64,000 nt of DNA from a bacterium (lineage in GTDB: Bacteria; Cyanobacteriota; Vampirovibrionia; Gastranaerophilales; UBA9971): contig JBAWVS010000001.1 of the NCBI GenBank assembly GCA_037147175.1, positions 1-64,000 of the forward strand, given 5' to 3'. A program made the position numbers and the translations under genes. The notes beneath the pieces are model-generated. The model searched no databases and was not told where the DNA came from. It saw only the letters and a list, made by a program, of their open reading frames with translations. Within the stretch, counting starts at the first letter, position 1, and the number at the start of each line of letters is the position of its first letter. Below are positions 1 to 64,000 of this stretch, in pieces.

Positions 1-90
1 GTTGAGCAAAGCGAAACATCTGTCCTTTTTGGGTTTTAAGCTTAAATACTTTTTTAGACAGATTCTTCGGGCTTTAGCCCTCAGAATGAC
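1..90. repeat. Interspersed palindromic repeat, copy A (cut by window edge)
   Basis: Begins GTTGAGCAAAGCGAAACATC and ends CTTCGGGCTTTAGCCCTCAG plus AATGAC. It matches the reverse complement of the repeat at 624-720 at both ends, with a diverged middle. The outer arms (GAGCAAAGCGAA and TTCGG..CTCAGAATGAC) can pair imperfectly. It is an intergenic REP/MITE-like element; the left end probably continues outside the window. Confidence 0.6.
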
Positions 91-221
91 AATACCAATA
101 TTTATTTAGATTTCGACTATTTAGCAATTCGGGTTAATTATCAGATAGATGAAATTCTTATTGACAGGCAATTACAACAAAAAATAATTAGCTGTGAAGG
201 TAAATTAAAAATGGAGAAACA

Positions 222-605
222 GTGTTAAATTTTTTGTTCAACAACATAAAATGCAATCATAACAAGATTTATCCTTTTAGTGACGGAACTTTTTGTCCTG
301 ATTGCGGACAGGAAATAAAAATTTCGTGGCAGCTTTTGCGTTGTGAATGCTGTTCTTCAAAAAGAAATGTCAGGGTTTTCTTTAATAAATTATTGCCCGA
401 AGAAAAATTCTGTAAAAAATGCGGCAGTTCTGAATATTATATTGAGACAAAAGAAAAAATCGAATTTTTTGATTATGAATACGCCATTATTTTGAAAGAA
501 GAAGTAAATACAAAAATAAAAATTAAAAAAACTTTGCAAATTTGGATAGAAGAAGAAAATGTTCGGCAGGTTCTGCGCAAACCAAAATTGCTGACAGTGT
601 TTTAG
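222..605 (+). CDS. Zinc-ribbon hypothetical protein
   Basis: 127 aa; family not recognised. It holds four Cys-rich knuckles: CNH near residue 11, CPDCG near 25, CECC near 40 and CKKCG near 64, so one or two structural zinc sites are likely in the first 70 residues. The C-terminal half is charged, Lys/Glu/Ile-rich, with no visible membrane segment. The GTG start is chosen because GGAG sits 5 nt upstream. The gene stands alone between two inverted copies of a palindromic repeat. A nucleic-acid-binding or regulatory role is possible but unproven. Confidence 0.65.
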   Translation: MLNFLFNNIKCNHNKIYPFSDGTFCPDCGQEIKISWQLLRCECCSSKRNVRVFFNKLLPEEKFCKKCGSSEYYIETKEKIEFFDYEYAIILKEEVNTKIKIKKTLQIWIEEENVRQVLRKPKLLTVF

Positions 606-623
606 TAATCAATTTTTTCAGTC

Positions 624-720
624 TGTCATTCTGAGGGTTTTAACCCGAAGAATCTGTCCGGTAAGCATTTTTAGCTAAAATCATAAATTGGACAGATCCT
701 TCGCTTTGCTCAGGATGACA
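624..720. repeat. Interspersed palindromic repeat, copy B
   Basis: Starts GTCATTCTGAGGGTTTTAAC and ends TTCGCTTTGCTCAGGATGAC. It is an inverted copy of the repeat at 1-90, with outer arms complementary to each other (GTCATTCTGAG against CTCAGGATGAC). It lies between the zinc-ribbon gene and mazG. No coding potential is seen. Confidence 0.65.
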
Positions 721-818
721 TTCTCAAAAATCAATGTTTGCAATAATTTTAGCTAATTGGCGACTCGAGTTATTTAGCGATGAGAGTTAATCAGAATTTT
801 TTATAGTAATATATTTAT

Positions 819-1604
819 ATGAATTTAGATGATTTAAAAAACTTAAAACAGCTTATTGAAACAATTTCAATCTTAAGATCGCCGCAAGGGTGTCCATGGG
901 ATAGGGAGCAAACGCATAAATCCTTGAGAGAAAACCTTTTGCAGGAAACTTATGAAGCTCTTGATGCAATAGATAAAGAAAACGATGATAATTTAAAGGA
1001 AGAACTCGGAGATGTTTTGCTTCAGGTGGTACTTCATTCGCAAATAGCTTCTGAAGAGAATAAATATACTATAGAAGATGTGGCAAAAGGCATTACAGAT
1101 AAGTTAATAAGACGTCATCCGCACGTTTTTTCGGATATAAAAGTAAAAGACTCTGATGAAGTAATGGTTAACTGGGAAAAAATTAAGAGAAAAGAAAAAC
1201 CGGAGCGAAATTCCGCTCTTTCAGGTATTGCTGAAACAATGCCGGCTCTTATGGTTGCGCAGGAATTAAGTAAAAAAGCGGTAAAAACAGGTTTTGAGTG
1301 GCCTGATGAGTCGTCTCTATGGGATTGTTTCGAATCTGAAATTAAAGAGTTTAAAGATGAAATTGTCGAAAATAATCAAAAACTTATGGAAGAAGAATTT
1401 GGCGATATTTTATTTTCTCTTGTAAATGTTGCCCGCTGGCATAAAATTGATCCTGAAATTGCCCTTATTAACGCCAATAAAAAGTTTAAGGCAAGATTTC
1501 AGCTTATGGAAACACTGGCATCAAAGGATCTTGCCGAATACAATATTGATGAGCTTGAAGAGTTCTGGCAGAAAGCCAAAGAAGAGTTGAAAAATAAAAA
1601 ATGA
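819..1604 (+). CDS. mazG: Nucleoside triphosphate pyrophosphohydrolase MazG
   Basis: 261 aa, the usual length for two-domain MazG. It hydrolyses (d)NTPs to NMP and pyrophosphate, a house-cleaning role in the cytosol. The N-terminal domain shows RSPQGCPWDREQTHKSL, the metal-binding EExYE pattern (LLQETYEALDAI) and EELGDVLLQVVLHSQIA; HPHVF follows. The second MazG repeat has EEEFGDILFSLVNVARW near residue 190. Its stop overlaps the trmFO start by 4 bp, so the two are translationally coupled. There is no clear Shine-Dalgarno at the ATG. Confidence 0.93.
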   Translation: MNLDDLKNLKQLIETISILRSPQGCPWDREQTHKSLRENLLQETYEALDAIDKENDDNLKEELGDVLLQVVLHSQIASEENKYTIEDVAKGITDKLIRRHPHVFSDIKVKDSDEVMVNWEKIKRKEKPERNSALSGIAETMPALMVAQELSKKAVKTGFEWPDESSLWDCFESEIKEFKDEIVENNQKLMEEEFGDILFSLVNVARWHKIDPEIALINANKKFKARFQLMETLASKDLAEYNIDELEEFWQKAKEELKNKK

Positions 1605-2908
1605 AAGTAAAAATTATTGGCGGTGGATTAGCCGGATCAGAAGCAGCTTTGCAACTTGCAAAAAAGAATATTAATGTTGAATTATACGAAATGCGTCCTG
1701 AAAAAACAACAGGCGCACATCAAACAGATAAACTCGGAGAATTGGTTTGCTCTAACAGCCTTGGGTCAAAAGATTTAGGGGCGGCAAGCGGACTTTTGAA
1801 AGAAGAGTTAAGAATGCTCGGCTCTTTTCTCATAAAATTTGCCGATGAAAGCAGTGTACCTGCGGGAAATGCGCTTGCTGTCGACAGAGATATATTTTCG
1901 GAAAAAATTACTAACGCCATAAAATCAAATGATTATATAAAAGTTTTTAATGAAGAAATTACCGAAATTCCTTCGGATTGTCCAGTAATTATTGCCTCTG
2001 GCCCACTGACCTCAGATGGGTTGACGAAAGAAATAATTAACTTTACAGGTGCTGATAATTTGTATTTCTTTGATGCGATTGCTCCGATAATTGAGAAAGA
2101 TTCGGTGAATTTTGATAAGGCTTTCTGGGCAAGCCGCTATAATAAAGGCGAAGCTGCTTATATAAACTGTCCTATGAATCAAGCAGAGTACGAAAAATTT
2201 TATGAAATTATTACGACTTCTCCTAAAATTGAACTTAAATCCTTTGAAAAAGATGCAAAGTTCTTTGAATCTTGTATGCCGATAGAAATTATGGCTTCAA
2301 GAGGCAAAGATACTTTAAGATTTGGTCCTTTAAAACCTGTAGGTCTTATTGATGATAGAACAGGAGATAAAAATTTTGCTGTGGTTCAGTTAAGGCAGGA
2401 TAATAAAGCTGCAACTTTATATAATTTAGTCGGGTTTCAGACAAATTTAATATGGGGAGCCCAAAAAGAACTTATTCACAGTATTCCCGGACTTGAAAAT
2501 GCCGCTATTGTCAGATACGGCGTGATGCACAGAAATACTTTTATACACAGTCCTTCGGTGATTGATTCTACTTTGCAGTCAAAAAAAAGACTGGATTTGT
2601 TTTTTTCCGGGCAAATAACCGGTGTTGAAGGATATACAGAGTCTATTGCTACAGGACTTCTCTCAGGAATAAATATGAGCAGGTTTATAAACTCAGAATG
2701 CTTGTTAAAACTTGATTCAGTATCAATTTTAGGGGCTTTATGCTCTTATATAACCTGTCATGAACACAAAAATTTTCAGCCCATCAATAGTAACTGGGGA
2801 ATTTTAAGTCCTATGGAAATGGATAAGAAAACGAAAAAAGACAAGAAGCTTAAAAATAAGCTTCTTGCCGATAGATCTATAAATTTTATGAAGGATTTGG
2901 GATTTTAA
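1601..2908 (+). CDS. trmFO: Methylenetetrahydrofolate-tRNA-(uracil-5-)-methyltransferase TrmFO
   Basis: 435 aa, full length. A flavoprotein that makes 5-methyluridine at position 54 of tRNA using methylene-THF. It has an N-terminal FAD-binding GGGLAGSEAALQLA, the family block FWASRYNKGEAAYINCPM, the central SCMPIEIMASRGKDTLRFG and the C-terminal GQITGVEGYTESIATGL. It overlaps mazG by 4 bp and runs convergently into clpX with 32 bp between stops. An 11-bp perfect hairpin (2842-2867) lies inside the last 25 codons. Confidence 0.96.
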   Translation: MKVKIIGGGLAGSEAALQLAKKNINVELYEMRPEKTTGAHQTDKLGELVCSNSLGSKDLGAASGLLKEELRMLGSFLIKFADESSVPAGNALAVDRDIFSEKITNAIKSNDYIKVFNEEITEIPSDCPVIIASGPLTSDGLTKEIINFTGADNLYFFDAIAPIIEKDSVNFDKAFWASRYNKGEAAYINCPMNQAEYEKFYEIITTSPKIELKSFEKDAKFFESCMPIEIMASRGKDTLRFGPLKPVGLIDDRTGDKNFAVVQLRQDNKAATLYNLVGFQTNLIWGAQKELIHSIPGLENAAIVRYGVMHRNTFIHSPSVIDSTLQSKKRLDLFFSGQITGVEGYTESIATGLLSGINMSRFINSECLLKLDSVSILGALCSYITCHEHKNFQPINSNWGILSPMEMDKKTKKDKKLKNKLLADRSINFMKDLGF

Positions 2909-2940
2909 TTACAAGCTGTCCTGTTAAAATTCCCGCTTCG

Positions 2941-4281
2941 CTAAGCTATTTCTTCATCTATTTGTTCTGATTTCGCAGTTTTTCTTAGTTTTTTGACTTT
3001 ATGATTCTGAAGAGACTCTATAGCCGCACTTTTTTTGTTTTCAACCATTTCAGGTGTAACTTTAATCTCGCTGATATCATCTCTTGAAGGAACTTCATAC
3101 ATGATATCGAGCATAATCTCTTCAACTATGGATCTTAAAGCCCTTGCGCCTGTTTTTCTCTTAAGCGCTTCAACCGCAATAAGCCTTATAGACTCGCTTT
3201 CAAACTGAAGGTCTACATTATCCATTTTTAAAAGTTCCTGATATTGTTTAAGAATGGCATTTTTAGGCTCTGTAAGTATTTGAACCAGAGCTTTTTCGTC
3301 TAAAGGATCAAGAACTGCATAAACAGGAACTCTTCCGATAAACTCAGGAATTAAGCCGAATTTGATTAAATCATCGGGAACCATTTTTTTAAGCATTTTT
3401 GCTGCGGTAAGCTCTCTTTCATAGGCAGCTTTCGGAGTTGTGGCACCAAAACCTACAAGTTTACCTGTGCCGGCTCTTGCATCAACAATTTTTTCAAGCC
3501 CTACAAAAGCTCCGCCAACAATAAACAAAATATTACTTGTATCAATCTGAATAAATTCCTGATGAGGGTGTTTTCTTCCGCCTTGCGGAGGAACATTTGC
3601 AACAGTTCCCTCTATCATTTTCAAGAGAGCCTGTTGAACACCTTCACCGCTTACATCTCTTGTGATGCTGGGGTTTTCAGATTTTCTTGCAATTTTGTCA
3701 ATTTCGTCAATATAAATAATCCCTCTTTCGGCTTTTGCTGCATCGTAATCAGCACTTTGATAAAGCCTTAAAAGAATGTTTTCAACGTCATCGCCAACAT
3801 AACCTGCTTCTGTTAAAGTTGTGGCATCAGCAACAGCAAACGGAACATCAAGCATTTTAGCCAGAGTTTGGGCAAGAAGGGTTTTTCCGCTTCCTGTAGG
3901 TCCTACAAGCAAAATATTACTTTTTTGTATTTCTACTTCTTTATTTTTATTATCAGCAATAGATAAATTATGGTTTATTCTCTTATAATGATTATAAACG
4001 GCAACGGCGAGCTGTTTTTTCGCATCGTCCTGACCGATTATATGCTGATCAAGATATAATTTGATATCATAAGGTTTCGGAATTTCTGCCAGTTTTGGGG
4101 CTTCAGCGTTTTCTTCTTTTTCTTCACTGGAATCAAGAAATTCTTCATCAAGAATTTCATTACAGAGATCGACACATTCATCACATATATACACTTCCGG
4201 ACCGGCTATTAATTTTTTTACCTGATCCTGTGTCTTGCCGCAAAAAGAGCACTTTAAGCGCGCATCATCTCTTTTAGCCAT
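2941..4281 (-). CDS. clpX: ATP-dependent Clp protease ATP-binding subunit ClpX
   Basis: 446 aa AAA+ unfoldase that feeds substrates to ClpP. It has an N-terminal C4 zinc finger (Cys11, 14, 33, 36), Walker A GPTGSGKT, pore loop GYVG, Walker [10 protein letters not shown] and the sensor region [18 protein letters not shown]. The ClpP-docking loop reads VGF rather than the usual IGF, a conservative change. It is the last gene of tig-clpP-clpX, 28 bp after clpP. Confidence 0.97.
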
Positions 4282-4309
4282 AAATTAAGTTTCTCCTGCG
4301 TTAAAAAAA

Positions 4310-4918
4310 CTAGAGATTATCAGAAACTTCTTTCTTTTCAATCTTAGTTATTACTTTGTCAACCATTCCATATTCTAAAGCTTCTTCAGGGGTCATAATA
4401 TAATCCCTGTCAGTGTCTTTTTCGATTTTTTTGAAGCTTTGTCCTGTATGCTTAGCAAGAAGCTCATTAAGAGTACGTTTAATTCTTCCTATTTCAGCGG
4501 CCTGAATTTGAATATCTGTTGCCTGACCCTGCGCACCGCCTAAAGGCTGGTGAATAAGGATTCTTGAATGAGGAAGTGCCATACGTTTTCCCGGAGTTCC
4601 TGCTGCCAGAAGGAAAGCGCCCATGCTTGCAGCCTGACCAAGACAAATTGTATTTACATCGGCTCTTATGTGCTGCATTGTGTCAAAAATTGCTAAACCT
4701 GCTGTTACACTGCCACCGGGGCTGTTAATATAAAGCATAATGTCTTTTTCCGGATTTTCCGAATCAAGAAGCAACAGCTGTGCAACTATGAGGTTGGCTA
4801 TCATATCATCAATAGGTGTTCCGAGAAAAATTATTCTTTCTCTTAAAAGTCTTGAGAAAATATCAAAAGATCTTTCTCCTCTACTTGATTGTTCAATTAC
4901 TACAGGCACAAATCCCAT
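4310..4918 (-). CDS. clpP: ATP-dependent Clp protease proteolytic subunit ClpP
   Basis: 202 aa, full length serine protease that assembles as a tetradecamer. The triad is visible: Ser98 in [11 protein letters not shown], His123 in ILIHQPLGG and Asp172 in [11 protein letters not shown]. The N-terminal [20 protein letters not shown] is characteristic. It lies between tig and clpX in the same orientation with short gaps of 36 and 28 bp, so co-transcription is likely. Partners in this window are ClpX and ClpC. Confidence 0.97.
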
Positions 4919-4954
4919 TGAAATTACCTTTCTATAAACAAACTAATATTTACA

Positions 4955-6268
4955 TTAAACTTTTGTTAAAGTGTCTTCAATATATTTTACTTCATTATTC
5001 TCAACAAGATAATTAATTATTTTTTGACTCATTATTTGTTGGGATAATCCTTGCGCAATAGCCGGACTTTGGGCCATTTGCTCATAAATAGCTTTTTCAT
5101 CGGAGTTATAAACTCTTGCAAGCTCTTTTACTTTTTCTGCAAAATCTTCTTCAGTCAGCTGAAGATTTTCTGTTTTTGCCACGGCACTAAGAACCAAACT
5201 GGTTCTTACACGTTTGGCAGCTTCTTCTCTAAGGCTGTTCCACGTGTTTTCATGTCCTTGTTGTTCAAGAACCTGTTCCCATGAAATTCCCTGACTTTTG
5301 AATTTTGCCTGAACTTCTTCAAGAAGTGTTTTTGCTTCTCTATTAACCATAGAATCAGGAATATCAACGTTAGCAGAATCAACTACTTTTTCAAGAACAG
5401 CTTTTTCTGTCCTGATTTTATTTTCATTTTCTCTTGATTTTTCTAGATATTTTACCATATCTTGCTTAAGGTCTTCCAGTGTCTGGAAAGGACCGACTTT
5501 TTGAGCAAGCTCATCATTTATTTCAGGGGTGATTTTCTTTTTAATTTCATTGATTTTTATTGTAAACTCAGCGGGTTTGCCGGCTAAAGTTTTGTCATGG
5601 TAGCCTTCAGGGAAAGTTACATTGATTTTAAACTCTTCACCCCTGTTTTTTCCAACGACTTGTTCGGCAAATCCCGGAACGAAATGGCTGTTTGAAAGGT
5701 CAAGCTGCTGATTTTTTCCTGCTCCGCCTTTTATAGCTTCACCGTTAACTGTTCCGTTGAAATCAATTATGACTATATCGCTGGTTTCTGTGGGTCTGTC
5801 CACTATCGGCTCCAGAGTAGCAAATTTTTCGGAAAGAAGTTTTAATTCTTTTTCGATTACGTCATCGGAATGTTTAAATTCAGGTACTTCAAATACCTGA
5901 CCTTTGTAGTTTACGAGATTAACTTCTGGTTTAACTTCCAGTCTTGCATTAATTGAAACGGGTTTGCCCAGTTCAAAGTTGTAATTTTCAATAACCGGTT
6001 CTGTTGTCAAGTCAAGTTGATGTTCACTTATTACATCGGCAAATATATTCGGCAAAAGAGCATCAAGTACTTTTTGCTGTATTCTTCCGACTCCAACATG
6101 TTTTTCTATCATTGAGCGTGGAGCTTTGCCTTTTCTGAATCCGGGGATATTAACATTTTCGCCTATTTTGCGGCATGCTTTATTGTATTCCTGAGCTGCA
6201 ACATCGGCACTAACTTCGATGTTAAGCTTGAATAAGTTATTTTCCTGCTTTTCTAAATTTACTTTCAT
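4955..6268 (-). CDS. tig: Trigger factor, ribosome-associated chaperone
   Basis: 437 aa. The ribosome-docking signature GFRKGKAPRSMIEKHVG lies near residue 43. A central FKBP-type peptidyl-prolyl isomerase domain (about 150-245) is followed by the helical C-terminal chaperone arms. It is the first gene of tig-clpP-clpX, an order shared with Cyanobacteria and many other bacteria. It folds nascent chains at the ribosome exit. Confidence 0.96.
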   Translation of the reverse strand: MKVNLEKQENNLFKLNIEVSADVAAQEYNKACRKIGENVNIPGFRKGKAPRSMIEKHVGVGRIQQKVLDALLPNIFADVISEHQLDLTTEPVIENYNFELGKPVSINARLEVKPEVNLVNYKGQVFEVPEFKHSDDVIEKELKLLSEKFATLEPIVDRPTETSDIVIIDFNGTVNGEAIKGGAGKNQQLDLSNSHFVPGFAEQVVGKNRGEEFKINVTFPEGYHDKTLAGKPAEFTIKINEIKKKITPEINDELAQKVGPFQTLEDLKQDMVKYLEKSRENENKIRTEKAVLEKVVDSANVDIPDSMVNREAKTLLEEVQAKFKSQGISWEQVLEQQGHENTWNSLREEAAKRVRTSLVLSAVAKTENLQLTEEDFAEKVKELARVYNSDEKAIYEQMAQSPAIAQGLSQQIMSQKIINYLVENNEVKYIEDTLTKV

Positions 6269-6566
6269 AATTTTTCTCTTATATTAACTGCATCAATTTA
6301 TTGTGTAAATTTCCTGTTTTTAAAAAATTAAGTCAAGTGTATAATTTTCCACTTATAATAGTACACTTTAAACATTCTAAAGTAAATCTTTCTTGAATTG
6401 AACGTTAATTTAACTCTTATTTTAAATATAGACTTAAATTATAATAAAAATTTAATTATAAGAACTCGAACTATTGAAGGATATTTTTTTGATAAAAACC
6501 AAAAAGAGCAGAATAAATATAATAATCCGCCCTCTTTGTATAAAATTTGTTCTGATTTTTTAAAAA

Positions 6567-6639
<73 letters not shown>

Positions 6640-6783
6640 GAATTGTGAAACGGTCGTATAAAAACCGGAAAAACGTTTTTGGTCGTTTGGAAGGTTTTTA
6701 GCTTACCCATCATAGTTTACATAAATTATACATGCGAAAGATTTAAATACAAGAGTTCCTGACTTAAATTTTTCTTAAACCCT

Positions 6784-7791
6784 TTACCCTTGTTTTGTCC
6801 TTGAAGAAACAAGCTTAATATCAGATATTTTGCCGTATTTATTTCCGAGCATGATTTTTTCGGCTTCTTCAAGAATTTTTACCACTTCATAACCGTTGAG
6901 ACCGTCACTTCGCGGTTTAATTTTATTTTCTATGCAGTTAAGAAAATGCCGGCATTCAAGTTTCAGAGGTTCTATTTCGATGTAGTCGGGGGTTTCTATA
7001 ATTCTTTTTTCTTGAGAAAAGTTATCATAGACAACAAGTTTGTTTTCAGGCAAGGTATCATCAAGAACCGCTGTGGCTTTAGTCCCTCTTGCGATAAGCA
7101 TAACGTGCTTAACGGGATGAATCCAGCTATCGCTTAAGTGAACAAGAATATTATCCTCAAAATCAACGTCTAAATGAGCAATATCAATTATTCCATCATT
7201 ATTTACCGAAGTGCCAACCGCTGATCTGACGTTTAAAGGTTTTTTGTCAATGATATAGGCCGCCATAGACAGGTCATGCGGTGTTAAATCCCACATTACA
7301 CTCCTGTCATTTCTGAAAAAATTGACATTAAGCCTGTCGCTCTGAACATATATAATATCGCCGAGAACGCCTTCTTTAATCAGCGTTTTTAGTCTCGTAA
7401 CGGCCGGATGATAAAGCAATAAATGCCCTACCATTAAAACAAGACCTTTTCTTTCTGCTATTTCGTTTAATTCTTCTGCTTCATGGCTGCTGGTAGCTAT
7501 AGGTTTCTCAACATATACGTTTTTTCCTGCTTCAAGCGCTTTTTTTACCAGACTGTAATGTGTGTGGCTTGGAGTTGCTATTACAACGCCTTTTATGTCT
7601 TCTGTGTCGAGGACTTCATCAAAATCTTTTGTGCCAATAACTTCGCTATACTGGGATGTAATAGTATTAAGCGTTTCAGAATCCATATCACAAATGCTGT
7701 GTAAAGCCTCAAGGTTGTAGAAATTCCTTACCAGATTTCTACCCCAGACTCCGCAGCCGATTATCGCTACTTTTGTTCTGTCAGCACTCAA
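6784..7791 (-). CDS. Gfo/Idh/MocA family NAD(P)-dependent oxidoreductase
   Basis: 335 aa. It has an N-terminal Rossmann fold, VAIIGCGVWGRNLVRNF, then the family EKP motif (VEKPIATSSHEAEEL) and DLTPHDLSMAAYI in the C-terminal substrate domain. Such enzymes oxidise sugars or nucleotide sugars; the sequence resembles UDP-HexNAc 3-dehydrogenase-type members, but the substrate cannot be read from it. It stands alone, divergent from alr. A TGTATAAT extended -10 on the minus strand near 6725 more likely serves the tRNA-Gly downstream. Confidence 0.85.
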   Translation of the reverse strand: MSADRTKVAIIGCGVWGRNLVRNFYNLEALHSICDMDSETLNTITSQYSEVIGTKDFDEVLDTEDIKGVVIATPSHTHYSLVKKALEAGKNVYVEKPIATSSHEAEELNEIAERKGLVLMVGHLLLYHPAVTRLKTLIKEGVLGDIIYVQSDRLNVNFFRNDRSVMWDLTPHDLSMAAYIIDKKPLNVRSAVGTSVNNDGIIDIAHLDVDFEDNILVHLSDSWIHPVKHVMLIARGTKATAVLDDTLPENKLVVYDNFSQEKRIIETPDYIEIEPLKLECRHFLNCIENKIKPRSDGLNGYEVVKILEEAEKIMLGNKYGKISDIKLVSSRTKQG

Positions 7792-7943
7792 ACTTATACG
7801 CTCCTATATATATCCTCTTTCAGTTTAAAAAATAAAGAAAATTAGTCAACAAATACATAAAATAAAGACACAAATTTTAATTATATTATTGAAACCTGTC
7901 AGTAAAGCAACTACAATTTAAATTGAAAATGATGAGAGGAAAA

Positions 7944-9101
7944 ATGTCGCAATTCAGAAAACCATTTGTTCAAACAAGGCGTGATGCGTGGGTTGAGATA
8001 AACCTTGCACACATTGAACATAATATTAAAACATTAAAAAACTTTACATCTTCCGAGACAAAGTTTTTGGCAGTTGTCAAAGCGGATGCATACGGGCATG
8101 GATCTACCATGACAGCGCCTACTTTGCTTGCATCAGGGGTTGATATGCTTGGAGTTGCTTCTGTTGATGAAGGAATCCAGCTAAGACAATCGGGTGTAAC
8201 TGCGCCCATACTTGTTCTCGGTTCAACTCCGGAATGGGCTATAACTTCTGCCACCGAGAATAAAATACAAATTTCTGTTTTTACAGACAGCCATATTGAT
8301 GCCTGTATAGATACTTATAACAGGTTATCCACCTCCGCTTCGCAAAAAAAACCGCAGGTTCATATAAAAGTTGATACAGGCATGAATAGAATAGGTCTTT
8401 TTTATAAAGACGCTTCTCAATTTGTTAATAAAGTTTTGAATACCGAACAAATAGAATTAAAAGGCGTTTTTTCTCATCTTGCCTGCGCGGAATGTCTTGA
8501 AAAAAGCGAAATACAAAAACAAAAATGGCTGGAGGTCATTAAAGATATAGATAATAAAAATATTTTGAAGCATATAGCTAATACAGCAGCCCTGATAAGC
8601 TATAAAAACATGCATTATGACATGGTAAGAGCAGGTATAGGAATTTACGGTCTTATGCCTGATTTAAGCCCTGATATAGTCAACAAGCCCGAATTAAAAC
8701 CTGCTATGAGTCTTAAGGGAAGGATTATTTTTCTTAAGGAGATTGAGAAAGAAAACGGCATAAGCTACGGACACAGTTTTGTTACGGAAAATGAAGTTAC
8801 AAAAATTGCTACAATTCCGATAGGTTACGCGGACGGAATTTCGAGAAATCTTTCAAACAAAATTTACGGAATTCTAAACGGTAAAAAAATAAAACAAATA
8901 GGCAATATAACAATGGATCAGATGATGTTTGATGTTTCAAATGTTGATGTCGCTGAAACAGGGAATATAATTACTCTTGTAGGACAAGATGGAGATGAGT
9001 CAATTCATATTGATGAATGGGCAGATTTATTAGGCACAATAAATTATGAACTCACATGCCAGCTAAAAGTCCGCCTTCCAAGAGTTTACACAAGAGAATA
9101 A
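7944..9101 (+). CDS. alr: Alanine racemase
   Basis: 385 aa from the ATG at 7944, chosen because GAGAGGA precedes it by about 4 nt; an upstream in-frame TTG at 7923 would add 7 residues. The PLP lysine is Lys46 in AVVKADAYGHG. Further family motifs are VDTGMNRIG, HIANTAA, RAGIGIYG, the catalytic-Tyr region ISYGHSF and IPIGYADG. It interconverts L- and D-alanine for peptidoglycan. It ends 4 bp before the convergent small gene. Confidence 0.95.
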   Translation: MSQFRKPFVQTRRDAWVEINLAHIEHNIKTLKNFTSSETKFLAVVKADAYGHGSTMTAPTLLASGVDMLGVASVDEGIQLRQSGVTAPILVLGSTPEWAITSATENKIQISVFTDSHIDACIDTYNRLSTSASQKKPQVHIKVDTGMNRIGLFYKDASQFVNKVLNTEQIELKGVFSHLACAECLEKSEIQKQKWLEVIKDIDNKNILKHIANTAALISYKNMHYDMVRAGIGIYGLMPDLSPDIVNKPELKPAMSLKGRIIFLKEIEKENGISYGHSFVTENEVTKIATIPIGYADGISRNLSNKIYGILNGKKIKQIGNITMDQMMFDVSNVDVAETGNIITLVGQDGDESIHIDEWADLLGTINYELTCQLKVRLPRVYTRE

Positions 9102-9105
9102 TATT

Positions 9106-9366
9106 TTAGGCTTTAACGTTAAGTTTTTGGCATATTTTATCAAGCTTATTATCCATTTCGGCAAGTTTTATAGAGGTAGCCATACTAATATCAAAAGTCC
9201 TAAGTGTTGAATAATCAATTAAATCTTTTCTTTTGTCTATTTTTAATTTATTCACGGTTTCTTCTAAGAAACGATCAGAAGGAGTAGATAAATTTAAAAA
9301 TTGCTTAATAGCCGCATGTGAACCTGCATTAGCAGAGGCATTGTAAAAAGATTGAAGTCCGTCCAT
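9106..9366 (-). CDS. Small hypothetical protein
   Basis: 86 aa; not recognised. The ATG has a good ribosome site (AAAGGAGAAATT just upstream), so the gene is probably real. It is helical and charged, rich in Lys, Asp and Ala, with no signal or membrane segment. The C-terminal half (AEMDNKLDKICQKLN) has a heptad-like pattern that could form a short coiled coil. It is convergent with alr. Confidence 0.6.
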   Translation of the reverse strand: MDGLQSFYNASANAGSHAAIKQFLNLSTPSDRFLEETVNKLKIDKRKDLIDYSTLRTFDISMATSIKLAEMDNKLDKICQKLNVKA

Positions 9367-9697
9367 TTTTAATTTCTCCTTTTTTTGATTTTACTAAACT
9401 AAATTTTAACTTCTGAATATATAAATCATGTGAATAAAAAAAATTGACAGCAAAATTCATGCGAAATTTTTGATATTTCCGAAAATTCACTTGTGGTAAT
9501 GGCTTGGGTGCAATAACTTGCCTTAATACTTCTTAATATTTTAAAGATTTTAATCAGATAACCGATAAAAAAATAATATATTAAATTGATTAATATATTA
9601 TTCTGATTGTGCGAAAGCGGCATACTGTAGTAAAATAAATAATTATCATTTTGTTTAAATTCTTATTAAAGTTATATCTATAAATTTGGAGAATTAT
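9367..9697. other. Intergenic region before clpC
   Basis: About 330 bp, AT-rich, between the divergent small gene and clpC. It should hold the clpC promoter. I found no CtsR-type GGTCAAA tandem box and no CIRCE-like element. Short ORFs on the minus strand here lack ribosome sites and are not called. Confidence 0.4.
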
Positions 9698-12226
9698 ATG
9701 TTTGAACGTTTTACCGAAAAAGCAATCAAAGTAATCATGTTGGCTCAAGAAGAGGCACGCAGACTTGGTCATAATTTTGTTGGTACAGAACAAATACTGC
9801 TCGGACTCATTGGGGAAGGAACAGGGATAGCGGCAAAAACCCTTAAAGCTATGGGAGTTAACCTTAAAGACGCAAGAATAGAAGTGGAAAAAATTATAGG
9901 ACGAGGTTCAGGCTTTGTGGCTGTTGAAATACCCTTCACTCCCAGAGCAAAACGTGTACTGGAATTGTCATGGGATGAAGCAAGACAGCTCGGACATAAT
10001 TATATCGGAACAGAACATCTTCTTTTAGGTTTAATAAGAGAAGGCGAAGGGGTTGCGACAAGAATTCTTGAAAATCTTGGAGTTGACCTTAATAAAGTAA
10101 GAAGCAACGTAATTCGGATGCTCGGCGAAACAAGAACAGGAGCACCAACTTCTGCCACTGCAAGCGGAGGAAGAAGTAAAACTCCTACGGTTGACGAGTT
10201 CGGTACAAATCTTACACAGGCAGCGCAAGAACAGCGCCTTGATCCTGTTGTAGGAAGAGAAAAAGAAATCGAAAGATTAATTCAAATTTTAGGCCGCCGC
10301 ACAAAAAACAATCCTGTTTTAATAGGAGAACCCGGTGTCGGTAAAACAGCTATTGCCGAGGGTCTTGCTTTAAGGATTGTCAATAACGAAGTGCCTGAAT
10401 TTCTTGAAGATAAAAGAATTGTCCAGCTTGACATGGGGCTTTTGGTCGCCGGTACAAAATACAGGGGCGAATTTGAGGAAAGACTCAAGAAAATTATGGA
10501 TGAAATAAGAGGAGCAGGAAATGTAATCCTCATAATCGATGAAATGCATACATTAATCGGTGCAGGTGCGGCAGAAGGAGCTATTGACGCTGCAAATATT
10601 CTTAAACCTGTCCTTTCAAGAGGAGAATTACAGGTAATAGGTGCTACAACTCTTGATGAATACAGAAAACACGTCGAAAAAGATGCCGCACTTGAAAGAA
10701 GATTTCAGCCTATCTATATTGAACAGCCTTCAGTTGATGAAGCTATCGAGATTATAAAAGGTTTAAGAACAAAATATGAAGAGCATCACAAGCTTATAAT
10801 TTCTGACGCGGCAATAGACGCGGCTGTTAAGCTTTCAGACAGATATATTACAGATAGATTTCTTCCTGATAAAGCTATCGACCTTATTGACGAAGCAAGT
10901 TCAAGAGTCAGGCTTCAAGCAAGTTCGCTTCCTCCTGAAGGAAAAGAGATTGAAAAAGACCTTAAACAGGTTATCAAAAATAAAGAACAATCCATCAGAA
11001 ATCAGGAATTCGAGAAAGCAAGCCAGTTAAGAGATAAAGAAGCTGAACTTAAAGATAAAATCAGGGAAATTTCTCAAAAATGGAAAACCGAGCAGGAAGC
11101 TAATAAATCTGTGGTAACAGAAGAAGAAATCGCGATAATTATAAGCACATGGACAGGAGTTCCTGTTACAAAACTTACAGAAACAGAATCTGAAAGACTT
11201 CTTAAGCTTGAAGAGCTGCTTCATGATAGAGTTATCGGTCAACATTCTGCTGTTGTTGCTATTTCTAAGGCAATTAGGCGGGCTCGTGTCGGACTTAAGA
11301 GTCCGAACAGACCTGTTGGAAGTTTTGCTTTCTGCGGCCCAACGGGTGTTGGTAAAACAGAACTCGCAAAAGCTCTCGCAGAATCAGTTTTTGGTTCGGA
11401 AGATAACATAATAAGAATTGACATGTCGGAGTACATGGAAAAACATGCCGTAAGCAAACTTATAGGCTCTCCTCCGGGATATGTCGGTTATAATGAAGGC
11501 GGACAGCTCACTGAAGCAGTAAGAAAGAAACCTTACTCCTTGATATTATTCGATGAAATTGAAAAAGCCCACCCTGATGTGTTTAATATGCTTCTTCAAA
11601 TCCTTGATGACGGAAGACTTACCGATTCCAGAGGGCGTGTGGTTAACTTTAAAAATACAATTATAATTATGACAAGCAACGTTGGCGCTCGAAGCATGGA
11701 AAATCCGTCAAAATTAGGGTTTGCTGTTGCCGAAAATGAGGAACAGGACAGATATGAAAAAATGAAAGACACCGTAATGGAGGAGCTTAAAAAAGCTTTC
11801 CGTCCGGAATTCCTCAACAGGCTTGATGATATAATTGTCTTTGCGCATCTTACAAGACCGGAAATCAGACAAATCGTTGATATTATGCTTTCAGATCTTC
11901 TTAAAAGACTTACTGCTCAGGAAATCAAAGTCGAGGTGCTTGAGCAGACAAAAGATTATCTTGCAGAAGAAGGCTACAGCCAGACTTATGGTGCAAGACC
12001 TCTTAGAAGGCTTATCCAGAAAAAAATCGAAGATCCGATTGCAGAAGAAATTCTTACCGGATTGTACAAAGAAGGAGATGTCTTACAGGTGAAGCTCGAA
12101 GGCAAAAAAGTTGTTTTTGAAAAAATTCAGGGGCCTCCTCCTAAAAAAGACACACCTGAAACAGAAGAAAAAGAACTTCCGGCAACTCCTGAAGCTAAAT
12201 TGACGAAAGAACAGGAAGTAGAATAA
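9698..12226 (+). CDS. clpC: ATP-dependent Clp protease ATP-binding subunit ClpC
   Basis: 842 aa from the ATG at 9698, with GGAGA 5 nt upstream; a TTG four codons earlier is rejected because it overlaps that site. Two Clp-N repeats come first, then AAA+ domain 1 with [13 protein letters not shown] and pore loop [14 protein letters not shown]-like coiled segment follows ([15 protein letters not shown]), then AAA+ domain 2 with [13 protein letters not shown] and GYVGYNEGG. The ClpP-docking LGF lies in NPSKLGFAV. This is the main Hsp100 partner of ClpP in this lineage. Confidence 0.96.
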
Positions 12227-12246
12227 TTTGGTCGAAGGAATTAATT

Positions 12247-12534
12247 ATGCCTGATGAAGACCCTAATATCAAATTATTAAAAGAATTGATCCAAAATCCA
12301 AAAATTGGAGAAATTCTGCTGCACTATAAAAAAATCACTATTGAACAATTATGCGAAGGGCTTGAACAACAAAAACAAGTAAATCTTCCTATTGGACAAA
12401 TTTTAATACAAATGAATATTATCACCGAGAATGAGCTTATCGAGCTATTATCAATACAATCTAATATTGATAAGATAGTAACTGAAAGTTACAATGAACT
12501 CGAAAAGTTAAAAAATGAAAAATCAGATATATAA
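12247..12534 (+). CDS. Small GspE-N/MshEN-like protein
   Basis: 95 aa. The central segment (GEILLHYKKITIEQLCEGLEQQ, then PIGQILIQMNIITENELIELL) resembles the N-terminal MshEN/GspE-N module of type II secretion and pilus ATPases, which pairs two helical LxxxGxI-type repeats. No ATPase follows, so it is a stand-alone module. It starts 20 bp after clpC, and its 3' end overlaps the next gene by 20 bp, so the three may be co-transcribed. The role is unknown. Confidence 0.6.
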   Translation: MPDEDPNIKLLKELIQNPKIGEILLHYKKITIEQLCEGLEQQKQVNLPIGQILIQMNIITENELIELLSIQSNIDKIVTESYNELEKLKNEKSDI

Positions 12535-13432
12535 TAAGATTTTCTCCGTCTTTATTCTTTTATTTTCAGCGGTTGTCCTCTTTGCAAGTGTAATTGTGCT
12601 TATAAAATACTTTATTGTTACATTATCAGGCTTACATGACCCCGTTTTTAAATTAGTAAAAAGTATTTTGAGTGAAGAAAATACAAAAAAAGACCTGATT
12701 CCTCAGATTATTGTTATTTTTAAGCTTATTTCGCTAATAATTTCAGGCGGACTTATTCTTGTAATTTATTCAACTCTTTCAACGGTTTTTAGCTGCATTT
12801 TTTACAAATTTTGCAGTCGAAAACATAAAACAATCAATCATCCTTTAGAATTTTCTATCATAAAAGGGATAAAATGGAATTTTTACAGGCTTTTTCTTGT
12901 ATTGATGCCGCCTTTTTTAGTCAAAGCAATAGCCACAGTTTTATTAGCTGCTTCAATTTTATTATTTAACTTTTTACTTAAAATTGTCGCCATAAGTGTT
13001 AGCCTTACTGCTTTTATAATGAGTTTCATTTCTTTTGGCCTGATGTTTTTGTTTATGTTGTCATTAATTGTTTCTTTCTGGCAGATTTTTTCAACTCTTT
13101 TTGGCACGGAAATAGCTGTCAGTGAACCTAGATTAAAAAATAAAACTATTGAAAAACGCTCTAAAAAGCTGATTTTAGCTAATCATTATAATATTTTGCT
13201 TTGTATAAGTTATTTTATGATTAATTTAATTATAATTTTTCAGATAAAATATGCCTTAACAACAGATTTTTTGATTAATTCCTTAAATCAAAAGGTTTTT
13301 AATCAGGTTATAATATTTAATTTGCTTTGTATACTTGTTTTTGAGTATTTCAAAACCTCAGGATATGTAAATTCATTAATAGAATATAATCATAAAATAT
13401 CAAAATGCCCTATAAAAGTGATTACATCTTAA
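12515..13432 (+). CDS. Multi-pass membrane protein, unknown
   Basis: 305 aa, very hydrophobic, with about six candidate membrane helices: near residues 8-32, 68-92, 130-155, 160-190, 225-245 and 265-285. There are no catalytic motifs and no family is recognised. Overlap with the preceding small gene suggests translational coupling. It is convergent with the next gene, with 7 bp between stops. Confidence 0.55.
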   Translation: MKNQIYNKIFSVFILLFSAVVLFASVIVLIKYFIVTLSGLHDPVFKLVKSILSEENTKKDLIPQIIVIFKLISLIISGGLILVIYSTLSTVFSCIFYKFCSRKHKTINHPLEFSIIKGIKWNFYRLFLVLMPPFLVKAIATVLLAASILLFNFLLKIVAISVSLTAFIMSFISFGLMFLFMLSLIVSFWQIFSTLFGTEIAVSEPRLKNKTIEKRSKKLILANHYNILLCISYFMINLIIIFQIKYALTTDFLINSLNQKVFNQVIIFNLLCILVFEYFKTSGYVNSLIEYNHKISKCPIKVITS

Positions 13433-13439
13433 AAATTTG

Positions 13440-14462
13440 TTAGGTTTTCGCTGTTGTATAACTGTTTAAAAGTTCACTGTAACGTTTTCTTTCTTTTATA
13501 TTTATATTATAGCTATTAATATTTGCCTTTTGCTCCTGAGTTGTGCTTTCAAACGGAATCAAACTTTGTAAAGAAAGTTTATTTTTAATTATAACTTTAT
13601 CATCTCTACGAAACATCATTATTAGATTGTGAGGATCATGCGTTAGTGCATAGTTATAGTCTGGATGACCAGGCATACGGACTTTATCAAAATATTTAAG
13701 TTCTTCTTGAAAAGCAGTAAAAATTGAATCAAGCGATTTTAGATTTTTAGATTTTTTCATTTTATTAATTAATTCGTCAGGTTCAGTACCAAATAAAGTT
13801 TTGATCTTTGTTGCAGCGCTGCGGGCAAATTCAGCATTTCCACCTTTACAAATTTGCAACTCATTTGATAATCCCAAAAGATACATACATTTTAATTGTT
13901 TGGAATAGAATTGATCAGCTTCAGGAGAACCACTTTCAAGAGGTCTTTTTTCATATTTAATTTCTTCAAGAGTTATTTTGCGTAAATTATTATAAAAATC
14001 TCTTACGTCTTGATTTATATATTTTTTGGCTTCGGCAAGTAGTAAATTTCTCGCCTCTTGCCCATTTTTTATTCTATCTTCGGTATTTTGTAAATTAGCT
14101 TTAATAGAGTTAATTTCTCTTTCTTCAGCAGACTTAATTCTTGAAGGACTTTCTTGACTTTCCTGAACAATCGGTTTAATTTCTTTTACAACCTGTTTTA
14201 TTTCTTTGTTAGCAGCTTTTGAAGTTCTATGGTTTTTGTAAAAATAAATAACCCCGCTTATTAAAGCTAAAGCTCCTGCTCCTATAGCAAGTAACTTGTT
14301 ATAGGCTTTTTCGGGTTTTTCCTCAACGGGTTTATTCTTAGAAAAACTTACAGTGTCTTTTATTTGAGTTTCAACAGGCGTGGATTTCTGCAAATTTACA
14401 GGCTTATTTAAAGAACTTTGTGCAAGTATATTTTTATTTAAAGAATTAGGATTTACAGACAT
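13440..14462 (-). CDS. Membrane-anchored hypothetical protein with DTVSFS-like N-terminus
   Basis: 340 aa. A polar, Asn/Gln/Pro-rich N-terminus includes KDTVSFSKNKP (about residues 37-47). One membrane helix follows (LLAIGAGALALISGVIYFY, about 58-76), then a long Lys/Glu-rich helical region. Short DTVSFS-type N-termini recur in Gastranaerophilales proteins, to my knowledge; this is one reason for the taxonomic guess. The C-terminal domain (about 150-340) is not recognised. Confidence 0.6.
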   Translation of the reverse strand: MSVNPNSLNKNILAQSSLNKPVNLQKSTPVETQIKDTVSFSKNKPVEEKPEKAYNKLLAIGAGALALISGVIYFYKNHRTSKAANKEIKQVVKEIKPIVQESQESPSRIKSAEEREINSIKANLQNTEDRIKNGQEARNLLLAEAKKYINQDVRDFYNNLRKITLEEIKYEKRPLESGSPEADQFYSKQLKCMYLLGLSNELQICKGGNAEFARSAATKIKTLFGTEPDELINKMKKSKNLKSLDSIFTAFQEELKYFDKVRMPGHPDYNYALTHDPHNLIMMFRRDDKVIIKNKLSLQSLIPFESTTQEQKANINSYNINIKERKRYSELLNSYTTAKT

Positions 14463-14523
14463 AGTTTTTTATTCCATGTTTTCTTATATATATTTAAAAA
14501 CAGGAATATTAAAAAAATTGTTA

Positions 14524-15984
14524 TTACAACTTAAAAATATTATTTCCATCACTGTCTATGGCTACAGTTACAGGAAAATTTTCTATTTTAAGCTTATAAA
14601 TAGCCTCTGCTCCAAGTTCAGGGTAGGCAATAACTTCGGCTTCTTTAATTTTGCTTGCAAGAAGACAGGCCGTTCCACCTGTTGTAATAAAATAAACCCC
14701 TTTATTCTTCTTTATGGATTCAATCACTTCTTCGTTTCTTTTTCCCTTGCCGATTGACCCTATAAGACCTCTATCCATTAAAGCTGGAGTGTATTTATCC
14801 ATTCTGGCAGCAGTTGTAGGGCCTGCCGGACCTATAATTTCGTTTTCTATCGGGGGGCAGGGGCCTACATAATAAATTATTTTATTTTTTATATCAAAAG
14901 GCAATTCTTGACCATTATTAATAGTTTCAATCATTTTTTGATGTGCCGCATCTCTTGCCGTATAGATATAACCGTTTATAGAAACCCTATCACCTGCTTT
15001 TAAGAGTTTTATTTCTTCAAAATCATCTACCTGCACTTTATTAATATTTTCTTCGACATTGGAAGTTTGTCCAAATTCGTAGTCAGGCTGAAATTTATAT
15101 TTAACTTCATCCTCAAAAACCTCGGCAAAAGCGTAACGCGAAGCATGACAGCTAAAATTTAGAGCCACCGGAAGTGCTGCAATATGGGTAGGATAGCTTA
15201 AGATGTTTACACCAAAGACTGTTGTATCTCCGCCAAATCCACTTGCCCCTATTTTAAGCTCATTTGACATTTTTAAAATTTTAAGTTCCATCTGCGAAAC
15301 TTTATCATCTGACAGCTCAAGTTCTTCTTCTGATTTTACAGGTTGCAAAAGGGCTTTTTTAGACAAAAAAGTTGCATAATCCATAGTTCCGCCTATTCCG
15401 ATTCCCAGTCTAACAGGCGGACAGGTATTTCTGGCCGAATTTTTAACGGCTTCCACCGCAAAATTTATAATTTCATCGGCTCCGGCAAAAGGTTTAAGCA
15501 TTTTAATAACACCCATGTTTTCACTACCGCAGCCCTTAATTACCAGTGAAAGTTTAATGGTATTTCCCGGAATTATTTTTGTATGAATTACGGCAGGAGC
15601 ATTTGTATTTGTATTAGTTCTTTCAAAGACAGGGTCTTGAACTATAGAATACCTGAATTTGTTTTTTGTGTAAGCTTTTTCAATCCCGAGATTTATCGCA
15701 TCTTCGAAATTGCCGCCATCCAGATGAACATTTTGACCAATTTCGGCAAAAACAACCACAAAGCCGGTATCCTGACAAATAGGTCTTTTAATTTCAGAAG
15801 CTATTTTCATGTTTTCAAGTATTTGCCACAGAACATTTTTTGATTCTGTAAAACTTTCTTTTTTATAAGCATTATAAAGTTGTTTATATACATCCTGAGA
15901 TACATATAAATTGGCGTGTTTACATAATTTTGAAACTATTTCCGTTATTTTTTCAGTGTTTATAAAACTAATATCCCTGCTCAT
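14524..15984 (-). CDS. Fumarate hydratase, class I (single-chain, iron-sulfur)
   Basis: 486 aa from the ATG at 15984. It interconverts fumarate and L-malate with an oxygen-sensitive [4Fe-4S] cluster. The alpha and beta regions are fused. The likely cluster ligands are Cys70 (RPICQDTG), Cys188 (NTCPPVRLGIGIGG) and Cys279 (NFSCHASRYAF); their spacing fits the family. The beta region has YYVGPCPP, GPAGPTTAARMD and YFITTGGTACLLA. It is monocistronic, and no clear Shine-Dalgarno is visible. Confidence 0.93.
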   Translation of the reverse strand: MSRDISFINTEKITEIVSKLCKHANLYVSQDVYKQLYNAYKKESFTESKNVLWQILENMKIASEIKRPICQDTGFVVVFAEIGQNVHLDGGNFEDAINLGIEKAYTKNKFRYSIVQDPVFERTNTNTNAPAVIHTKIIPGNTIKLSLVIKGCGSENMGVIKMLKPFAGADEIINFAVEAVKNSARNTCPPVRLGIGIGGTMDYATFLSKKALLQPVKSEEELELSDDKVSQMELKILKMSNELKIGASGFGGDTTVFGVNILSYPTHIAALPVALNFSCHASRYAFAEVFEDEVKYKFQPDYEFGQTSNVEENINKVQVDDFEEIKLLKAGDRVSINGYIYTARDAAHQKMIETINNGQELPFDIKNKIIYYVGPCPPIENEIIGPAGPTTAARMDKYTPALMDRGLIGSIGKGKRNEEVIESIKKNKGVYFITTGGTACLLASKIKEAEVIAYPELGAEAIYKLKIENFPVTVAIDSDGNNIFKL

Positions 15985-16103
15985 CAAAAAATCTTTTTTT
16001 ATTCTCTACCTACTACCAAACAACTAAGAACTTTATGATATCATTTTATTGTTAGGAAAGTAAATTAAAAAAGTTTGTATAAAAATAAGGTTTCAATGTA
16101 AAA

Positions 16104-16700
16104 ATGGCTGTACTCAAGGTTATAACTTACGGGAATAATATTTTAAGAACTCCTTCGAAAGAAGTGCTTAAAATATCAGCAAAAATTCAAAAACTTGTAG
16201 ATGACATGTTTGACACAATGTATGCAAATAACGGTGTAGGGCTTGCTGCGCCCCAGGTGGGTTTTAATTACAAAATTTTTGTGATTGATGATTCGGGAGA
16301 AGAAGAAATACCAAGACCAAAAGTTTTTATAAATCCGAGAATTGTTAAAAAAGACGGAGCGGTAAACAGCTATGAAGGTTGTTTAAGTTTTCCCGAGGTT
16401 TATATAAATGTTAGGCGTTGCGAAAATATTGTTATCAAGGCAAAGGATATAAAGGGAAGACCATTTACTGTTGAAGCAAAAGGCGGTTCTCTTTTAGCAA
16501 GGGCTATTCAGCATGAAAATGATCATCTCGAAGGAAATCTTTTTATAGATCACACCAGAAATAGGTTTGAAACAGAAAATATACTTCAAGAAAAAGGTCT
16601 TCCTTCGATAGAAGCGGAAAAACTTCTTGACGAACAGGAACTTGAAGAAAAAATTCAGAAACATGAAGCCGAAAATACTCCGGTTCCTGATTTAACGTGA
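16104..16700 (+). CDS. def: Peptide deformylase
   Basis: 198 aa. It removes the formyl group from N-terminal fMet. All three motifs are present: GVGLAAPQ (residues 44-51), EGCLSFP with metal ligand Cys93, and HENDH (His137, Glu138, His141). The C-terminus carries about 40 charged residues beyond the core domain. It lies 25 bp before fmt, so formylation and deformylation genes are paired as usual. Confidence 0.95.
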   Translation: MAVLKVITYGNNILRTPSKEVLKISAKIQKLVDDMFDTMYANNGVGLAAPQVGFNYKIFVIDDSGEEEIPRPKVFINPRIVKKDGAVNSYEGCLSFPEVYINVRRCENIVIKAKDIKGRPFTVEAKGGSLLARAIQHENDHLEGNLFIDHTRNRFETENILQEKGLPSIEAEKLLDEQELEEKIQKHEAENTPVPDLT

Positions 16701-16725
16701 TAAAAATTCATTGTAGTGGAGCAAA

Positions 16726-17724
16726 ATGAAAATAATATTTTTTGGAACCCCACAAATAGCTGTTCCATCTCTTAAATATTTGATAAAAACCTCTGATATA
16801 GAAGTTATTGCTGCAATTACGCAACCTGATAAACCTTGTGGAAGAGGAAAATGTATTTCTTCTTCCCCTATAAAGCTTGTTGCTCTCGAAAAGAATATTC
16901 CTGTATATCAGCCAACATCAATAAGAAAAGATGCAGAGTTAATAAAAACACTTAAAGAACTTGAGCCTGACTTTTTTATAACTTTTGCTTTCGGGCAGAT
17001 TTTAAGTCAAGAGCTTCTTGATATCCCGAAATTTGGTACAATTAACCTGCATGCATCGCTTTTGCCTAAATACAGAGGTGCAAACCCCATACAAGCACCT
17101 ATTATAAACGGTGATAACTATACAGGAATAACTACAATGCTTACAGAAATAGGTGTTGATACTGGACCTATCGTGCTTCAAAAGGTTATAGAAATCACAG
17201 AAAATATGGATGCTGTTGAATTAACGGAAATAATTTCCAGGTTAAGTCCTGAGTTGATTTATGAAAGCATTGTAGGTTTGTATAATGAAAAAATCAAAAC
17301 AGTTTCTCAAAAAGATGAAGAATCAACACATGCTCCAAAAGTTATAAAAGATGATGGCATTATTAATTGGAGTGAATCAGCAGTTCAAATTCACAATAAA
17401 GTAAGGGGATTAAAGCCATGGCCGTCTTGTTTTACATACATAAACAAGACTTGTATAAAAATTACAGAAACACGGCTTTGTGAGGAAAAAAATACAGAAG
17501 GAAGCTTTGGGGAAATTGTTGGCAAAACAGGAAAGGGCATTAATGTAATTACAGGAGCAGGTATACTTACTATCACAAAGGTTCAGCCTGCCTGCAAAAA
17601 GGAAATGGATGTTTTGAACTGGTATAATGGTGCAAGAATTGAAAAAGGAGCTTGTTTTAGATCCTTCTGCGAATCAGAAGCCGAATGTGCTTACGAAACT
17701 TCTTGTGAAATTTTTGAGAAATAA
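16726..17724 (+). CDS. fmt: Methionyl-tRNA formyltransferase
   Basis: 332 aa. It formylates Met-tRNAfMet with 10-formyl-THF. It has the N-terminal FFGTPQIAVPSL, the catalytic region INLHASLLPKYRGANPIQ (Asn/His) and the downstream GITTMLTEIGVDTGPI with catalytic Asp. The C-terminal OB-like domain has GLKPWPSCFTY. It is in tandem with def and ends about 70 bp before tRNA-Pro, the integration site of the inserted elements. Confidence 0.95.
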   Translation: MKIIFFGTPQIAVPSLKYLIKTSDIEVIAAITQPDKPCGRGKCISSSPIKLVALEKNIPVYQPTSIRKDAELIKTLKELEPDFFITFAFGQILSQELLDIPKFGTINLHASLLPKYRGANPIQAPIINGDNYTGITTMLTEIGVDTGPIVLQKVIEITENMDAVELTEIISRLSPELIYESIVGLYNEKIKTVSQKDEESTHAPKVIKDDGIINWSESAVQIHNKVRGLKPWPSCFTYINKTCIKITETRLCEEKNTEGSFGEIVGKTGKGINVITGAGILTITKVQPACKKEMDVLNWYNGARIEKGACFRSFCESEAECAYETSCEIFEK

Positions 17725-17796
17725 AAAAGATTGAGGATTGAAAAAACTTCTTCATCGGAATACTATTAGTAAAAGTTTGAAAATTTTATAAAAAAT

Positions 17797-17870
<74 letters not shown>

Positions 17871-17989
17871 TTCTTTTTTTAACTGCATTTCAGCAATAGC
17901 AAAGATTTTAAGATAATTTTCATGCCTGAAATCAATTTTGATATATTTATATAAATTTAAATTATTTTTATATATTTTGATGTATTGTT

Positions 17990-18011
17990 GCAACAAAATT
18001 GCAACAAAATA
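17990..18011 (+). promoter_or_regulatory. Left arm-type integrase site of element 1
   Basis: GCAACAAAATT repeated twice in tandem with an 11-bp period. The 17-bp GCAACAAAATTGCAACA recurs near the other end (27,952-27,968). The position about 120 bp inside attL and the presence at both ends suggest arm-type binding sites for the element's integrase. A short TTGTTGCAACAA palindrome overlaps its left edge. Confidence 0.55.
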
Positions 18012-18017
18012 AATTGC

Positions 18018-18233
18018 TTAATTTTCAGATTGTTTCTGCTTTATTCGTTCAATTATGTTTTTTAATTCATCATCATGAAAGACTTGATGAATTAATTCAT
18101 TTACGGACAAATCAAGGTCTTTAGCGTAGCCATTTAAAAGCTCTCTATCTTTAATGTAAATAGTAGCTTTTGTTGTGGTTTTTCCTGTTTTGGGTCTTCC
18201 TGAACCTTCTCTTGTTCCGCCACGATGAGACAT
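18018..18233 (-). CDS. CopG/RHH-like small protein
   Basis: 71 aa. The N-terminus SHRGGTREGSGRPKTGK is the Gly/Arg-rich 'GGxREGxGRPK' stretch common in plasmid and phage small DNA-binding proteins. TTKATIYIKDRELLNGYAKDLDLSVNELIHQVF then reads as a beta-strand plus two helices, the ribbon-helix-helix plan. GGAGAATT precedes the ATG. The likely role is a copy-number or transcriptional regulator of element 1. Confidence 0.6.
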   Translation of the reverse strand: MSHRGGTREGSGRPKTGKTTTKATIYIKDRELLNGYAKDLDLSVNELIHQVFHDDELKNIIERIKQKQSEN

Positions 18234-18403
18234 ATTAATTAATTCTCCTAATATTTAAAATCATTTTAGCATTTACTTTAAGAAAAGGATAATGGTTGTA
18301 AATAATCGGCTATACCCCGCCCCTTCAAGATAAACGGGTATTCTTTATTTTTACATAAGGCGGAAACCCTTTAAACAGAGGGTTTTCAGGCATGATTTTT
18401 GTT

Positions 18404-18613
18404 TTAAAAGCCTTTGAAAAAATCTTCTAAAGAAATTTCTAGTGCTTCAGTTATTTTATAAAGAGTAGCAACTTTAAGTTCACTTTTAGCACTTTCTATT
18501 TCGCTTAGTGTGCTTTTGCTAATTTCGCTAAAATAAGCTAATTTTTCAAGAGTTAAACCTTGCTTTGTTCTTAGTTCTATTATTCTATTAGCGATTTTTT
18601 CGTTTAAATTCAT
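18404..18613 (-). CDS. XRE-family (Cro/C1-type) HTH regulator
   Basis: 69 aa, a single helix-turn-helix domain: RIIELRTKQGLTLEKLAYFSEISKSTLSEIESAKSELKVATLYKITEALEISLEDFF. It is divergent from the envelope operon starting at 18,777. A perfect 14-bp palindrome lies in the intervening region, so it may repress both directions. Downstream, an AAACCCT/AGGGTTT hairpin (18,364-18,385) could end its transcript. Confidence 0.85.
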   Translation of the reverse strand: MNLNEKIANRIIELRTKQGLTLEKLAYFSEISKSTLSEIESAKSELKVATLYKITEALEISLEDFFKGF

Positions 18614-18668
18614 TATTAATTCCGCATTTATGATGTGTTTATAATAATGAATTTTCTTGCTACAATGG

Positions 18669-18682
18669 TTCGGTCGACCGAA
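18669..18682. promoter_or_regulatory. Palindromic candidate operator
   Basis: TTCGGTCGACCGAA, a perfect 14-bp palindrome and GC-rich against an AT-rich background. It lies 56 bp before the XRE gene start and about 95 bp before the divergent lipoprotein gene. It is a natural site for the dimeric XRE regulator. Confidence 0.55.
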
Positions 18683-18776
18683 TAACGAAGAATAATATTT
18701 GTCATTTTAATTGAATGTATATTTATATTATAGTTGTATAAATAAATTTAAGAAAATATAGTGAGAGTTGTTTATT

Positions 18777-21020
18777 ATGCATAAAATATTTAAATCCTTA
18801 TTAGTTGTCATTTCATTTTTAACAGTAATAACATTAAGTGGTTGTGTAAATGTTGAATCACAAATAACAATAAACAAAGATGGAAGTGCTGATGTAGAAT
18901 ACAAACCAATGTTTAATCAGGCAATGATGGGATTTGCTGGGAATGCTTTATATGAAGTAAAAACAAATGCGGAAAAAAGTGGTTATAGTGTTTCAAGTCT
19001 CAATGAATATGGCATGGTAGGTTTAAAAGCAAAGAAACATATTGAAAATTTAAATGAAACTGATATTGATGGGTTGCCTAATTGTTTTATCAAAGAAAAC
19101 AACAAATTTATAACAGTTAATAAAGGTTTTTTTACTGATAAATATGATATTGATATAAAAGTTGACCTTTCTAGCAAAAATAATGATTCTAACGAAAATA
19201 ATCCTTATTTTAATGAGATTGAAAATTCTGCAACTCAATCAGCAAGTTTTAGTTTTATATTGAATTTACCCGTAAAATCTGATAGCAATAATGCGAGTAA
19301 CGTTACAAATCAAGGAAAAAATCTTAAATGGAATTTAATATATGGCAATATTAATGAAATTCAAGCAGAATTTAAAATAATAAAACCAATAAATATAGTA
19401 ATTGCAATTATTTTAGGTGTATTAGTTCTTTGTTTAATAATATTTCTTGTTCTGAAAAGAAATAAATTAATAGAAATTTTAAATAAAATTGATTTAATAA
19501 ATGTTTTACGGTCTGTTATCTCAAATAATATTAATTTAATTAAAAAAACAGTTAAAGTTGTCTTATTTATATTACTGTTATTAGCTTTAGGCTATTTAAG
19601 TTATATTGGTTATGATAAATACGTTGAAAATATAAATAAAGTTGAACTTTACCCTATTTTAGAAAATGGTAAATGGGGTTATATTAATAAATCAGGAAAA
19701 ATTGTTATAAAACCACAATTTGCCACAGCAAGGGGATTTGCAAACGGTTTAGCAAGGGTAAATATTGGGGGTCAAACAAAAAATTATGAAAAATATATAT
19801 TAAAATGTTTTTATGAAATAAGACCAAAATTTAAGATGAAATCGTTAAATGAGGTTGTTAATATTTGTGTAGAAGAAACTTCAAAAAATGATGTTACAAG
19901 AATAAATCGGATTTTAAACACGTTTTTGTACGGCGGAAAATGGGCATATATAGACAAAAAAGGAAACTTTTTAATTAAACCAATCTATCAAGAAGCTTTG
20001 GCTTTTGGAAATCCTTATTTTAATAAAGACAATGAATTAGCTCCTGTAAAAACAACTAACAAATGGGGATATATAAATAAACAAGGTAAGTTTATTATAG
20101 AACCGCAGTTTGAAAAAGCTGAAGGCTTTTCAGAGGATTTAGGATTAGTTAAATTTGAAAATAAATATGGATTTATAGATAAAAAAGGGGATTTTATTAT
20201 AAATCCCCAATTTGACAAAGCTTTATCTTTTTCAGAGGGTTTTGCCCCTATAAAAATAGGTAATAAATGGGGGTATATAAATAAACAAGGAACGGTTATT
20301 ATAAAGCCTAAATTTGATGAAGTTTCTCCATTCTTTGAAGAATTAGCAAGTGTAAAAGAATCAGGCAAATATTTTTATATTGATAAAGACGGAAAACAAC
20401 TCTTTAAAGATAAATATAAAAGTGCTTTTAGATTTTCTGAAGGATTGGCGGGTGTAAACTTAAATAATAAATGGGGATTTATAAATAAACAAGGTAAATC
20501 CGTTATAGAACCTCAATTTGATGAAGTAGGATATTTTTCAGAGGGTTTTGCCCCTATAAAAATAGGTAATAAATGGGGGTATATAAATAAAACAGGGAAA
20601 ATTGTAATTAAATTGAAATTTATTCAAATAGATAATTTTTATAATGGTTTAGCTTTAATCGTAATGAAGGATAAAAAGTTTGCATATATAGACAAAACAG
20701 GAAAAATTATTTATCAAACTCCAGAAAAAGAAAAAATTAAAATTGTCAAAAAAGAAACTTCAAAAACAATAACTATTAATAAAAATCAAGACGAAAAACA
20801 GTTATCTAAAGAAACTAATAGTAAAGTATCTAAATCTTCAAAGAATACTGCAATAATCAGCAATAAAATAAATAAAAAGCCTGTTAAAAAAAATGAATCT
20901 CTTATTAAAGTCAGCAAAAAGACTAATTATATTAATGTCAATAATATTAAATCTAATAAAACCAATAATCATGATTCAAAAAATACTGTAAATACAAACG
21001 ATTTATTATTAGGGGAATAA
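18777..21020 (+). CDS. Lipoprotein with LppM-like domain, two membrane helices and WG repeats
   Basis: 747 aa from the ATG at 18777 (GTGAGAG upstream); a TTG at 18768 is also possible. A signal peptide with lipobox LSGC (Cys near 24) leads into VNVESQITINKDGSADVEYK, an LppM-like domain. Two hydrophobic helices follow near residues 206-228 and 260-282. Then come about nine WG-type repeats of the form KWGYINKxGKxVIKPQFD up to about residue 640, and a Lys/Asn/Ser-rich tail. WG repeats usually form beta-propeller-like binding surfaces. It is the first gene of an apparent four-gene cargo operon. Confidence 0.75.
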   Translation: MHKIFKSLLVVISFLTVITLSGCVNVESQITINKDGSADVEYKPMFNQAMMGFAGNALYEVKTNAEKSGYSVSSLNEYGMVGLKAKKHIENLNETDIDGLPNCFIKENNKFITVNKGFFTDKYDIDIKVDLSSKNNDSNENNPYFNEIENSATQSASFSFILNLPVKSDSNNASNVTNQGKNLKWNLIYGNINEIQAEFKIIKPINIVIAIILGVLVLCLIIFLVLKRNKLIEILNKIDLINVLRSVISNNINLIKKTVKVVLFILLLLALGYLSYIGYDKYVENINKVELYPILENGKWGYINKSGKIVIKPQFATARGFANGLARVNIGGQTKNYEKYILKCFYEIRPKFKMKSLNEVVNICVEETSKNDVTRINRILNTFLYGGKWAYIDKKGNFLIKPIYQEALAFGNPYFNKDNELAPVKTTNKWGYINKQGKFIIEPQFEKAEGFSEDLGLVKFENKYGFIDKKGDFIINPQFDKALSFSEGFAPIKIGNKWGYINKQGTVIIKPKFDEVSPFFEELASVKESGKYFYIDKDGKQLFKDKYKSAFRFSEGLAGVNLNNKWGFINKQGKSVIEPQFDEVGYFSEGFAPIKIGNKWGYINKTGKIVIKLKFIQIDNFYNGLALIVMKDKKFAYIDKTGKIIYQTPEKEKIKIVKKETSKTITINKNQDEKQLSKETNSKVSKSSKNTAIISNKINKKPVKKNESLIKVSKKTNYINVNNIKSNKTNNHDSKNTVNTNDLLLGE

Positions 21021-21041
21021 AGAAACAAAAGGAAATATAAA

Positions 21042-21866
21042 ATGAAAAAAATAATATTAATTTTTTGCTTAATTATTATAGGACAATCGGTACAGGCTTC
21101 AAATTGGATTGAGTTTACTTTTAATAATAAACCTCTATTGATTGATGATGAAAGTATTAGAATTAAAGGTAATATAATATATTATTGGATAAAATCGCCC
21201 GAATATAAAGCCTATATGGCTTCTGATATTACAACAAATACAGTTGCCTATTTAGGAATAATAAAAACTAATAACCCATCCGAAAAACAATATTTTGATA
21301 AAAATAATATAAAATTTGAAAAAGCAGTTCCAGATACAATTGAAGAAATCGCTAATAATTATGTCAGCAATATAACAAAACCCTGTAAAGATGCTTATTT
21401 AAAATTTGTTGATTCATATAAAGCGGGTAATATGCAAGAGGCGGAAAACAATTTAAGAATTGCATTACAAGAAGCAGAAATAATAAAAGAAAAATATAAT
21501 AATAACAGTTTTTTAATTTCTATAAGTAAGTCATTAGCTCAATTTTACGAAGAAATAAATAAATATAGATATTCGATGTATTTATACAAATACATAGCGG
21601 ATAACGGTAAATTAAACAGTTCAGATTTACTTTCAATGGAATATAAAATAAAAGACCTCGATGCAAAATTTAAAGAACAGGCAACAAATTTTATTTATGA
21701 AAAACAAGCAAGTATAGAAAAAGAACGAGAACAGGCAGAACAAGCACGATTACAACAACAGCAACAAGCACAATTAGAAGTGAGTAGAAAACAACAACAA
21801 AAAGAAAATTTGTATAAAGGCATTAATCAGGGCTTAGGCTTAATACCATTACTTTTACTTCATTAA
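21042..21866 (+). CDS. Secreted protein with surface-adhesin-E-like N-terminus and Gln-rich coiled coil
   Basis: 274 aa. A signal peptide is clear (KKIILIFCLIIIGQSVQA). The N-terminal block NWIEFTFNNKPLLIDDESIRIKG..IYYWIK resembles the start of the next gene product (EWTEIKAKEDKTFYINESSI), a pattern of surface-adhesin-E-like domains. The middle is helical and TPR-like (residues 110-215). The C-terminus is a Glu/Gln-rich coiled coil (about 215-258). It starts 21 bp after the WG lipoprotein gene. Confidence 0.6.
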   Translation: MKKIILIFCLIIIGQSVQASNWIEFTFNNKPLLIDDESIRIKGNIIYYWIKSPEYKAYMASDITTNTVAYLGIIKTNNPSEKQYFDKNNIKFEKAVPDTIEEIANNYVSNITKPCKDAYLKFVDSYKAGNMQEAENNLRIALQEAEIIKEKYNNNSFLISISKSLAQFYEEINKYRYSMYLYKYIADNGKLNSSDLLSMEYKIKDLDAKFKEQATNFIYEKQASIEKEREQAEQARLQQQQQAQLEVSRKQQQKENLYKGINQGLGLIPLLLLH

Positions 21867-21914
21867 TATAAATAAATTTAATGACAATTTAGAATCTCGA
21901 AAGGAATTTTATAA

Positions 21915-22595
21915 ATGAAAATATTAATAACAACATTATTATCAATATTTATTTTTTCTCTTGCCGCTTTTGCAGCTGAATGGACGGAAATTAAAGCAAA
22001 AGAAGATAAAACTTTTTATATTAATGAATCAAGCATAGAGAAAAAGGGCGATGTAAGTAATTTTTGGTACAAAGTTGATTTAAGTAAAAATACAAAAATC
22101 AGTTCTATAAAAGAATATGTTTCATTGAATTGTAATGAAAGACTTTTTAAAACATTAGAATCTGTATCATATGATTTAAAGGGGAATTTGATTGAAAGAA
22201 AAGTAGCAACAGATTCATTTGAGCCGATTCCTCCTGATTCTACAATTGATAATTTTTATTATAAAGTTTGTAGTGTAGATAACAAAGATGTTGAATTGCC
22301 TAGTGTCCGTTTGTATTTAGCAGATGTAAAAAAGACCGTTTATGCTAATTGGCAAATGCCATCGTTCGATAGTAAAGAAAAATCCACTTATAATGTTAAA
22401 ATTTCAAAAGAGGGTATTATTGAATCGGCAAATATATCTGAAACAAATGGAAGCATTGCGTTTAATAATTCAATATTAGATGCATTTAATAGAACTTCAT
22501 CGTTTTCGCCTATGCCTAAATCATATAAGGAAGATTTCAAAGAATTTAATATGGTTTTTGATGCTTTAACTTTTGTGACATTTTCAACAAAATAG
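21915..22595 (+). CDS. Secreted protein with adhesin-E-like and TonB-C-like domains
   Basis: 226 aa. Signal peptide KILITTLLSIFIFSLAAFAA. Residues 20-115 follow the W-x-E...FYINESSIEKKGDVSNFWYKVD pattern. The C-terminal 90 residues fit a TonB C-terminal fold: YANWQMPSF, VKISKEGIIESANISETNG, FNNSILDAFNRTSSFSPMP. No transmembrane anchor or Pro-rich spacer of a true TonB is present, so it probably acts in the periplasm. Same operon as its neighbours (48-bp gap upstream). Confidence 0.6.
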   Translation: MKILITTLLSIFIFSLAAFAAEWTEIKAKEDKTFYINESSIEKKGDVSNFWYKVDLSKNTKISSIKEYVSLNCNERLFKTLESVSYDLKGNLIERKVATDSFEPIPPDSTIDNFYYKVCSVDNKDVELPSVRLYLADVKKTVYANWQMPSFDSKEKSTYNVKISKEGIIESANISETNGSIAFNNSILDAFNRTSSFSPMPKSYKEDFKEFNMVFDALTFVTFSTK

Positions 22596-22619
22596 AATAA
22601 TAAAAGGGTTAAAAAAATT

Positions 22620-23954
22620 ATGGCAGAAAATTTAAATAAACCAATATACATAAAAGACCTTTTTGAAGATGATTTCATTGATAAATGGATTGAATATTTG
22701 TTTTTAGGTGAAGAGAATTTTAAAAAAAAATATTATGTTGAAATTGATTTTGATAAAATCGAAAATTGTTGCCGTAAAGACCTTAATAAAATTAATTTTG
22801 AATCTTTGAATGAATTTGATAAAACAATTTTTTATAATAATGAAGAAACGAAATATTCCATTAAAGATTTTTACCAACAATACATATTATTTAAACGCAA
22901 AAAAACAAAATTAAAAAAATTAATTTCAGATGAAGATTATTTATTCCATACTTATGTAATGAAACAGTATTCATGGGAGGATTTAAGTTTAGAAGACCCC
23001 TTTAAACTTTTCGTAAATGAATCTTCTTTACCATTAATTCCATCAAGTTCACCCGAAAATAAAATAATTAATTTTATAGAAATTGAGTTGCCTATTAACT
23101 TATACCAAAAAAAATATACTTATACAGAGGTTCTCAAAGAGATATTGGATGAAGATAAAAATACAAATGAAGACGAAGACGAATTTATATTTATAGATAC
23201 AAATAAAAATACAGACCTTTTTAACTACGACATAAAAAATAAAGAACTTATAGTTTTAAAAGCTTTAAAAGTAATATCTCAAGAAATTTTTAATTTAAGT
23301 ATAAGTAATTTTTCAAAAAATTATAACGAAACTTATAAATTTTGGAAATATGATGAAAGCGAATCAAATATAATAGAAAAAGTATTTGATACAATATCAT
23401 ACTTGTTAAATGATTTTTCAGAGCAATTTTGTACTAACTCAAATTATTTACTAAATTTTGCTTTTGTCGAAAGCTTTAATATTTCTCTTAATGTTCCTCA
23501 AAAATACAAAAAATACAAAACTTTTGATAAAGACCTACAAAAAACACCATTAAACAATACTTTCAAGGCTCTATTAACTATTAAAGAAAAGTTTTATAAA
23601 AAACTCGCTAATCTTTCAGAAAAAAGGGTGGGGGGCAATAAACCAAACATAGTAAAAGAAATACGTGATAAATATAAACGAGAAGAAATTTTTAAATATT
23701 TCGAATTAATAAATGAACAAAAAAAGGGCAATAACTTCCAAAATTTTAAAAAACATAATAAGGAATTTAACCTTTTAACTAAATATTTTGAAAAACACCG
23801 AAAATCTGATGAATTAAAAAAATATAACTCAATAGAACAATATTTTTATAATTTTGATGCTGACAAATTAGCTTTGGCAATGTTCTTATCAGAAAACAAT
23901 TATGATATTCAAGTAAAAACTTTATATCCAAAGATAAAAAAAAGAATGCTTTAA
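22620..23954 (+). CDS. Unknown cytoplasmic protein of element 1
   Basis: 444 aa, not recognised. It has no signal peptide or membrane helix and is rich in Lys, Asn, Glu, Phe and Tyr. The N-terminus KPIYIKDLFEDDFIDKWIEYLF is followed by long predicted helices; residues 320-350 are basic (NLSEKRVGGNKPNIVKEIRD). There is no nuclease, ATPase or protease motif I can identify. It follows the TonB-C-like gene by 24 bp, so it is probably the last gene of the cargo operon. Confidence 0.45.
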   Translation: MAENLNKPIYIKDLFEDDFIDKWIEYLFLGEENFKKKYYVEIDFDKIENCCRKDLNKINFESLNEFDKTIFYNNEETKYSIKDFYQQYILFKRKKTKLKKLISDEDYLFHTYVMKQYSWEDLSLEDPFKLFVNESSLPLIPSSSPENKIINFIEIELPINLYQKKYTYTEVLKEILDEDKNTNEDEDEFIFIDTNKNTDLFNYDIKNKELIVLKALKVISQEIFNLSISNFSKNYNETYKFWKYDESESNIIEKVFDTISYLLNDFSEQFCTNSNYLLNFAFVESFNISLNVPQKYKKYKTFDKDLQKTPLNNTFKALLTIKEKFYKKLANLSEKRVGGNKPNIVKEIRDKYKREEIFKYFELINEQKKGNNFQNFKKHNKEFNLLTKYFEKHRKSDELKKYNSIEQYFYNFDADKLALAMFLSENNYDIQVKTLYPKIKKRML

Positions 23955-24487
23955 TATTTTCTTTCCGCAATATTAAACATCATTAGGGATATTAAACCAG
24001 CTTTCTATTACTTGTCCAGACCTATTACCTGCCATAAACCCTAAAAGTATTGTGCTGAAAGGGATAATTTATTTTGCCGTAAAAATATTTTGATTTTAAA
24101 ATCAAAATAGGCTAAAACCTTGTCTATAAAAGCATTTTGCCCTTGTATGAATTGTGAAATATGTTATAATTGTAATATAGAAATTAAAGAAAATTTGTAA
24201 AGTAATTTATAGACATAGAAAAGGTGGTAAAAAAACAAATAAAAAAACACTTAAAAGTTAAGCTTAACAAAAAGAGAATAAACAAACCGTGAATAATTAT
24301 TCAAAACCAATAGAATATAGGCATCAAGAAAGAATGCCGATTGTGTAAAAAGATTTTTATATAATCTGCATTCTTTATCGAAAAGCCTTAATTCTAAAAT
24401 AGTATCCCTATCCGACTAGATAATTTTTATCTTTGGGAAAAATTCGATTGTATAAAATTAGAAAAAAACAAATGGAGAATAAAAAAG
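23955..24487. other. 533-bp non-coding region with palindromes: candidate replication origin or leader
   Basis: No supported gene. It contains a perfect 24-bp AT-rich palindrome at 24,086-24,109 (centre TTTTAAAA), a 12-bp palindrome GTTAAGCTTAAC at 24,257-24,268, and a 14-bp stem (one mismatch, about 20-nt loop) between 24,329-24,342 and 24,363-24,376. It lies just before the replication gene block. This fits an origin, or an attenuator for that operon. Confidence 0.4.
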
Positions 24488-24754
24488 ATGAAGACAATAC
24501 TACATGCTTCAACGCTTAAAGTGCTAAAAATACTAGAAAACAAAGCTGATACAGGCAATAAAATAGTTAATTTAAGTCAAAACACAATAAAAAGATATAC
24601 TGGCTTAGACAGATTTACAATCAGGGCTTGTATTCAAGAATTAGAAGATTACAAAGTCCTTACAGTCAATAAAATATGGGGTATTTGTAATACTTATAGA
24701 CTCGAAAATAACTACAAAGAACTGTTACAAGAATTATTACAGGAGAAAGAATAA
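24488..24754 (+). CDS. Small winged-helix DNA-binding protein
   Basis: 88 aa. LSQNTIKRYTGLDRFTIRACIQELEDYKVLTVNKIWG reads as a winged helix: recognition helix followed by a wing. GGAGAAT sits just before the ATG. The stop overlaps the next ATG, so translation is coupled. It is likely a regulator of the element's replication operon. Confidence 0.6.
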   Translation: MKTILHASTLKVLKILENKADTGNKIVNLSQNTIKRYTGLDRFTIRACIQELEDYKVLTVNKIWGICNTYRLENNYKELLQELLQEKE

Positions 24755-25050
24755 TGAATAAAAAATTAAAGACTTTATTTAAATTAAACCTACCAACTAA
24801 AGGATTTAAAGGCTTAAAAAAATACAAAATCCTTACTTGTCTTGTATTTGAAGCAGATAATAACAATATTGTTAATTTAACTCAAGAACAAATTGCTAGA
24901 ACTGTTGGATGTTCATATGTGTATGTAAATTTAATTATCAAGGATTTGTGCGATAGAAAGCTTATATCAAAAGATTCAAACGGTAGAAATAATATTTATA
25001 ATTTAACCAGTTTATTTAAAACAATAAAAAGTGAGGATGACAATGCTTAA
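24754..25050 (+). CDS. Second small winged-helix protein
   Basis: 98 aa. KILTCLVFEADNNNIVNLTQEQIARTVGCSYVYVNLIIKDLCDRKLISKDSNGRNNIYNLT follows a winged-helix pattern, as in plasmid and phage replication regulators. It overlaps the gene before it by 1 bp and the small ORF after it by 8 bp. Function is inferred from fold and context. Confidence 0.6.
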   Translation: MNKKLKTLFKLNLPTKGFKGLKKYKILTCLVFEADNNNIVNLTQEQIARTVGCSYVYVNLIIKDLCDRKLISKDSNGRNNIYNLTSLFKTIKSEDDNA

Positions 25051-25195
25051 AAAACTCTTTCAAAGATTATACAAAACTTTTCTTATAATAAGACATTTTA
25101 TTATACCCATAAGCTTATTAAAATACACCTATATCATAATCCCTGCAAGTCATTACATACAAATAAAAGGAATTAAAATATGTCAGATAAATTAA
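25043..25195 (+). CDS. Possible 50-aa hydrophobic basic peptide
   Basis: The ATG at 25043 follows GTGAGG by about 6 nt, overlaps the preceding stop and overlaps the Rep start by 16 bp. The product is Leu/Ile-rich (LYKTFLIIRHFIIPISLLKY) and may insert in the membrane. The overlaps suggest coupling, but the ORF is short and has no recognised relative. Confidence 0.35.
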   Translation: MLKKLFQRLYKTFLIIRHFIIPISLLKYTYIIIPASHYIQIKGIKICQIN

Positions 25196-26244
25196 TAATA
25201 GATAAATTATCTATTTTCTCTCCGATAGAAAGGGATTGCCTTCCTTCATTATATAGAATCAATGAACAATTAAGGCATTACGGCAATAACAATTTCTTAA
25301 ACCTTAATATTTCTGTTAAACACAATAAGTTATGGCTAACTTTATGCCCGTATAAGTTCTTGTATCAATCTAAAGAGAATATTAAAGGCATTACATTTAG
25401 TGAATTTAAAGATGTTATTCATAATTTAAACTTGATTCTTGAGGATTTAGTGAGTATTTACAATATTAAAACAGAAGATAATCTTTTGAACTTTAGTATA
25501 TCAGCGATTGATTTAACCACAAACATATATGCAGATTACTTTTTCAAGTCTTATATTCCGTTATTTGATTCTATAAAGCCAAAATACAATCTAAGAATAT
25601 CTAAGATTAGAGATATTAGAGCAACAAAAGAAGATAGTTGCATATATTTTATGTCAAAAGGCAAAAGAGCTTCAAAAAATGACTTCACAATAAGAATTTA
25701 CGATAAGAAAGAAGAAATGAAGCAGAATAAAATAAACCCTTTACCCGAATTAGAAGATAAAAATATCATGAGGTTTGAATTGTCTTTTAGAAGCACTAAA
25801 TATATCAAGAAAAAGCTTGATATTTCAAAGCTTATTGATATTTTATCAATGCAATCTTTTGATAATCTTGAAGAAAAAAGAAAAGAAATCTTAAAAGATT
25901 ATTTGTTCCATGAAGTGATAGAGGACGATAGACACTGTTTAAATTCTTTAAATGATGTGGAAATTGCAAGATTAATAAAGGAAAAACAGAAAAGAAATTC
26001 CCTTATAACAATCATGCTCTTATTATCAGCAGACACAATAAATTATAAATACTTAAAAGATATATTTATGACCATTGGAATGTGTGAAACGCATATAAAC
26101 AATGAAATGAAGAAAATTAAAAGATATAAAAGTTTATACAGACAGAATAAAACAAATAATCTTCCTACAATAGCCAGTTTATATGAAGAAATTTATTGTA
26201 AATTGTTTTCAGATAAGCAAAAACAACTTGCGGAAGTAGCATGA
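25180..26244 (+). CDS. Replication initiator, rolling-circle type (gpII/X or Rep-like)
   Basis: 354 aa. The order of blocks resembles phage X/gpII and plasmid Rep proteins: SISAIDLTTNIYADYF (strand with acidic residue), TIRIYDKKEEMKQ, then MRFELSFRSTKYIKK, with a helical C-terminus. A catalytic Tyr cannot be assigned with confidence. It lies downstream of two winged-helix proteins and a palindrome-rich region, and before excisionase and integrase. The inference is that the excised circle of element 1 can replicate. Confidence 0.55.
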   Translation: MSDKLIIDKLSIFSPIERDCLPSLYRINEQLRHYGNNNFLNLNISVKHNKLWLTLCPYKFLYQSKENIKGITFSEFKDVIHNLNLILEDLVSIYNIKTEDNLLNFSISAIDLTTNIYADYFFKSYIPLFDSIKPKYNLRISKIRDIRATKEDSCIYFMSKGKRASKNDFTIRIYDKKEEMKQNKINPLPELEDKNIMRFELSFRSTKYIKKKLDISKLIDILSMQSFDNLEEKRKEILKDYLFHEVIEDDRHCLNSLNDVEIARLIKEKQKRNSLITIMLLLSADTINYKYLKDIFMTIGMCETHINNEMKKIKRYKSLYRQNKTNNLPTIASLYEEIYCKLFSDKQKQLAEVA

Positions 26245-26473
26245 GTATTGATTTTATATATTTCATAAGTTTATATAACCAAATCATTATTAACAGTTAA
26301 ATTATAAGCTTCATAAATCAAATCTAATGCGAAAAGAAGGCTTATTAAGAGAGATTAAAGAAAGGTTGTGTAGTTTTTACATTGAGGTACTCAAACGCTC
26401 TTTAAAATTAAAATTCTCCATAACCTTTTTATAAATATTGTCGGCAGATTAAAAAAGAAAGAGATATAAAAAT

Positions 26474-26641
26474 ATGTTACTAAATTTAAAAGAAACATCA
26501 GAAATGTTAAAAATCAAAGACTCAACATTATATGCGTGGGTACATCAAAAGAAAATTCCACACATAAAGTTTAGCAAAAAACATTTATGTTTTGATTATA
26601 ACGAGTTAGTAAAATTTATAGAGCAAGGCAAAGTTGCATAA
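26474..26641 (+). CDS. Excisionase-like HTH (MerR/HTH_17 type)
   Basis: 55 aa: LLNLKETSEMLKIKDSTLYAWVHQKKIPHIKFSKKHLCFDYNELVKFIEQG. This is the helix-turn-helix plus 'wing' of excisionase/HTH_17 proteins, with the W-V-x-x-K-K-I-P pattern. It lies 89 bp before the integrase in the same direction. It probably directs excision and may regulate int. Confidence 0.75.
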   Translation: MLLNLKETSEMLKIKDSTLYAWVHQKKIPHIKFSKKHLCFDYNELVKFIEQGKVA

Positions 26642-26730
26642 TTAAAGAGCTATAGAAAAAAGGGTACTTGCAATTAATCAGATAGTGAGTTATTATAATA
26701 TCAGTACCCTTTAATCTAAAGAGGTTGTTC

Positions 26731-27846
26731 ATGGCAAGTATAAGAAAAAGAAATTGGATAAATAAAGACGGCAAAAGGACTTTTTGTTGGATGGTTGACT
26801 TTATAGATAATGAAGGCAACAGAGAAAGCAAGTCAGGCTTTAAAACTAAAGTTGAGGCAGAGGCATACAGAGCAAAAATTGAACATTCTTTAAATACAGG
26901 CAGTTATATAAAAGATAACAAAATACTTTTTGAATCGGCTATGGCTATTTTTATTGAATCCCACATAAATCATTATTGTAAATTTAGTACAGCGGATACT
27001 TATAAAAGTGTAATAAATCAGCATATTTTGCCATTTTTTAAAGGGAAAAAACTTAATGATATTAAGCCAACAACAATTCATAGCTTTATAACCGACAGAA
27101 AAGACCATGAAGCATCTATTTCTAGGATAAATGAAATATTGAAAGTCTTAAAAGTGTTTTTTAATAAGCTTGAAGAATTGGAAATGATTCAGAATAATCC
27201 CGCAAGATGTATTAAAAAACTTAAAGAGGTAAAAAAAGAAATGAAAATTTTATCAAAAGAACAAATAAATATTTTACTTGAAAGCTCTAAAAACACCAAT
27301 CAGCAAGCATATACATTAATATCGACAGCCATTTTTACAGGAATAAGACAAGGCGAGTTACTGGCTTTAACTTGGGAAGATGTAGATTTTACCAATAATA
27401 TTATAAATATTAATAAAACTGTCTATGATGGAATTGTAACAACAACAAAAACAGAAAGTTCCGTTAGAAAAATAACTATGTGCAAAGGCTTAAAGAAAGT
27501 CTTACAAGAATGGAAATTAAGAACTTCAAATGATAATTTAGTTTTCCCTAATAAAAAAGGGAATCACATAGACAAGAAAAACCTTACTGCAAGAATATTT
27601 AAACCTATTTTAAAAAATGCAGAGTTGCCGAATATTCGATGGCATGACCTTAGACATACTTATGCTTCAATCATGATTTCTGAAAGAGCTTCAATGCGTG
27701 TTGTTCAAGAGCAATTAGGTCATAAATCATTTAAAACCACTATGGATACTTATACACACACCTTAGCAAGTGATGCAGAAAAATATATTGAAATTTTAGA
27801 CGGTATAATTACAAAAGAAGATGAAAAAATTTTAGAAGCCGTATAA
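26731..27846 (+). CDS. int: Tyrosine integrase of element 1
   Basis: 371 aa from the ATG at 26731, with GAGG 6 nt upstream. It has an N-terminal arm-binding domain (SIRKRNWINKDGKRTFCWMVDF), a SAM-like core-binding domain (about 70-160) and a catalytic domain. The nucleophile region and box motifs are complete: Arg near 205 (TGIRQGELLALTW), HDLRH near 304, LGH near 328, Tyr near 339 (TYTHTL). It reads toward the att copy at 28,074 and ends about 230 bp from it. Confidence 0.93.
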   Translation: MASIRKRNWINKDGKRTFCWMVDFIDNEGNRESKSGFKTKVEAEAYRAKIEHSLNTGSYIKDNKILFESAMAIFIESHINHYCKFSTADTYKSVINQHILPFFKGKKLNDIKPTTIHSFITDRKDHEASISRINEILKVLKVFFNKLEELEMIQNNPARCIKKLKEVKKEMKILSKEQINILLESSKNTNQQAYTLISTAIFTGIRQGELLALTWEDVDFTNNIININKTVYDGIVTTTKTESSVRKITMCKGLKKVLQEWKLRTSNDNLVFPNKKGNHIDKKNLTARIFKPILKNAELPNIRWHDLRHTYASIMISERASMRVVQEQLGHKSFKTTMDTYTHTLASDAEKYIEILDGIITKEDEKILEAV

Positions 27847-27874
27847 ATAAAATTATGAATTAATATTTGAAAAG

Positions 27875-27900
27875 CACTCTCAAAAATGAGGGTGTTTTTT
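27875..27900 (+). terminator. Rho-independent terminator after element-1 integrase
   Basis: Stem CACTCTCA/TGAGGGTG with an AAAA loop, followed by six T. It starts 28 bp after the int stop. Confidence 0.85.
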
Positions 27901-27951
27901 ATATAAAATACTAAAAAATTAATCCTTAAAATTATGAAATTTAAACTCGAT

Positions 27952-27968
27952 GCAACAAAATTGCAACA
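27952..27968 (+). promoter_or_regulatory. Right arm-type integrase site of element 1
   Basis: GCAACAAAATTGCAACA, an exact copy of the 17-bp repeat near the left end (17,990-18,006). It lies 105 bp inside the right att copy. Confidence 0.55.
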
Positions 27969-28073
27969 TTGACTAAAAATAATAATTGATAGAAAATTAA
28001 TGAGAATCGAAAACACTCTTTATTATTGGCTTTATAGATTTAGCAGTTACAAGTTTTTTAAAATGCCAATGAA

Positions 28074-28116
28074 CTTGGGGTGGTAGGGGTCGCAGGTTCA
28101 AATCCTGTCGTTCCGA
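28074..28116 (+). repeat. Internal att: junction of elements 1 and 2
   Basis: A perfect 43-bp copy of the tRNA-Pro 3' end (CTTGGGG..GTTCCGA). It lacks the 5' half of the tRNA, so it is not a gene. It serves as attR of element 1 and attL of element 2. Confidence 0.9.
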
Positions 28117-28164
28117 GGCTTACAGAGAGGGTTTCGAGGAATCGAACCCTCTTTAATTTTACCT

Positions 28165-28191
28165 CCCGTCTAAATCCCGTCTAGTTGTCTA
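28165..28191 (+). promoter_or_regulatory. Left arm-type integrase site of element 2
   Basis: CCCGTCTA at 28,165 and again at 28,176, then a partial TTGTCTA at 28,185: direct repeats with an 11-bp period. Eighteen of these bases recur at 57,777-57,794 near the other end, and I saw no further copies. Confidence 0.6.
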
Positions 28192-28228
28192 ATTTGTAAA
28201 CTTGGTAGAAATATATATAGCTCTAACA

Positions 28229-28256
28229 AAAAATGCTCCGATACCGGAGCATTTTT
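28229..28256. terminator. Bidirectional terminator after element-2 integrase
   Basis: A 12-bp perfect stem, AAAAATGCTCCG/CGGAGCATTTTT, with loop ATAC. The A and T tracts allow termination in both directions. It lies 26 bp beyond the integrase stop and would also shield element 2 from reading through the junction. Confidence 0.85.
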
Positions 28257-28281
28257 CAAAGATATTTACTTTGCAATATTC

Positions 28282-29337
28282 TTATTTTACAGCACATAGA
28301 TGACTATTCTGTCCTGTTAAAAGAGTATCCAATGCCTGAATTGCTTGAACTTTTCTTTCAGGAACAGGATGTGAATATCGCATTGTCGTTGCAATATCAG
28401 CGTGTCCAAGAATTTCTTGTACTACAGCAAGGTCAATTCCTGCAAATACCATTTTTGTAGCGGCAGAGTGTCTTAAACAATGAGGAGTTAAATTTTCAAT
28501 ATTTGCTCTTTTGCAAACACGCTTAAAACCCTTTTTAATGTTCTCATATCTATTATTTGTGAAAGGATTTGTAAAGACATAATCTGACTTTTTATTGTTA
28601 TAAAGTTCAATTAATTCATTATAAACTGTGTTGCTCATAGGGATACGTCTCATTTTTCCGCTCTTAGTCTTGTATAAAGTAATAGACTTCTGCTTAAAGT
28701 CAATATTTTCAGACCATTTTAACGATAAACACTCACCTTTTCTCATAGCAGTGTGAAGAAGAACGATAATTATAGATCTTAAATAAACATCTTCCTTAAT
28801 GCAGCTATTTATAAGAGCTTCTTCCTCTTCAGGGAATAAAAACCTTTCAACTTTATTATCCGCTCTCAAAGGTTTTACTTTCTTTGCAGAACAGGGATTA
28901 TCATTTGTCCAGCCATTATCTATAGCTATATTAAACATTTTTGAGATAATAGAAACGTTTCTATTAATTGTAGCATTGGCAATGCCTTTATTTTTTCTAT
29001 AAAGCCTATATTTTTCAATCATAAAAGGAGTTATATCTTTTAATTTCTTTCCTGAAAAGAACTTCTTGATTCCTTCAACAGTATATCTATCATTATGCCA
29101 ACCGATACGGTTAATTTCTCCGTATTTAACAAACACAGTAATTAAATTATCAAAAAACATTTCGCCTTTGCCTTCAGCAAGGTCATATTTGCCTTGTAAG
29201 ATTTGTGCTTTTAAAATAGTTTGTGCTTTTTCAGCATCTTTCATACAAGTCGCTTCTGGAATACTTTTATGATAGGTCTTTCCACGTATCATAAATTTAT
29301 AGAACCAAGTTCCTGCTTTGCTTTGATACACACTCAT
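28282..29337 (-). CDS. int: Tyrosine integrase of element 2
   Basis: 351 aa. Catalytic residues are Arg199 (HTAMRKGECLSLKW), His286 and Arg289 (PHCLRHSAATKM), His312 (LGHADIATTMRY) and Tyr321. The N-terminus (YQSKAGTWFYKFMIRGKTY) is an arm-binding domain of the DUF4102/P4-like or Tn916-like type. It differs clearly from the element-1 integrase although both use the same tRNA site. It reads toward the junction att. Confidence 0.93.
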   Translation of the reverse strand: MSVYQSKAGTWFYKFMIRGKTYHKSIPEATCMKDAEKAQTILKAQILQGKYDLAEGKGEMFFDNLITVFVKYGEINRIGWHNDRYTVEGIKKFFSGKKLKDITPFMIEKYRLYRKNKGIANATINRNVSIISKMFNIAIDNGWTNDNPCSAKKVKPLRADNKVERFLFPEEEEALINSCIKEDVYLRSIIIVLLHTAMRKGECLSLKWSENIDFKQKSITLYKTKSGKMRRIPMSNTVYNELIELYNNKKSDYVFTNPFTNNRYENIKKGFKRVCKRANIENLTPHCLRHSAATKMVFAGIDLAVVQEILGHADIATTMRYSHPVPERKVQAIQALDTLLTGQNSHLCAVK

Positions 29338-29393
29338 AATAAAACCATCCTCTAACCTCTATCTCCCACAAATTCAAAAACAACTCAAGGCGC

Positions 29394-29627
29394 TTAAATA
29401 AACTCCGCGCCATTTTCCAGCCACAAAAATAATTTACTCTTGACAAATAGGATCTTTCTGCCCAGTTTTATGTAAACTTCTTTTGGAAATCTTTTTCTTT
29501 TGCTGCCACCATTTTTACCTGAGTTGCAAGTATATGAATAAATAGTTTTCTCAGAAATTTGTAAAAATTCCGCTACCTGCTCCACTGAAAGCAACTCTAA
29601 ACTTAGAGCAAAATTGTTAATAGTCAT
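29394..29627 (-). CDS. Excisionase-like HTH protein, copy 1 of element 2
   Basis: 77 aa. ELLSVEQVAEFLQISEKTIYSYTCNSGKNG.. is an HTH_17/excisionase helix-turn-helix; the wing VYIKLGRKILFVKSKLFLWLENG is shared with the small proteins at 31,218 and 32,708. It lies 56 bp before int in the same direction, so it is the likely Xis. Its start overlaps the end of a 39-aa ORF by 11 bp. Confidence 0.75.
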   Translation of the reverse strand: MTINNFALSLELLSVEQVAEFLQISEKTIYSYTCNSGKNGGSKRKRFPKEVYIKLGRKILFVKSKLFLWLENGAEFI

Positions 29628-29736
29628 TTTTTTGTCCCCGTATCTCTATTTTTACTAACATCTCAGGATGTTTCTGTATAATTCTTTTTATTTTTTTATC
29701 GGTATCAATTTTTTGTTTTATTTCCCAAACATCCAT
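29617..29736 (-). CDS. Possible 39-aa basic peptide
   Basis: ATG at 29736; the product is Lys/Ile-rich and helical (MDVWEIKQKIDTDKKIKRII). It overlaps the excisionase-like gene by 11 bp, which would couple their translation. There is no homologue I recognise and no strong ribosome site, so it may be spurious. The rest of 29,737-29,982 holds only a terminator. Confidence 0.3.
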   Translation of the reverse strand: MDVWEIKQKIDTDKKIKRIIQKHPEMLVKIEIRGQKNDY

Positions 29737-29920
29737 AATTTAAAATATAATTTTTGTTCTATTTTCACCGGAGCAATAAAAAGATAAATAAAATCTGTTA
29801 ATTTTCCACATGCCCAGACAGCCTACAGCAAAAGATATACTAATGGGATGATGGAAACTGTGTCCGTATTTCAAAACTTGCCTTAAAATGCCTAAAGTGT
29901 TGTTTTGAAGATTTTGATCA

Positions 29921-29949
29921 AAAAAAACCTATCACAACTTTGTGATAGG
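29921..29949 (-). terminator. Terminator of the methyltransferase gene
   Basis: A 9-bp stem CCTATCACA/TGTGATAGG with a 4-nt loop, followed on the minus strand by seven T. It lies 34 bp after the methyltransferase stop. Confidence 0.85.
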
Positions 29950-29982
29950 TATAAAGAGAAGGTTTAATATTATAAGGTATAG

Positions 29983-30945
29983 TTATACTGCTTTAATTCT
30001 TTTCTCTGCCATTTCGGCGTATTCAGGATTTAGTTCAATTCCAAGCCAGTTAAGGTTAAGCTGTTTTGCAACAAGTCCGGTGGTTCCGCTTCCCATAAAA
30101 GGATCAAGTACAATACCATTTTCAGGACAGCCAGACTTTATAGGTATTTCTATTAATTTTGGGGGATATGTTGCAAAATGAGTTCCGCTAAAGTTTGTTG
30201 TAGGTATATCCCAAACACTACGCATATTTCTTCCTTCCAGCTTCCCTGTTAAAATCTTTTCTTGTATTTTTTCATAGTTTTTTTTATTCAAGCCCTGATA
30301 ATTAGCGCCTTTGTTTTCATTACATCCGCTTTTGCAACGTTTTATTGTAGATTCCTTGAACGGTTCAAGCTGTTGCTCAAAGTAGTATTTTTTATTCTTG
30401 CTAAAGAAAAATAAATATTCAAAATCAACGGTGAATCTGTCTTTAACACTTTGCGGCATACAGTTAGGTTTCTGCCATATTATGACATTTCTTAATATCC
30501 ACCCCCTATTTACCATTTCAATAGCAAACCTGAATGGAATCATAAGTAAACTCTTATCATATATACCTTTTTGAGGTGCTTTTTTAGGAAGGTAACTCAA
30601 ATCATCAGGTAAAATAGAATTTTTTCCTTTACAATGACCTGTGCTGGTTATACCCATGCCGCTTCCACCATAAGTATCGCCCAGATTCACCCAGCAAGTT
30701 CCTGTATCTTTCAATACTCTTTTAGCTTCATCGAAAATATCACATAGATGTGAAACATATTGGTTAAAATCAGGTTCCTGTCCTAATTCTCCTGCCCAAC
30801 CGTCATTCCATAATACAGGATTAGTGCTGTAATCTCTTAATCCCCAGTATGGTGGTGAGGTTACAACACAATCTACATAACTATCAGGAATTTTTCTCAA
30901 AACATTTAAACTATCCCCCATCATAACTTCATTAATAATAGTCAT
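29983..30945 (-). CDS. Solitary DNA methyltransferase (N4-cytosine or N6-adenine, beta class)
   Basis: 320 aa. The catalytic motif TSPPYWGLRDY (residues 29-39) comes before the SAM-binding DPFMGSGTTGLVAKQ (about 282-296), the order of beta-class enzymes. SPPY is more typical of N4-cytosine enzymes, but DUF-type phage enzymes with this motif also modify adenine. No restriction endonuclease gene is adjacent. It is probably self-protection or regulation by element 2. Upstream, nested inverted repeats (about 30,970-31,030) may form a leader hairpin. Confidence 0.88.
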   Translation of the reverse strand: MTIINEVMMGDSLNVLRKIPDSYVDCVVTSPPYWGLRDYSTNPVLWNDGWAGELGQEPDFNQYVSHLCDIFDEAKRVLKDTGTCWVNLGDTYGGSGMGITSTGHCKGKNSILPDDLSYLPKKAPQKGIYDKSLLMIPFRFAIEMVNRGWILRNVIIWQKPNCMPQSVKDRFTVDFEYLFFFSKNKKYYFEQQLEPFKESTIKRCKSGCNENKGANYQGLNKKNYEKIQEKILTGKLEGRNMRSVWDIPTTNFSGTHFATYPPKLIEIPIKSGCPENGIVLDPFMGSGTTGLVAKQLNLNWLGIELNPEYAEMAEKRIKAV

Positions 30946-31217
30946 TCCTAAATCTCCAAAATTTTATCTATCAACTTTCCTTACGGAACTAAATAAAAAT
31001 TTAATTTTCCGAGAATAAGTTGGTTGATAATGTTTAGAGGTTAGGGGCTTCTCTTATTAACAAGTATTAAATTAAAAAAATGACAATTTTTTGCCGGATG
31101 CGGAAATATATTTTAAAATCAAAAGTTTTCGTGAATTTGCCACAATCACATCTAGCAAACCGTCATTTTCCCCGTATTTTAAAGATTTTTTAATTAAAAT
31201 GGAAAAAATACAGGTAC

Positions 31218-31472
31218 TTATTGACACTCTTGATTAAAATGTTTAAGCAGTTGCAAAGTTAATTCCCGCATTTCCTCTTCAGGGGGCTTTTCTTGCGGAA
31301 ATAAATATTTGTCTATTTTACTTGTTCGGAACAATATTTTTCTACCGAAGCGTATATAGAGATCCTTATGGAATTTGCCAGCCCTAATATACTTGTAAAT
31401 CAAACTTGTAGATACGTTTAATTTTTCAGCAAACTGTTTTACCGATAAAAACTGCTCATTTTCAATTATCAT
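31218..31472 (-). CDS. Excisionase-like HTH protein, copy 2
   Basis: 84 aa. EQFLSVKQFAEKLNVSTSLIYKYIRAGKFHKDLYIRFGRKILFRTSKIDKYLF is an HTH_17 domain with the same YIxxGRKILF wing as the proteins at 29,394 and 32,708. The C-terminal tail is acidic. It may be a regulator rather than a true excisionase, given its distance from int. Confidence 0.7.
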   Translation of the reverse strand: MIIENEQFLSVKQFAEKLNVSTSLIYKYIRAGKFHKDLYIRFGRKILFRTSKIDKYLFPQEKPPEEEMRELTLQLLKHFNQECQ

Positions 31473-31643
31473 AACAAAAACCCTTTCTAGTTATAATAAA
31501 AATCCAATTTTACTTGCGATTACTTTTGTTAAATGGGATAGGATGATGTGAGATATAGTTAATTGAGGATTAAAATTGGAAAAAGGATACAATTATTTTT
31601 ATAAAAAATAAATTAAAACAATTGGCAGCTATAAATTTCTATT

Positions 31644-32675
31644 TTACAGAGGATATAAATTTGCTTCTTTTAAAATATCTATTAAATCGTCTAAATAGTC
31701 AGAAAGATAATTTTCATTAAAATCTTTGGCGGATATAGTATTACTTGTATAATTTTTAGGTGTAATTCTTTTAGATAGTAATACTATATTATCCCCGTCC
31801 TGTTCTATCATTGAATTATCATTCAGGATATAAAATATTTTTTTATAAAGAAAGCTCATTAACAATTTAGGAAAATTATAAGGTGGTTTATATTTTTCTT
31901 CATAAATATTTTTAGATAGGCTATTGATTATATTGGTTGTCATTTTTTTACTTTTAACAATTTCATTGAAATCTTGATATTCTATATCTGTTAACAGGAT
32001 ATTATTATTACACCCATATTCTTTCTTAACAGGGTTTATATTATCTATTTTATTGTCCGTAGGACAAATATGAGATAGAGAATCTGTTTTAGGAGGAGAG
32101 GGAGAGAGATCGTTACTTTCAGAAGAAAGAGCTAATATTATATCAGAGGAAGAGTCCGGCGAATTTAGAGAATCAAGTTGTTCCGAAGGAACAATGTTAT
32201 CTCCTGTACTTTTCTCTAATATAATATTATCTCCTGTAATGTCCTGTTCTGTAATATCCTCTTCTCTAATAGCTTCATTTTGCTCCGGCAAATTTGTAGC
32301 ATTTGCTACATTTTTATTTGCTTTGGCATTACCCCCTTTAGTTCCATTCTCAGAGCGTATGGCGGAAATCTCTTCCTTCTCTTTTAACCTATTTAAGCAA
32401 GCATTTGAAAAATAAAAATCTTCATCATTTTCAAAAAGTTCATAGTTTTCTAAAACTTTAATTAAAAAATCCTGTTTAATTTTTAAGGAAAATGCTGTAC
32501 TTTTAATTTTATTTTTTGGGAGATAGCCTCCTTGCTCATATAAAATTTCAATTATGCACCAAAAAATTCCTAAACCTTTATATCCTAATTCGGAAATCAA
32601 TTCCTGTAGTTTAGGATCATTTCTTGAATAATAATCGTGTGCAAACCACGGTTGTTTAAATTTAGCTCTAGCCAC
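31644..32675 (-). CDS. DUF4373-type replisome-organiser-like protein
   Basis: 343 aa. The N-terminal 100 residues (WFAHDYYSRNDPKLQELISELGYKGLGIFWCIIEILYEQGGYLP) match the DUF4373/Lin1244-like winged-helix domain of phage and ICE replication proteins. A low-complexity Asp/Asn/Ser/Pro linker (about 115-225) follows, then a helical C-terminal domain (DIEYQDFNEIVKSKKM..). It probably loads replication factors on element 2. Confidence 0.7.
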   Translation of the reverse strand: MARAKFKQPWFAHDYYSRNDPKLQELISELGYKGLGIFWCIIEILYEQGGYLPKNKIKSTAFSLKIKQDFLIKVLENYELFENDEDFYFSNACLNRLKEKEEISAIRSENGTKGGNAKANKNVANATNLPEQNEAIREEDITEQDITGDNIILEKSTGDNIVPSEQLDSLNSPDSSSDIILALSSESNDLSPSPPKTDSLSHICPTDNKIDNINPVKKEYGCNNNILLTDIEYQDFNEIVKSKKMTTNIINSLSKNIYEEKYKPPYNFPKLLMSFLYKKIFYILNDNSMIEQDGDNIVLLSKRITPKNYTSNTISAKDFNENYLSDYLDDLIDILKEANLYPL

Positions 32676-32707
32676 TTCTATACGGTCCTTTCTTTATTTT
32701 TTACACC

Positions 32708-32884
32708 TTACCCGGTTATCCAAGCAATTAATTTTGATTTTGAAAATAAAATCTTGCGCTTGCCGACCTTATAGTATAAATCGTCAGGGAATACCCCCCT
32801 GTGAAGCATAACGTAAATGCTATTGGGTGTGCTGCAAATTAACTGTGATACAGTCTTTACTGTAATAAAATCTTGTTCATCCAT
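32708..32884 (-). CDS. Excisionase-like HTH protein, copy 3
   Basis: 58 aa: DEQDFITVKTVSQLICSTPN then SIYVMLHRGVFPDDLYYKVGKRKILFSKSKLIAW. Same plan as copies 1 and 2, with the wing YKVGKRKILF. It lies 32 bp before the DUF4373 gene in the same direction and probably belongs to its operon. Confidence 0.6.
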   Translation of the reverse strand: MDEQDFITVKTVSQLICSTPNSIYVMLHRGVFPDDLYYKVGKRKILFSKSKLIAWITG

Positions 32885-32955
32885 AATAAATACCTCATTT
32901 TAAAAATTTGAACTTTAAATTAATTAACCATTCTTTTAATACAATTTAATTATTT

Positions 32956-32998
32956 TTAATTTCTTTTACTTACAAAAAATGTAAGTAAAAGAAATTAA
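32956..32998. terminator. Long perfect hairpin (probable terminator)
   Basis: A 19-bp perfect AT-rich stem (core TTTCTTTTACTTACA) with an AAAAA loop, placed 25 bp after the stop of the minus-strand gene at 33,023. There is no long T tract, so a processing or cruciform role is also possible. Confidence 0.5.
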
Positions 32999-33022
32999 TG
33001 TTATAGACGGCATTTTTATTTC

Positions 33023-33766
33023 TTATGCGAGATATATTTGCTCACCTATATCGGAATAATTTACGATATAAGTTCTATAGCACTTTTTTATAGGAACGTA
33101 TACTAAGCAGCTTTCATACGGACCCGAATTTTTAACTTTAGCAAACTCAATTTTGTATAGACATTCGTCAGACTTAATATAGTCATAAAACGCCAAAATA
33201 TTTTGTTCACGTTGTTTTAAATAGCATATATGCTCATTTAAAAAGTATTTGCATACGTTCCACTTTAATTTTTCATTATAATGCCCATTGTTAGAGGCTT
33301 TCCATTGATTACGAATATCTGTGACCAATTTGCTGGGGTATTCGGTTGCCGCTATTATTTTTGCTTGTAATTCCGCTTCTTCAGATTCAAAAGGTTCAAG
33401 GCTTTTGTAGCATAATTCGTCAATAAATCGATGAATTGCTTCATTTCTAAGGAAGTAATCAAATTTTTCCTTTTGAAAATCTTTTAAATTGCTATCCCAC
33501 ATTGAATTCATAAAGTTGTCTTGTGTTGTGTTATGCAAATGATTCTCATTAAATTTTTGAACTCTTTTAAGTTCATCAATTTTTTTTAGATCTTCATTCA
33601 TTTTAATTTCCCTTTCTTCTTTATATGTATATTTATCTATCAACTCTTTTAGTTTTGGCTTGAAGTATTCAGATGCAGGGTTTATATATTCAGCAAATTC
33701 ATCTGAAATACCATTTTTAGGTATTCTACCCAAAGGAAGTCCTTGTTTTTTTAAGTTTTTTTCCAT
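33023..33766 (-). CDS. Unknown protein, element-2 accessory gene
   Basis: 247 aa, soluble, not recognised. The N-terminus has RIPKN..EYINPASEYFKPKLKELIDKY, a block that recurs in the broken gene at 34,745-34,969 and weakly (DYIHPASSEYDP) in the 34,350 product. The rest is helical with several Trp/Cys/Tyr. It is the last gene of a three-gene operon: 2-bp gap to the gene before it, hairpin downstream. Confidence 0.5.
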   Translation of the reverse strand: MEKNLKKQGLPLGRIPKNGISDEFAEYINPASEYFKPKLKELIDKYTYKEEREIKMNEDLKKIDELKRVQKFNENHLHNTTQDNFMNSMWDSNLKDFQKEKFDYFLRNEAIHRFIDELCYKSLEPFESEEAELQAKIIAATEYPSKLVTDIRNQWKASNNGHYNEKLKWNVCKYFLNEHICYLKQREQNILAFYDYIKSDECLYKIEFAKVKNSGPYESCLVYVPIKKCYRTYIVNYSDIGEQIYLA

Positions 33767-33768
33767 AA

Positions 33769-34332
33769 TTAGTCCTCCCTTTCTTCATTTTGAAACAATA
33801 TTTCAGGATAAAACTTTTTAAGATCTTCATTTTGAAAAATTTCTTCGTGCAATGCTCGTTTTAATACACGTACATCCCCACTGTATATAATATACAAGCT
33901 ATATATGCCTGTAATTTCTTCTGCTTCACCCCATGCAGCCCATTTAATATCCATTTTGTCCAATGTTTGCAAAGAATTAAAGATTGGCTCAATGTGATAT
34001 TCTTTTTCACTTTCCATAAAAATTAATTTAAGGCCTGCAGTAGGTATTGGTAGTATTTCCGTGCTCATATATTGAAAAAAGTATTCTTTTTTGCTGTCAA
34101 GCTCAACGTACCTCTCTCCTGTATACGCTTCAGGACCTAAAATAGCCAATCTTGGTGCTGCTACTTTAGTGTCAATGTTGAGAGTGTGTTTTCTTACGTC
34201 CATTGTGTTTCCCTTTCTGATTTTTCCTTTATCTACTTCAACTGTTAAGTTTTTGATAAACTCTTGATAGTTTTTTAAGGTTTCATTTACTTTGTTCTGT
34301 TTTTTCTTTTGAAAGTCTTTTTTAGTTGCCAT
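33769..34332 (-). CDS. Unknown protein, element-2 accessory gene
   Basis: 187 aa, soluble. A Lys-rich N-terminus precedes an alpha/beta region with VAAPRLAILGPEAYTGERYVELDSKKEYFFQY and several Glu-rich strands. The family is not recognised. A good ribosome site (AAAGGAGAATTT) precedes the ATG. It sits between the 34,350 and 33,023 genes with short gaps, so they are co-transcribed. Confidence 0.5.
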   Translation of the reverse strand: MATKKDFQKKKQNKVNETLKNYQEFIKNLTVEVDKGKIRKGNTMDVRKHTLNIDTKVAAPRLAILGPEAYTGERYVELDSKKEYFFQYMSTEILPIPTAGLKLIFMESEKEYHIEPIFNSLQTLDKMDIKWAAWGEAEEITGIYSLYIIYSGDVRVLKRALHEEIFQNEDLKKFYPEILFQNEERED

Positions 34333-34349
34333 TTTTAAATTCTCCTTTT

Positions 34350-34739
34350 CTATCTTCTTGGTAACAGTTTCTTTTGCTCTAACGTGAGTTCATCACCTAA
34401 TAATGCAGCGACTAAAGTGGAACAATTATCTAATGACACCGGACACATTTCCAATATTGTTTCAACAAAATTAGGGTCATATTCTGATGATGCAGGGTGG
34501 ATGTAGTCCATCATATTGAAATAAAGAATGCGTTCATTAAAAAAATCAATTTTATTTCTTAATGTATTTTTAATTTCAAAAGCCTCATTAAATTGTTTAT
34601 TTTTTTCAATTAAATCAAGTAATTTTGTCGCAAACTCTAATTTTTTAGATAATCTTTCCGTAGTGTTTTCATCTTTATTACTGTCAAGATAATCAAAACT
34701 TATTTCTAATGAGTCTTTCTTTGTATAATTTCTTTTCAT
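34350..34739 (-). CDS. Unknown small protein, element-2 accessory gene
   Basis: 129 aa, charged and helical (TERLSKKLEFATKLLDLIEKNKQFNEAFEIKNTLRNKIDFF), then MDYIHPASSEYDPNFVETILEM. The D/E-YI-x-PAS-E-Y pattern also appears in the 33,023 product and in the pseudogene just upstream, suggesting a duplicated local family. First intact gene of the operon. Confidence 0.5.
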   Translation of the reverse strand: MKRNYTKKDSLEISFDYLDSNKDENTTERLSKKLEFATKLLDLIEKNKQFNEAFEIKNTLRNKIDFFNERILYFNMMDYIHPASSEYDPNFVETILEMCPVSLDNCSTLVAALLGDELTLEQKKLLPRR

Positions 34740-34744
34740 CTTTT

Positions 34745-34969
34745 CTAATTCTCCTTTTCTTTTTCTGCTACAGTGTACTTATCAATAAACTCTTTAAATT
34801 CTGGTTGGAAGTGTCTCAAATGCAGGGTCAATATATTGGACATCTCCGACAAGTTGTAAAGCTAATTTTTTATTTTTTGGGATTATGAAGTATTCATATA
34901 TTTACAATCTCCGTAATTTTTATTTAATACTTTTTGGATTAAACTTTGTTTGTAAAATCCACGCTTCAT
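34745..34969 (-). pseudogene. Frameshifted paralogue of the 33,023 gene family
   Basis: Joining three reading frames gives MKRGFYKQSLIQKVLNKNYG.., then IIPKNKKLALQ..VQYIDPAFET, then HFQPEFKEFIDKYTVAEKEK and a stop. The second and third pieces match RIPKN..EYINPASEYFKPKLKELIDKYT of the 33,023 product in order. At least two frameshifts separate them, so the copy is broken unless the sequence is in error. It is immediately followed by the start region of the 34,350 gene. Confidence 0.55.
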
Positions 34970-35052
34970 ATTGCTACCTTGTTCAACTTTTGCGGTAACC
35001 GCTCATCTATTCAGTTTTCAATGTTCGATTCATAAAGTCAGGATAGCAAACG

Positions 35053-35211
35053 AAGTTCCTCAAAGTTCCTTAAGGAACTTTGAGGAACTTTAAACTTTTA
35101 CAAAAGGAAAAAATTGAAATACAAAAAGAACCCATTATTATTTAAATAGGGCTCTTTTTGTAAATAAATGTTACAAATATTCGGTTGAGGAACTTTCTAT
35201 AAGTTCCTCAA
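35053..35211. repeat. AAGTTCCTC inverted-repeat array
   Basis: 35,053-35,090 is a perfect 38-bp palindrome made of AAGTTCCTCAAAGTTCCTT and its complement. At 35,185-35,211, TTGAGGAACTT and AAGTTCCTCAA form a second inverted pair that contains the TGA stop of the next gene. The same AGTTCCTC word therefore appears repeatedly within 160 bp. It could be iterons, an operator or a structured RNA; I cannot tell which. Confidence 0.6.
35121..35161. terminator. Terminator-like hairpin
   Basis: ACAAAAAGAACCC pairs with GGGCTCTTTTTGT (one mismatch) around a 15-nt AT loop. It lies 47 bp after the stop of the 35,208 gene and can act on the minus strand; T tracts exist in both directions. Confidence 0.6.
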
Positions 35212-36497
35212 ATTATACTTATTTCCCAAGCACTTTCACCACGTCTTGGTCTAAATGGATTATGTTTTTGATTATCTGAAAGGCTTTTGAATGCTTTCCT
35301 TAATATACTTATCTTTTTTGCCGCATTATTTTTAGCCTTCTCAAAGTTTTTAGACTCGGTTTTATAATCCAATTCATCGTTTATTGTACTAAAATCAATA
35401 ATTTTGTCGATAGAAAGTGTACAATTATTTTTATCCATACATACTTTGAATAAAGGAATTAAATACCCTGATATTTTTTCTGGTTTCCCCTTATATTTTA
35501 ATGTCCCATCATCATAAAGTACATATCCACAAGTTTCGGCTTTTTGAATAACCTCTCTTGTTATAATTTCAGAAGAGATTGTTAAACTGCTTTTTATTTT
35601 TACATCATTAATATAAAACTTTTTGAGTTCATTGAGAACTGTTTTTGCTCTTCGTACTCTCTTCCGAAGATCATCTTTTTCTGTTAATGGTTGAAAAAAT
35701 TCCACGAAATCATTAACATATGTCTTTGTAGGTTTAGTACAAAACTCTGTTTCTAGTTCATTTACATAATTATAATAATTTTGTAAATATTCTTTGAAAA
35801 TTGATTTTTTATTATGATTTATAAAATTTCTATTTTCTGCATTTTTTAAAAATTCTGATTCTCTACGATAAAATTTTATAATTTCTTTTACCTGATTTTT
35901 AAGTAAAAAATCATTAACTTCCTTCCAACTTAGGAAAAAACTATATTCAAGATAATCTTTTATATGATTAATAATGAACAATTTATTATCTGACGAACAA
36001 ACATCTTCATTTTCAAACGGAGTATTATTTAAGTACATACAATCAAATAAGTGCGACAAAAGCCGTTTATTAGGATCAAAATTTATAGGGTCTTCCCATA
36101 TATGCCGGTGAGCATCACATAAATCTTTCAATGTTTTACTATTTTTTATATGCTCAATATTTATTTCATTTTCTTCTGATTTTGTAATTAAATCAAACTG
36201 ATCTTTGTATTTTGAGTCTATTTTGTCCTTATTCTCCAACTTATAAGGCTCGTTAATCGTTGACATTTTAATTATTAAATTAGTCAGCTTGTATATTATA
36301 TTTATAAATTTTTCATCCTGATTTAATTTTATATAGTAATCTCTTTTTTCTTTAACTTTTTCATTTATGATAGAAGTTGTTGAAATAGTATGTTGAATTT
36401 GAAGAAATATTTTTTCAATTTCAGTAAAATCTTCTGTATAATCTTCATTATTTAATTTATCAAGATATTCTTTTGTTTTGTTAAGGAATTCTGTCAT
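35208..36497 (-). CDS. Unknown large soluble protein, element 2
   Basis: 429 aa, not recognised. It is Lys/Asn/Glu/Phe-rich and almost wholly helical with no membrane segment. The C-terminus (RKAFKSLSDNQKHNPFRPRRGESAW) is compact and basic. Its stop codon sits inside an inverted repeat. It is separated from the downstream operon by the palindrome array and a terminator-like hairpin. Confidence 0.45.
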   Translation of the reverse strand: MTEFLNKTKEYLDKLNNEDYTEDFTEIEKIFLQIQHTISTTSIINEKVKEKRDYYIKLNQDEKFINIIYKLTNLIIKMSTINEPYKLENKDKIDSKYKDQFDLITKSEENEINIEHIKNSKTLKDLCDAHRHIWEDPINFDPNKRLLSHLFDCMYLNNTPFENEDVCSSDNKLFIINHIKDYLEYSFFLSWKEVNDFLLKNQVKEIIKFYRRESEFLKNAENRNFINHNKKSIFKEYLQNYYNYVNELETEFCTKPTKTYVNDFVEFFQPLTEKDDLRKRVRRAKTVLNELKKFYINDVKIKSSLTISSEIITREVIQKAETCGYVLYDDGTLKYKGKPEKISGYLIPLFKVCMDKNNCTLSIDKIIDFSTINDELDYKTESKNFEKAKNNAAKKISILRKAFKSLSDNQKHNPFRPRRGESAWEISII

Positions 36498-36917
36498 AAA
36501 ATTTCTCTTAATTAATTATTATTAGAATAGTTGCAAAATCAGAACAGATTAAAAGTTTAAGTAACTCTGATAATTTATATAATATACCCATATAGCAATT
36601 TTGAGCAAGGTATGATTAAAGTCATATTTATAATTGAAAAAGTTTCAAAATTTCGGGAAAATATGAGACTGTTTAAGCGTTTTATAAAGACCAGCCTTTT
36701 GAGTATGCTCTATCGAAGGCTTTTCATGCTTAAGAGCAGTACAAATCTGGGCTGAATCTGTCATAATGAATATATGAATAAAGCTAAATAGAACATATGA
36801 TTAAACATTAGCTATTAAGTTACTTATAAAAATTACACTTGTTAAGATATTTTAATTTAAAAATTTGAAACGAAACCACAATAATTGTGGGGCGGTTTGT
36901 AATGGAGATTTTTGCCT
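36498..36917. other. Divergent intergenic region
   Basis: About 420 bp between the 35,208 gene (minus) and the ArdC operon (plus). It holds AGCCTT..AAGGCT inverted repeats around 36,693-36,724 and a compact hairpin CCACAAT/ATTGTGG at 36,876-36,890, flanked by AAACC and GGTTT just before the ArdC operon. A 47-codon ORF at 36,612 has no ribosome site and is not called. An oriT cannot be confirmed. Confidence 0.35.
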
Positions 36918-37151
36918 ATGACAGTAAAATTAACCAGAAAAAGAACAGGGCATTACCGCTATGGCTGGTATCTATGGGAATTAATCTCAGACCTTGATTT
37001 AAAACTTGATGACATAGCAGAAATTCAAGAAAAAGAAGGTTATCCCCCTAATCCATACGGCTTATACGCCCCGAAAAAATATCAGCGGAACTATAACACA
37101 GGTAAAAAAGAATTTAAATACACATGGAAAAGTAGCACTACGAGCGACTAA
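36918..37151 (+). CDS. Small basic hypothetical protein
   Basis: 77 aa from the ATG at 36918 (GGAG about 10 nt upstream). Rich in Tyr, Lys and Trp (RYGWYLWELISDLDLKLDDIAEIQEKEGYPPNPYGLY). Not recognised; no membrane segment. First gene of a run of five plus-strand genes that includes ardC. Confidence 0.5.
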   Translation: MTVKLTRKRTGHYRYGWYLWELISDLDLKLDDIAEIQEKEGYPPNPYGLYAPKKYQRNYNTGKKEFKYTWKSSTTSD

Positions 37152-37162
37152 GAGGCATAAAA

Positions 37163-37411
37163 ATGAAATATAGGCTTGAGCACTTGTATACCAATTGTGT
37201 CAGTTCTTCCGCTGCCTTTGTAAATGAGCAGCTTAAAACGGCTAAAGAAGTTAGTAAACACGGTAAATGGGCTAACTTACTTTTAAATATCGGAGACTGG
37301 AGCGAGTTTGCAATAAAAAAAGACTGGCATACAAGATTATACAAAAACAAAAAATATTTAATTTTTATTCATTCGGCTATAGAAAATTTTTATCCCATTG
37401 TAATTAGTTAA
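37163..37411 (+). CDS. Small hypothetical protein
   Basis: 82 aa, preceded by AGAGG at a good distance from the ATG. It has alternating helices and a hydrophobic C-terminal strand (KKYLIFIHSAIENFYPIVIS). Not recognised. It is placed 11 bp after the previous gene and 16 bp before ardC, which points to one operon. Confidence 0.5.
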   Translation: MKYRLEHLYTNCVSSSAAFVNEQLKTAKEVSKHGKWANLLLNIGDWSEFAIKKDWHTRLYKNKKYLIFIHSAIENFYPIVIS

Positions 37412-37427
37412 AAAAGGAGTATGCGCA

Positions 37428-38258
37428 TTGGAACAAAATCAAATTAACTACAGCGACCTATTAAAGGATGCTGTAACGAAAGAGGGCAAACTCATGGAAG
37501 CTTATCGGGCATTCCATAACTTCAGTCTGTTGAATCGGATTTATGCCTGTTGGCAGTTATCCGCTATGAAAAAAGACATAACCCCTATTAAAACTTTTAA
37601 CCAGTGGAAAGAAATAAACAGGCAAGTCAAAAAAGGTGAAAAGGCACTTGAACTCTGTATGCCGGTACAAAAGACTTGGTACAAGTTTACTGACAGTAAA
37701 AAACAAATTCCTTATAGCACACCCAAAGAACAAATAAAAAAAATGCTTGGATCAGGAAAGATTGAGAAATACAACTATAAAGACTTTGTATTTAAAAAAT
37801 ACTGGTTTGCTTTATCTCAAACTGCTGGAGAAGAATTCAAACCCGATGATATGCCTAAAAACTGGAACAAAGAAAAAGCATTGCAAGAACTTAAAATAAA
37901 AGAAATTCCTTTTAGTTCCATAAATGGGAATTGTCAGGGATATGCCACATTTAACAATGAAATTGCAATAAATCCGCTTGCACAACTCCCGACAAAAACC
38001 CTATTTCATGAAATAGCACATATTTTACTAGGTCATACAGATAAAGAAGCAATGGCAGACAATAAGGACTTACCCATAAACCTTGTAGAAGCTGAGGCAG
38101 AGGCTACAGCCTTACTAGTACTGGAATCGCTTGGATTGGAAGGTTCTTGCTACTGTCGTGGCTATATTCAATCTTGGTATAAGGAAAAGGGATTTCCTGA
38201 AAAATCAGCACAAAAGATAATATCAGTAGCCGATAAAATCTTGAAGGCAGGGGCTTAG
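37428..38258 (+). CDS. ArdC-like antirestriction protein with metallopeptidase motif
   Basis: 276 aa. The N-terminal ssDNA-binding ArdC/DUF1738 region (HNFSLLNRIYACWQLSAMKKDITPIKTFNQWKEINRQVKKGEKA) is followed by a zinc peptidase domain with FHEIAHILLGH (HExxH). The TTG start at 37428 is chosen because GGAG lies exactly 8 nt upstream; an ATG at 37421 is out of frame and too close. ArdC proteins protect incoming mobile DNA from restriction. This fits the solitary methyltransferase in the same element. Confidence 0.85.
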   Translation: MEQNQINYSDLLKDAVTKEGKLMEAYRAFHNFSLLNRIYACWQLSAMKKDITPIKTFNQWKEINRQVKKGEKALELCMPVQKTWYKFTDSKKQIPYSTPKEQIKKMLGSGKIEKYNYKDFVFKKYWFALSQTAGEEFKPDDMPKNWNKEKALQELKIKEIPFSSINGNCQGYATFNNEIAINPLAQLPTKTLFHEIAHILLGHTDKEAMADNKDLPINLVEAEAEATALLVLESLGLEGSCYCRGYIQSWYKEKGFPEKSAQKIISVADKILKAGA

Positions 38259-38311
38259 TCCCCTTCCTCCCTCTAAAGCAAAAATGAATATTCAGCATAG
38301 GAGTTAGTAAA

Positions 38312-38434
38312 ATGTGTAATCATTGCAAAGAAAAGGACAAACGGATAAAAGAACTTGAAGACATAATATATAACGCTATGTATGAAGAAGAGTTAGCTAA
38401 AAACATTGAAAAGGATGGTAAAAATGAACAATAA
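38312..38434 (+). CDS. Small Cys-containing peptide
   Basis: 40 aa: MCNHCKEKDKRIKELEDIIY then a Glu/Lys-rich tail. The N-terminal CNHC could bind metal; the rest is a short coiled-coil-like helix. GGAG lies 10 nt before the ATG, and the stop overlaps the next start by 11 bp. Likely real by context. Confidence 0.45.
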   Translation: MCNHCKEKDKRIKELEDIIYNAMYEEELAKNIEKDGKNEQ

Positions 38435-38846
38435 AGCAGCTTTAAATAAATTTGAAAACCTTTATGAAAAACTGAATGAAATTATAAACCTGCCGGAATT
38501 TATAAAACATAATGCGGGATACAATTTAAAACTAAAAAATTCAGGATATATGGATCTTTCAGTTGAATTATTAGAAAAGAACACGGAATTTATATTTTTA
38601 TCCCTGACTCATTACGGAAAATTAAACGGGGATCTTATGGCAGATCCCGATATGACTGTTAGAATAAACCCAAAAAATAAAACAGCAGAAGCATTAACAT
38701 ATCAAAATGATTATATTAGCGTTTATCACGAAGTATATCCAGAAGTGAATAAAATAAACCTGTTGTATAAAAAACAGCTTAACGATTTTTTGCATACTTG
38801 GCTTTGTAATTTAAAAAATCAGGGCTTTAAAAACAACATTTATTAA
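38424..38846 (+). CDS. Hypothetical protein (DUF-like, element 2)
   Basis: 140 aa from the ATG at 38424; an upstream in-frame start would overlap the small gene further. Residues 40-75 are strand-rich (GYMDLSVELLEKNTEFIFLSLTHYGKLNGDLMADPDMTVRINPKNKTAEAL), resembling small single-domain proteins found beside ArdC in ICEs (DUF6908/DUF1249-like). The family is not certain. Last gene of the ardC run. Confidence 0.5.
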   Translation: MNNKAALNKFENLYEKLNEIINLPEFIKHNAGYNLKLKNSGYMDLSVELLEKNTEFIFLSLTHYGKLNGDLMADPDMTVRINPKNKTAEALTYQNDYISVYHEVYPEVNKINLLYKKQLNDFLHTWLCNLKNQGFKNNIY

Positions 38847-39021
38847 CTGAGCTAAAAAATGAATGAATCTTACACAATGTAGATTGTGTTAATTTCGTTC
38901 AAATCGTCAAAATGTAGACAACATAAGAACAAGAGGCAAAATTTAAAAAGCAAGTACTTGATATATCTTACATATTGTATCCAATAGTAATACTTAATAA
39001 AACATATAGGAGTTTTCAGCT

Positions 39022-39570
39022 ATGGAATTTGTACAACCTCTTCGAGATAAAAATTGTATAGAAAAAGTAAAAAATATTCTCTTAAAAAACGGTTATCGGG
39101 ATTATTTGTTGTTTGTTTCAGGAATCAATACAGGTTTGCGAATATCAGACCTACTAAAACTAAGAGTGTCTGATGTGAAGGATAAAAGCCATATTGAGTT
39201 CAGGGAAACTAAAACGGGCAAAAACAAACGTTTTTATATATCCCCTACACTTAAGACCTGCTTCGACAATTACATCGTTTCTATGACCTCTGAACAGTTC
39301 TTGTTTTCCAGCAGGAAAGGAAATAACAGACCGATTACCAGAGTGCAAGCGTATAAAATTATTAATGATGCTGTCAAGGCTACAGGTTTATGCGACAAAA
39401 TCGGCACACATACTCTGAGAAAGACTTTCGGGTACTGGCACTACCAACAGTTCAAAGACGTGGCACTATTGCAGGATATTTTTAACCATTCTGCGCCTAG
39501 TGTGACCCTCCGCTATATCGGCATTAACGATGATATGAAAGACAAAACTATTGCTGAATTTTCGTTATAA
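39022..39570 (+). CDS. Catalytic-domain-only tyrosine recombinase
   Basis: 182 aa, lacking the N-terminal DNA-binding domains of the two large integrases. The catalytic residues are complete: Arg in NTGLRISDLLKL, HxxR in GTHTLRKTFGYW, His in FNHSAPSVTLRYIG, then Tyr. Short recombinases of this type occur in phages and ICEs and may resolve dimers or invert DNA. No flanking inverted repeats were found. It lies at the boundary between the replication/defence half and the cargo half of element 2. Confidence 0.85.
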   Translation: MEFVQPLRDKNCIEKVKNILLKNGYRDYLLFVSGINTGLRISDLLKLRVSDVKDKSHIEFRETKTGKNKRFYISPTLKTCFDNYIVSMTSEQFLFSSRKGNNRPITRVQAYKIINDAVKATGLCDKIGTHTLRKTFGYWHYQQFKDVALLQDIFNHSAPSVTLRYIGINDDMKDKTIAEFSL

Positions 39571-39675
39571 ATTGAATCTTTATATTACAATATTTAATAC
39601 AATTAATTGTTGTAAAAAAGGATTGAAAAAAATGATGCATTATCAGCAGGATAAAATTAAAAGCAATTTGTAAAG

Positions 39676-41010
39676 TTATCCCCTTGGCGGTCGGTAGTTT
39701 CTTGCATTCCAAAAACTTGCAGAAGCTGGTGTTTTTCCTGCATTTTGTGGGACTTTGCCTACTCCAAAGAAGAAGTTGGTATTTGGTACTTGCGGTGTGG
39801 CTACAAGTGTTGAAAACATATATGCACCTTCAGGAACAACCGTTAAATTGCGAAGATTGGTCATGTCTTCATGCTGCCGTTGGCTGAGAGTTTTATCAAC
39901 TTCTGCAAATCGAGAAGCATAAAGACATGATATCTGTCCATCCAGTTCGCCATAACGTTTTATTAAGGAATACACTTTTTCTTTATTTATTTTTTGCCCT
40001 TTCATTGCTTTACGAAGTTCTGTTGCTACAGAAATACGAATATTTGCAATTTCCTTCATTGCATTGCGTTGTTCACTAATAATGCTTGTAATGCGTTGTC
40101 TTTGTGTAGAATTTAGAATGTTTAAAAAATCCTGACCACTATCCCCTGTGAGGGACGTGCTAATAAAATAATTCGGATTGTGCATGGCAGGATAATCTTT
40201 CATATAAAAACCGCCAAAATATGTGCCGTGACGTTCGGGACAGAAATACGCATCAGCGTTTATACCACCTTTATACCAGGAAAAAAGTTCACTTGCATAA
40301 GTCATTACCGCTACAAATTGCATATTGGTTAAACCTCTTTTAAGGTTTTCGTCTTCAGGTACATCTGACCACGTTGCCGAATTATCAAATTTCATTTTTG
40401 CAAGATATGACTTTTGTTTCGGTGTAAATGAGGAAATAATTTTTCCTACAACCTCTGCACGACGAAAGGTCAACTGTGCATCCAGTGTGTAAAGATTTCC
40501 GGTATAGGTTTTAACAGCATAAGAGTTTAACTCTGTTGCACCTGTTGGGATATTACCTTCTAAATTTCTACGAAAAGCGGTCATTAACGGAAAACGGTTA
40601 TATGCAAAATTAACATAAACAGGTTCTTGTTCTTTTGCAAGAGCGATCAATTTCGCTTTTTGCTCATTTGTTAAAATTTTCAATACATTATTTGCTGCTT
40701 TTGAAAGAAAAGTAGTGTTATGCCCATAACCTGCCGTATCAACATCACGCATATATTGAAAACCAAAAAAATCAGCAACTTTACCCGGTGGCATAAATGT
40801 GTCTGCACCTGCACTGCCGGTAATAAAGGCAAGCCCGTTGAAAGCAATTGTGCTAAGTTGAGCCCTGTCAGACATCGCCTGTTCCATAGAGTAGCCTCCG
40901 GATTGTTTTGGAGGTCGGTTATTTTCACCATATGCTATATTGTCACAGCAGAACATGAAAATATTTGATGAGATTAATAATGCCAATAATCTTATAAAAA
41001 TTTTGTTCAA
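39676..41010 (-). CDS. Exported LTxxQ-type (Spy/CpxP-like) protein with internal duplication
   Basis: 444 aa with a signal peptide (FIRLLALLISSNIFMFCC..AYG). Four motifs of the LTxxQ kind appear: LTNEQKAKL, FTPKQKSYL, LNSTQRQRI and LSQRQHEDM. Two halves are related: ADTFMPPGKVADFFGFQYMRD..ILTNEQ and ADAYFCPERHGTYFGGFYMKD..ILNSTQ. LTxxQ proteins are periplasmic chaperones or metal/stress sensors. It neighbours the kinase/regulator module and is probably part of that envelope response. Confidence 0.6.
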   Translation of the reverse strand: MNKIFIRLLALLISSNIFMFCCDNIAYGENNRPPKQSGGYSMEQAMSDRAQLSTIAFNGLAFITGSAGADTFMPPGKVADFFGFQYMRDVDTAGYGHNTTFLSKAANNVLKILTNEQKAKLIALAKEQEPVYVNFAYNRFPLMTAFRRNLEGNIPTGATELNSYAVKTYTGNLYTLDAQLTFRRAEVVGKIISSFTPKQKSYLAKMKFDNSATWSDVPEDENLKRGLTNMQFVAVMTYASELFSWYKGGINADAYFCPERHGTYFGGFYMKDYPAMHNPNYFISTSLTGDSGQDFLNILNSTQRQRITSIISEQRNAMKEIANIRISVATELRKAMKGQKINKEKVYSLIKRYGELDGQISCLYASRFAEVDKTLSQRQHEDMTNLRNLTVVPEGAYMFSTLVATPQVPNTNFFFGVGKVPQNAGKTPASASFWNARNYRPPRG

Positions 41011-41069
41011 AAAACTCTCCTTTCGAGAAATAGCTTAAATTTTAACTTAGAGAAAAGCTATTTGAAAGC

Positions 41070-41540
41070 CTATTTGAGAAGAAAAAATTTATTCATTTCT
41101 GCAACCTGATTTTGTCCGGCATATGGGTCTATGGATTGTGCATTTTGAACACTTACAGAAAGTCCGACTGCTTGGCATCTTGATGCAATTGAAGACGCTT
41201 CGTTAGGTTGCATAGTTGCTATTATAGCTGATATATTGGCAGCATCACCTGCTGCTGAACCCGAACCTTTAATACCAAGCTCGTCCATAATACTTGACCA
41301 TGGAGCTCCGCCTTTATGTCCCTGTTGTGTTTGAGATGCCATTAGTGTAGATGCTTTATTAGCTTGATCTGTGTTGTTTGCAGAGTCAGTATTGCCAGAT
41401 TTGGCTTGTTGAATTGCAGCCAAATCACCTTCTCTTGAGCCGGTTGGTTTTAATCCGAGAGATTGAAGCTGTATAAGAATTTGTGGATCTATAGGCGGTT
41501 TTTGATTTATATACGGATTAAATTGAATTCCTGATATCAT
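41070..41540 (-). CDS. Repeat protein with ELGIKGSG domain, short member
   Basis: 156 aa, no signal peptide. The N-terminal unit PPIDPQILIQLQSLGLKPTGSREGD is followed by a Thr/Ser/Gln-rich linker. The main unit is GAPWSSIMDELGIKGSGSAA followed by a GDA..SRCQAVGL helix pair, nearly identical to units in the 41,638 product. The family is not recognised. The unit pattern is a helix, a turn LGhxxSG, Asp and a second helix. Confidence 0.6.
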   Translation of the reverse strand: MISGIQFNPYINQKPPIDPQILIQLQSLGLKPTGSREGDLAAIQQAKSGNTDSANNTDQANKASTLMASQTQQGHKGGAPWSSIMDELGIKGSGSAAGDAANISAIIATMQPNEASSIASRCQAVGLSVSVQNAQSIDPYAGQNQVAEMNKFFLLK

Positions 41541-41570
41541 CTTACAGTCCTCATAATAATTTTTTCATAC

Positions 41571-41613
41571 AAAAAGGGAGAAAATTCATAGAATTTACTT
41601 CTCCCCTTTTTTT
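41571..41613 (-). terminator. Terminator of the 41,638 gene
   Basis: AAAAAGGGAGAA pairs with TTCTCCCCTTTTT (one bulged C). Located 25 bp beyond the stop, it ends the transcript of the minus-strand gene. Confidence 0.7.
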
Positions 41614-41637
41614 GTATTTGTTTGAATATAGTTAATT

Positions 41638-42345
41638 TTATGTTGGTGTACTTATAGTAAGTCCTAAAGCTTGACATCTTGAGGTAATTGAAGCTGCTTC
41701 ATCAGGCTGCATAGTTGCAATCAAAGCTGATATATTAGTAGCGTCTCCTTCTGCTGAACCTGAACCTTTAATGCCAAGTTCATCCATAATGCTTGACCAA
41801 GGTGCTCCGCCGCCTTTAGGTTTATCTCCTTGATGTGCTTTTTGAATATTTGCTACATCAGTAGCTTTATTTCCTGAAGATTGAAGACCTAATTCAGCAA
41901 GTTTAGCTAAAAGATTTTTACCTATTTCCGGTTTACTCTGAGATTCTCCATTTGATTGAGGAGCATTTAGAGAAAGCCCTGCTGCTTGACAGTTTGCTAT
42001 TATTGCAGCAGCTTCTTCAGGCGATTTTTTTTCAAGAATGGCTAATATGTTTGAAGCATCACCCGCAGAAGTACCTGAACCCTTGATGCCAAGCTCGTCC
42101 ATAATGTTTGACCAAGCTGCTCCACCTTGTTTAGGCTGAGAACTTTGTGCGTTTAATGTTGAAGCAAAAATACTTTGATTATTATTGGTTTGGATTGAAG
42201 TTTGAGTGGCTTGGGCTGCCTTAATAGCCGCCAAGTCTGCTTGCATTGATCCTTGAGGTTGTAATCCAAGAGCAAGTAGCTGTGCCAAAATTTGTGGGTT
42301 AATCGGCGGTCTGCCGGATGATGATCCTACTGATTCGATGCTCAT
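41638..42345 (-). CDS. Repeat protein with two ELGIKGSG domains
   Basis: 235 aa, no signal peptide. The order is: short unit PPINPQILAQLLALGLQPQGS; long unit WSNIMDELGIKGSGTSAGDA..NCQAAGLSL; short unit KPEIGKNLLAKLAELGLQSSG; long unit WSSIMDELGIKGSGSAEGDA..SRCQALGL. It looks like a duplication of the 41,070 gene. A TTCTTAAG-type operator lies 80 bp upstream. Function unknown; regulated with the kinase module by inference. Confidence 0.65.
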   Translation of the reverse strand: MSIESVGSSSGRPPINPQILAQLLALGLQPQGSMQADLAAIKAAQATQTSIQTNNNQSIFASTLNAQSSQPKQGGAAWSNIMDELGIKGSGTSAGDASNILAILEKKSPEEAAAIIANCQAAGLSLNAPQSNGESQSKPEIGKNLLAKLAELGLQSSGNKATDVANIQKAHQGDKPKGGGAPWSSIMDELGIKGSGSAEGDATNISALIATMQPDEAASITSRCQALGLTISTPT

Positions 42346-42424
42346 AATTCTTCTCCTAATTAAATAAAACTAATAGTGATTTAATATATTTTAAGTATAT
42401 AAGATTTAAATCTTTTAATTATCT

Positions 42425-42460
42425 GGCTTAAGAATAGTTTTATTTTAGTTCTGAAGGACT
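42425..42460 (-). promoter_or_regulatory. Two-component operator, site before the 41,638 gene
   Basis: On the minus strand AGTCCTTCAGAACTAAAATA then AACTATTCTTAAGCC: two half-sites 24 bp apart. AACTATTCTTAAG is shared exactly with the site before the kinase gene, and a TATACT -10-like hexamer follows 27 bp later. Confidence 0.6.
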
Positions 42461-42498
42461 AATTAAATTCAACTGTGAATTTTCAACATTCATTTATT

Positions 42499-42531
42499 AA
42501 AATGACGAAACAGAATATGTTTCGCCATTTT
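42499..42531 (-). terminator. Terminator of the 42,550 gene
   Basis: AAAATGACGAAACA pairs with TGTTTCGCCATTTT (one mismatch, 5-nt loop), 18 bp beyond the stop of the minus-strand gene. Confidence 0.7.
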
Positions 42532-42549
42532 AAACACTTGTTTTTCAAT

Positions 42550-43251
42550 TTATTGTTCGGAGCCGGAACTATTGTTATTGTTTTTTTTAGCCTGCATAGC
42601 TGCTCTGATATTTTGTATATCTGTAGCTTTATCACCTGATGATTGAAGACCTAATTCAGTTAGTTTTCTTTGAAGATTTTGACCGATTACAGGTTTTCCT
42701 CCATTTGTATTTGATCCGCTTTGCGATTGAGAACCTTGATTGCTTTGTTGTCTACTATTTTGTCCACCTTGTGGTCTGAAATTTTGTTGATTATTTTGTC
42801 CCATTTGCCCTTGAGGCGGTGGTCCTTGTTGTTCGCCATTATTTTGTCTCATTTTGTTTTGCGGTGGTGGACCTTGTGGTCTCATTTGACCCTGTTGTCC
42901 CATTTGACCTTGAGGAGGTGGACCTTGTTGCCCGCCGTTTGGTCCGCCTTGTGGTCTGTAATTTTGTTGATTATTTTGATTATTTTGTCCTTGTCTAAAA
43001 TCTTGCTTCTGTTCTTGTTGAAATTCTTGTCTGTCTTGTTTTTGATCTTGGTTGAATTCTTGTCTGTTTTGCTTTTGCTCTTGTTGAAATTCTTGACGAT
43101 TATTTTGATTATTTTGTCTTTGTTCTTGCCATTGCGGTTGTCCTCCTCCTTGAGGGTTTCGTCCTTGTGCTTCGGCTCTTTGACAGTTCATAGATGCAAA
43201 TGAAATTAATGCAACAGATAAAGCTAAGGTTGCGATTACAATTTTTTTCAT
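42550..43251 (-). CDS. Exported Gln/Pro/Gly-rich protein with LGLQSSG unit
   Basis: 233 aa. Signal peptide KKIVIATLALSVALISFASMN. Residues 30-185 are low complexity: QEQKQNRQEF-type heptads, then GPPPQGQMGQ-type repeats. The C-terminal 45 residues, KPVIGQNLQRKLTELGLQSSGDKATDIQNIR, match the short unit of the 41,638 product. It may be a secreted matrix-like or intrinsically disordered protein. The opposite-strand Leu-rich ORF is only a shadow of these repeats. Confidence 0.65.
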   Translation of the reverse strand: MKKIVIATLALSVALISFASMNCQRAEAQGRNPQGGGQPQWQEQRQNNQNNRQEFQQEQKQNRQEFNQDQKQDRQEFQQEQKQDFRQGQNNQNNQQNYRPQGGPNGGQQGPPPQGQMGQQGQMRPQGPPPQNKMRQNNGEQQGPPPQGQMGQNNQQNFRPQGGQNSRQQSNQGSQSQSGSNTNGGKPVIGQNLQRKLTELGLQSSGDKATDIQNIRAAMQAKKNNNNSSGSEQ

Positions 43252-43565
43252 TTCTTAATCTCCTGATAAACTAAAAAACTATTTTATGTCGTTTTTCATA
43301 TTAAGTATTTTATTTGTATTTTTATAATACACATGTTTTTAAAAAATTTTAAGTGTCTGAAAACAAAAAACGTTATTCCGAAATACAGAAAAAGACTTGT
43401 TCGCTTATCACACATATATATTGACAATTTACTTTTCAACTTTACATTTTTAACATTCCGAAATTAATTTCTTAAAAACAGAAATATTGTGTATAAATAT
43501 AAACTACAACCCTTTAGCCATCAGGCTTAAGAACTGGTTTGTTTTAGTTCTTAAGAACAGGTATT
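43252..43565. other. Intergenic region with long leader of the 42,550 gene
   Basis: 314 bp. Apart from the operator at its right end and a TATATT/TATACA -10-like sequence near 43,490-43,500, no gene is seen. If the promoter is that one, the transcript has a 5' leader of about 230 nt. Confidence 0.4.
43524..43560 (-). promoter_or_regulatory. Two-component operator, site before the 42,550 gene
   Basis: On the minus strand CTGTTCTTAAGAACTAAAAC then CAGTTCTTAAGCC: two half-sites whose TTAA cores are 24 bp apart, each containing TTCTTAAG. It aligns base for base over most of its length with the site at 42,425. Confidence 0.65.
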
Positions 43566-44228
43566 TTATAAAATTCTTTCTTTTAAAGCTAAGAGTGCAG
43601 CTTGTGTTCTGTCATCAACGGATAGCTTTTGAATAACATTGCTTACATGATATTTGACTGTGTAAACAGATAATGAAAGCTGTTCAGATATATCTTTATT
43701 ACTTAATCCTTCTGCAATAAGCCTCAAAACGTCTTTTTCTCTTGGAGTTAATCCAAAATCAGTATAAGTTTCTTGATTTTCTTTTTGTATTTGATTACTA
43801 ATTGTTTTTGACTGAAGATATTCCATAATATATGCAGCAACAGAAGAATCAATCCACATAGTTCCTTCATTAACAGTTTTTATTATATTTATAAGCTCAT
43901 CAATTTTAATATTTTTCATACAATATGCATCAGCACCTGAATTAAAGGCAGACAATACATTTTCTTTTTCGGTATAAGACGTAAACATAATAATTTTGAT
44001 ATTCGGATTATATTGTTTAATTTCTTTTGTGGCATCAATTCCGTTCAAAACAGGCATTGATATATCCATTAAAATTAAATCAGGATTTAATTTTATCGCT
44101 AAATCTATAATTTTCTTACCATTTTCAGCTTCTGCCAAAACTTCAATTTCCGAATATTTTTTTAATCCGAAAGCTATTCTTTGTCTTGTAAGTTCATGAT
44201 CTTCAGCGATAAGTATTTTTATTTTCAT
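43566..44228 (-). CDS. NarL/LuxR-family response regulator
   Basis: 220 aa. The receiver domain has the acidic pair AEDH, phospho-acceptor Asp55 (LILMDISMP), Thr in MFTSYT and Lys in CMKNIK. The C-terminal LuxR-type HTH reads LTPREKDVLRLIAEGLSNKDISEQLSLSVYTVKYHVSNVIQKL. It starts 6 bp after the kinase gene ends, so both are co-transcribed. It probably binds the TTCTTAAGAA sites, including the one before its own operon. Confidence 0.92.
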   Translation of the reverse strand: MKIKILIAEDHELTRQRIAFGLKKYSEIEVLAEAENGKKIIDLAIKLNPDLILMDISMPVLNGIDATKEIKQYNPNIKIIMFTSYTEKENVLSAFNSGADAYCMKNIKIDELINIIKTVNEGTMWIDSSVAAYIMEYLQSKTISNQIQKENQETYTDFGLTPREKDVLRLIAEGLSNKDISEQLSLSVYTVKYHVSNVIQKLSVDDRTQAALLALKERIL

Positions 44229-44234
44229 AATTAT

Positions 44235-45890
44235 TTATATCCAATTCTCTTCAAATTTAGTAGGCAATTTTATTATAAATCTTGTATATTTATCTTTTTC
44301 GCTTTGAACGGAGATTTCTCCGTTATGAAGCCGGATTAACTCTTTACATACAAATAATCCCAGACCCGAACCTATTTTTCTTTCATAACTTTTCCCTGTA
44401 AAGTACCGATCAAATATATGTTCAATGTCTTCCTGCAAAATACCGTTCCCGTTATCTTCAATATTAATATTAATGAATTTTTCATAAGAATCCACAGATA
44501 TCAAAACTTTGCCTTCATCTGAGATATTTTCAATTGAATTTGATACAAGGTTTAAAAATATTCTGTTTAAAGAATTTTGATCAGCAACTATAAAGGGAAA
44601 ATCATTCGGGATTTGATTTATTAAACATATATTTTTCTCTTGAGCTAAAATTTGTAGTTGCTCAAAGCAATTTTCGACCACATCATAAAGATTTATCTTT
44701 GTCATAGTGAGTTTTAAATCTTTTAAGTCAAAGCGGTATGCTTCAAGAATAAGGTTTACCATTCTCAAAATATGGCTGTTATTTTTTTCAAGATTTTTCG
44801 CCAGTTCAAAACTGTCTTTTAATCCTAATTCTTCAAATTCTTTTGAAATTAATTCAAGCGTTTTTTCCTGAGCTATCAAAGGAGTTCTAAGATCATGGGT
44901 CAGGTTTGATATAAAACTGTTTCTTATTTCTTCTTTCTCTTTTAATCCTGTTACGACTTTATTAAAACTTTCAAACGCATGTTGTAATTCTTTTTGGGCG
45001 ATATTTGTATTTAATTGGGACAATAATTCACCCTGTTGTAATTTATTTAAAGCATTAGACAGGGTTAACAAAGGTTTTATAAAGTTATTATTGAGATATA
45101 AGCCAATAAATAAACTAAATAATGCGCCTGTAAATAAAATTATCATTCCGAGTTTTTCAGGTGCAATCCAAGGTCCGGGGGGCGGATTATGACGTTTTAA
45201 CAATATTGAAGCAATTGTTTTACCTCTATAATCAGTTAATTTTATTACATCATGCGGAATATTTTTATTTTTTGGAATTCCCGTAAGTTCATTTTCCGGT
45301 AATCTTTTTTTATTTTCTTTTAATAGAAATGGCGGTGAAAACGGATCTTTTACTGTTTCCAAAAGATTATTTTTATTTATTTTATCTCCTGAATACAACT
45401 CCATATCGAAAGGACCTGCCGGAAATAATTCTTTAATATCAACTTTATAAACAATCTTAATTCCGCTGATATCAACTTTTTTAAAAGGGACAATATAAAC
45501 AGCTGACAATTCCGGTTTTTTATTGTCCTGATTTTCCGTTAAATCATAATATGCAGTTATTCTTTCATATTGATTTAAGTTTTTGACTACAAAGTCCTTA
45601 TTAGCAGCTATCCAACTTACCTGTTTTACTTCTAAAATATTTTTTAATTGTTTTAAAGAAATATCTTTTATCGGAGTATTTTCTATAACTCGTAAAATAT
45701 TATTCTCTCTTACTTTTAAATAGTTTTTACTTGTAAAATTCAACTGCTTAAAGCCAATTGAAAAAATACGCTGTTCTTTATCTTTCTTTAAATGTTTCTC
45801 TTGATATTGATGCCAGGAAAACATTAAAAACAAAGGCAAAATAGCAGAAATTAAAAATAAAATAATGAAATATTTTGAAAACTTAAGCAT
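44235..45890 (-). CDS. Membrane sensor histidine kinase
   Basis: 551 aa. Membrane helices lie near residues 7-25 and 245-267 with an extracytoplasmic sensor of about 220 residues between them. HAMP follows, then HisKA with FISNLTHDLRTPL (His near 330), N-box NRIFLNLVSNSIENI, G1 DNGNGI and G2 GSGLGLFVCKEL. First gene of the kinase-regulator operon. The sensor domain is not recognised and includes a Pro-rich NPPPGPW near the second helix. Confidence 0.92.
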   Translation of the reverse strand: MLKFSKYFIILFLISAILPLFLMFSWHQYQEKHLKKDKEQRIFSIGFKQLNFTSKNYLKVRENNILRVIENTPIKDISLKQLKNILEVKQVSWIAANKDFVVKNLNQYERITAYYDLTENQDNKKPELSAVYIVPFKKVDISGIKIVYKVDIKELFPAGPFDMELYSGDKINKNNLLETVKDPFSPPFLLKENKKRLPENELTGIPKNKNIPHDVIKLTDYRGKTIASILLKRHNPPPGPWIAPEKLGMIILFTGALFSLFIGLYLNNNFIKPLLTLSNALNKLQQGELLSQLNTNIAQKELQHAFESFNKVVTGLKEKEEIRNSFISNLTHDLRTPLIAQEKTLELISKEFEELGLKDSFELAKNLEKNNSHILRMVNLILEAYRFDLKDLKLTMTKINLYDVVENCFEQLQILAQEKNICLINQIPNDFPFIVADQNSLNRIFLNLVSNSIENISDEGKVLISVDSYEKFININIEDNGNGILQEDIEHIFDRYFTGKSYERKIGSGLGLFVCKELIRLHNGEISVQSEKDKYTRFIIKLPTKFEENWI

Positions 45891-45956
45891 TTATATTTTC
45901 CTGCAAAACCAGCTATTATATAATAATTAGAATACCATTTAATTAGTGTTTACTGA

Positions 45957-45975
45957 TTAGTTCTTAAGAATAGTT
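45957..45975 (-). promoter_or_regulatory. Two-component operator, site before the kinase gene
   Basis: AACTATTCTTAAGAACTAA on the minus strand, 67 bp before the kinase start, with a TATTCT sequence 28 bp downstream and TATAAT further on. It shares 13 exact bases with the site at 42,425, which suggests autoregulation. Confidence 0.6.
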
Positions 45976-46001
45976 TTTAGTTGATATTTTATCTCAATTA
46001 G

Positions 46002-46316
46002 GACACAGGAAATTTATGTCGTTCCCAGATAGCACAAGGTTTATTGCTTCATTATTATGAAGATAAATATGAAGTTTTTAGTGCAGGAACAAAACCATCT
46101 GTTGTCAATAAAAATGCAATAAAAGTGATGAAAGAAATCGGCATTGATATTTCAGGACAAAAATCTAAGCATGTTAATGAATTTATAAATCAGACTTTTG
46201 ACATAATAATAACGGTTTGTGATAATGCTAAAGAAGCTTGTCCTGTTTTTCTAGGCAAGGTTTTTAGAGAAGTACGAAATCAGATTAAAGATAAAATAAC
46301 TGATTATTTCAACTAA
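46002..46316 (+). pseudogene. arsC: Decayed arsC (thioredoxin-type arsenate reductase)
   Basis: In frame from 46002: TGNLCRSQIAQGLLLHYYED, then FSAGTKPSVVNKNAIKVMKE and IIITVCDNAKEACPVF. This is the LMW-phosphatase fold of ArsC with the P-loop Cys (CRS) and the Cys82/89 region. A stop lies just before it, so the first beta-strand and start codon are gone. After CPVF the sequence jumps to GKVFREVRNQIKDK, missing the HWxxxDPA region of about 25 residues. It is not expected to be functional. Confidence 0.7.
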
Positions 46317-46365
46317 TTTAGGCTATCCTGATTTTACAAAACTTGGAACTGTTTCTCTTTAAGTT

Positions 46366-46716
46366 TTAATGACTGCAACCGCAACTACAGGAATTAGAAA
46401 CTGTTTTTAAAGCTCCATTCAAATAATCCAAAACAAGTTTTTCAGGTTCTTCAATCGGAGCCCCAACAATAACTTTAATTCCTTGCTGTTTAAGCATTTC
46501 CTGTGCAGGAATTCCCATTCCTCCTGCTATAACAATAGTTGCTCCATTTTCCGATACCCATGGTGACATGTATTCATGACAATGCCCTTCAGGTTTTTTT
46601 GTTTCTTTGGAGATTATTTTATTTGATGTTTCATCAACTTCAATAAATGTAAAAAGCTTACAGCTTCCAAAGTGAGCACATAATTTATCATTCTCTGTCG
46701 GAATCGCAATTTTCAT
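46366..46716 (-). CDS. NifX/NifB-C-like (dinitrogenase cofactor family) protein
   Basis: 116 aa from the ATG at 46716 (AAGGGGA upstream); an ATG at 46746 would add ten residues but lacks a ribosome site. KIAIPTENDKLCAHFGSCKLFTFIEVD and IVIAGGMGIPAQEMLKQQGIKVIVGAP are typical of the NifX/NifB C-terminal family of small iron-sulfur or metal-cluster carriers. The tail SCSCGCSH is a likely metal site. No nif genes are here, so a general metal or cluster chaperone role is more likely. Confidence 0.8.
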   Translation of the reverse strand: MKIAIPTENDKLCAHFGSCKLFTFIEVDETSNKIISKETKKPEGHCHEYMSPWVSENGATIVIAGGMGIPAQEMLKQQGIKVIVGAPIEEPEKLVLDYLNGALKTVSNSCSCGCSH

Positions 46717-46818
46717 AAGTTTAGTCCCCTTCTGTTTTTTGGTCATTAAAATTTAAAAAATTTACCGCTGCTTATTTTCATAGTAAACTCTTATTGAATG
46801 TTACTATTATAATATAAG

Positions 46819-46838
46819 TTGACAATTTGAATTGTCAA
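46819..46838. promoter_or_regulatory. Operator overlapping divergent promoters
   Basis: TTGACAATTTGAATTGTCAA, a 9-bp inverted repeat around TG. Each arm provides a TTGACA -35 element; on the minus strand TATTAT lies 18 bp further. It lies between the NifX-like gene (minus) and the MerR gene (plus) and is a likely MerR site. Confidence 0.55.
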
Positions 46839-46889
46839 GTGCAATTAAAATTTTAGATAATGAGTTAAATATCTTTAATTAGGTGAAAA

Positions 46890-47279
46890 ATGCAAGTTGA
46901 TGAAAATTTACCTGTATATCCTATGGGTGTAGCTTCTAAGATTCTGGATGTCCACCCTAGAACCCTGCGGATTTATGAAGATGAAGGATTGATTAAACCT
47001 TCTCGACAAGGCGGGAAGAGAATGTTTTCTCAAAATGACATAGCGTGGATTCAATGTATAAGAAAACTTATCCATGAAGAAAATCTAAGTATTCCCGGAA
47101 TCAAAAAATTACTGGAATTTATGCCATGCTGGAAGTTAAAAGATTGTCCGCTTGAAGTAAGAATAAATTGTGCTGCTTTAAAAGAACGTGAAAAAAAATG
47201 CTGGGAACTTGCACAGAAAGCTTGCGAGAAGTCTTGTCAGAGTTGTGAAGTGTACTTAAAAGAGAATAAAAATGACTGA
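46890..47279 (+). CDS. MerR-family regulator with Cys-rich C-terminus
   Basis: 129 aa. The winged HTH is MGVASKILDVHPRTLRIYEDEGLIKPSRQGGKRMFSQNDI. The C-terminal 45 residues carry about nine Cys in the pattern CWKLKDCP..CAA..CW..C..SCQSCEVY, fit for a metal or Fe-S cluster sensor. Its stop overlaps the next start by 8 bp. It probably controls the NifX-like gene and the following operon. Confidence 0.85.
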   Translation: MQVDENLPVYPMGVASKILDVHPRTLRIYEDEGLIKPSRQGGKRMFSQNDIAWIQCIRKLIHEENLSIPGIKKLLEFMPCWKLKDCPLEVRINCAALKEREKKCWELAQKACEKSCQSCEVYLKENKND

Positions 47280-47850
47280 ATCCATTAAATTTGACCCTAA
47301 AAAACTGGAAAAATTAAACAATCCTGATAGGGCAAAAACGCTGAATCCTGATTTAATCTGGGAAACATTAAACATGTCGAATCCTGAAGCCTTAGTTGAT
47401 GTAGGAGCAGGTACAGGATTTTTTGCTTCACTGTTCTGTAAAAAAATGACTCAAGGAAAAATATATGCCTGTGATACAGCAGACATTATGATTAACTGGA
47501 TGAAAGAAAACCTTTCTAATGAAGGGAATTGCAGTATTATTCCAACAAAATGCGAAGAAAATTTAATCCCAATTCCTGATGGCATAGCAGACTTAGCTTA
47601 TTTTATAAATTTGTATCATGAACTTGAAGAACCTAAATCAATGCTCTTAGAATCTTATCGCCTTTTAAAGAATAGCGGAAAAATTGCTGTAATTGACTGG
47701 AAGCCAGAAGAAACTCCGGAAGGACCTCCTGCTAAAATTCGTATATCAGAAAATATTGTATTTAATCATCTTGAAGCTTCAGGATTTACTAACATTAAAA
47801 ATCATAATATTTTACCTTATCACTACTTTTTTACAGGAGAAAAATTATAA
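47272..47850 (+). CDS. Class I SAM-dependent methyltransferase
   Basis: 192 aa. SAM motif I is ALVDVGAGTGFFASLF near residue 40, with acidic ACDTAD after the second strand and IADLAYFINLYHELEEP as motif IV. The C-terminus lacks the extra Cys pair of ArsM, so arsenite methylation is not indicated. It overlaps merR by 8 bp. A small-molecule substrate is likely but cannot be named. Confidence 0.8.
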   Translation: MTESIKFDPKKLEKLNNPDRAKTLNPDLIWETLNMSNPEALVDVGAGTGFFASLFCKKMTQGKIYACDTADIMINWMKENLSNEGNCSIIPTKCEENLIPIPDGIADLAYFINLYHELEEPKSMLLESYRLLKNSGKIAVIDWKPEETPEGPPAKIRISENIVFNHLEASGFTNIKNHNILPYHYFFTGEKL

Positions 47851-47912
47851 AAAAATACAAATTATTAAGATTTTCTTAAATACACTATACTTTTCCAAAA
47901 ACATATATTAAT

Positions 47913-47944
47913 ATAATTATATAAAGATATTCTTATATAATTAT
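47913..47944. promoter_or_regulatory. Palindromic operator before the thioredoxin operon
   Basis: Arms ATAATTATATAA and TTATATAATTAT, 12 bp and perfect, separated by 8 bp, ending 28 bp before the thioredoxin ATG. This AT-rich dyad overlaps where the promoter should be. It suits the ArsR-family protein encoded two genes down, though AT bias weakens the case. Confidence 0.45.
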
Positions 47945-47972
47945 TATTTTATATAGATAAGGAGAAAAAATT

Positions 47973-48296
47973 ATGAGCAAAGCATTAGAAGTTTCAGATG
48001 TAGTTTTTGATAATGAAGTTAAAAGGTCAACGCTTCCTGTATTGGTTGATTTTTGGGCACCGTGGTGCGGACCTTGTAAAATGCAGATTCCTGTAATTGA
48101 TGATTTATCACAGGAATTAGAAGGAAAAGTAAAATTTGTAAAAATAAATGTTGATGAAAACCGGCTAAAGGCAGGTGAATTTAATGTAAGCGGAATTCCT
48201 GCCCTTCTTTTGTTCAAAGACGGAAAACTTATTGAAAGAATGTCAGGTTTTCATCAAAAAACTCAACTTAAATCAATTTTACAAAAACATATATAG
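47973..48296 (+). CDS. Thioredoxin
   Basis: 107 aa, full length. Active site WAPWCGPCKMQ near residue 30, cis-Pro region SGIPALLLFKDG. GGAGAAA precedes the ATG. It is first in a run thioredoxin-ArsR-ferredoxin-TolC-MFP-RND. It could supply electrons to redox enzymes of this cluster, formerly perhaps to the now decayed arsenate reductase. Confidence 0.93.
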   Translation: MSKALEVSDVVFDNEVKRSTLPVLVDFWAPWCGPCKMQIPVIDDLSQELEGKVKFVKINVDENRLKAGEFNVSGIPALLLFKDGKLIERMSGFHQKTQLKSILQKHI

Positions 48297-48309
48297 GATA
48301 AAACAAATT

Positions 48310-48597
48310 ATGAAAAACAAATGCGAAGAAATGGCAGAAATATTTAAAGCTTTATCCCATCCGATAAGGCTGAGAATAGTTTGCGGACTTATACAGAAAA
48401 AAGAATGCAACGTAACAAAAATGGTTACTCATTTAAATATGCCTCAGCCTAATGTATCTCAGCATATAAATATTTTAAAAAATGCTGACATTATAGAAGG
48501 ATACAGAAACGGAAATGAAATTTGCTATAAAGTAACTAACAAAATTGTTGAAAAAATGATACAAGCCTTGGAGCTTGAAACATTGGAGGTAAAATAA
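48310..48597 (+). CDS. ArsR-family (SmtB/ArsR-like) repressor
   Basis: 95 aa from the ATG at 48310; a longer in-frame reading would run back into the thioredoxin gene. The HTH is FKALSHPIRLRIVCGLIQKKECNVTKMVTHLNMPQPNVSQHINILKNADII. The usual ELCVC metal motif in the recognition helix is replaced by ECNV, leaving Cys at one position only. Its stop overlaps the ferredoxin start. It probably represses this operon in response to a metalloid, sulfide or redox signal. Confidence 0.85.
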   Translation: MKNKCEEMAEIFKALSHPIRLRIVCGLIQKKECNVTKMVTHLNMPQPNVSQHINILKNADIIEGYRNGNEICYKVTNKIVEKMIQALELETLEVK

Positions 48598-48776
48598 TGA
48601 TAACAATTGACAAAAATAAGTGCCCTCAAAATCACAGATGTCCCGCAATAAAAGTTTGCCCTGTGAATGCTATTTCTCAAACAGATTATAAGCTTCCTGT
48701 CATTAATAATGAAATCTGTATTGAGTGTAAAAAATGTATAAGCTTTTGCCCTATGCGAGCAATACATGAAGTCTAA
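48597..48776 (+). CDS. Small 4Fe-4S ferredoxin-type protein
   Basis: 59 aa: ITIDKNKCPQNHRCPAIKVC, then PVNAIS and later CIECKKCISFCPMRAIHEV. Two Cys groups, one CxxCxxxCP and one irregular, can hold one or two [4Fe-4S] clusters. Start and stop overlap arsR and the TolC reading frame, so the genes are tightly packed. Confidence 0.75.
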   Translation: MITIDKNKCPQNHRCPAIKVCPVNAISQTDYKLPVINNEICIECKKCISFCPMRAIHEV

Positions 48777-48798
48777 AATATTGTTTCGGAGTTGGAAA

Positions 48799-50148
48799 AT
48801 GCGTAAATTATTAATATTTCTAACATTTTTATTACTTATAAATCCTGTATTTGCACAACAGGAGATAAAACCTTCTTCTGCTTTATCTATGAAAGAAGCT
48901 ATTAACTGTGCCCTTCAAAACAACAATGAATTAAAAGCATTAAGAAATTCCTTATCGGCGCAACAAAGAGAAATAGGCATCGCCAAAAGCGACCTTATGC
49001 CGAAAGTCAGATTTGATGAAATTTTTATAAGCACAAACAATCCTGCTGTTGATTTTGCTCTCAGGATAAATCAGAGAAGGTTTACTTCCGGGGATTTAGC
49101 CAATGCACCCGGGTCGTTTAATAAGCCTGATACAATAAACAATTTTCTTACAGCCGTAACTCTGGAACAACCGATATATGTCAGAAAATCTTTTGTAGGG
49201 TTGGATATGGCAAAAAAAGAATACTCTGCTCAGACTTTTGATTTTTTCAGAAAGCAGGAAGAAATTGCTTTTAATGTTTCTAAAACTTATTTATCGGCAA
49301 TGACGGCACAAGAATACATTAATGTATCTCAAAAAGCAGTTGTTGATTCAAAAGAACATTTAAGAATTGCGCAGGTTAGATTTAAAACAGGGTTAGGGCT
49401 ATACTCTGATGTTTTAAGAGCTTCTACGGCAGTAACGGAGGCTGAACAAAAGCTTGTTTCAGCCAATAAGAATTTAAGTCTTGCCAAAAGAGCATTGGGA
49501 TTGCTTCTCGGAATACGTACTTCTGTGGAGATAAATTCCGTAACTCCTCAGCTCTGTATAAAAAATATCGATTATGCAGATACAGCTATTGCTTCTCGAA
49601 ATGACGTAAAATCCCTCGAAGCAAAAGTTGAAAATGCCAACAACAATGTTAAATATGCAGAATCTGATTATTACCCGAGTGTATCAAGCTTCGGTTCGTA
49701 TCAGCTTTATGATAACAGAGCGCCTTTTGCAGCGGAAGGACATAACTTTATTGCAGGTGCTGCTGTTAAATGGGAAGTTTTTGACGGATTAAAGACAAAA
49801 AACAAAAAATTACAGGCAAAAGACATGGTTTTAGAAGCACAGGACTATCTTGAAGGGTTTAAGAATCAAATAGCATACAAGATTTTTGAATCCTGTCAAA
49901 ACATAGAAGAAGTTCAGAAAAATCTTGAACTCTCAACTTCTGCTTTAAAAACCGCTGAAGAAGGTAAAAGGCTTGTTTTAAAGAGATGGGAAAACTCTTT
50001 ATCACCTATGGTTGACCTGCTTGATGCTCAGATTAATCTTGATAAAGCAAGAGCGGATGTGGTTAAAACTACTAACGATTATAAAGTTGCATTACTGAGT
50101 CTTAGTTTTGAAAGCGGTATTTTGTTCAAAGACTTGGGGATTGAGTAG
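48799..50148 (+). CDS. TolC-family outer membrane efflux protein
   Basis: 449 aa from the ATG at 48799, which gives a normal signal peptide (RKLLIFLTFLLLINPVFAQQ) and has CGGAG upstream; the ATG at 48766 would add 11 residues. Two OEP repeats are visible: LSMKEAINCALQNNNELKALRNSL, QVRFKTGLGLYSDVLRAST and LKRWENSLSPMVDLLDAQ. It is the outer channel of the tripartite pump encoded with the next two genes. It implies a diderm envelope. Confidence 0.9.
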   Translation: MRKLLIFLTFLLLINPVFAQQEIKPSSALSMKEAINCALQNNNELKALRNSLSAQQREIGIAKSDLMPKVRFDEIFISTNNPAVDFALRINQRRFTSGDLANAPGSFNKPDTINNFLTAVTLEQPIYVRKSFVGLDMAKKEYSAQTFDFFRKQEEIAFNVSKTYLSAMTAQEYINVSQKAVVDSKEHLRIAQVRFKTGLGLYSDVLRASTAVTEAEQKLVSANKNLSLAKRALGLLLGIRTSVEINSVTPQLCIKNIDYADTAIASRNDVKSLEAKVENANNNVKYAESDYYPSVSSFGSYQLYDNRAPFAAEGHNFIAGAAVKWEVFDGLKTKNKKLQAKDMVLEAQDYLEGFKNQIAYKIFESCQNIEEVQKNLELSTSALKTAEEGKRLVLKRWENSLSPMVDLLDAQINLDKARADVVKTTNDYKVALLSLSFESGILFKDLGIE

Positions 50149-50162
50149 AAAGGAAAACAATT

Positions 50163-51242
50163 ATGAAAAAAATAATACTTTCATTGATAATATTGTCTGC
50201 ATTAACAGCAGGTTGTACGTCTAAAAAGGAACAAGCCTCAGATAAACCTCAAATTTCAGGCATTGAAGTCAAAGCCATAAATAAAACAGCTGTTGATGAT
50301 TTTTATGAAACTTCTGCAACTGTCAAATCTAAGATTTCAAGTGTTGTTTCAAGCATGATAATGGGGCGGGTGACTTCTTTAAGAGTGAAGGAGGGCGATA
50401 AGGTAAGAGCAGGGCAGCTTTTATTAACTATAGACAGCAGAGATACCGTTCAAAAAGCTATTGGTGCTCAGGCAGGAGTTAATGAAGCATTGAAAGGAAC
50501 AGAAGAAGCTGACCAAAACAGAAAACTAACAAATAAAACCTATCAGCGATATGAAAATTTATATAAAGAAAATGTCCTCACCAAACAGGAATTTGACCAG
50601 ATTTCCACCCAAAAACAAGTTGCTGATTTGGAATACCAAAAGGCAATGCAGGGAGTAAAAAGAGCTAAAGCAGGTCTGGGAGAAGTCGGCGTTTATCAGA
50701 GTTATTCAAGAGTAACTGCACCTGTGTCGGGCATAGTTGTTGAGAAAAATATTGATTTAGGAAGTATGGCAGTTTCGGGACAGCCTCTATTAACTATCGA
50801 AACCACTTCAAACCTTGAACTTGTTGCAGATATTAACGAAAGTATGATTGATAAAATCAAAATCGGCACACCTGTTTATCTTGAATCAGATGGCAAAGAA
50901 ATTAAAAGTAAAATAACTTCTGTAATTCCTAAAATAGACCCGATGACAAGAACTTTCAAGGTTAAAATTGCTTTTTTAGGTTTAAATTCAGGCGGTTACG
51001 TCAAAGTTAAAATACCCACCGCTAAAAAAGAAGCTATAGCTGTTCCTCAAAATTCAGTTGTCCAAAAAGGACAATTGACAGGAGTTTATACGGTTGATGA
51101 GAAAAATATAATTTCTTACAGACTGATAAGAACAGGAAAAACTTTTGGCAATAATGTTGAAGTGCTTTCAGGTTTAAACAATGGCGATAAAGTTATAACA
51201 AAGGGTGTTGATAAAGCTGTTGACGGGGGAGAAGTTAAATGA
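50163..51242 (+). CDS. RND efflux periplasmic adaptor (MFP) lipoprotein
   Basis: 359 aa. Lipobox LTAGC at residue 19. Biotinyl-lipoyl-like halves are [24 protein letters not shown] and [22 protein letters not shown]; a coiled-coil hairpin separates them (about 95-165), then beta-barrel and membrane-proximal domains follow ([25 protein letters not shown]). It lies 14 bp after TolC, and its stop overlaps the permease start by 4 bp. Confidence 0.92.
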
Positions 51243-54200
51243 ATCTCGGAATATCAGGCAGAATTGCTAAAGCTTTTATACAATCAAAACTTACTCCGCT
51301 TATAATTTTAGCTTCTATAATTCTGGGAATATTCGCGGTGGCGGTTACTCCGAGAGAAGAAGAACCGCAAATTATTGTTCCTATGGCAGATGTTTTTGTG
51401 CAAGCTCCGGGGCTTTCTGCTCATGAAGTGGAATCACGTGTTACAAAGCCTATGGAAAAACTTTTATGGGAAATAAAAGGCGTTGAATATGTTTATTCTA
51501 TCGTCAAACCAGGCATGAATTTAACTATAGTCAGGTTTTATGTTGGACAAGACCAAGAAAAGAGTATAGTTAAGCTTTATAACAAATTAATGTCGAATTA
51601 TGACAAAATTCCGCAGGGAGTATCGCAGCCGTTGGTTAAAGTTCGGTCGATTGACGATGTTCCGATTCTTTCTATGACTTTATCAAGCACCGATAAAAAC
51701 TATTCAGGATACGAATTAAGAAGAATAGCAGGAGAAGTCGGTGATGAACTCAAAAAAGGTAATGATGTTTCCGAAGTTAATATAATAGGCGGGCAGAAAA
51801 GACAGGTAAAAGTAACTTTTGACCCCGTAAAACTCAGAGGATATAACTTAAGTCCGTTTCAAATAACCCAAGCCATTCAGAAGTCAAATTTTATTGCAGA
51901 TTCTGGAAAATTTTCTTCAAACAATAATGAATTTACCGTTCAGACAGGCGGATTCTTAAATAATTCTGACGAAATAGGTAATCTTGTCGTAAATACTTCT
52001 AACGGAGCACCTGTTTATCTCAAAGATGTTGCGGATATTCAGGATACAGCGGAAGAACCTTCTAACTATGTTTTTAATTGGGATAAAAAAACAGGCTCTA
52101 ATGAAGCTGTGACAATTTCTTTGTCAAAGAAAAAAGGAGCTAATGCAACTGTTATAGCCGAAGATGCTATTAAAAAAGTCGAAGCTTTAAAAGGCGAACT
52201 TATCCCTCACGATGTAAATGTCACAGTAACCAGAAATTACGGAGAAACTGCAAAAGACAAGTCTGATGAACTTCTTGAGCATATGATGATTGCTACGATT
52301 TCTGTAATTATACTCATTGCTTTATTTTTAGGCAAAAGAGAAGCGGTTGTCGTAGCGGTCGCAGTTCCTGTAACTCTTGCACTGACTTTGTTAATAAGTT
52401 ATCTGCTCGGCTATACTTTAAACAGGGTGACACTTTTTGCCCTTATATTCTCGATAGGGATTCTTGTAGATGATGCAATAGTGGTCGTAGAGAATATTCA
52501 CAGGCACTTCAAAATAGAAGGAGCCAGTCTGAAAACTGCGATAAAAGCTGTTGACGAAGTAGGAAACCCTACTATTCTTGCAACATTTACAGTAGTTGCT
52601 TCGCTTTTACCTATGGCATTTGTATCGGGTCTTATGGGTCCTTATATGCGCCCGATTCCTGTCGGTGCTTCTGCTGCTATGGTGTTTTCATTGCTTGTAG
52701 CTTTTATAGTCAGTCCGTGGCTCAGTTTTATAGTTTTGAAAAATGTAAAATCAACAGGTCACGATGAAGAAGAAGACAGCAAATTTATTGATTATTATAA
52801 AAAAATCATAACTTCATTAATTGAAAACAGAAATAAACGCCTGAAAGCTATTGCTGTAATTCTCGGGTTGCTAGTTGTTTCGATGCTATTAATTCCGCTG
52901 AAAGCCGTACAATTTAAGATGCTGCCGTTTGATAACAAAAGCGAACTTCAGTTGATAATTGATATGCCGGCGGGAACGACACTTGAACAGACGGCTATGG
53001 TTACTCAGGAACTCGGCAAGTATATTCAGACAGTTCCTGAAGTTGTAAATTATCAAAGCTATGTCGGAACTTCAGCTCCGTATAATTTTAACGGACTTGT
53101 AAGACATTATTTTCTTAGACAAGAAAGCAATGTAGCCGATATTCAGATTAATTTTCTTCCAAAAGATAAGAGAAAATCGCAAAGTCATGCAATAGCAAAA
53201 AGACTCCGACCTGAATTAAAGAAAATCGGCGATAAATACGGAGCTAAAATAAAACTTGCAGAAATTCCACCCGGTCCTCCTGTTCTCAGCACCCTTGTTG
53301 CAGAAGTTTACGGACCTAATGAAAAAAGACAGGTTGAAATTGCAAAGCAAATCAAAAATATTTTCAATAATACCAAAGGCGTTGTTGATGTTGACTGGTA
53401 TGTTGAAGATGACCAATCAAAGATAACTTTTGAAGTCGACAAAGAAAAAGCGGCTTTAAACGGAATAAGTTCAGAAGTAATTGCTCAAAGTCTACAAACA
53501 GCGCTTGGCGGAACTTCGGCAGGATTATTGCACCTTAATAACGAAAAAGAGCCTGTCGAGATATTAGTCAGAATGCCTCAATCTCAAAGAGCGGACATTC
53601 AATCTTTAAATTCCGTAAGTGTTCCGACTTCATCAGGCGGGTTTGTACAGTTGTCTGAGCTTGTAAAACAGAAGCAGGGCATAGAAGACAAAACAATTTA
53701 TCATAAAAACCTCAAGAGAGTCACTTATGTAATAGGTGATGTTGCGCAAGAATACGAAAGCCCTGTCTATGCAATATTAGATATGCAGAAGAAAGTTGAA
53801 AAACTCAACCTTGCCGAAGGTTACAAACTTAAGCAGTACAATATAGTTCAACCTTGGTTAGAAAATAAATATTCCATGAAGTGGGACGGCGAATGGCATA
53901 TTACTATTGAAGTTTTCAGAGATATGGGAATTGCATTTGCAGCGGTTTTAGTACTGATTTATGTGCTGGTAGTTGCTTGGTTTAAGAATTTTATAACCCC
54001 ATTAATCATCATGGCACCGATTCCGTTGACTTTAGTCGGAATTTTACCTGGGCATTGGATATTCGGAGCGTTTTTTACCGCAACTTCAATGATTGGATTT
54101 ATAGCGCTTTCGGGAATAATAGTCAGGAATTCAATCTTGTTGGTTGATTTCATTCAACTTGAACAGGAGGCGGGAAGCAGCTTAAAAGATGCGGTAATAA

Positions 54201-54397
54201 AAGCAGGTGCTGTAAGATTCAGACCTATTGTTTTAACGGCTTTAGCTGTAGTTGTCGGTTCGTTTGTAATGGTACTCGACCCGATATTTCAGGGGCTTGC
54301 AATTGCTATGATGTTCGGTGCGGTAGTTGCTACGATTCTAACCTTGATTATCGTTCCGATTTTATATTACGAATTTTTCAGAAATAAAGGAGAATAA
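51239..54397 (+). CDS. RND efflux permease, HAE1-like
   Basis: 1052 aa, with 12 membrane helices and two large periplasmic loops. TM4 carries the proton-relay pair [18 protein letters not shown], as in AcrB-type pumps rather than the CusA heavy-metal type. Further blocks are [20 protein letters not shown] and [16 protein letters not shown]. It exports hydrophobic or amphiphilic compounds with its TolC and MFP partners. The substrate is unknown; cluster context suggests a redox-active or metalloid-linked toxin. Confidence 0.93.
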
Positions 54398-54399
54398 TT

Positions 54400-54624
54400 A
54401 TGTATTTTGCAAAAACAGATAAATGGTATTTAGAAAGAGTTATTTGGCTTATTGCAGGAACTATCACAATAATAAGTGCTGTTCTTTCATACTTTGTAAG
54501 TCCATATTGGCTTATTTTAACTGCATTAGTCGGACTTAATCTTATAATATTTGCTTTTACAGGTTTCTGTATTATGGCAAACTTGCTTGTTAAATTAGGA
54601 TTTAAGTCAGGAATACAAAATTAA
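54400..54624 (+). CDS. DUF2892 (YgaP-type) inner membrane protein
   Basis: 74 aa with two membrane helices (about 15-31 and 35-58). The pattern ERVIWLIAGTITIISAVLSY, then LIIFAFTGFCIMANLLVKLG matches DUF2892, which in YgaP is joined to a rhodanese domain. No rhodanese is present here. It starts 2 bp after the permease stop, in the same operon. Confidence 0.8.
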   Translation: MYFAKTDKWYLERVIWLIAGTITIISAVLSYFVSPYWLILTALVGLNLIIFAFTGFCIMANLLVKLGFKSGIQN

Positions 54625-54643
54625 GATAAAAGAGGAAATAAAC

Positions 54644-55081
54644 ATGAGTAAATTTACACAACTTGCAAAAGAACATTATGAAAAGGGCAGTTCTTGTTCA
54701 GAGGCTGTTATTAAAGCAGCACACGACTGTGGTATTTATAAATCTGACAATATAGAAGAAATCCATAAAATTGCTTCAATGTTTTCAGGGGGAATGTCGA
54801 GCGGTTGTGTTTGCGGTGCCGTTGCAGGGGCACAAATAGTGCTTGGCTGTGTATTTGGCAAAAATTCCACAGGAAATACTAATTTAAACAGAACTGTTGC
54901 GAGTGATTTTATAAAAAAGTTTAAAGAAAAAAGAAAAGTAACTTGCTGTACTTCTTTAAGTGCTCCGTACAAAAATAATCCCACTGAACGCAGAAAAAAC
55001 TGTGTTTCTATAGTTGAAGAATCTGCACAAATTCTTGAAAATCTTGTAAATATCTACTCAAAAGAAGAAATTAATGTTTGA
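54644..55081 (+). CDS. C_GCAxxG_C_C family redox-type protein
   Basis: 145 aa. Conserved Cys sites in order: GSSCSEAV near residue 17, GCVCGAVAGAQIVLG near 55, CC near 101 and NCVSIVEESA near 119. This is the spacing of the C_GCAxxG_C_C family, thought to be a redox or metal-binding protein. GAGGAAA precedes the ATG. It overlaps the next gene by 8 bp. Confidence 0.85.
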   Translation: MSKFTQLAKEHYEKGSSCSEAVIKAAHDCGIYKSDNIEEIHKIASMFSGGMSSGCVCGAVAGAQIVLGCVFGKNSTGNTNLNRTVASDFIKKFKEKRKVTCCTSLSAPYKNNPTERRKNCVSIVEESAQILENLVNIYSKEEINV

Positions 55082-56072
55082 GATTAAGAAATATTTAAGC
55101 GGTTTAATTCTTGTAGCTGTACTTACAACTTTGGCTGTTTATATTCAAAATATTCCGTTAGTTAAAAGTTTAAGCCTGAGTGCGATTATTATTGCAATAC
55201 TTCTCGGAATGCTGATAAAAAATACTATCGGCACAAAAGAGATTATGAACGAAGGCATTAAACTCTGCTCTAAAAAAGTATTAAGACTTGCGATAATCCT
55301 GTTGGGTTTTAAACTAAGCCTTTTAGAAGTTTCTAAACTCGGCTTTAAAGCCGCAATAATTATTCTTATAATCACTTCAGCTACTTTGATTTTTACAAGG
55401 TATCTCGGTAAAAAACTTAATATATCTCGCAGTTTATCAATTCTAATCGGTGCAGGTACTTCAATTTGCGGAGCTTCTGCAATAGTTGCAGTAAACGCTG
55501 TTACTAAGTCAGAAAATGAAGAAGATGTTGCATTTGCTGTCGGCATAGTAACAATTTTTGGAACAGTATTTATGCTTTTCTATCCGGTTTTATTTCACGT
55601 TTTTCATATAAATACAATTTTTTATTCGTTATGGGCAGGAAGTTCTATTCATGAAGTTGCTCAAGTTGTAGCGGCAGGTTTTGCTGCGTCAAATCAGGCA
55701 GGAACTTTTGCTACTGTGGTTAAACTTACAAGAGTATTGCTTATAGTTCCTGTTACAATTCTTTTAAGCATAAGAGAATCTAAAAGAAAGAATTCAGATA
55801 AATTCAGCTTTAAAAATATAACAATACCTTGGTTTGTGTTGATGTTTTTGGGAGTAATAATAATAAATTCGCTAAATATAATTCCGCAGAATATATCAAA
55901 AAGCTTAATAAATATTGATAATTATCTAATGACCGCAGCTATGATCGGATTAGGACTTGAAACAAGTTTGTCAGGAATGAAAAAAACAGGACTCAAACCA
56001 ATATATCTGGGAGCTATTTCATCTGTATTTATCTCTGTTTTTAGCATAATAGTCATTTTCTTCATTAAATAA
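55074..56072 (+). CDS. YeiH/UPF0324-family membrane permease (putative sulfate exporter)
   Basis: 332 aa, about ten membrane helices. Family blocks: KVLRLAIILLGFKLSL, IGAGTSICGASAIVAVNAVT, SIHEVAQVVAAGFAAS and MIGLGLETSL. Members are annotated as sulfate or sulfonate exporters, with limited proof. The 8-bp overlap with the Cys-rich protein suggests linked function in sulfur or redox stress. Last gene of the efflux cluster. Confidence 0.87.
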   Translation: MFEIKKYLSGLILVAVLTTLAVYIQNIPLVKSLSLSAIIIAILLGMLIKNTIGTKEIMNEGIKLCSKKVLRLAIILLGFKLSLLEVSKLGFKAAIIILIITSATLIFTRYLGKKLNISRSLSILIGAGTSICGASAIVAVNAVTKSENEEDVAFAVGIVTIFGTVFMLFYPVLFHVFHINTIFYSLWAGSSIHEVAQVVAAGFAASNQAGTFATVVKLTRVLLIVPVTILLSIRESKRKNSDKFSFKNITIPWFVLMFLGVIIINSLNIIPQNISKSLINIDNYLMTAAMIGLGLETSLSGMKKTGLKPIYLGAISSVFISVFSIIVIFFIK

Positions 56073-56094
56073 TTTAAAATAGTTTTTTATTTAC

Positions 56095-56361
56095 CTAAAA
56101 GTCAAAAGCACTCATTTTCAGGCATTGTTCAAGCTCATAGCGGTCAATATGGCTTTTTAAAAGATATCCGATTATTAAAGAGCTGGAGATTACATCTTTT
56201 ACGCTAATATCAACGTTATTTCTTGCCATATCAAGTAACTCAGCATAATCATTTATAGCCTGAAGAACTTCTAAATTCATTCTTTCTTCCATTAATTTCT
56301 CAGTTTTCTTAGATTTCTCAAGGCTAGTAAAGAATTTTTTTATTTGTTTCCTTAAGCTCAT
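56095..56361 (-). CDS. Small helical hypothetical protein
   Basis: 88 aa from the ATG at 56361 (GGGG upstream). Lys/Glu-rich N-terminus, then NLEVLQAINDYAELLDMARNNVDISVKDVISSSLIIGYLLKSHID, mostly helical. Not recognised. The 56,362-56,538 gap holds a 28-codon fragment (56,462-56,547, plus strand) that resembles a gene end without a start. Confidence 0.5.
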   Translation of the reverse strand: MSLRKQIKKFFTSLEKSKKTEKLMEERMNLEVLQAINDYAELLDMARNNVDISVKDVISSSLIIGYLLKSHIDRYELEQCLKMSAFDF

Positions 56362-56538
56362 TTTATTTAACCCCAATGAGGATATTAATATGCTTGAGTT
56401 ATACCCTTAAGCGTGATTTTTTAAACAGTTTTTAATTTATTTCCGTACGTAATTGGTTAGGTTCCAGACAAGAGCTATGAACCTGTGTTATCAGAAGAAG
56501 AGAAAATGTTATTACAGAATTTGGAAAACTCTTTTCTT

Positions 56539-57135
56539 TTATTTTGACTTCATCCTGACAAAATCTAATAGTAATTTAAACTGACCGTTGTCAGCTGCTT
56601 TTAATGCTTGAATATATTTATTTCTTAACTCTGAAGATTCAAGAAGACTGCCTTCTCCCCAAGAAAACCGAGGCTGCCCTAAGTCTTTCATTAAAATATC
56701 TGTCATTAACCTTGAATGCCTGCCATTCCCATTTGGAAAAGGATGAATCCATACTAAACGGTGATGAAACCTTGCCCCTATTTCATCAGGTGGATAAGTT
56801 TCATTTTCAATCCAGCATTTTGTATCTTCGAGGAGATTTCTAAGATCATTTACTATTTGCCAAGCAGGAACTCCTATGTTTCTTTCCGTTGTTCGAAATC
56901 TTCCTGCCCAACTCCAAACATCTCCGAACATTTTTTTATGAAGTTTTTTAATAAAATCTTCTGTTAAAATATTTTTTTGTTTTCTGCTAAAAACCCATTT
57001 TTCAGCATTTAATATCCCTGCACGTTCAATTTCATTAAGCTCTTTTCTTAATGTAATCCATGTAGGAATCAATTCATTTTTTTCTTCTTCCGTTAAAGGC
57101 GTTGAAGATTCATCAACTTCAAATAAATTATCCAT
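56539..57135 (-). CDS. Fic-domain protein, 'mobile mystery protein B'
   Basis: 198 aa. The Fic active motif is intact: HPFPNGNGRHSR near residue 131, with catalytic His. VWSWAGRFRTTERNIGVP is typical of the family TIGR02613. Fic enzymes transfer AMP or a related group to target proteins. The ATG overlaps the stop of the partner HTH gene by 1 bp. The pair behaves like a toxin-antitoxin or addiction system on mobile DNA, by inference. Confidence 0.88.
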   Translation of the reverse strand: MDNLFEVDESSTPLTEEEKNELIPTWITLRKELNEIERAGILNAEKWVFSRKQKNILTEDFIKKLHKKMFGDVWSWAGRFRTTERNIGVPAWQIVNDLRNLLEDTKCWIENETYPPDEIGARFHHRLVWIHPFPNGNGRHSRLMTDILMKDLGQPRFSWGEGSLLESSELRNKYIQALKAADNGQFKLLLDFVRMKSK

Positions 57136-57596
57136 TACTCTTCATCCCATAATCTTGCCGTAGAGCCGCTGAGTAGCTCTTGGACAAGAGTTTCAATTTC
57201 ATTATGTGTATTACTGACTGAAGCTTGATTTTCGAGCCTCATAGTGTGTTCTGCTTTATTTAATAATGTCATTGCCTTTTTCTTAGCTTGTTCATGTACC
57301 ATTGATTCTAAATCTTGTTCAGGTACGAGTGCATATACGAATCTACAACCTAATGCCTCTGCAACACTTTCTATAGTATTAAGTTTTAAATTTCCTAAAA
57401 CTTCATCTTTTTCAATTGCTATTACTCTTGGTTGAGCAACATTCAATCTTTTTGCCAGTTGAGCTGTAGTCATCCCTAGTGCATTACGAATAGCCCTTAT
57501 CCATCCTTTTTGAGGACGTACAAAAATGCTTAAATTTTTAATTTCTGAAAACTTTGCATCAAGATGTTTTCTTGCTATTTTACTACTGTTGCCCAT
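57135..57596 (-). CDS. HTH regulator, 'mobile mystery protein A'
   Basis: 153 aa. XRE-type HTH GWIRAIRNALGMTTAQLAKRLNVAQPRVIAIEKDEV followed by the diagnostic ALGCRFVYALVPEQDLE and a long C-terminal helix, as in TIGR02612. It is first in the pair with the Fic gene. Three evenly spaced ATAACCTATA repeats lie directly upstream, the likely autoregulatory sites. Confidence 0.88.
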   Translation of the reverse strand: MGNSSKIARKHLDAKFSEIKNLSIFVRPQKGWIRAIRNALGMTTAQLAKRLNVAQPRVIAIEKDEVLGNLKLNTIESVAEALGCRFVYALVPEQDLESMVHEQAKKKAMTLLNKAEHTMRLENQASVSNTHNEIETLVQELLSGSTARLWDEE

Positions 57597-57600
57597 AATG

Positions 57601-57682
57601 ATAACCTATACATTATTTTATTCTTTATTTATTATAACCTATAGATTATTAATGTCAATAAATATTATAACCTATATATTAT
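57601..57682. promoter_or_regulatory. Three operators with 33-bp period
   Basis: ATAACCTATA-N-ATTAT occurs at 57,601, 57,634 and 57,667, exactly 33 bp apart (about three helical turns), so a protein would bind the same face. They run from 5 bp upstream of the HTH gene start. Each is partly dyad (TATAACCTATA..TTATA). Confidence 0.65.
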
Positions 57683-57776
57683 AATATTTATTTAAGGAGT
57701 TAATTGTAAAAAATAGTAAATATTATGATAAAATCGTTACTTAAGTTCATGAATCATAAAAAATTATAAAAAACCG

Positions 57777-57794
57777 CCGTCTAAATCCCGTCTA
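57777..57794 (+). promoter_or_regulatory. Right arm-type integrase site of element 2
   Basis: CCGTCTAAATCCCGTCTA, identical to 28,166-28,183 at the other end and in the same orientation. It contains two CCGTCTA words 11 bp apart. It lies about 120 bp inside attR. Confidence 0.6.
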
Positions 57795-57913
57795 ATTGAA
57801 TAAATTTTGCTTTAGTTTGCGGTAATTATATAAAAACAACAAAAAAATGGAATTTCAAGATATTTGTAGATTACAGCAAGCCAAATGGCAGCAAAAGCAA
57901 GTATATAGCGACT

Positions 57914-57955
57914 TTGGGGTGGTAGGGGTCGCAGGTTCAAATCCTGTCGTTCCGA
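57914..57955 (+). repeat. attR: distal copy of the tRNA-Pro 3' end
   Basis: 42 bp identical to 17,829-17,870, followed by TTCTTTTTT, which also follows the tRNA. It is the right boundary of the 40-kb insertion; core chromosome resumes with the permease gene a few bases later. Confidence 0.9.
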
Positions 57956-57962
57956 TTCTTTT

Positions 57963-58994
57963 TTAAGCTTCCATCAGATTAATTTTTTTTAAATAAAGCT
58001 CTTGAACCAATACACAAATAGAAGCCGCGAGAGCCGGTGACAAAATTATTCCAAATAGACCTAACGTGCTTCCCGCTATTAAAATAGCTGAAATTATAAT
58101 TATAGGATGGAGTTCAAGGAATTTACCAAGAATTAAAGGCATTAATAAAACATTTTCAACACGATGTATTACAAAATATGCAACTACTACATATAAAGCG
58201 AGCCATGGATTATCAGCAAGAGCTACTATAATTGCAGGAAGGGTAGCTATTATGGGTCCGACAATCGGTACTATTTCCAGAAGTCCCGCTATTAAACCTA
58301 ATAAAAAGGCAAATTTGATACCCACAATCGCCAAACTAAGAGATGAAAGTACACCGACAGCCAACATAAGCAAAAGCTCCCCTCTTACATAACCGCCAAC
58401 TTTTTTTGAAATTGTAGCAATTATAAATTCGGTTTTTTCTCTGTAGTTAAATGGGAAAAACCTTAAAACACCCGTTTTTATTTCTTCTTTATCAAGAAGA
58501 AGGAATAATACCAGTACTGCAAGTGTAAATGTCATTATAATTCCGGCAAAAATATTGACTGTAAGACTTATTGATTGATTTACTATATCTTTGCTAAAAG
58601 CAGTTATATTTGTAAATGCCTGCGAATAATCAGGAATATAGCCGGTACTTTCTATTAAAACTTCTCCTTTATCAATTAAAAATTGAACATGCGTCCAATA
58701 TTTAGGGAAATCTTTAACGAATTCTTGTGTTTGATCCGTTAAAATTGCAAAAAACGGTACTGAAAGAATAGATAAAATCGTTAGTCCAACAAGATAAATT
58801 ATTCCAACTGCAATGCCTCGTTTCATTCTTTTGCTCATCCAGTCAACAGTGGGATAAAGAGCGCTTGCAATTACAAAAGACGCAAATAAAAGCAAAATAA
58901 CATCTTTTGTGTGGTAAATAAAAATAACCAGAAGAGTAAACGCTATTAAAGCTGCGATGCTTTTAGGAGAAATTATTATCTTTAAAGAACTCAT
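57963..58994 (-). CDS. AI-2E (YdiK/PerM)-type membrane transporter
   Basis: 343 aa, about eight membrane helices: two at the N-terminus, a soluble segment (about 75-150), and a C-terminal group containing GLLEIVPIVGPIIATLPAIIVAL, the family signature. These proteins are proposed exporters of autoinducer or other solutes; the substrate is uncertain. It lies 21 bp after the phosphorylase gene and is the last gene of a five-gene run. Confidence 0.87.
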   Translation of the reverse strand: MSSLKIIISPKSIAALIAFTLLVIFIYHTKDVILLLFASFVIASALYPTVDWMSKRMKRGIAVGIIYLVGLTILSILSVPFFAILTDQTQEFVKDFPKYWTHVQFLIDKGEVLIESTGYIPDYSQAFTNITAFSKDIVNQSISLTVNIFAGIIMTFTLAVLVLFLLLDKEEIKTGVLRFFPFNYREKTEFIIATISKKVGGYVRGELLLMLAVGVLSSLSLAIVGIKFAFLLGLIAGLLEIVPIVGPIIATLPAIIVALADNPWLALYVVVAYFVIHRVENVLLMPLILGKFLELHPIIIISAILIAGSTLGLFGIILSPALAASICVLVQELYLKKINLMEA

Positions 58995-59015
58995 AATGTC
59001 TTTCCTTTTTGATAA

Positions 59016-60320
59016 TCACTCTATCACTTTAATTATTAAATCCGGTATTTGAGGCTTTTCAAAAGAAATTTCGTAAGCCTGATTTAAAAGTTCCTTTGCA
59101 TTTTGACCTGATTCTTCAGAATTTGCGTAAATTTTAGCTAAAGGCTCACCTTTAGTTATCGGATCACCTGTTTTTTTGTATAAACGTACGCCCGCTGTGT
59201 AATCTATGGGATCTTCTTTCTTTTCTCTTCCTGTTCCAAGAGCTTTGCTGGCTTTTGCTACGGTAAGCGCATCAAGTCTGTTTATATATCCTGAAGACTC
59301 AGAAACAAGCTCATATTCAAACTTTGTTCTGATTAAAATATCAGGATCTTCCAAATATGAAACATCTCCATTTTGAGCTTTAATAATTTGTTTGAATTTT
59401 TCAAAAGCACTGCCATCTTTAAGTTTTTGGGCTAATAATTCTTTTCCTTCTTCTATAGTTTTAACTTTGCCTGCTTTGATAAGACTAATGGCTCCAAGAT
59501 ATAAGCAAAGTTCGGTTAAATCAGAAGGACCTTTGTTTTGAAGAGTTTTAACAGATTCGTAAACTTCAATACCGTTTCCTACTGTGTTTCCAAGAGGCTG
59601 CTCCATTGATGTAATTACGCATATAACAGGTTTCTCCGCTCTTTTGCCTATTTCTGTCATTGTAACGGAAAGTTTTTCGGCTTCCTCAAGAGTTTTCATA
59701 AAAGCGCCGCTTCCGCATTTTACATCAAGAACTATAATATTTGAGCCTGCAGCAAACTTTTTAGATACTACAGAAGCTGCTATTAAAGGAATACTGTCAA
59801 TGGTAGAAGTAACATCCCTTAATTCATAGATTTTTTTGTCAGCAGGAGTGAGATTAGCAGTCTGAGAAACAATTGCAGCTCCGACATTTTTTACCTGATT
59901 TATAAATTCTTCGTTAGAAAGCGAAGCTCTAAACCCTTTTATTGATTCAAGTTTATCAATAGTGCCACCTGTAAAACCAAGCCCTCTTCCGGAAATCTTA
60001 GCAACGGGGATACCGGCAGCTGCTAGAAGTGCAGCTAAAATAAGAGTTGTTTTATCACCGACACCACCTGTACTGTGTTTGTCAACAATAACATCTCCCA
60101 AATCACTTAAATCAATGATATCTCCTGAATTTACGATAGCTTGAGTAAGCATATAGCTTTCATCGAAATTCATGCCTTTTAAGCAAACAGCCATGAGCCA
60201 CGCAGAAAGCTGGTAATCAGGAACAGTACCATCAAGGATTCCTTTTGTAATAAAATTTATTTCTTCTTGAGAATTAGCATTTCCGCTTTTTTTTATAGCT
60301 ATAATGTCTACCATTCTCAT
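59016..60320 (-). CDS. Pyrimidine-nucleoside / thymidine phosphorylase
   Basis: 434 aa. It cleaves pyrimidine nucleosides with phosphate. Family blocks: VDKHSTGGVGDKTTLILAALLAAAG (phosphate site), ISGRGLGFTGGTIDKLESI and LDVKCGSGAFMKT. Whether it is thymidine-specific (DeoA) or broad (Pdp) cannot be settled by eye. It follows pdxA by 41 bp in the same direction. Confidence 0.93.
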   Translation of the reverse strand: MRMVDIIAIKKSGNANSQEEINFITKGILDGTVPDYQLSAWLMAVCLKGMNFDESYMLTQAIVNSGDIIDLSDLGDVIVDKHSTGGVGDKTTLILAALLAAAGIPVAKISGRGLGFTGGTIDKLESIKGFRASLSNEEFINQVKNVGAAIVSQTANLTPADKKIYELRDVTSTIDSIPLIAASVVSKKFAAGSNIIVLDVKCGSGAFMKTLEEAEKLSVTMTEIGKRAEKPVICVITSMEQPLGNTVGNGIEVYESVKTLQNKGPSDLTELCLYLGAISLIKAGKVKTIEEGKELLAQKLKDGSAFEKFKQIIKAQNGDVSYLEDPDILIRTKFEYELVSESSGYINRLDALTVAKASKALGTGREKKEDPIDYTAGVRLYKKTGDPITKGEPLAKIYANSEESGQNAKELLNQAYEISFEKPQIPDLIIKVIE

Positions 60321-60361
60321 AATACAGATTTATTCCTGTTTTATCTTTCCGAAGAATTTTA

Positions 60362-61384
60362 TTATACTCTTATTTTATTAACTGTAAAAGCTTTATTTGT
60401 ATTTAAACTTAGTCTGTTTGCCAAATTAATTGCTTCCAGCATGCTTTGATAATTTGCCTTATTTTGTCCTGCAATATCATATGCCGTCCCATGACTGGGA
60501 GAAGTCCTCAGTACAGTAAGGTTTATCGTGGTATTTACGGCTTTATCCATTGCAAGCATTTTAACAGGAATCAAACCTTGATCATGATAGCAAGCTATAT
60601 AAGCATCATAAGGCAAAGCTTCCCCTCTCAGGTACGAATTTGCTGCTTTTGCCCATAAAGTATCTGCCGGAAAAGAACCTTCTATGGATATTTTATGTTC
60701 GTTTTTAAGATTATTTAGTGCAGGTTTAATTAAACAATTTTCTTCATTTCCCAATAAACCGTTCTCGCCTGCATGAGGATTTAATCCGCAAATCGCAATT
60801 CTCGGGTTAGTTAATTTAAAATCTTTAATTAAAGAATTATTTAAAGCTAAAATTGATTTTATAATGCCTTTTGTAGTTAATGAAGAAGCAATAGCATCAA
60901 GCTTAATATGTCGTGTAAGCAGCATTACCCTTAAATTTTCTGCAACAAAAAGCATTTCAGGGCTTGCATCCGGGTCAGTTCCTAAAAATTTTTCTAAAAT
61001 TTCTGTTTGACCTGTGTAATGATAACCGGCATTGTTAATCGCCTCTTTTGATAAAGGAGCTGTAACTATAGCCTTAATCTTTTCTTTATTTGCAAGTTCG
61101 CACGCTGTTTTAAGAGAAAGAAAAGAATGTTCTCCTGCTTCTACAGTTGGTTTTCCGATTATAATTTTTGAAACATCAAGCGGAATATTAAAAAATTCAA
61201 TTTCATCAGGTAAATTAAAACCCAATTCGGCGGCAGTGTTAAAAAGTAAATTTGTATTTCCTATAAGTATAATTTCATCCGGACTCACAGAAAGATTCGG
61301 GGAATTAAGCGCCTTAATTATTATTTCAGGACCAATCCCGCCCACATCGCCTATTGTTATTGCTATTTTTTTGCTGCGTTCCAT
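60362..61384 (-). CDS. PdxA-family 4-phospho-hydroxy-acid dehydrogenase
   Basis: 340 aa. Metal-binding and substrate motifs: TAPLSKEAINNAGYHYTGQTE, GLNPHAGENGLLG, ACYHDQGLIPVKML and TSPSHGTAYDIAG. PdxA acts in pyridoxal phosphate synthesis. The next gene upstream is a DUF1537 kinase, and such pairs (PdxA2 with DtnK/OtnK) degrade D-threonate or D-erythronate instead. Context favours that role, but both remain possible. Confidence 0.85.
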   Translation of the reverse strand: MERSKKIAITIGDVGGIGPEIIIKALNSPNLSVSPDEIILIGNTNLLFNTAAELGFNLPDEIEFFNIPLDVSKIIIGKPTVEAGEHSFLSLKTACELANKEKIKAIVTAPLSKEAINNAGYHYTGQTEILEKFLGTDPDASPEMLFVAENLRVMLLTRHIKLDAIASSLTTKGIIKSILALNNSLIKDFKLTNPRIAICGLNPHAGENGLLGNEENCLIKPALNNLKNEHKISIEGSFPADTLWAKAANSYLRGEALPYDAYIACYHDQGLIPVKMLAMDKAVNTTINLTVLRTSPSHGTAYDIAGQNKANYQSMLEAINLANRLSLNTNKAFTVNKIRV

Positions 61385-61413
61385 TATTTCCTCAAGATGA
61401 CAAAAAAGAAAAC

Positions 61414-62706
61414 CTAGGGCTGATGCTGCTTAAAGTATTTAAGAATGCTTACCAGCGTGTTTGGCATTCCAAAGTTGCCTGATTTTGTAACAATCCATTG
61501 AGCATCCAGGTCAAGACAAAGAGGAATTGCAGGTTCAACTTCGTCAATAAGTTGTAATTGCTTGCTTCCTATAGCATTGCAGCACTTATATGACGTTTCT
61601 CCTCCAATGGTAAGAAAGATAAGGTTTTGTTTTTTAATGACTTTATTGCTTAAATTTGCCAGATAGTCAGTAATAATTCTGGAAATCTTTTCTTTTTCCA
61701 TACCCAATTCTTTAAGTTTTTCTTCTTCATCTTCATCAGAAACATTAATATGCACTGCAACGATTTTTTCTGTTTCAAGATGCTCTAAAATTCTTTTTAC
61801 AAGCTCTTCAGAAGGTTCTAAAAGTACGTCTTCCAACGAAAGCTCGAGTACATAAGAGTCAAACTCGTCAGATTCCGCGAGTTTTTTAATCTGTGTCTTG
61901 GAAAGACTTGCCATACTTCCTGAAACAATAAGAACAGGAAGCTTTGGAATGACTTTAGGGATATGCTGGTATTTTGTATCGGGAAGCCATGATTTTGTAA
62001 GTACTTGTGCAAGACCGGCAGAACCGCAAGGAAGAAGGTTATAGTTTGATTTTTCAATAGCGAGGGCTATTTGTTCCATATCTGTTGTAGAAACGGCATC
62101 AACAACAATGAGTTTTTTCCCTTCTTTGACAAGCCTGTTAAGTTCTAACAGCACGGGACCTGCACCTTTCATAACCGTTATTAGCTGAATATGACCGATG
62201 ATTTCATCATTATCCGCCTGTTGTTTTAAAAGAGTCGGTATATGCGACTGAAATATAGGAGAATGCGGATCTCTGGCAACTTCAGTTCTTTCAAGAGGAA
62301 CCCCTTTTAAAAGATGATAACCTCCTACGGTTGTTCTTCCTTCAGCGGGGAAAGCAGGAACTATAACAGCAGCATCGCCTTTCATTGTGTTTAACACAGC
62401 CAAAGTTTCTTTTGCCACATTACCTCTTAATGTTGAATCTATTTTTTTATAGATATATTCTGCATTAAAATTATTTATAAGTTTTTGAGTTGCATCAGTA
62501 ACTACTTCACAAGCTTCTTTGGCAGGTTTATTTCTTGTTTCAGTACTTATAGACCATGCCTGAGTGTTGGATTTTCCTGAAGGTTCTATAGTGTAATCAA
62601 GCAAAATCTGGATATTACAGCCTTTTAAGTGAAATTGCAAAGCAGTATCATTTGCACCGGTTAAATCATCGGCAATTATACCGATAGTTTTACTTTTTAA
62701 AGTCAA
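61414..62706 (-). CDS. Four-carbon acid sugar kinase (DUF1537)
   Basis: 430 aa. N-terminal domain GIIADDLTGANDTALQF, then YKKIDSTLRGNVAKE; the C-terminal nucleotide-binding domain has IFLTIGGETSYKC and WIVTKSGNFGMPN. These kinases phosphorylate D-threonate, D-erythronate or similar acids. It is 29 bp before pdxA, supporting a two-step path to dihydroxyacetone phosphate. It is 20 bp after ssb. Confidence 0.85.
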   Translation of the reverse strand: MTLKSKTIGIIADDLTGANDTALQFHLKGCNIQILLDYTIEPSGKSNTQAWSISTETRNKPAKEACEVVTDATQKLINNFNAEYIYKKIDSTLRGNVAKETLAVLNTMKGDAAVIVPAFPAEGRTTVGGYHLLKGVPLERTEVARDPHSPIFQSHIPTLLKQQADNDEIIGHIQLITVMKGAGPVLLELNRLVKEGKKLIVVDAVSTTDMEQIALAIEKSNYNLLPCGSAGLAQVLTKSWLPDTKYQHIPKVIPKLPVLIVSGSMASLSKTQIKKLAESDEFDSYVLELSLEDVLLEPSEELVKRILEHLETEKIVAVHINVSDEDEEEKLKELGMEKEKISRIITDYLANLSNKVIKKQNLIFLTIGGETSYKCCNAIGSKQLQLIDEVEPAIPLCLDLDAQWIVTKSGNFGMPNTLVSILKYFKQHQP

Positions 62707-62726
62707 TTATTTTCTCCTTAATAGAA

Positions 62727-63062
62727 TTATTCATTCACAAAGGATGATTCGCCCTTGCCACCAAGAAGACGCAGATTGGTACCTCTTACAAAGTATCTTT
62801 CTCTTTTGTTTCCTTCGTTATCTGTCCATCCGCTTACGTCAAGACGACCTTCTATTGCAACAAGACGACCTTTTTTAACATATTCACCGGCTATTTCAGC
62901 GCTTTTATCCCATAATTCTATGTTAAACCAGTCAGTTTTATCGCCTTCTTTGGTCCATCTGTTTACGGCAACAGAAAAAGCAGTTTTAACTTTACCGGAT
63001 TCAAAATATTTCATTTCCGGATCTTGACCGACTCTCCCTACAAGAACAACAGAATTTATCAT
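62727..63062 (-). CDS. ssb: Single-stranded DNA-binding protein, short form
   Basis: 111 aa OB-fold protein: INSVVLVGRVGQDPEMKYF, FSVAVNRW, DWFNIELWDKSAE and YVKKGRLVAIEGRL. The chain ends GGKGESSFVNE and lacks the acidic DDIPF-type tail that recruits partners in most bacteria, as in short cyanobacterial SSBs. First gene of the run toward the kinase. Confidence 0.93.
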   Translation of the reverse strand: MINSVVLVGRVGQDPEMKYFESGKVKTAFSVAVNRWTKEGDKTDWFNIELWDKSAEIAGEYVKKGRLVAIEGRLDVSGWTDNEGNKRERYFVRGTNLRLLGGKGESSFVNE

Positions 63063-63271
63063 ATAATATCCTCTTTTTTTGGACTTTATTTTTCAACACT
63101 AACCATTAATCGATTACATTATACCAAAAACAAAAATAATAAAATTGCATGTGAATTATCTTCATTGTATTGTCATTGCGTAGAATAAAACATACTGTCT
63201 TCGCGAACTTGTTTCTGTAGGACAAAGGAAAATTATAAATAAAAAAAGTATAAAAATATAAGGAAATAAAC

Positions 63272-64000
63272 ATGACAAACAAAATCAAAGTAGCGGTAAG
63301 CGGTGCTTGCGGAAAAATGGGTCAGGCAGTCATAAAAGCAGTTAATGCAGAGGCTGATTTGGAGCTTGTTTCGGCTATAGATGTTATAAATACAGGAAAA
63401 GACATCGGTGAAATTGTCGAAAATAAAACCTGCGGGGTTTTAATAGAAAATTCCCTTGAGCATGCTTTAAAAACAAAAAAAATTGATGTTGTTGTTGACT
63501 TTACAAATCCTGATCTGGTGTTTGAAAACTCAAAACTGATTCTTGAAAACGGCGCAAGACCTGTAATTGGCACAACAGGACTTACTGTAAGCCAGCTTGA
63601 AGAACTTAAAAAATTGTCTGAACAGAAAGAATTGGGGGCTTTAGTTGCACCAAATTTTGCAGTAGGTGCAGTTTTAATGATGATGTTTTCTCAGAAAGCT
63701 TCAAAATATTTTTCTAACGCAGAAATTATCGAACTTCATCACAATAACAAAAAAGATGCTCCGTCAGGAACTGCAATAAAAACAGCCCAACTTATGACGC
63801 AGGAACGTGCTGAATTCGGAAAAGATAATTGCCCTGAAGTTGAAACCTACAAAGGTTCACGAGGAGGAGTTACAGAATCAAATATTCATATTCACAGTGT
63901 GAGGCTTCCCGGATTTATTGCACATCAGGAAGTTATTTTCGGCTCGGCAGGACAGGCTTTTACACTCAGACATGATTCTTTTGACAGAATTAGTTTCATG
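63272..64000 (+). CDS. dapB: 4-hydroxy-tetrahydrodipicolinate reductase, partial (3' end outside)
   Basis: First 243 residues. NAD(P)-binding KVAVSGACGKMGQAV, VVVDFTNPDL and VIGTTGL, then the catalytic ELHHNNKKDAPSGTA and GSRGGV. It reduces the cyclised lysine-pathway intermediate toward meso-diaminopimelate, needed for lysine and peptidoglycan. AAGGAAA lies before the ATG. It is cut by the window edge about 10-25 residues before the expected stop. Confidence 0.95.
   Translation, partial: MTNKIKVAVSGACGKMGQAVIKAVNAEADLELVSAIDVINTGKDIGEIVENKTCGVLIENSLEHALKTKKIDVVVDFTNPDLVFENSKLILENGARPVIGTTGLTVSQLEELKKLSEQKELGALVAPNFAVGAVLMMMFSQKASKYFSNAEIIELHHNNKKDAPSGTAIKTAQLMTQERAEFGKDNCPEVETYKGSRGGVTESNIHIHSVRLPGFIAHQEVIFGSAGQAFTLRHDSFDRISFM

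Follow-up and report, generated by a model that had tools for sequence, protein, structure and literature searches.

The 64,000-nucleotide stretch of DNA analysed here (the window) originates from an uncultured, non-photosynthetic relative of cyanobacteria (Gastranaerophilales) and harbours a sensor histidine kinase gene, a NarL/FixJ response regulator gene directly behind it, and four candidate partner genes further downstream (Table 1). Here as well as in relatives, the operon consists of kinase and regulator alone. Since the module lies between two 42-bp repeats of a tRNA-Pro 3′ end, with a tyrosine integrase adjoining one of them as in tRNA integrative elements, the first-pass annotation was right in placing it inside a mobile element. 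Apart from two tRNAs, the window contained no Rfam match.

In the Pfam search, the kinase matched HATPase_c (E 1.4e-24) and HisKA (E 6.1e-6; 26.6 bits vs. a cut-off of 26.9), and no match to HisKA_3 was obtained at E up to 1. Its predicted Cache-like extracytoplasmic domain comprises about 200 residues, and the sensor model (pLDDT 79.8) gave LuxQ, KinD and other Cache/PDC sensors as top fold matches. The regulator combines a receiver domain (PF00072, E 5.5e-26) with a C-terminal GerE (LuxR-type) helix-turn-helix (PF00196, E 1.2e-21), both above cut-off, which assigns it to the NarL/FixJ type. The nearest solved proteins are VraR (E 8e-39) and NarL; against the NCBIfam NarL equivalog model it scored 147 bits, below the cut-off of 250. 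A kinase search of the genome contigs yielded 13 loci, 7 of them close kin. Kinase orthologs are 43–52% identical over their full length, and the pair of the window forms a long branch.

The partners had been described as exported, which holds for the products of 39676 and 42550, whose signal peptides were called by eye, and fails for those of 41070 and 41638. The similarity of the 39676 protein to CpxP/Spy proteins remains below the family threshold (PF07813, E 0.0024, 19 bits vs. a cut-off of 24.3; CpxP model, E 0.021). For the repeat proteins and small target proteins, no Pfam or NCBIfam families were found, and a fold search with a repeat protein was dropped because the model of 41070 was too poor (pLDDT 62.6).

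Table 1. Features of the two-component module and its mobile element (positions in the window).
Feature	Position	Strand	Remarks
Attachment repeat, 42 bp, 3′ end of tRNA-Pro	28075..28116	+	Left end of the element
Tyrosine integrase of the module-bearing element	28282..29337	-	Phage_integrase, E 3.8e-38
39676, signal-peptide protein	39676..41010	-	Weak LTxxQ (CpxP/Spy-like) similarity; without own operator
41070, second repeat protein	41070..41540	-	Without own operator or signal peptide; relatives in G018, G017, G011, G001
41638, repeat protein with two-helix LxxLGL/I..GS..D motifs	41638..42345	-	Predicted target gene; without signal peptide
Candidate -10, TATACT	42394..42399	-	22 nt after operator A; hexamer and its distance are identical at the tandem operator of G018
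Operator A, downstream imperfect dyad	42422..42437	-	CTATTCTTAAGCCAGA; starts 24 bp from the upstream dyad
Operator A, upstream dyad	42446..42461	-	TAGTCCTTCAGAACTA; top-ranked window site under the matrix from G018
42550, Q-rich protein with signal peptide	42550..43251	-	Predicted target gene; one C-terminal LxxLGLxSSGxxxxD repeat
Weak candidate -10, TATATT	43496..43501	-	19 nt after operator B; poor match
Operator B, downstream imperfect dyad	43521..43536	-	CAGTTCTTAAGCCTGA; tandem arrangement and GCCTGA flank kept in G018
Operator B, upstream dyad	43545..43560	-	CTGTTCTTAAGAACTA
NarL/FixJ response regulator	43566..44228	-	Response_reg and GerE; starts 6 bp after the kinase gene
Sensor histidine kinase	44235..45890	-	TM, Cache-like extracytoplasmic domain, TM, HAMP-like linker, HisKA, HATPase_c
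Candidate -10, TATTCT	45929..45934	-	Preceded by TGG; 23 nt after operator C
Operator C, one 16-bp dyad ahead of kinase and regulator	45958..45973	-	CTATTCTTAAGAACTA; position and form kept before ortholog kinase genes
Attachment repeat, identical 42 bp	57914..57955	+	Right end of the element

Three places with a shared core, as pointed out in the first-pass annotation, were indeed located, all on the minus strand, and they precede the 41638 gene (A, by about 76 bp), the 42550 gene (B, by about 270 bp) and the kinase operon (C, ending 67 bp ahead of the kinase ATG). The operator is, however, not TTCTTAAGAA as first proposed, but a 16-bp 7-2-7 dyad with the half-site TRRYYCY, of which TTCTTAAG constitutes the core in the window copy. 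C is a single dyad, and A and B are tandem pairs; the 24-bp distance formerly ascribed to half-sites is correct, yet separates the starts of whole dyads. Likewise, the sharing of exact bases stood, with 14 instead of 13 common to B and C (TTAGTTCTTAAGAA).

In an AT-rich genome, AT-rich palindromes such as these could recur merely by chance. For the core this objection is valid, as the octamer TTCTTAAG was found 8 times in the window vs. 7.2 expected, i.e., without any enrichment in these 64 kb, and the loose pattern TNNTTCTNNNGAACTA, allowing one mismatch, gave 121 genome-wide hits vs. 219 controls and was therefore useless as a regulon search. The extended site, in contrast, is far from chance. 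Among 24 orthologous loci from several families, footprinting by sequence comparison showed the dyad clearly ahead of the kinase gene in 21, weakly in G152 and G433 and not at all in G137, although kinase identity to the window kinase is 37–52%. The distance to the kinase ATG is usually 41–67 bp (96 in one locus, 193 in G015 and G020). With leave-one-out matrices, the site nearest to the kinase gene took first place in 14 of 19 loci and was among the top three in all 19, and the other hits scoring at least 14 were mostly intergenic, before small-protein genes or directly after the regulator gene. In a blind ranking with a matrix built only from four sites of G018, a distant relative, A, B and C came out as the top three of 7,932 intergenic window positions, an outcome matched by one in 100 dinucleotide shuffles. 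The tandem pattern, with up to three mismatches, occurred in 60 whole genomes solely at A, at B and at the corresponding G018 site, beside one control hit. The footprint by itself already contradicts a chance origin, which we regard as exceedingly improbable. Conservation of the sites throughout the order makes it very probable that the short motif picked out by eye genuinely controls the sensor and its neighbouring genes, and the dyad ahead of the kinase gene argues for the proposed autoregulated module with a shared operator.

The kinase would sense an extracytoplasmic ligand via its Cache-like domain and phosphorylate the NarL/LiaR-type regulator, a dimer of which would bind the dyad. At the operon's own promoter, one dyad would border the -35 position on its upstream side, with its centre near -43, which makes activation of this operon by the regulator probable. 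At the target promoters, the dyad pair (at about -43 and -67) would drive expression of the Q-rich exported protein and of the 41638 gene. The -10-like hexamers noted before, with positions partly assigned by eye, were recovered at C and A and in weaker form at B, and in relatives, many promoters of the kinase gene show a similar spacing of 22–24 nt (partly by eye). When the region was scanned automatically for sigma-70 promoters, the count was no higher than in shuffles. The weak -10 at B and the 270 bp to its presumed gene count against this explanation.

Using the same operator, the regulator could alternatively act as a repressor, by steric hindrance or feedback: a site beside -35 can block RNA polymerase, and LiaR of S. 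mutans is a repressor at hrcA (PMC4447274). However, the spacing from dyad to -10 matches the activating position of NarL near -44.5, and good -35 hexamers are not recognisable at these promoters, as expected of activator-dependent ones, which renders repression unlikely. Operator B, located 5 bp past the regulator stop, could also serve mainly as an RNA hairpin at which the transcript of kinase and regulator ends, as CTTAAGAAC can pair with GTTCTTAAG across a 12-nt loop. This option is very unlikely, given that no T-run follows, that a terminator scan does not report B and that the dyads are kept at the orthologous tandem site of G018.

Within this genome, the sites seem to form a small, local set. 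Of the neighbouring targets suggested earlier, 42550 and 41638 have their own sites; 39676 and 41070 have none and at best share a transcript with 41638, possibly following it in transcription from operator A. In ortholog loci, similar dyads are found ahead of neighbouring small-protein genes, and strong hits to the small target family were obtained in 13 of 22 genomes encoding the system vs. 1 of 361 lacking it. In relatives of the genus g28, the dyad behind the regulator gene is followed by a conserved candidate small RNA with a CCCTG loop; neither the window nor loci outside g28 gave a convincing match to the RNA model R1.

The same genome encodes a second kinase/regulator pair on contig C11. 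Position 4 of the half-site is T in the element copy and C in this second copy, and the recognition helices of both regulators differ, with Y193/S196 vs. N/K, considering K188, V189 and K192, which we take to be the contact residues of NarL. Where the regulator carries Ser at the K192 position, position 4 was T in 16 of 16 cases, and with Lys or Arg it was C in 61 of 68, a fit for which the three S-type regulators are kin to one another, so that its Fisher value does not represent a true probability. The helix argument draws on alignment, an RcsB structure paper and general knowledge. The difference at position 4 suggests an insulated specificity of the two systems, which, together with the changed helix residues, would keep them apart. 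Control of the window genes by another regulator, e.g., the C11 paralog, is conceivable in view of two pairs in one genome and a general plan common to their sites, but the consistent difference at position 4 and in the contact helix makes such cross-talk decidedly unlikely.

Because the window copy has diverged, a matrix trained mostly on C-type sites ranked A second and B and C only at 40 and 43, and the window sites fail the strict pattern TRRYTCYNNRGARYYA. This pattern has three matches in the 2.66-Mb genome, the sole intergenic one preceding the kinase of the second system; as a regulon search it was rejected, considering the missed window sites and counts near control in many relatives. 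Judging from sequence comparison, we consider it probable that the locus represents an autoregulated two-component system on a tRNA-Pro element, with dyad operators, a small local regulon and a specificity split from its paralog. More tentatively, at somewhat less than even chances, the module may be order-wide with an almost wholly local regulon, the element carrying a private copy whose regulator and operators shifted together without cross-talk. In this wider reading, the regulon would comprise the module's own operon, a family of small two-helix 'LGIP'/'LGL' repeat proteins and additionally, within a single genus, a small RNA rich in C.

Among known systems, those of VraR, LiaR and CesR, which respond to cell-envelope stress, are similar regarding their regulators and their boxes, e.g., the CesR box TCAGHCTnnAGDCTGA, likewise a 16-bp inverted repeat, almost identical in form, with an adjoining A-tract (PMC4447274); here, too, an A-tract lies upstream of many of the dyads. 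Unlike LiaFSR and VraTSR, the kinase is of the HisKA type with a large Cache-like sensor instead of HisKA_3 with a short intramembrane sensor, LiaF (VraT) is absent from the operon in the window and in relatives, and the predicted targets are lineage-specific repeat proteins. NarX/NarL shares the Response_reg–GerE architecture, the 16-bp 7-2-7 dyad and a site near -44 with a second one upstream, but the NarL half-site is TACYYMT, and nitrate-related genes are absent near the module. NarL activates ogt from -44.5 and -77.5, and also from -67.5 (PMC7419079). CpxA/CpxR with CpxP/Spy resembles the cluster through the LTxxQ-like 39676 protein, yet its regulator is of the OmpR and not the NarL type. 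LhrC of Listeria, a small RNA with UCCC motifs that envelope stress induces via LisRK (PMC4132741), is comparable to the g28 candidate with its CCCTG loop behind the module's operator; the latter, however, lies outside the window and had no Rfam match in five loci tested.

In titles and abstracts on this lineage and two-component regulation, we found no description of such a module. If correct, our interpretation would provide a defined operator, regulator and target set for Gastranaerophilales, a regulatory context for small proteins without an accepted family, and a natural paralog pair for studying regulator/operator divergence after transfer. In this context, the g28 candidate would provide this mostly uncultured lineage with a regulated RNA.

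Among 383 genomes of the order, 22 encode a full-length ortholog of the histidine kinase, the close relatives being, by record name, Candidatus Gastranaerophilales, Candidatus Adamsella and uncultured Melainabacteria. The 24 inspected loci include both copies of this genome and a locus of G433, a distantly related member of the class. Upstream of the kinase gene, 21 of them carry a 16-bp dyad (half-site T-R-R-Y-Y-C-Y, a 2-bp spacer and the inverted half-site), supporting the autoregulated module that the first-pass annotation had proposed from three sites, all present where it placed them; the regulator is predicted to bind these dyads. The distance from dyad end to kinase ATG is usually 41–67 bp, with 96 bp in L071 and 193 bp in G015 and G020. 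The dyad is weak before the kinase in G152 (L067/L093) and G433 (L084), and none was seen upstream of the kinase in G137 (L081/L085), where two good sites stand beside neighboring genes. With leave-one-out matrices (tested site removed from training, near relatives kept in), the kinase-proximal site was among the top three in all 19 loci, and in 14 of these it came first. Other matches scoring at least 14 are mostly intergenic, before genes for small or EF-hand-like proteins or directly behind the regulator gene, L094 1824, inside a gene, being an exception.

Features of the module, its putative operators (A, before the 41638 gene; B, behind the regulator gene; C, before the kinase gene) and the candidate small RNA of the related genus g28
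Feature	Location	Strand	Remarks
Histidine kinase	44235-45890	minus	
NarL-type response regulator	43566-44228	minus	6 bp behind kinase gene
Q-rich protein	42550-43251	minus	signal peptide
Repeat protein	41638-42345	minus	no signal peptide
Second repeat protein	41070-41540	minus	no signal peptide
Protein with weak LTxxQ similarity	39676-41010	minus	signal peptide
Site A	42446-42461, 42422-42437	minus	two dyads
Site B	43545-43560, 43521-43536	minus	two dyads
Site C	45958-45973	minus	single dyad
Candidate small RNA	L086 7570-7716; L088 4895-5033; L092 8064-8210		also in 11 further g28 loci

Random occurrence of the motif across the genome, which the first-pass annotation named as a refuting result, would be an ambiguous criterion: the octamer TTCTTAAG is as frequent as shuffles predict, and three of the five occurrences of GTTCTTAAGAA in the 2.66-Mb genome (both strands counted) lie in these sites, the remaining two, on contigs C51 and C81, falling inside open frames. 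Since TTCTTAAG is at shuffle level and GTTCTTAAGAA also occurs elsewhere, the core alone is no proof of an operator; unlike such counts, the ortholog comparison is able to decide. A blind matrix built only from the four sites of the relative G018 placed A, B and C as the top three of 7,932 intergenic window positions (11.2 vs 9.0 for the fourth), three such matches arising in 1 of 100 shuffles of intergenic sequence; when genic positions of the 64 kb are counted as well, they rank 1, 4 and 7. Trained on the other orthologs, whose sites are mostly C-type (C at half-site position 4), a matrix ranked A second but missed B (rank 40) and C (rank 43). A and B each comprise a dyad pair 24 bp apart, and this tandem form (up to 3 mismatches, 60 genomes) recovered only A, B and the orthologous place in G018, the three sites from which the pattern was derived, against one control match, so that the informative part is the lack of other matches. 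Sliding the 46-bp G018 tandem stretch along the window is a check independent of that pattern, and it gave A (34/46) and B (30/46) as best, the next reaching 27.

The -10-like hexamers suggested downstream of the sites were found at C (TGG-TATTCT, 23 nt) and A (TATACT, 22 nt, as at the G018 tandem site and the site of the G018 EF-hand-like gene), and many g28 kinase promoters carry TATTAT or TATGAT at 23 nt, but automatic best-hexamer choice scatters wider (13 to 39 nt), and the constant spacing partly reflects reading by eye. If the spacing is read correctly, the promoter-proximal dyad would be centered near -43 and the upstream dyad near -67, resembling the positions -44.5, -67.5 and -77.5 from which NarL activates ogt (PMC7419079); by this analogy, the regulator would probably act as an activator.

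The genome has a second kinase/regulator pair on contig C11, with the site TAACTCTAGAGAGCTA. In the alignment, the residue corresponding to NarL K192 is Ser in the regulators from the window, G018 and G433 and Lys or Arg in all the rest. T occupies half-site position 4 in 16/16 half-sites of Ser-type regulators, G433 contributing a single weak site (TAGTGCCCAAGAACCA, score 11.3), and C occupies it in 61/68 of Lys/Arg-type regulators. This fit of base and residue is suggestive only, because the sequences are related; in the tree the window pair is long-branched and lies close to G018 and the C11/G001 group, its placement not being firm. The window system may be insulated from its C11 paralog.

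As to the exported partners proposed earlier, a signal peptide is present in the 42550 and 39676 proteins but absent from the two repeat proteins. In relatives, small proteins encoded behind the sites have a common motif, L..LGIPddvIsqG..AIe.YA...gItLP, with strong matches (E below 1e-20) in 13 of 22 genomes with the system and 1 of 361 without, a co-occurrence favored by a model built from operator-linked proteins; weak matches occur in 16 other genomes. The window's repeat proteins are of a different type, possibly analogous, and their relatives occur next to the system in G018, next to a remote one in G011, and also in genomes that lack the system. In that G011 locus (L048, 1477-4977), the kinase/regulator pair, distantly related to the one here, adjoins a REP1-like gene, and genes resembling flagellar switch genes (fliM/fliY) follow further along. 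EF-hand-like proteins without signal peptide are encoded in the second copy of this genome and in G018 (L039 6619-7272 and L042 7038-7673), with a dyad site 91 and 214 bp upstream, respectively.

At 14 loci of g28, no open frame follows the site behind the regulator gene; instead there is a TATAAT and then a predicted transcript, roughly 110 nt long, that ends in a conserved terminator hairpin (invariant CCCTG loop, two compensated pairs). Among the 383 genomes, its model matched 15 g28 genomes and, weakly, one other; it found no match in the window, and no fitting Rfam family emerged for the five loci scanned. The sequence of this candidate RNA is conserved, and it may be transcribed and functional.

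The module is indeed cargo of a mobile element. This element is bounded by two exact 42-bp copies of the 3' end of a tRNA-Pro gene, at 28075-28116 and 57914-57955, the left copy being adjoined by an integrase, and its cargo also includes ArdC-like, methylase, RND efflux, ArsR, MerR and Fic genes. The stretch from the tRNA gene to 28075 is occupied by a second, smaller element; the two stand in tandem, each with its own tyrosine integrase, and another exact copy of the tRNA 3' end, at 17829-17870, is the third of those that bound them. A low-molecular-weight phosphatase frame (arsenate reductase-like, 46044-46316) probably lacks its N-terminus, as it begins at model position 28. The 18768-21020 gene, with five repeats at 102-bp spacing (20025-20621), looks like a WG-repeat lipoprotein.

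Among solved proteins, the regulator is closest to VraR, followed by NarL. A 16-bp inverted repeat with an adjacent A-tract is the site of both S. mutans LiaR and CesR (PMC4447274), and an A-tract also adjoins many of the sites here. The kinase, however, is of HisKA type with a Cache/PDC-like domain that would sense a ligand (middling fold matches: LuxQ, Z 9.4; KinD, 8.8), and no LiaF gene accompanies the pair. Because the kinase differs in this way, the system would be LiaR/NarL-like in its predicted action at DNA, yet not a LiaFSR system.
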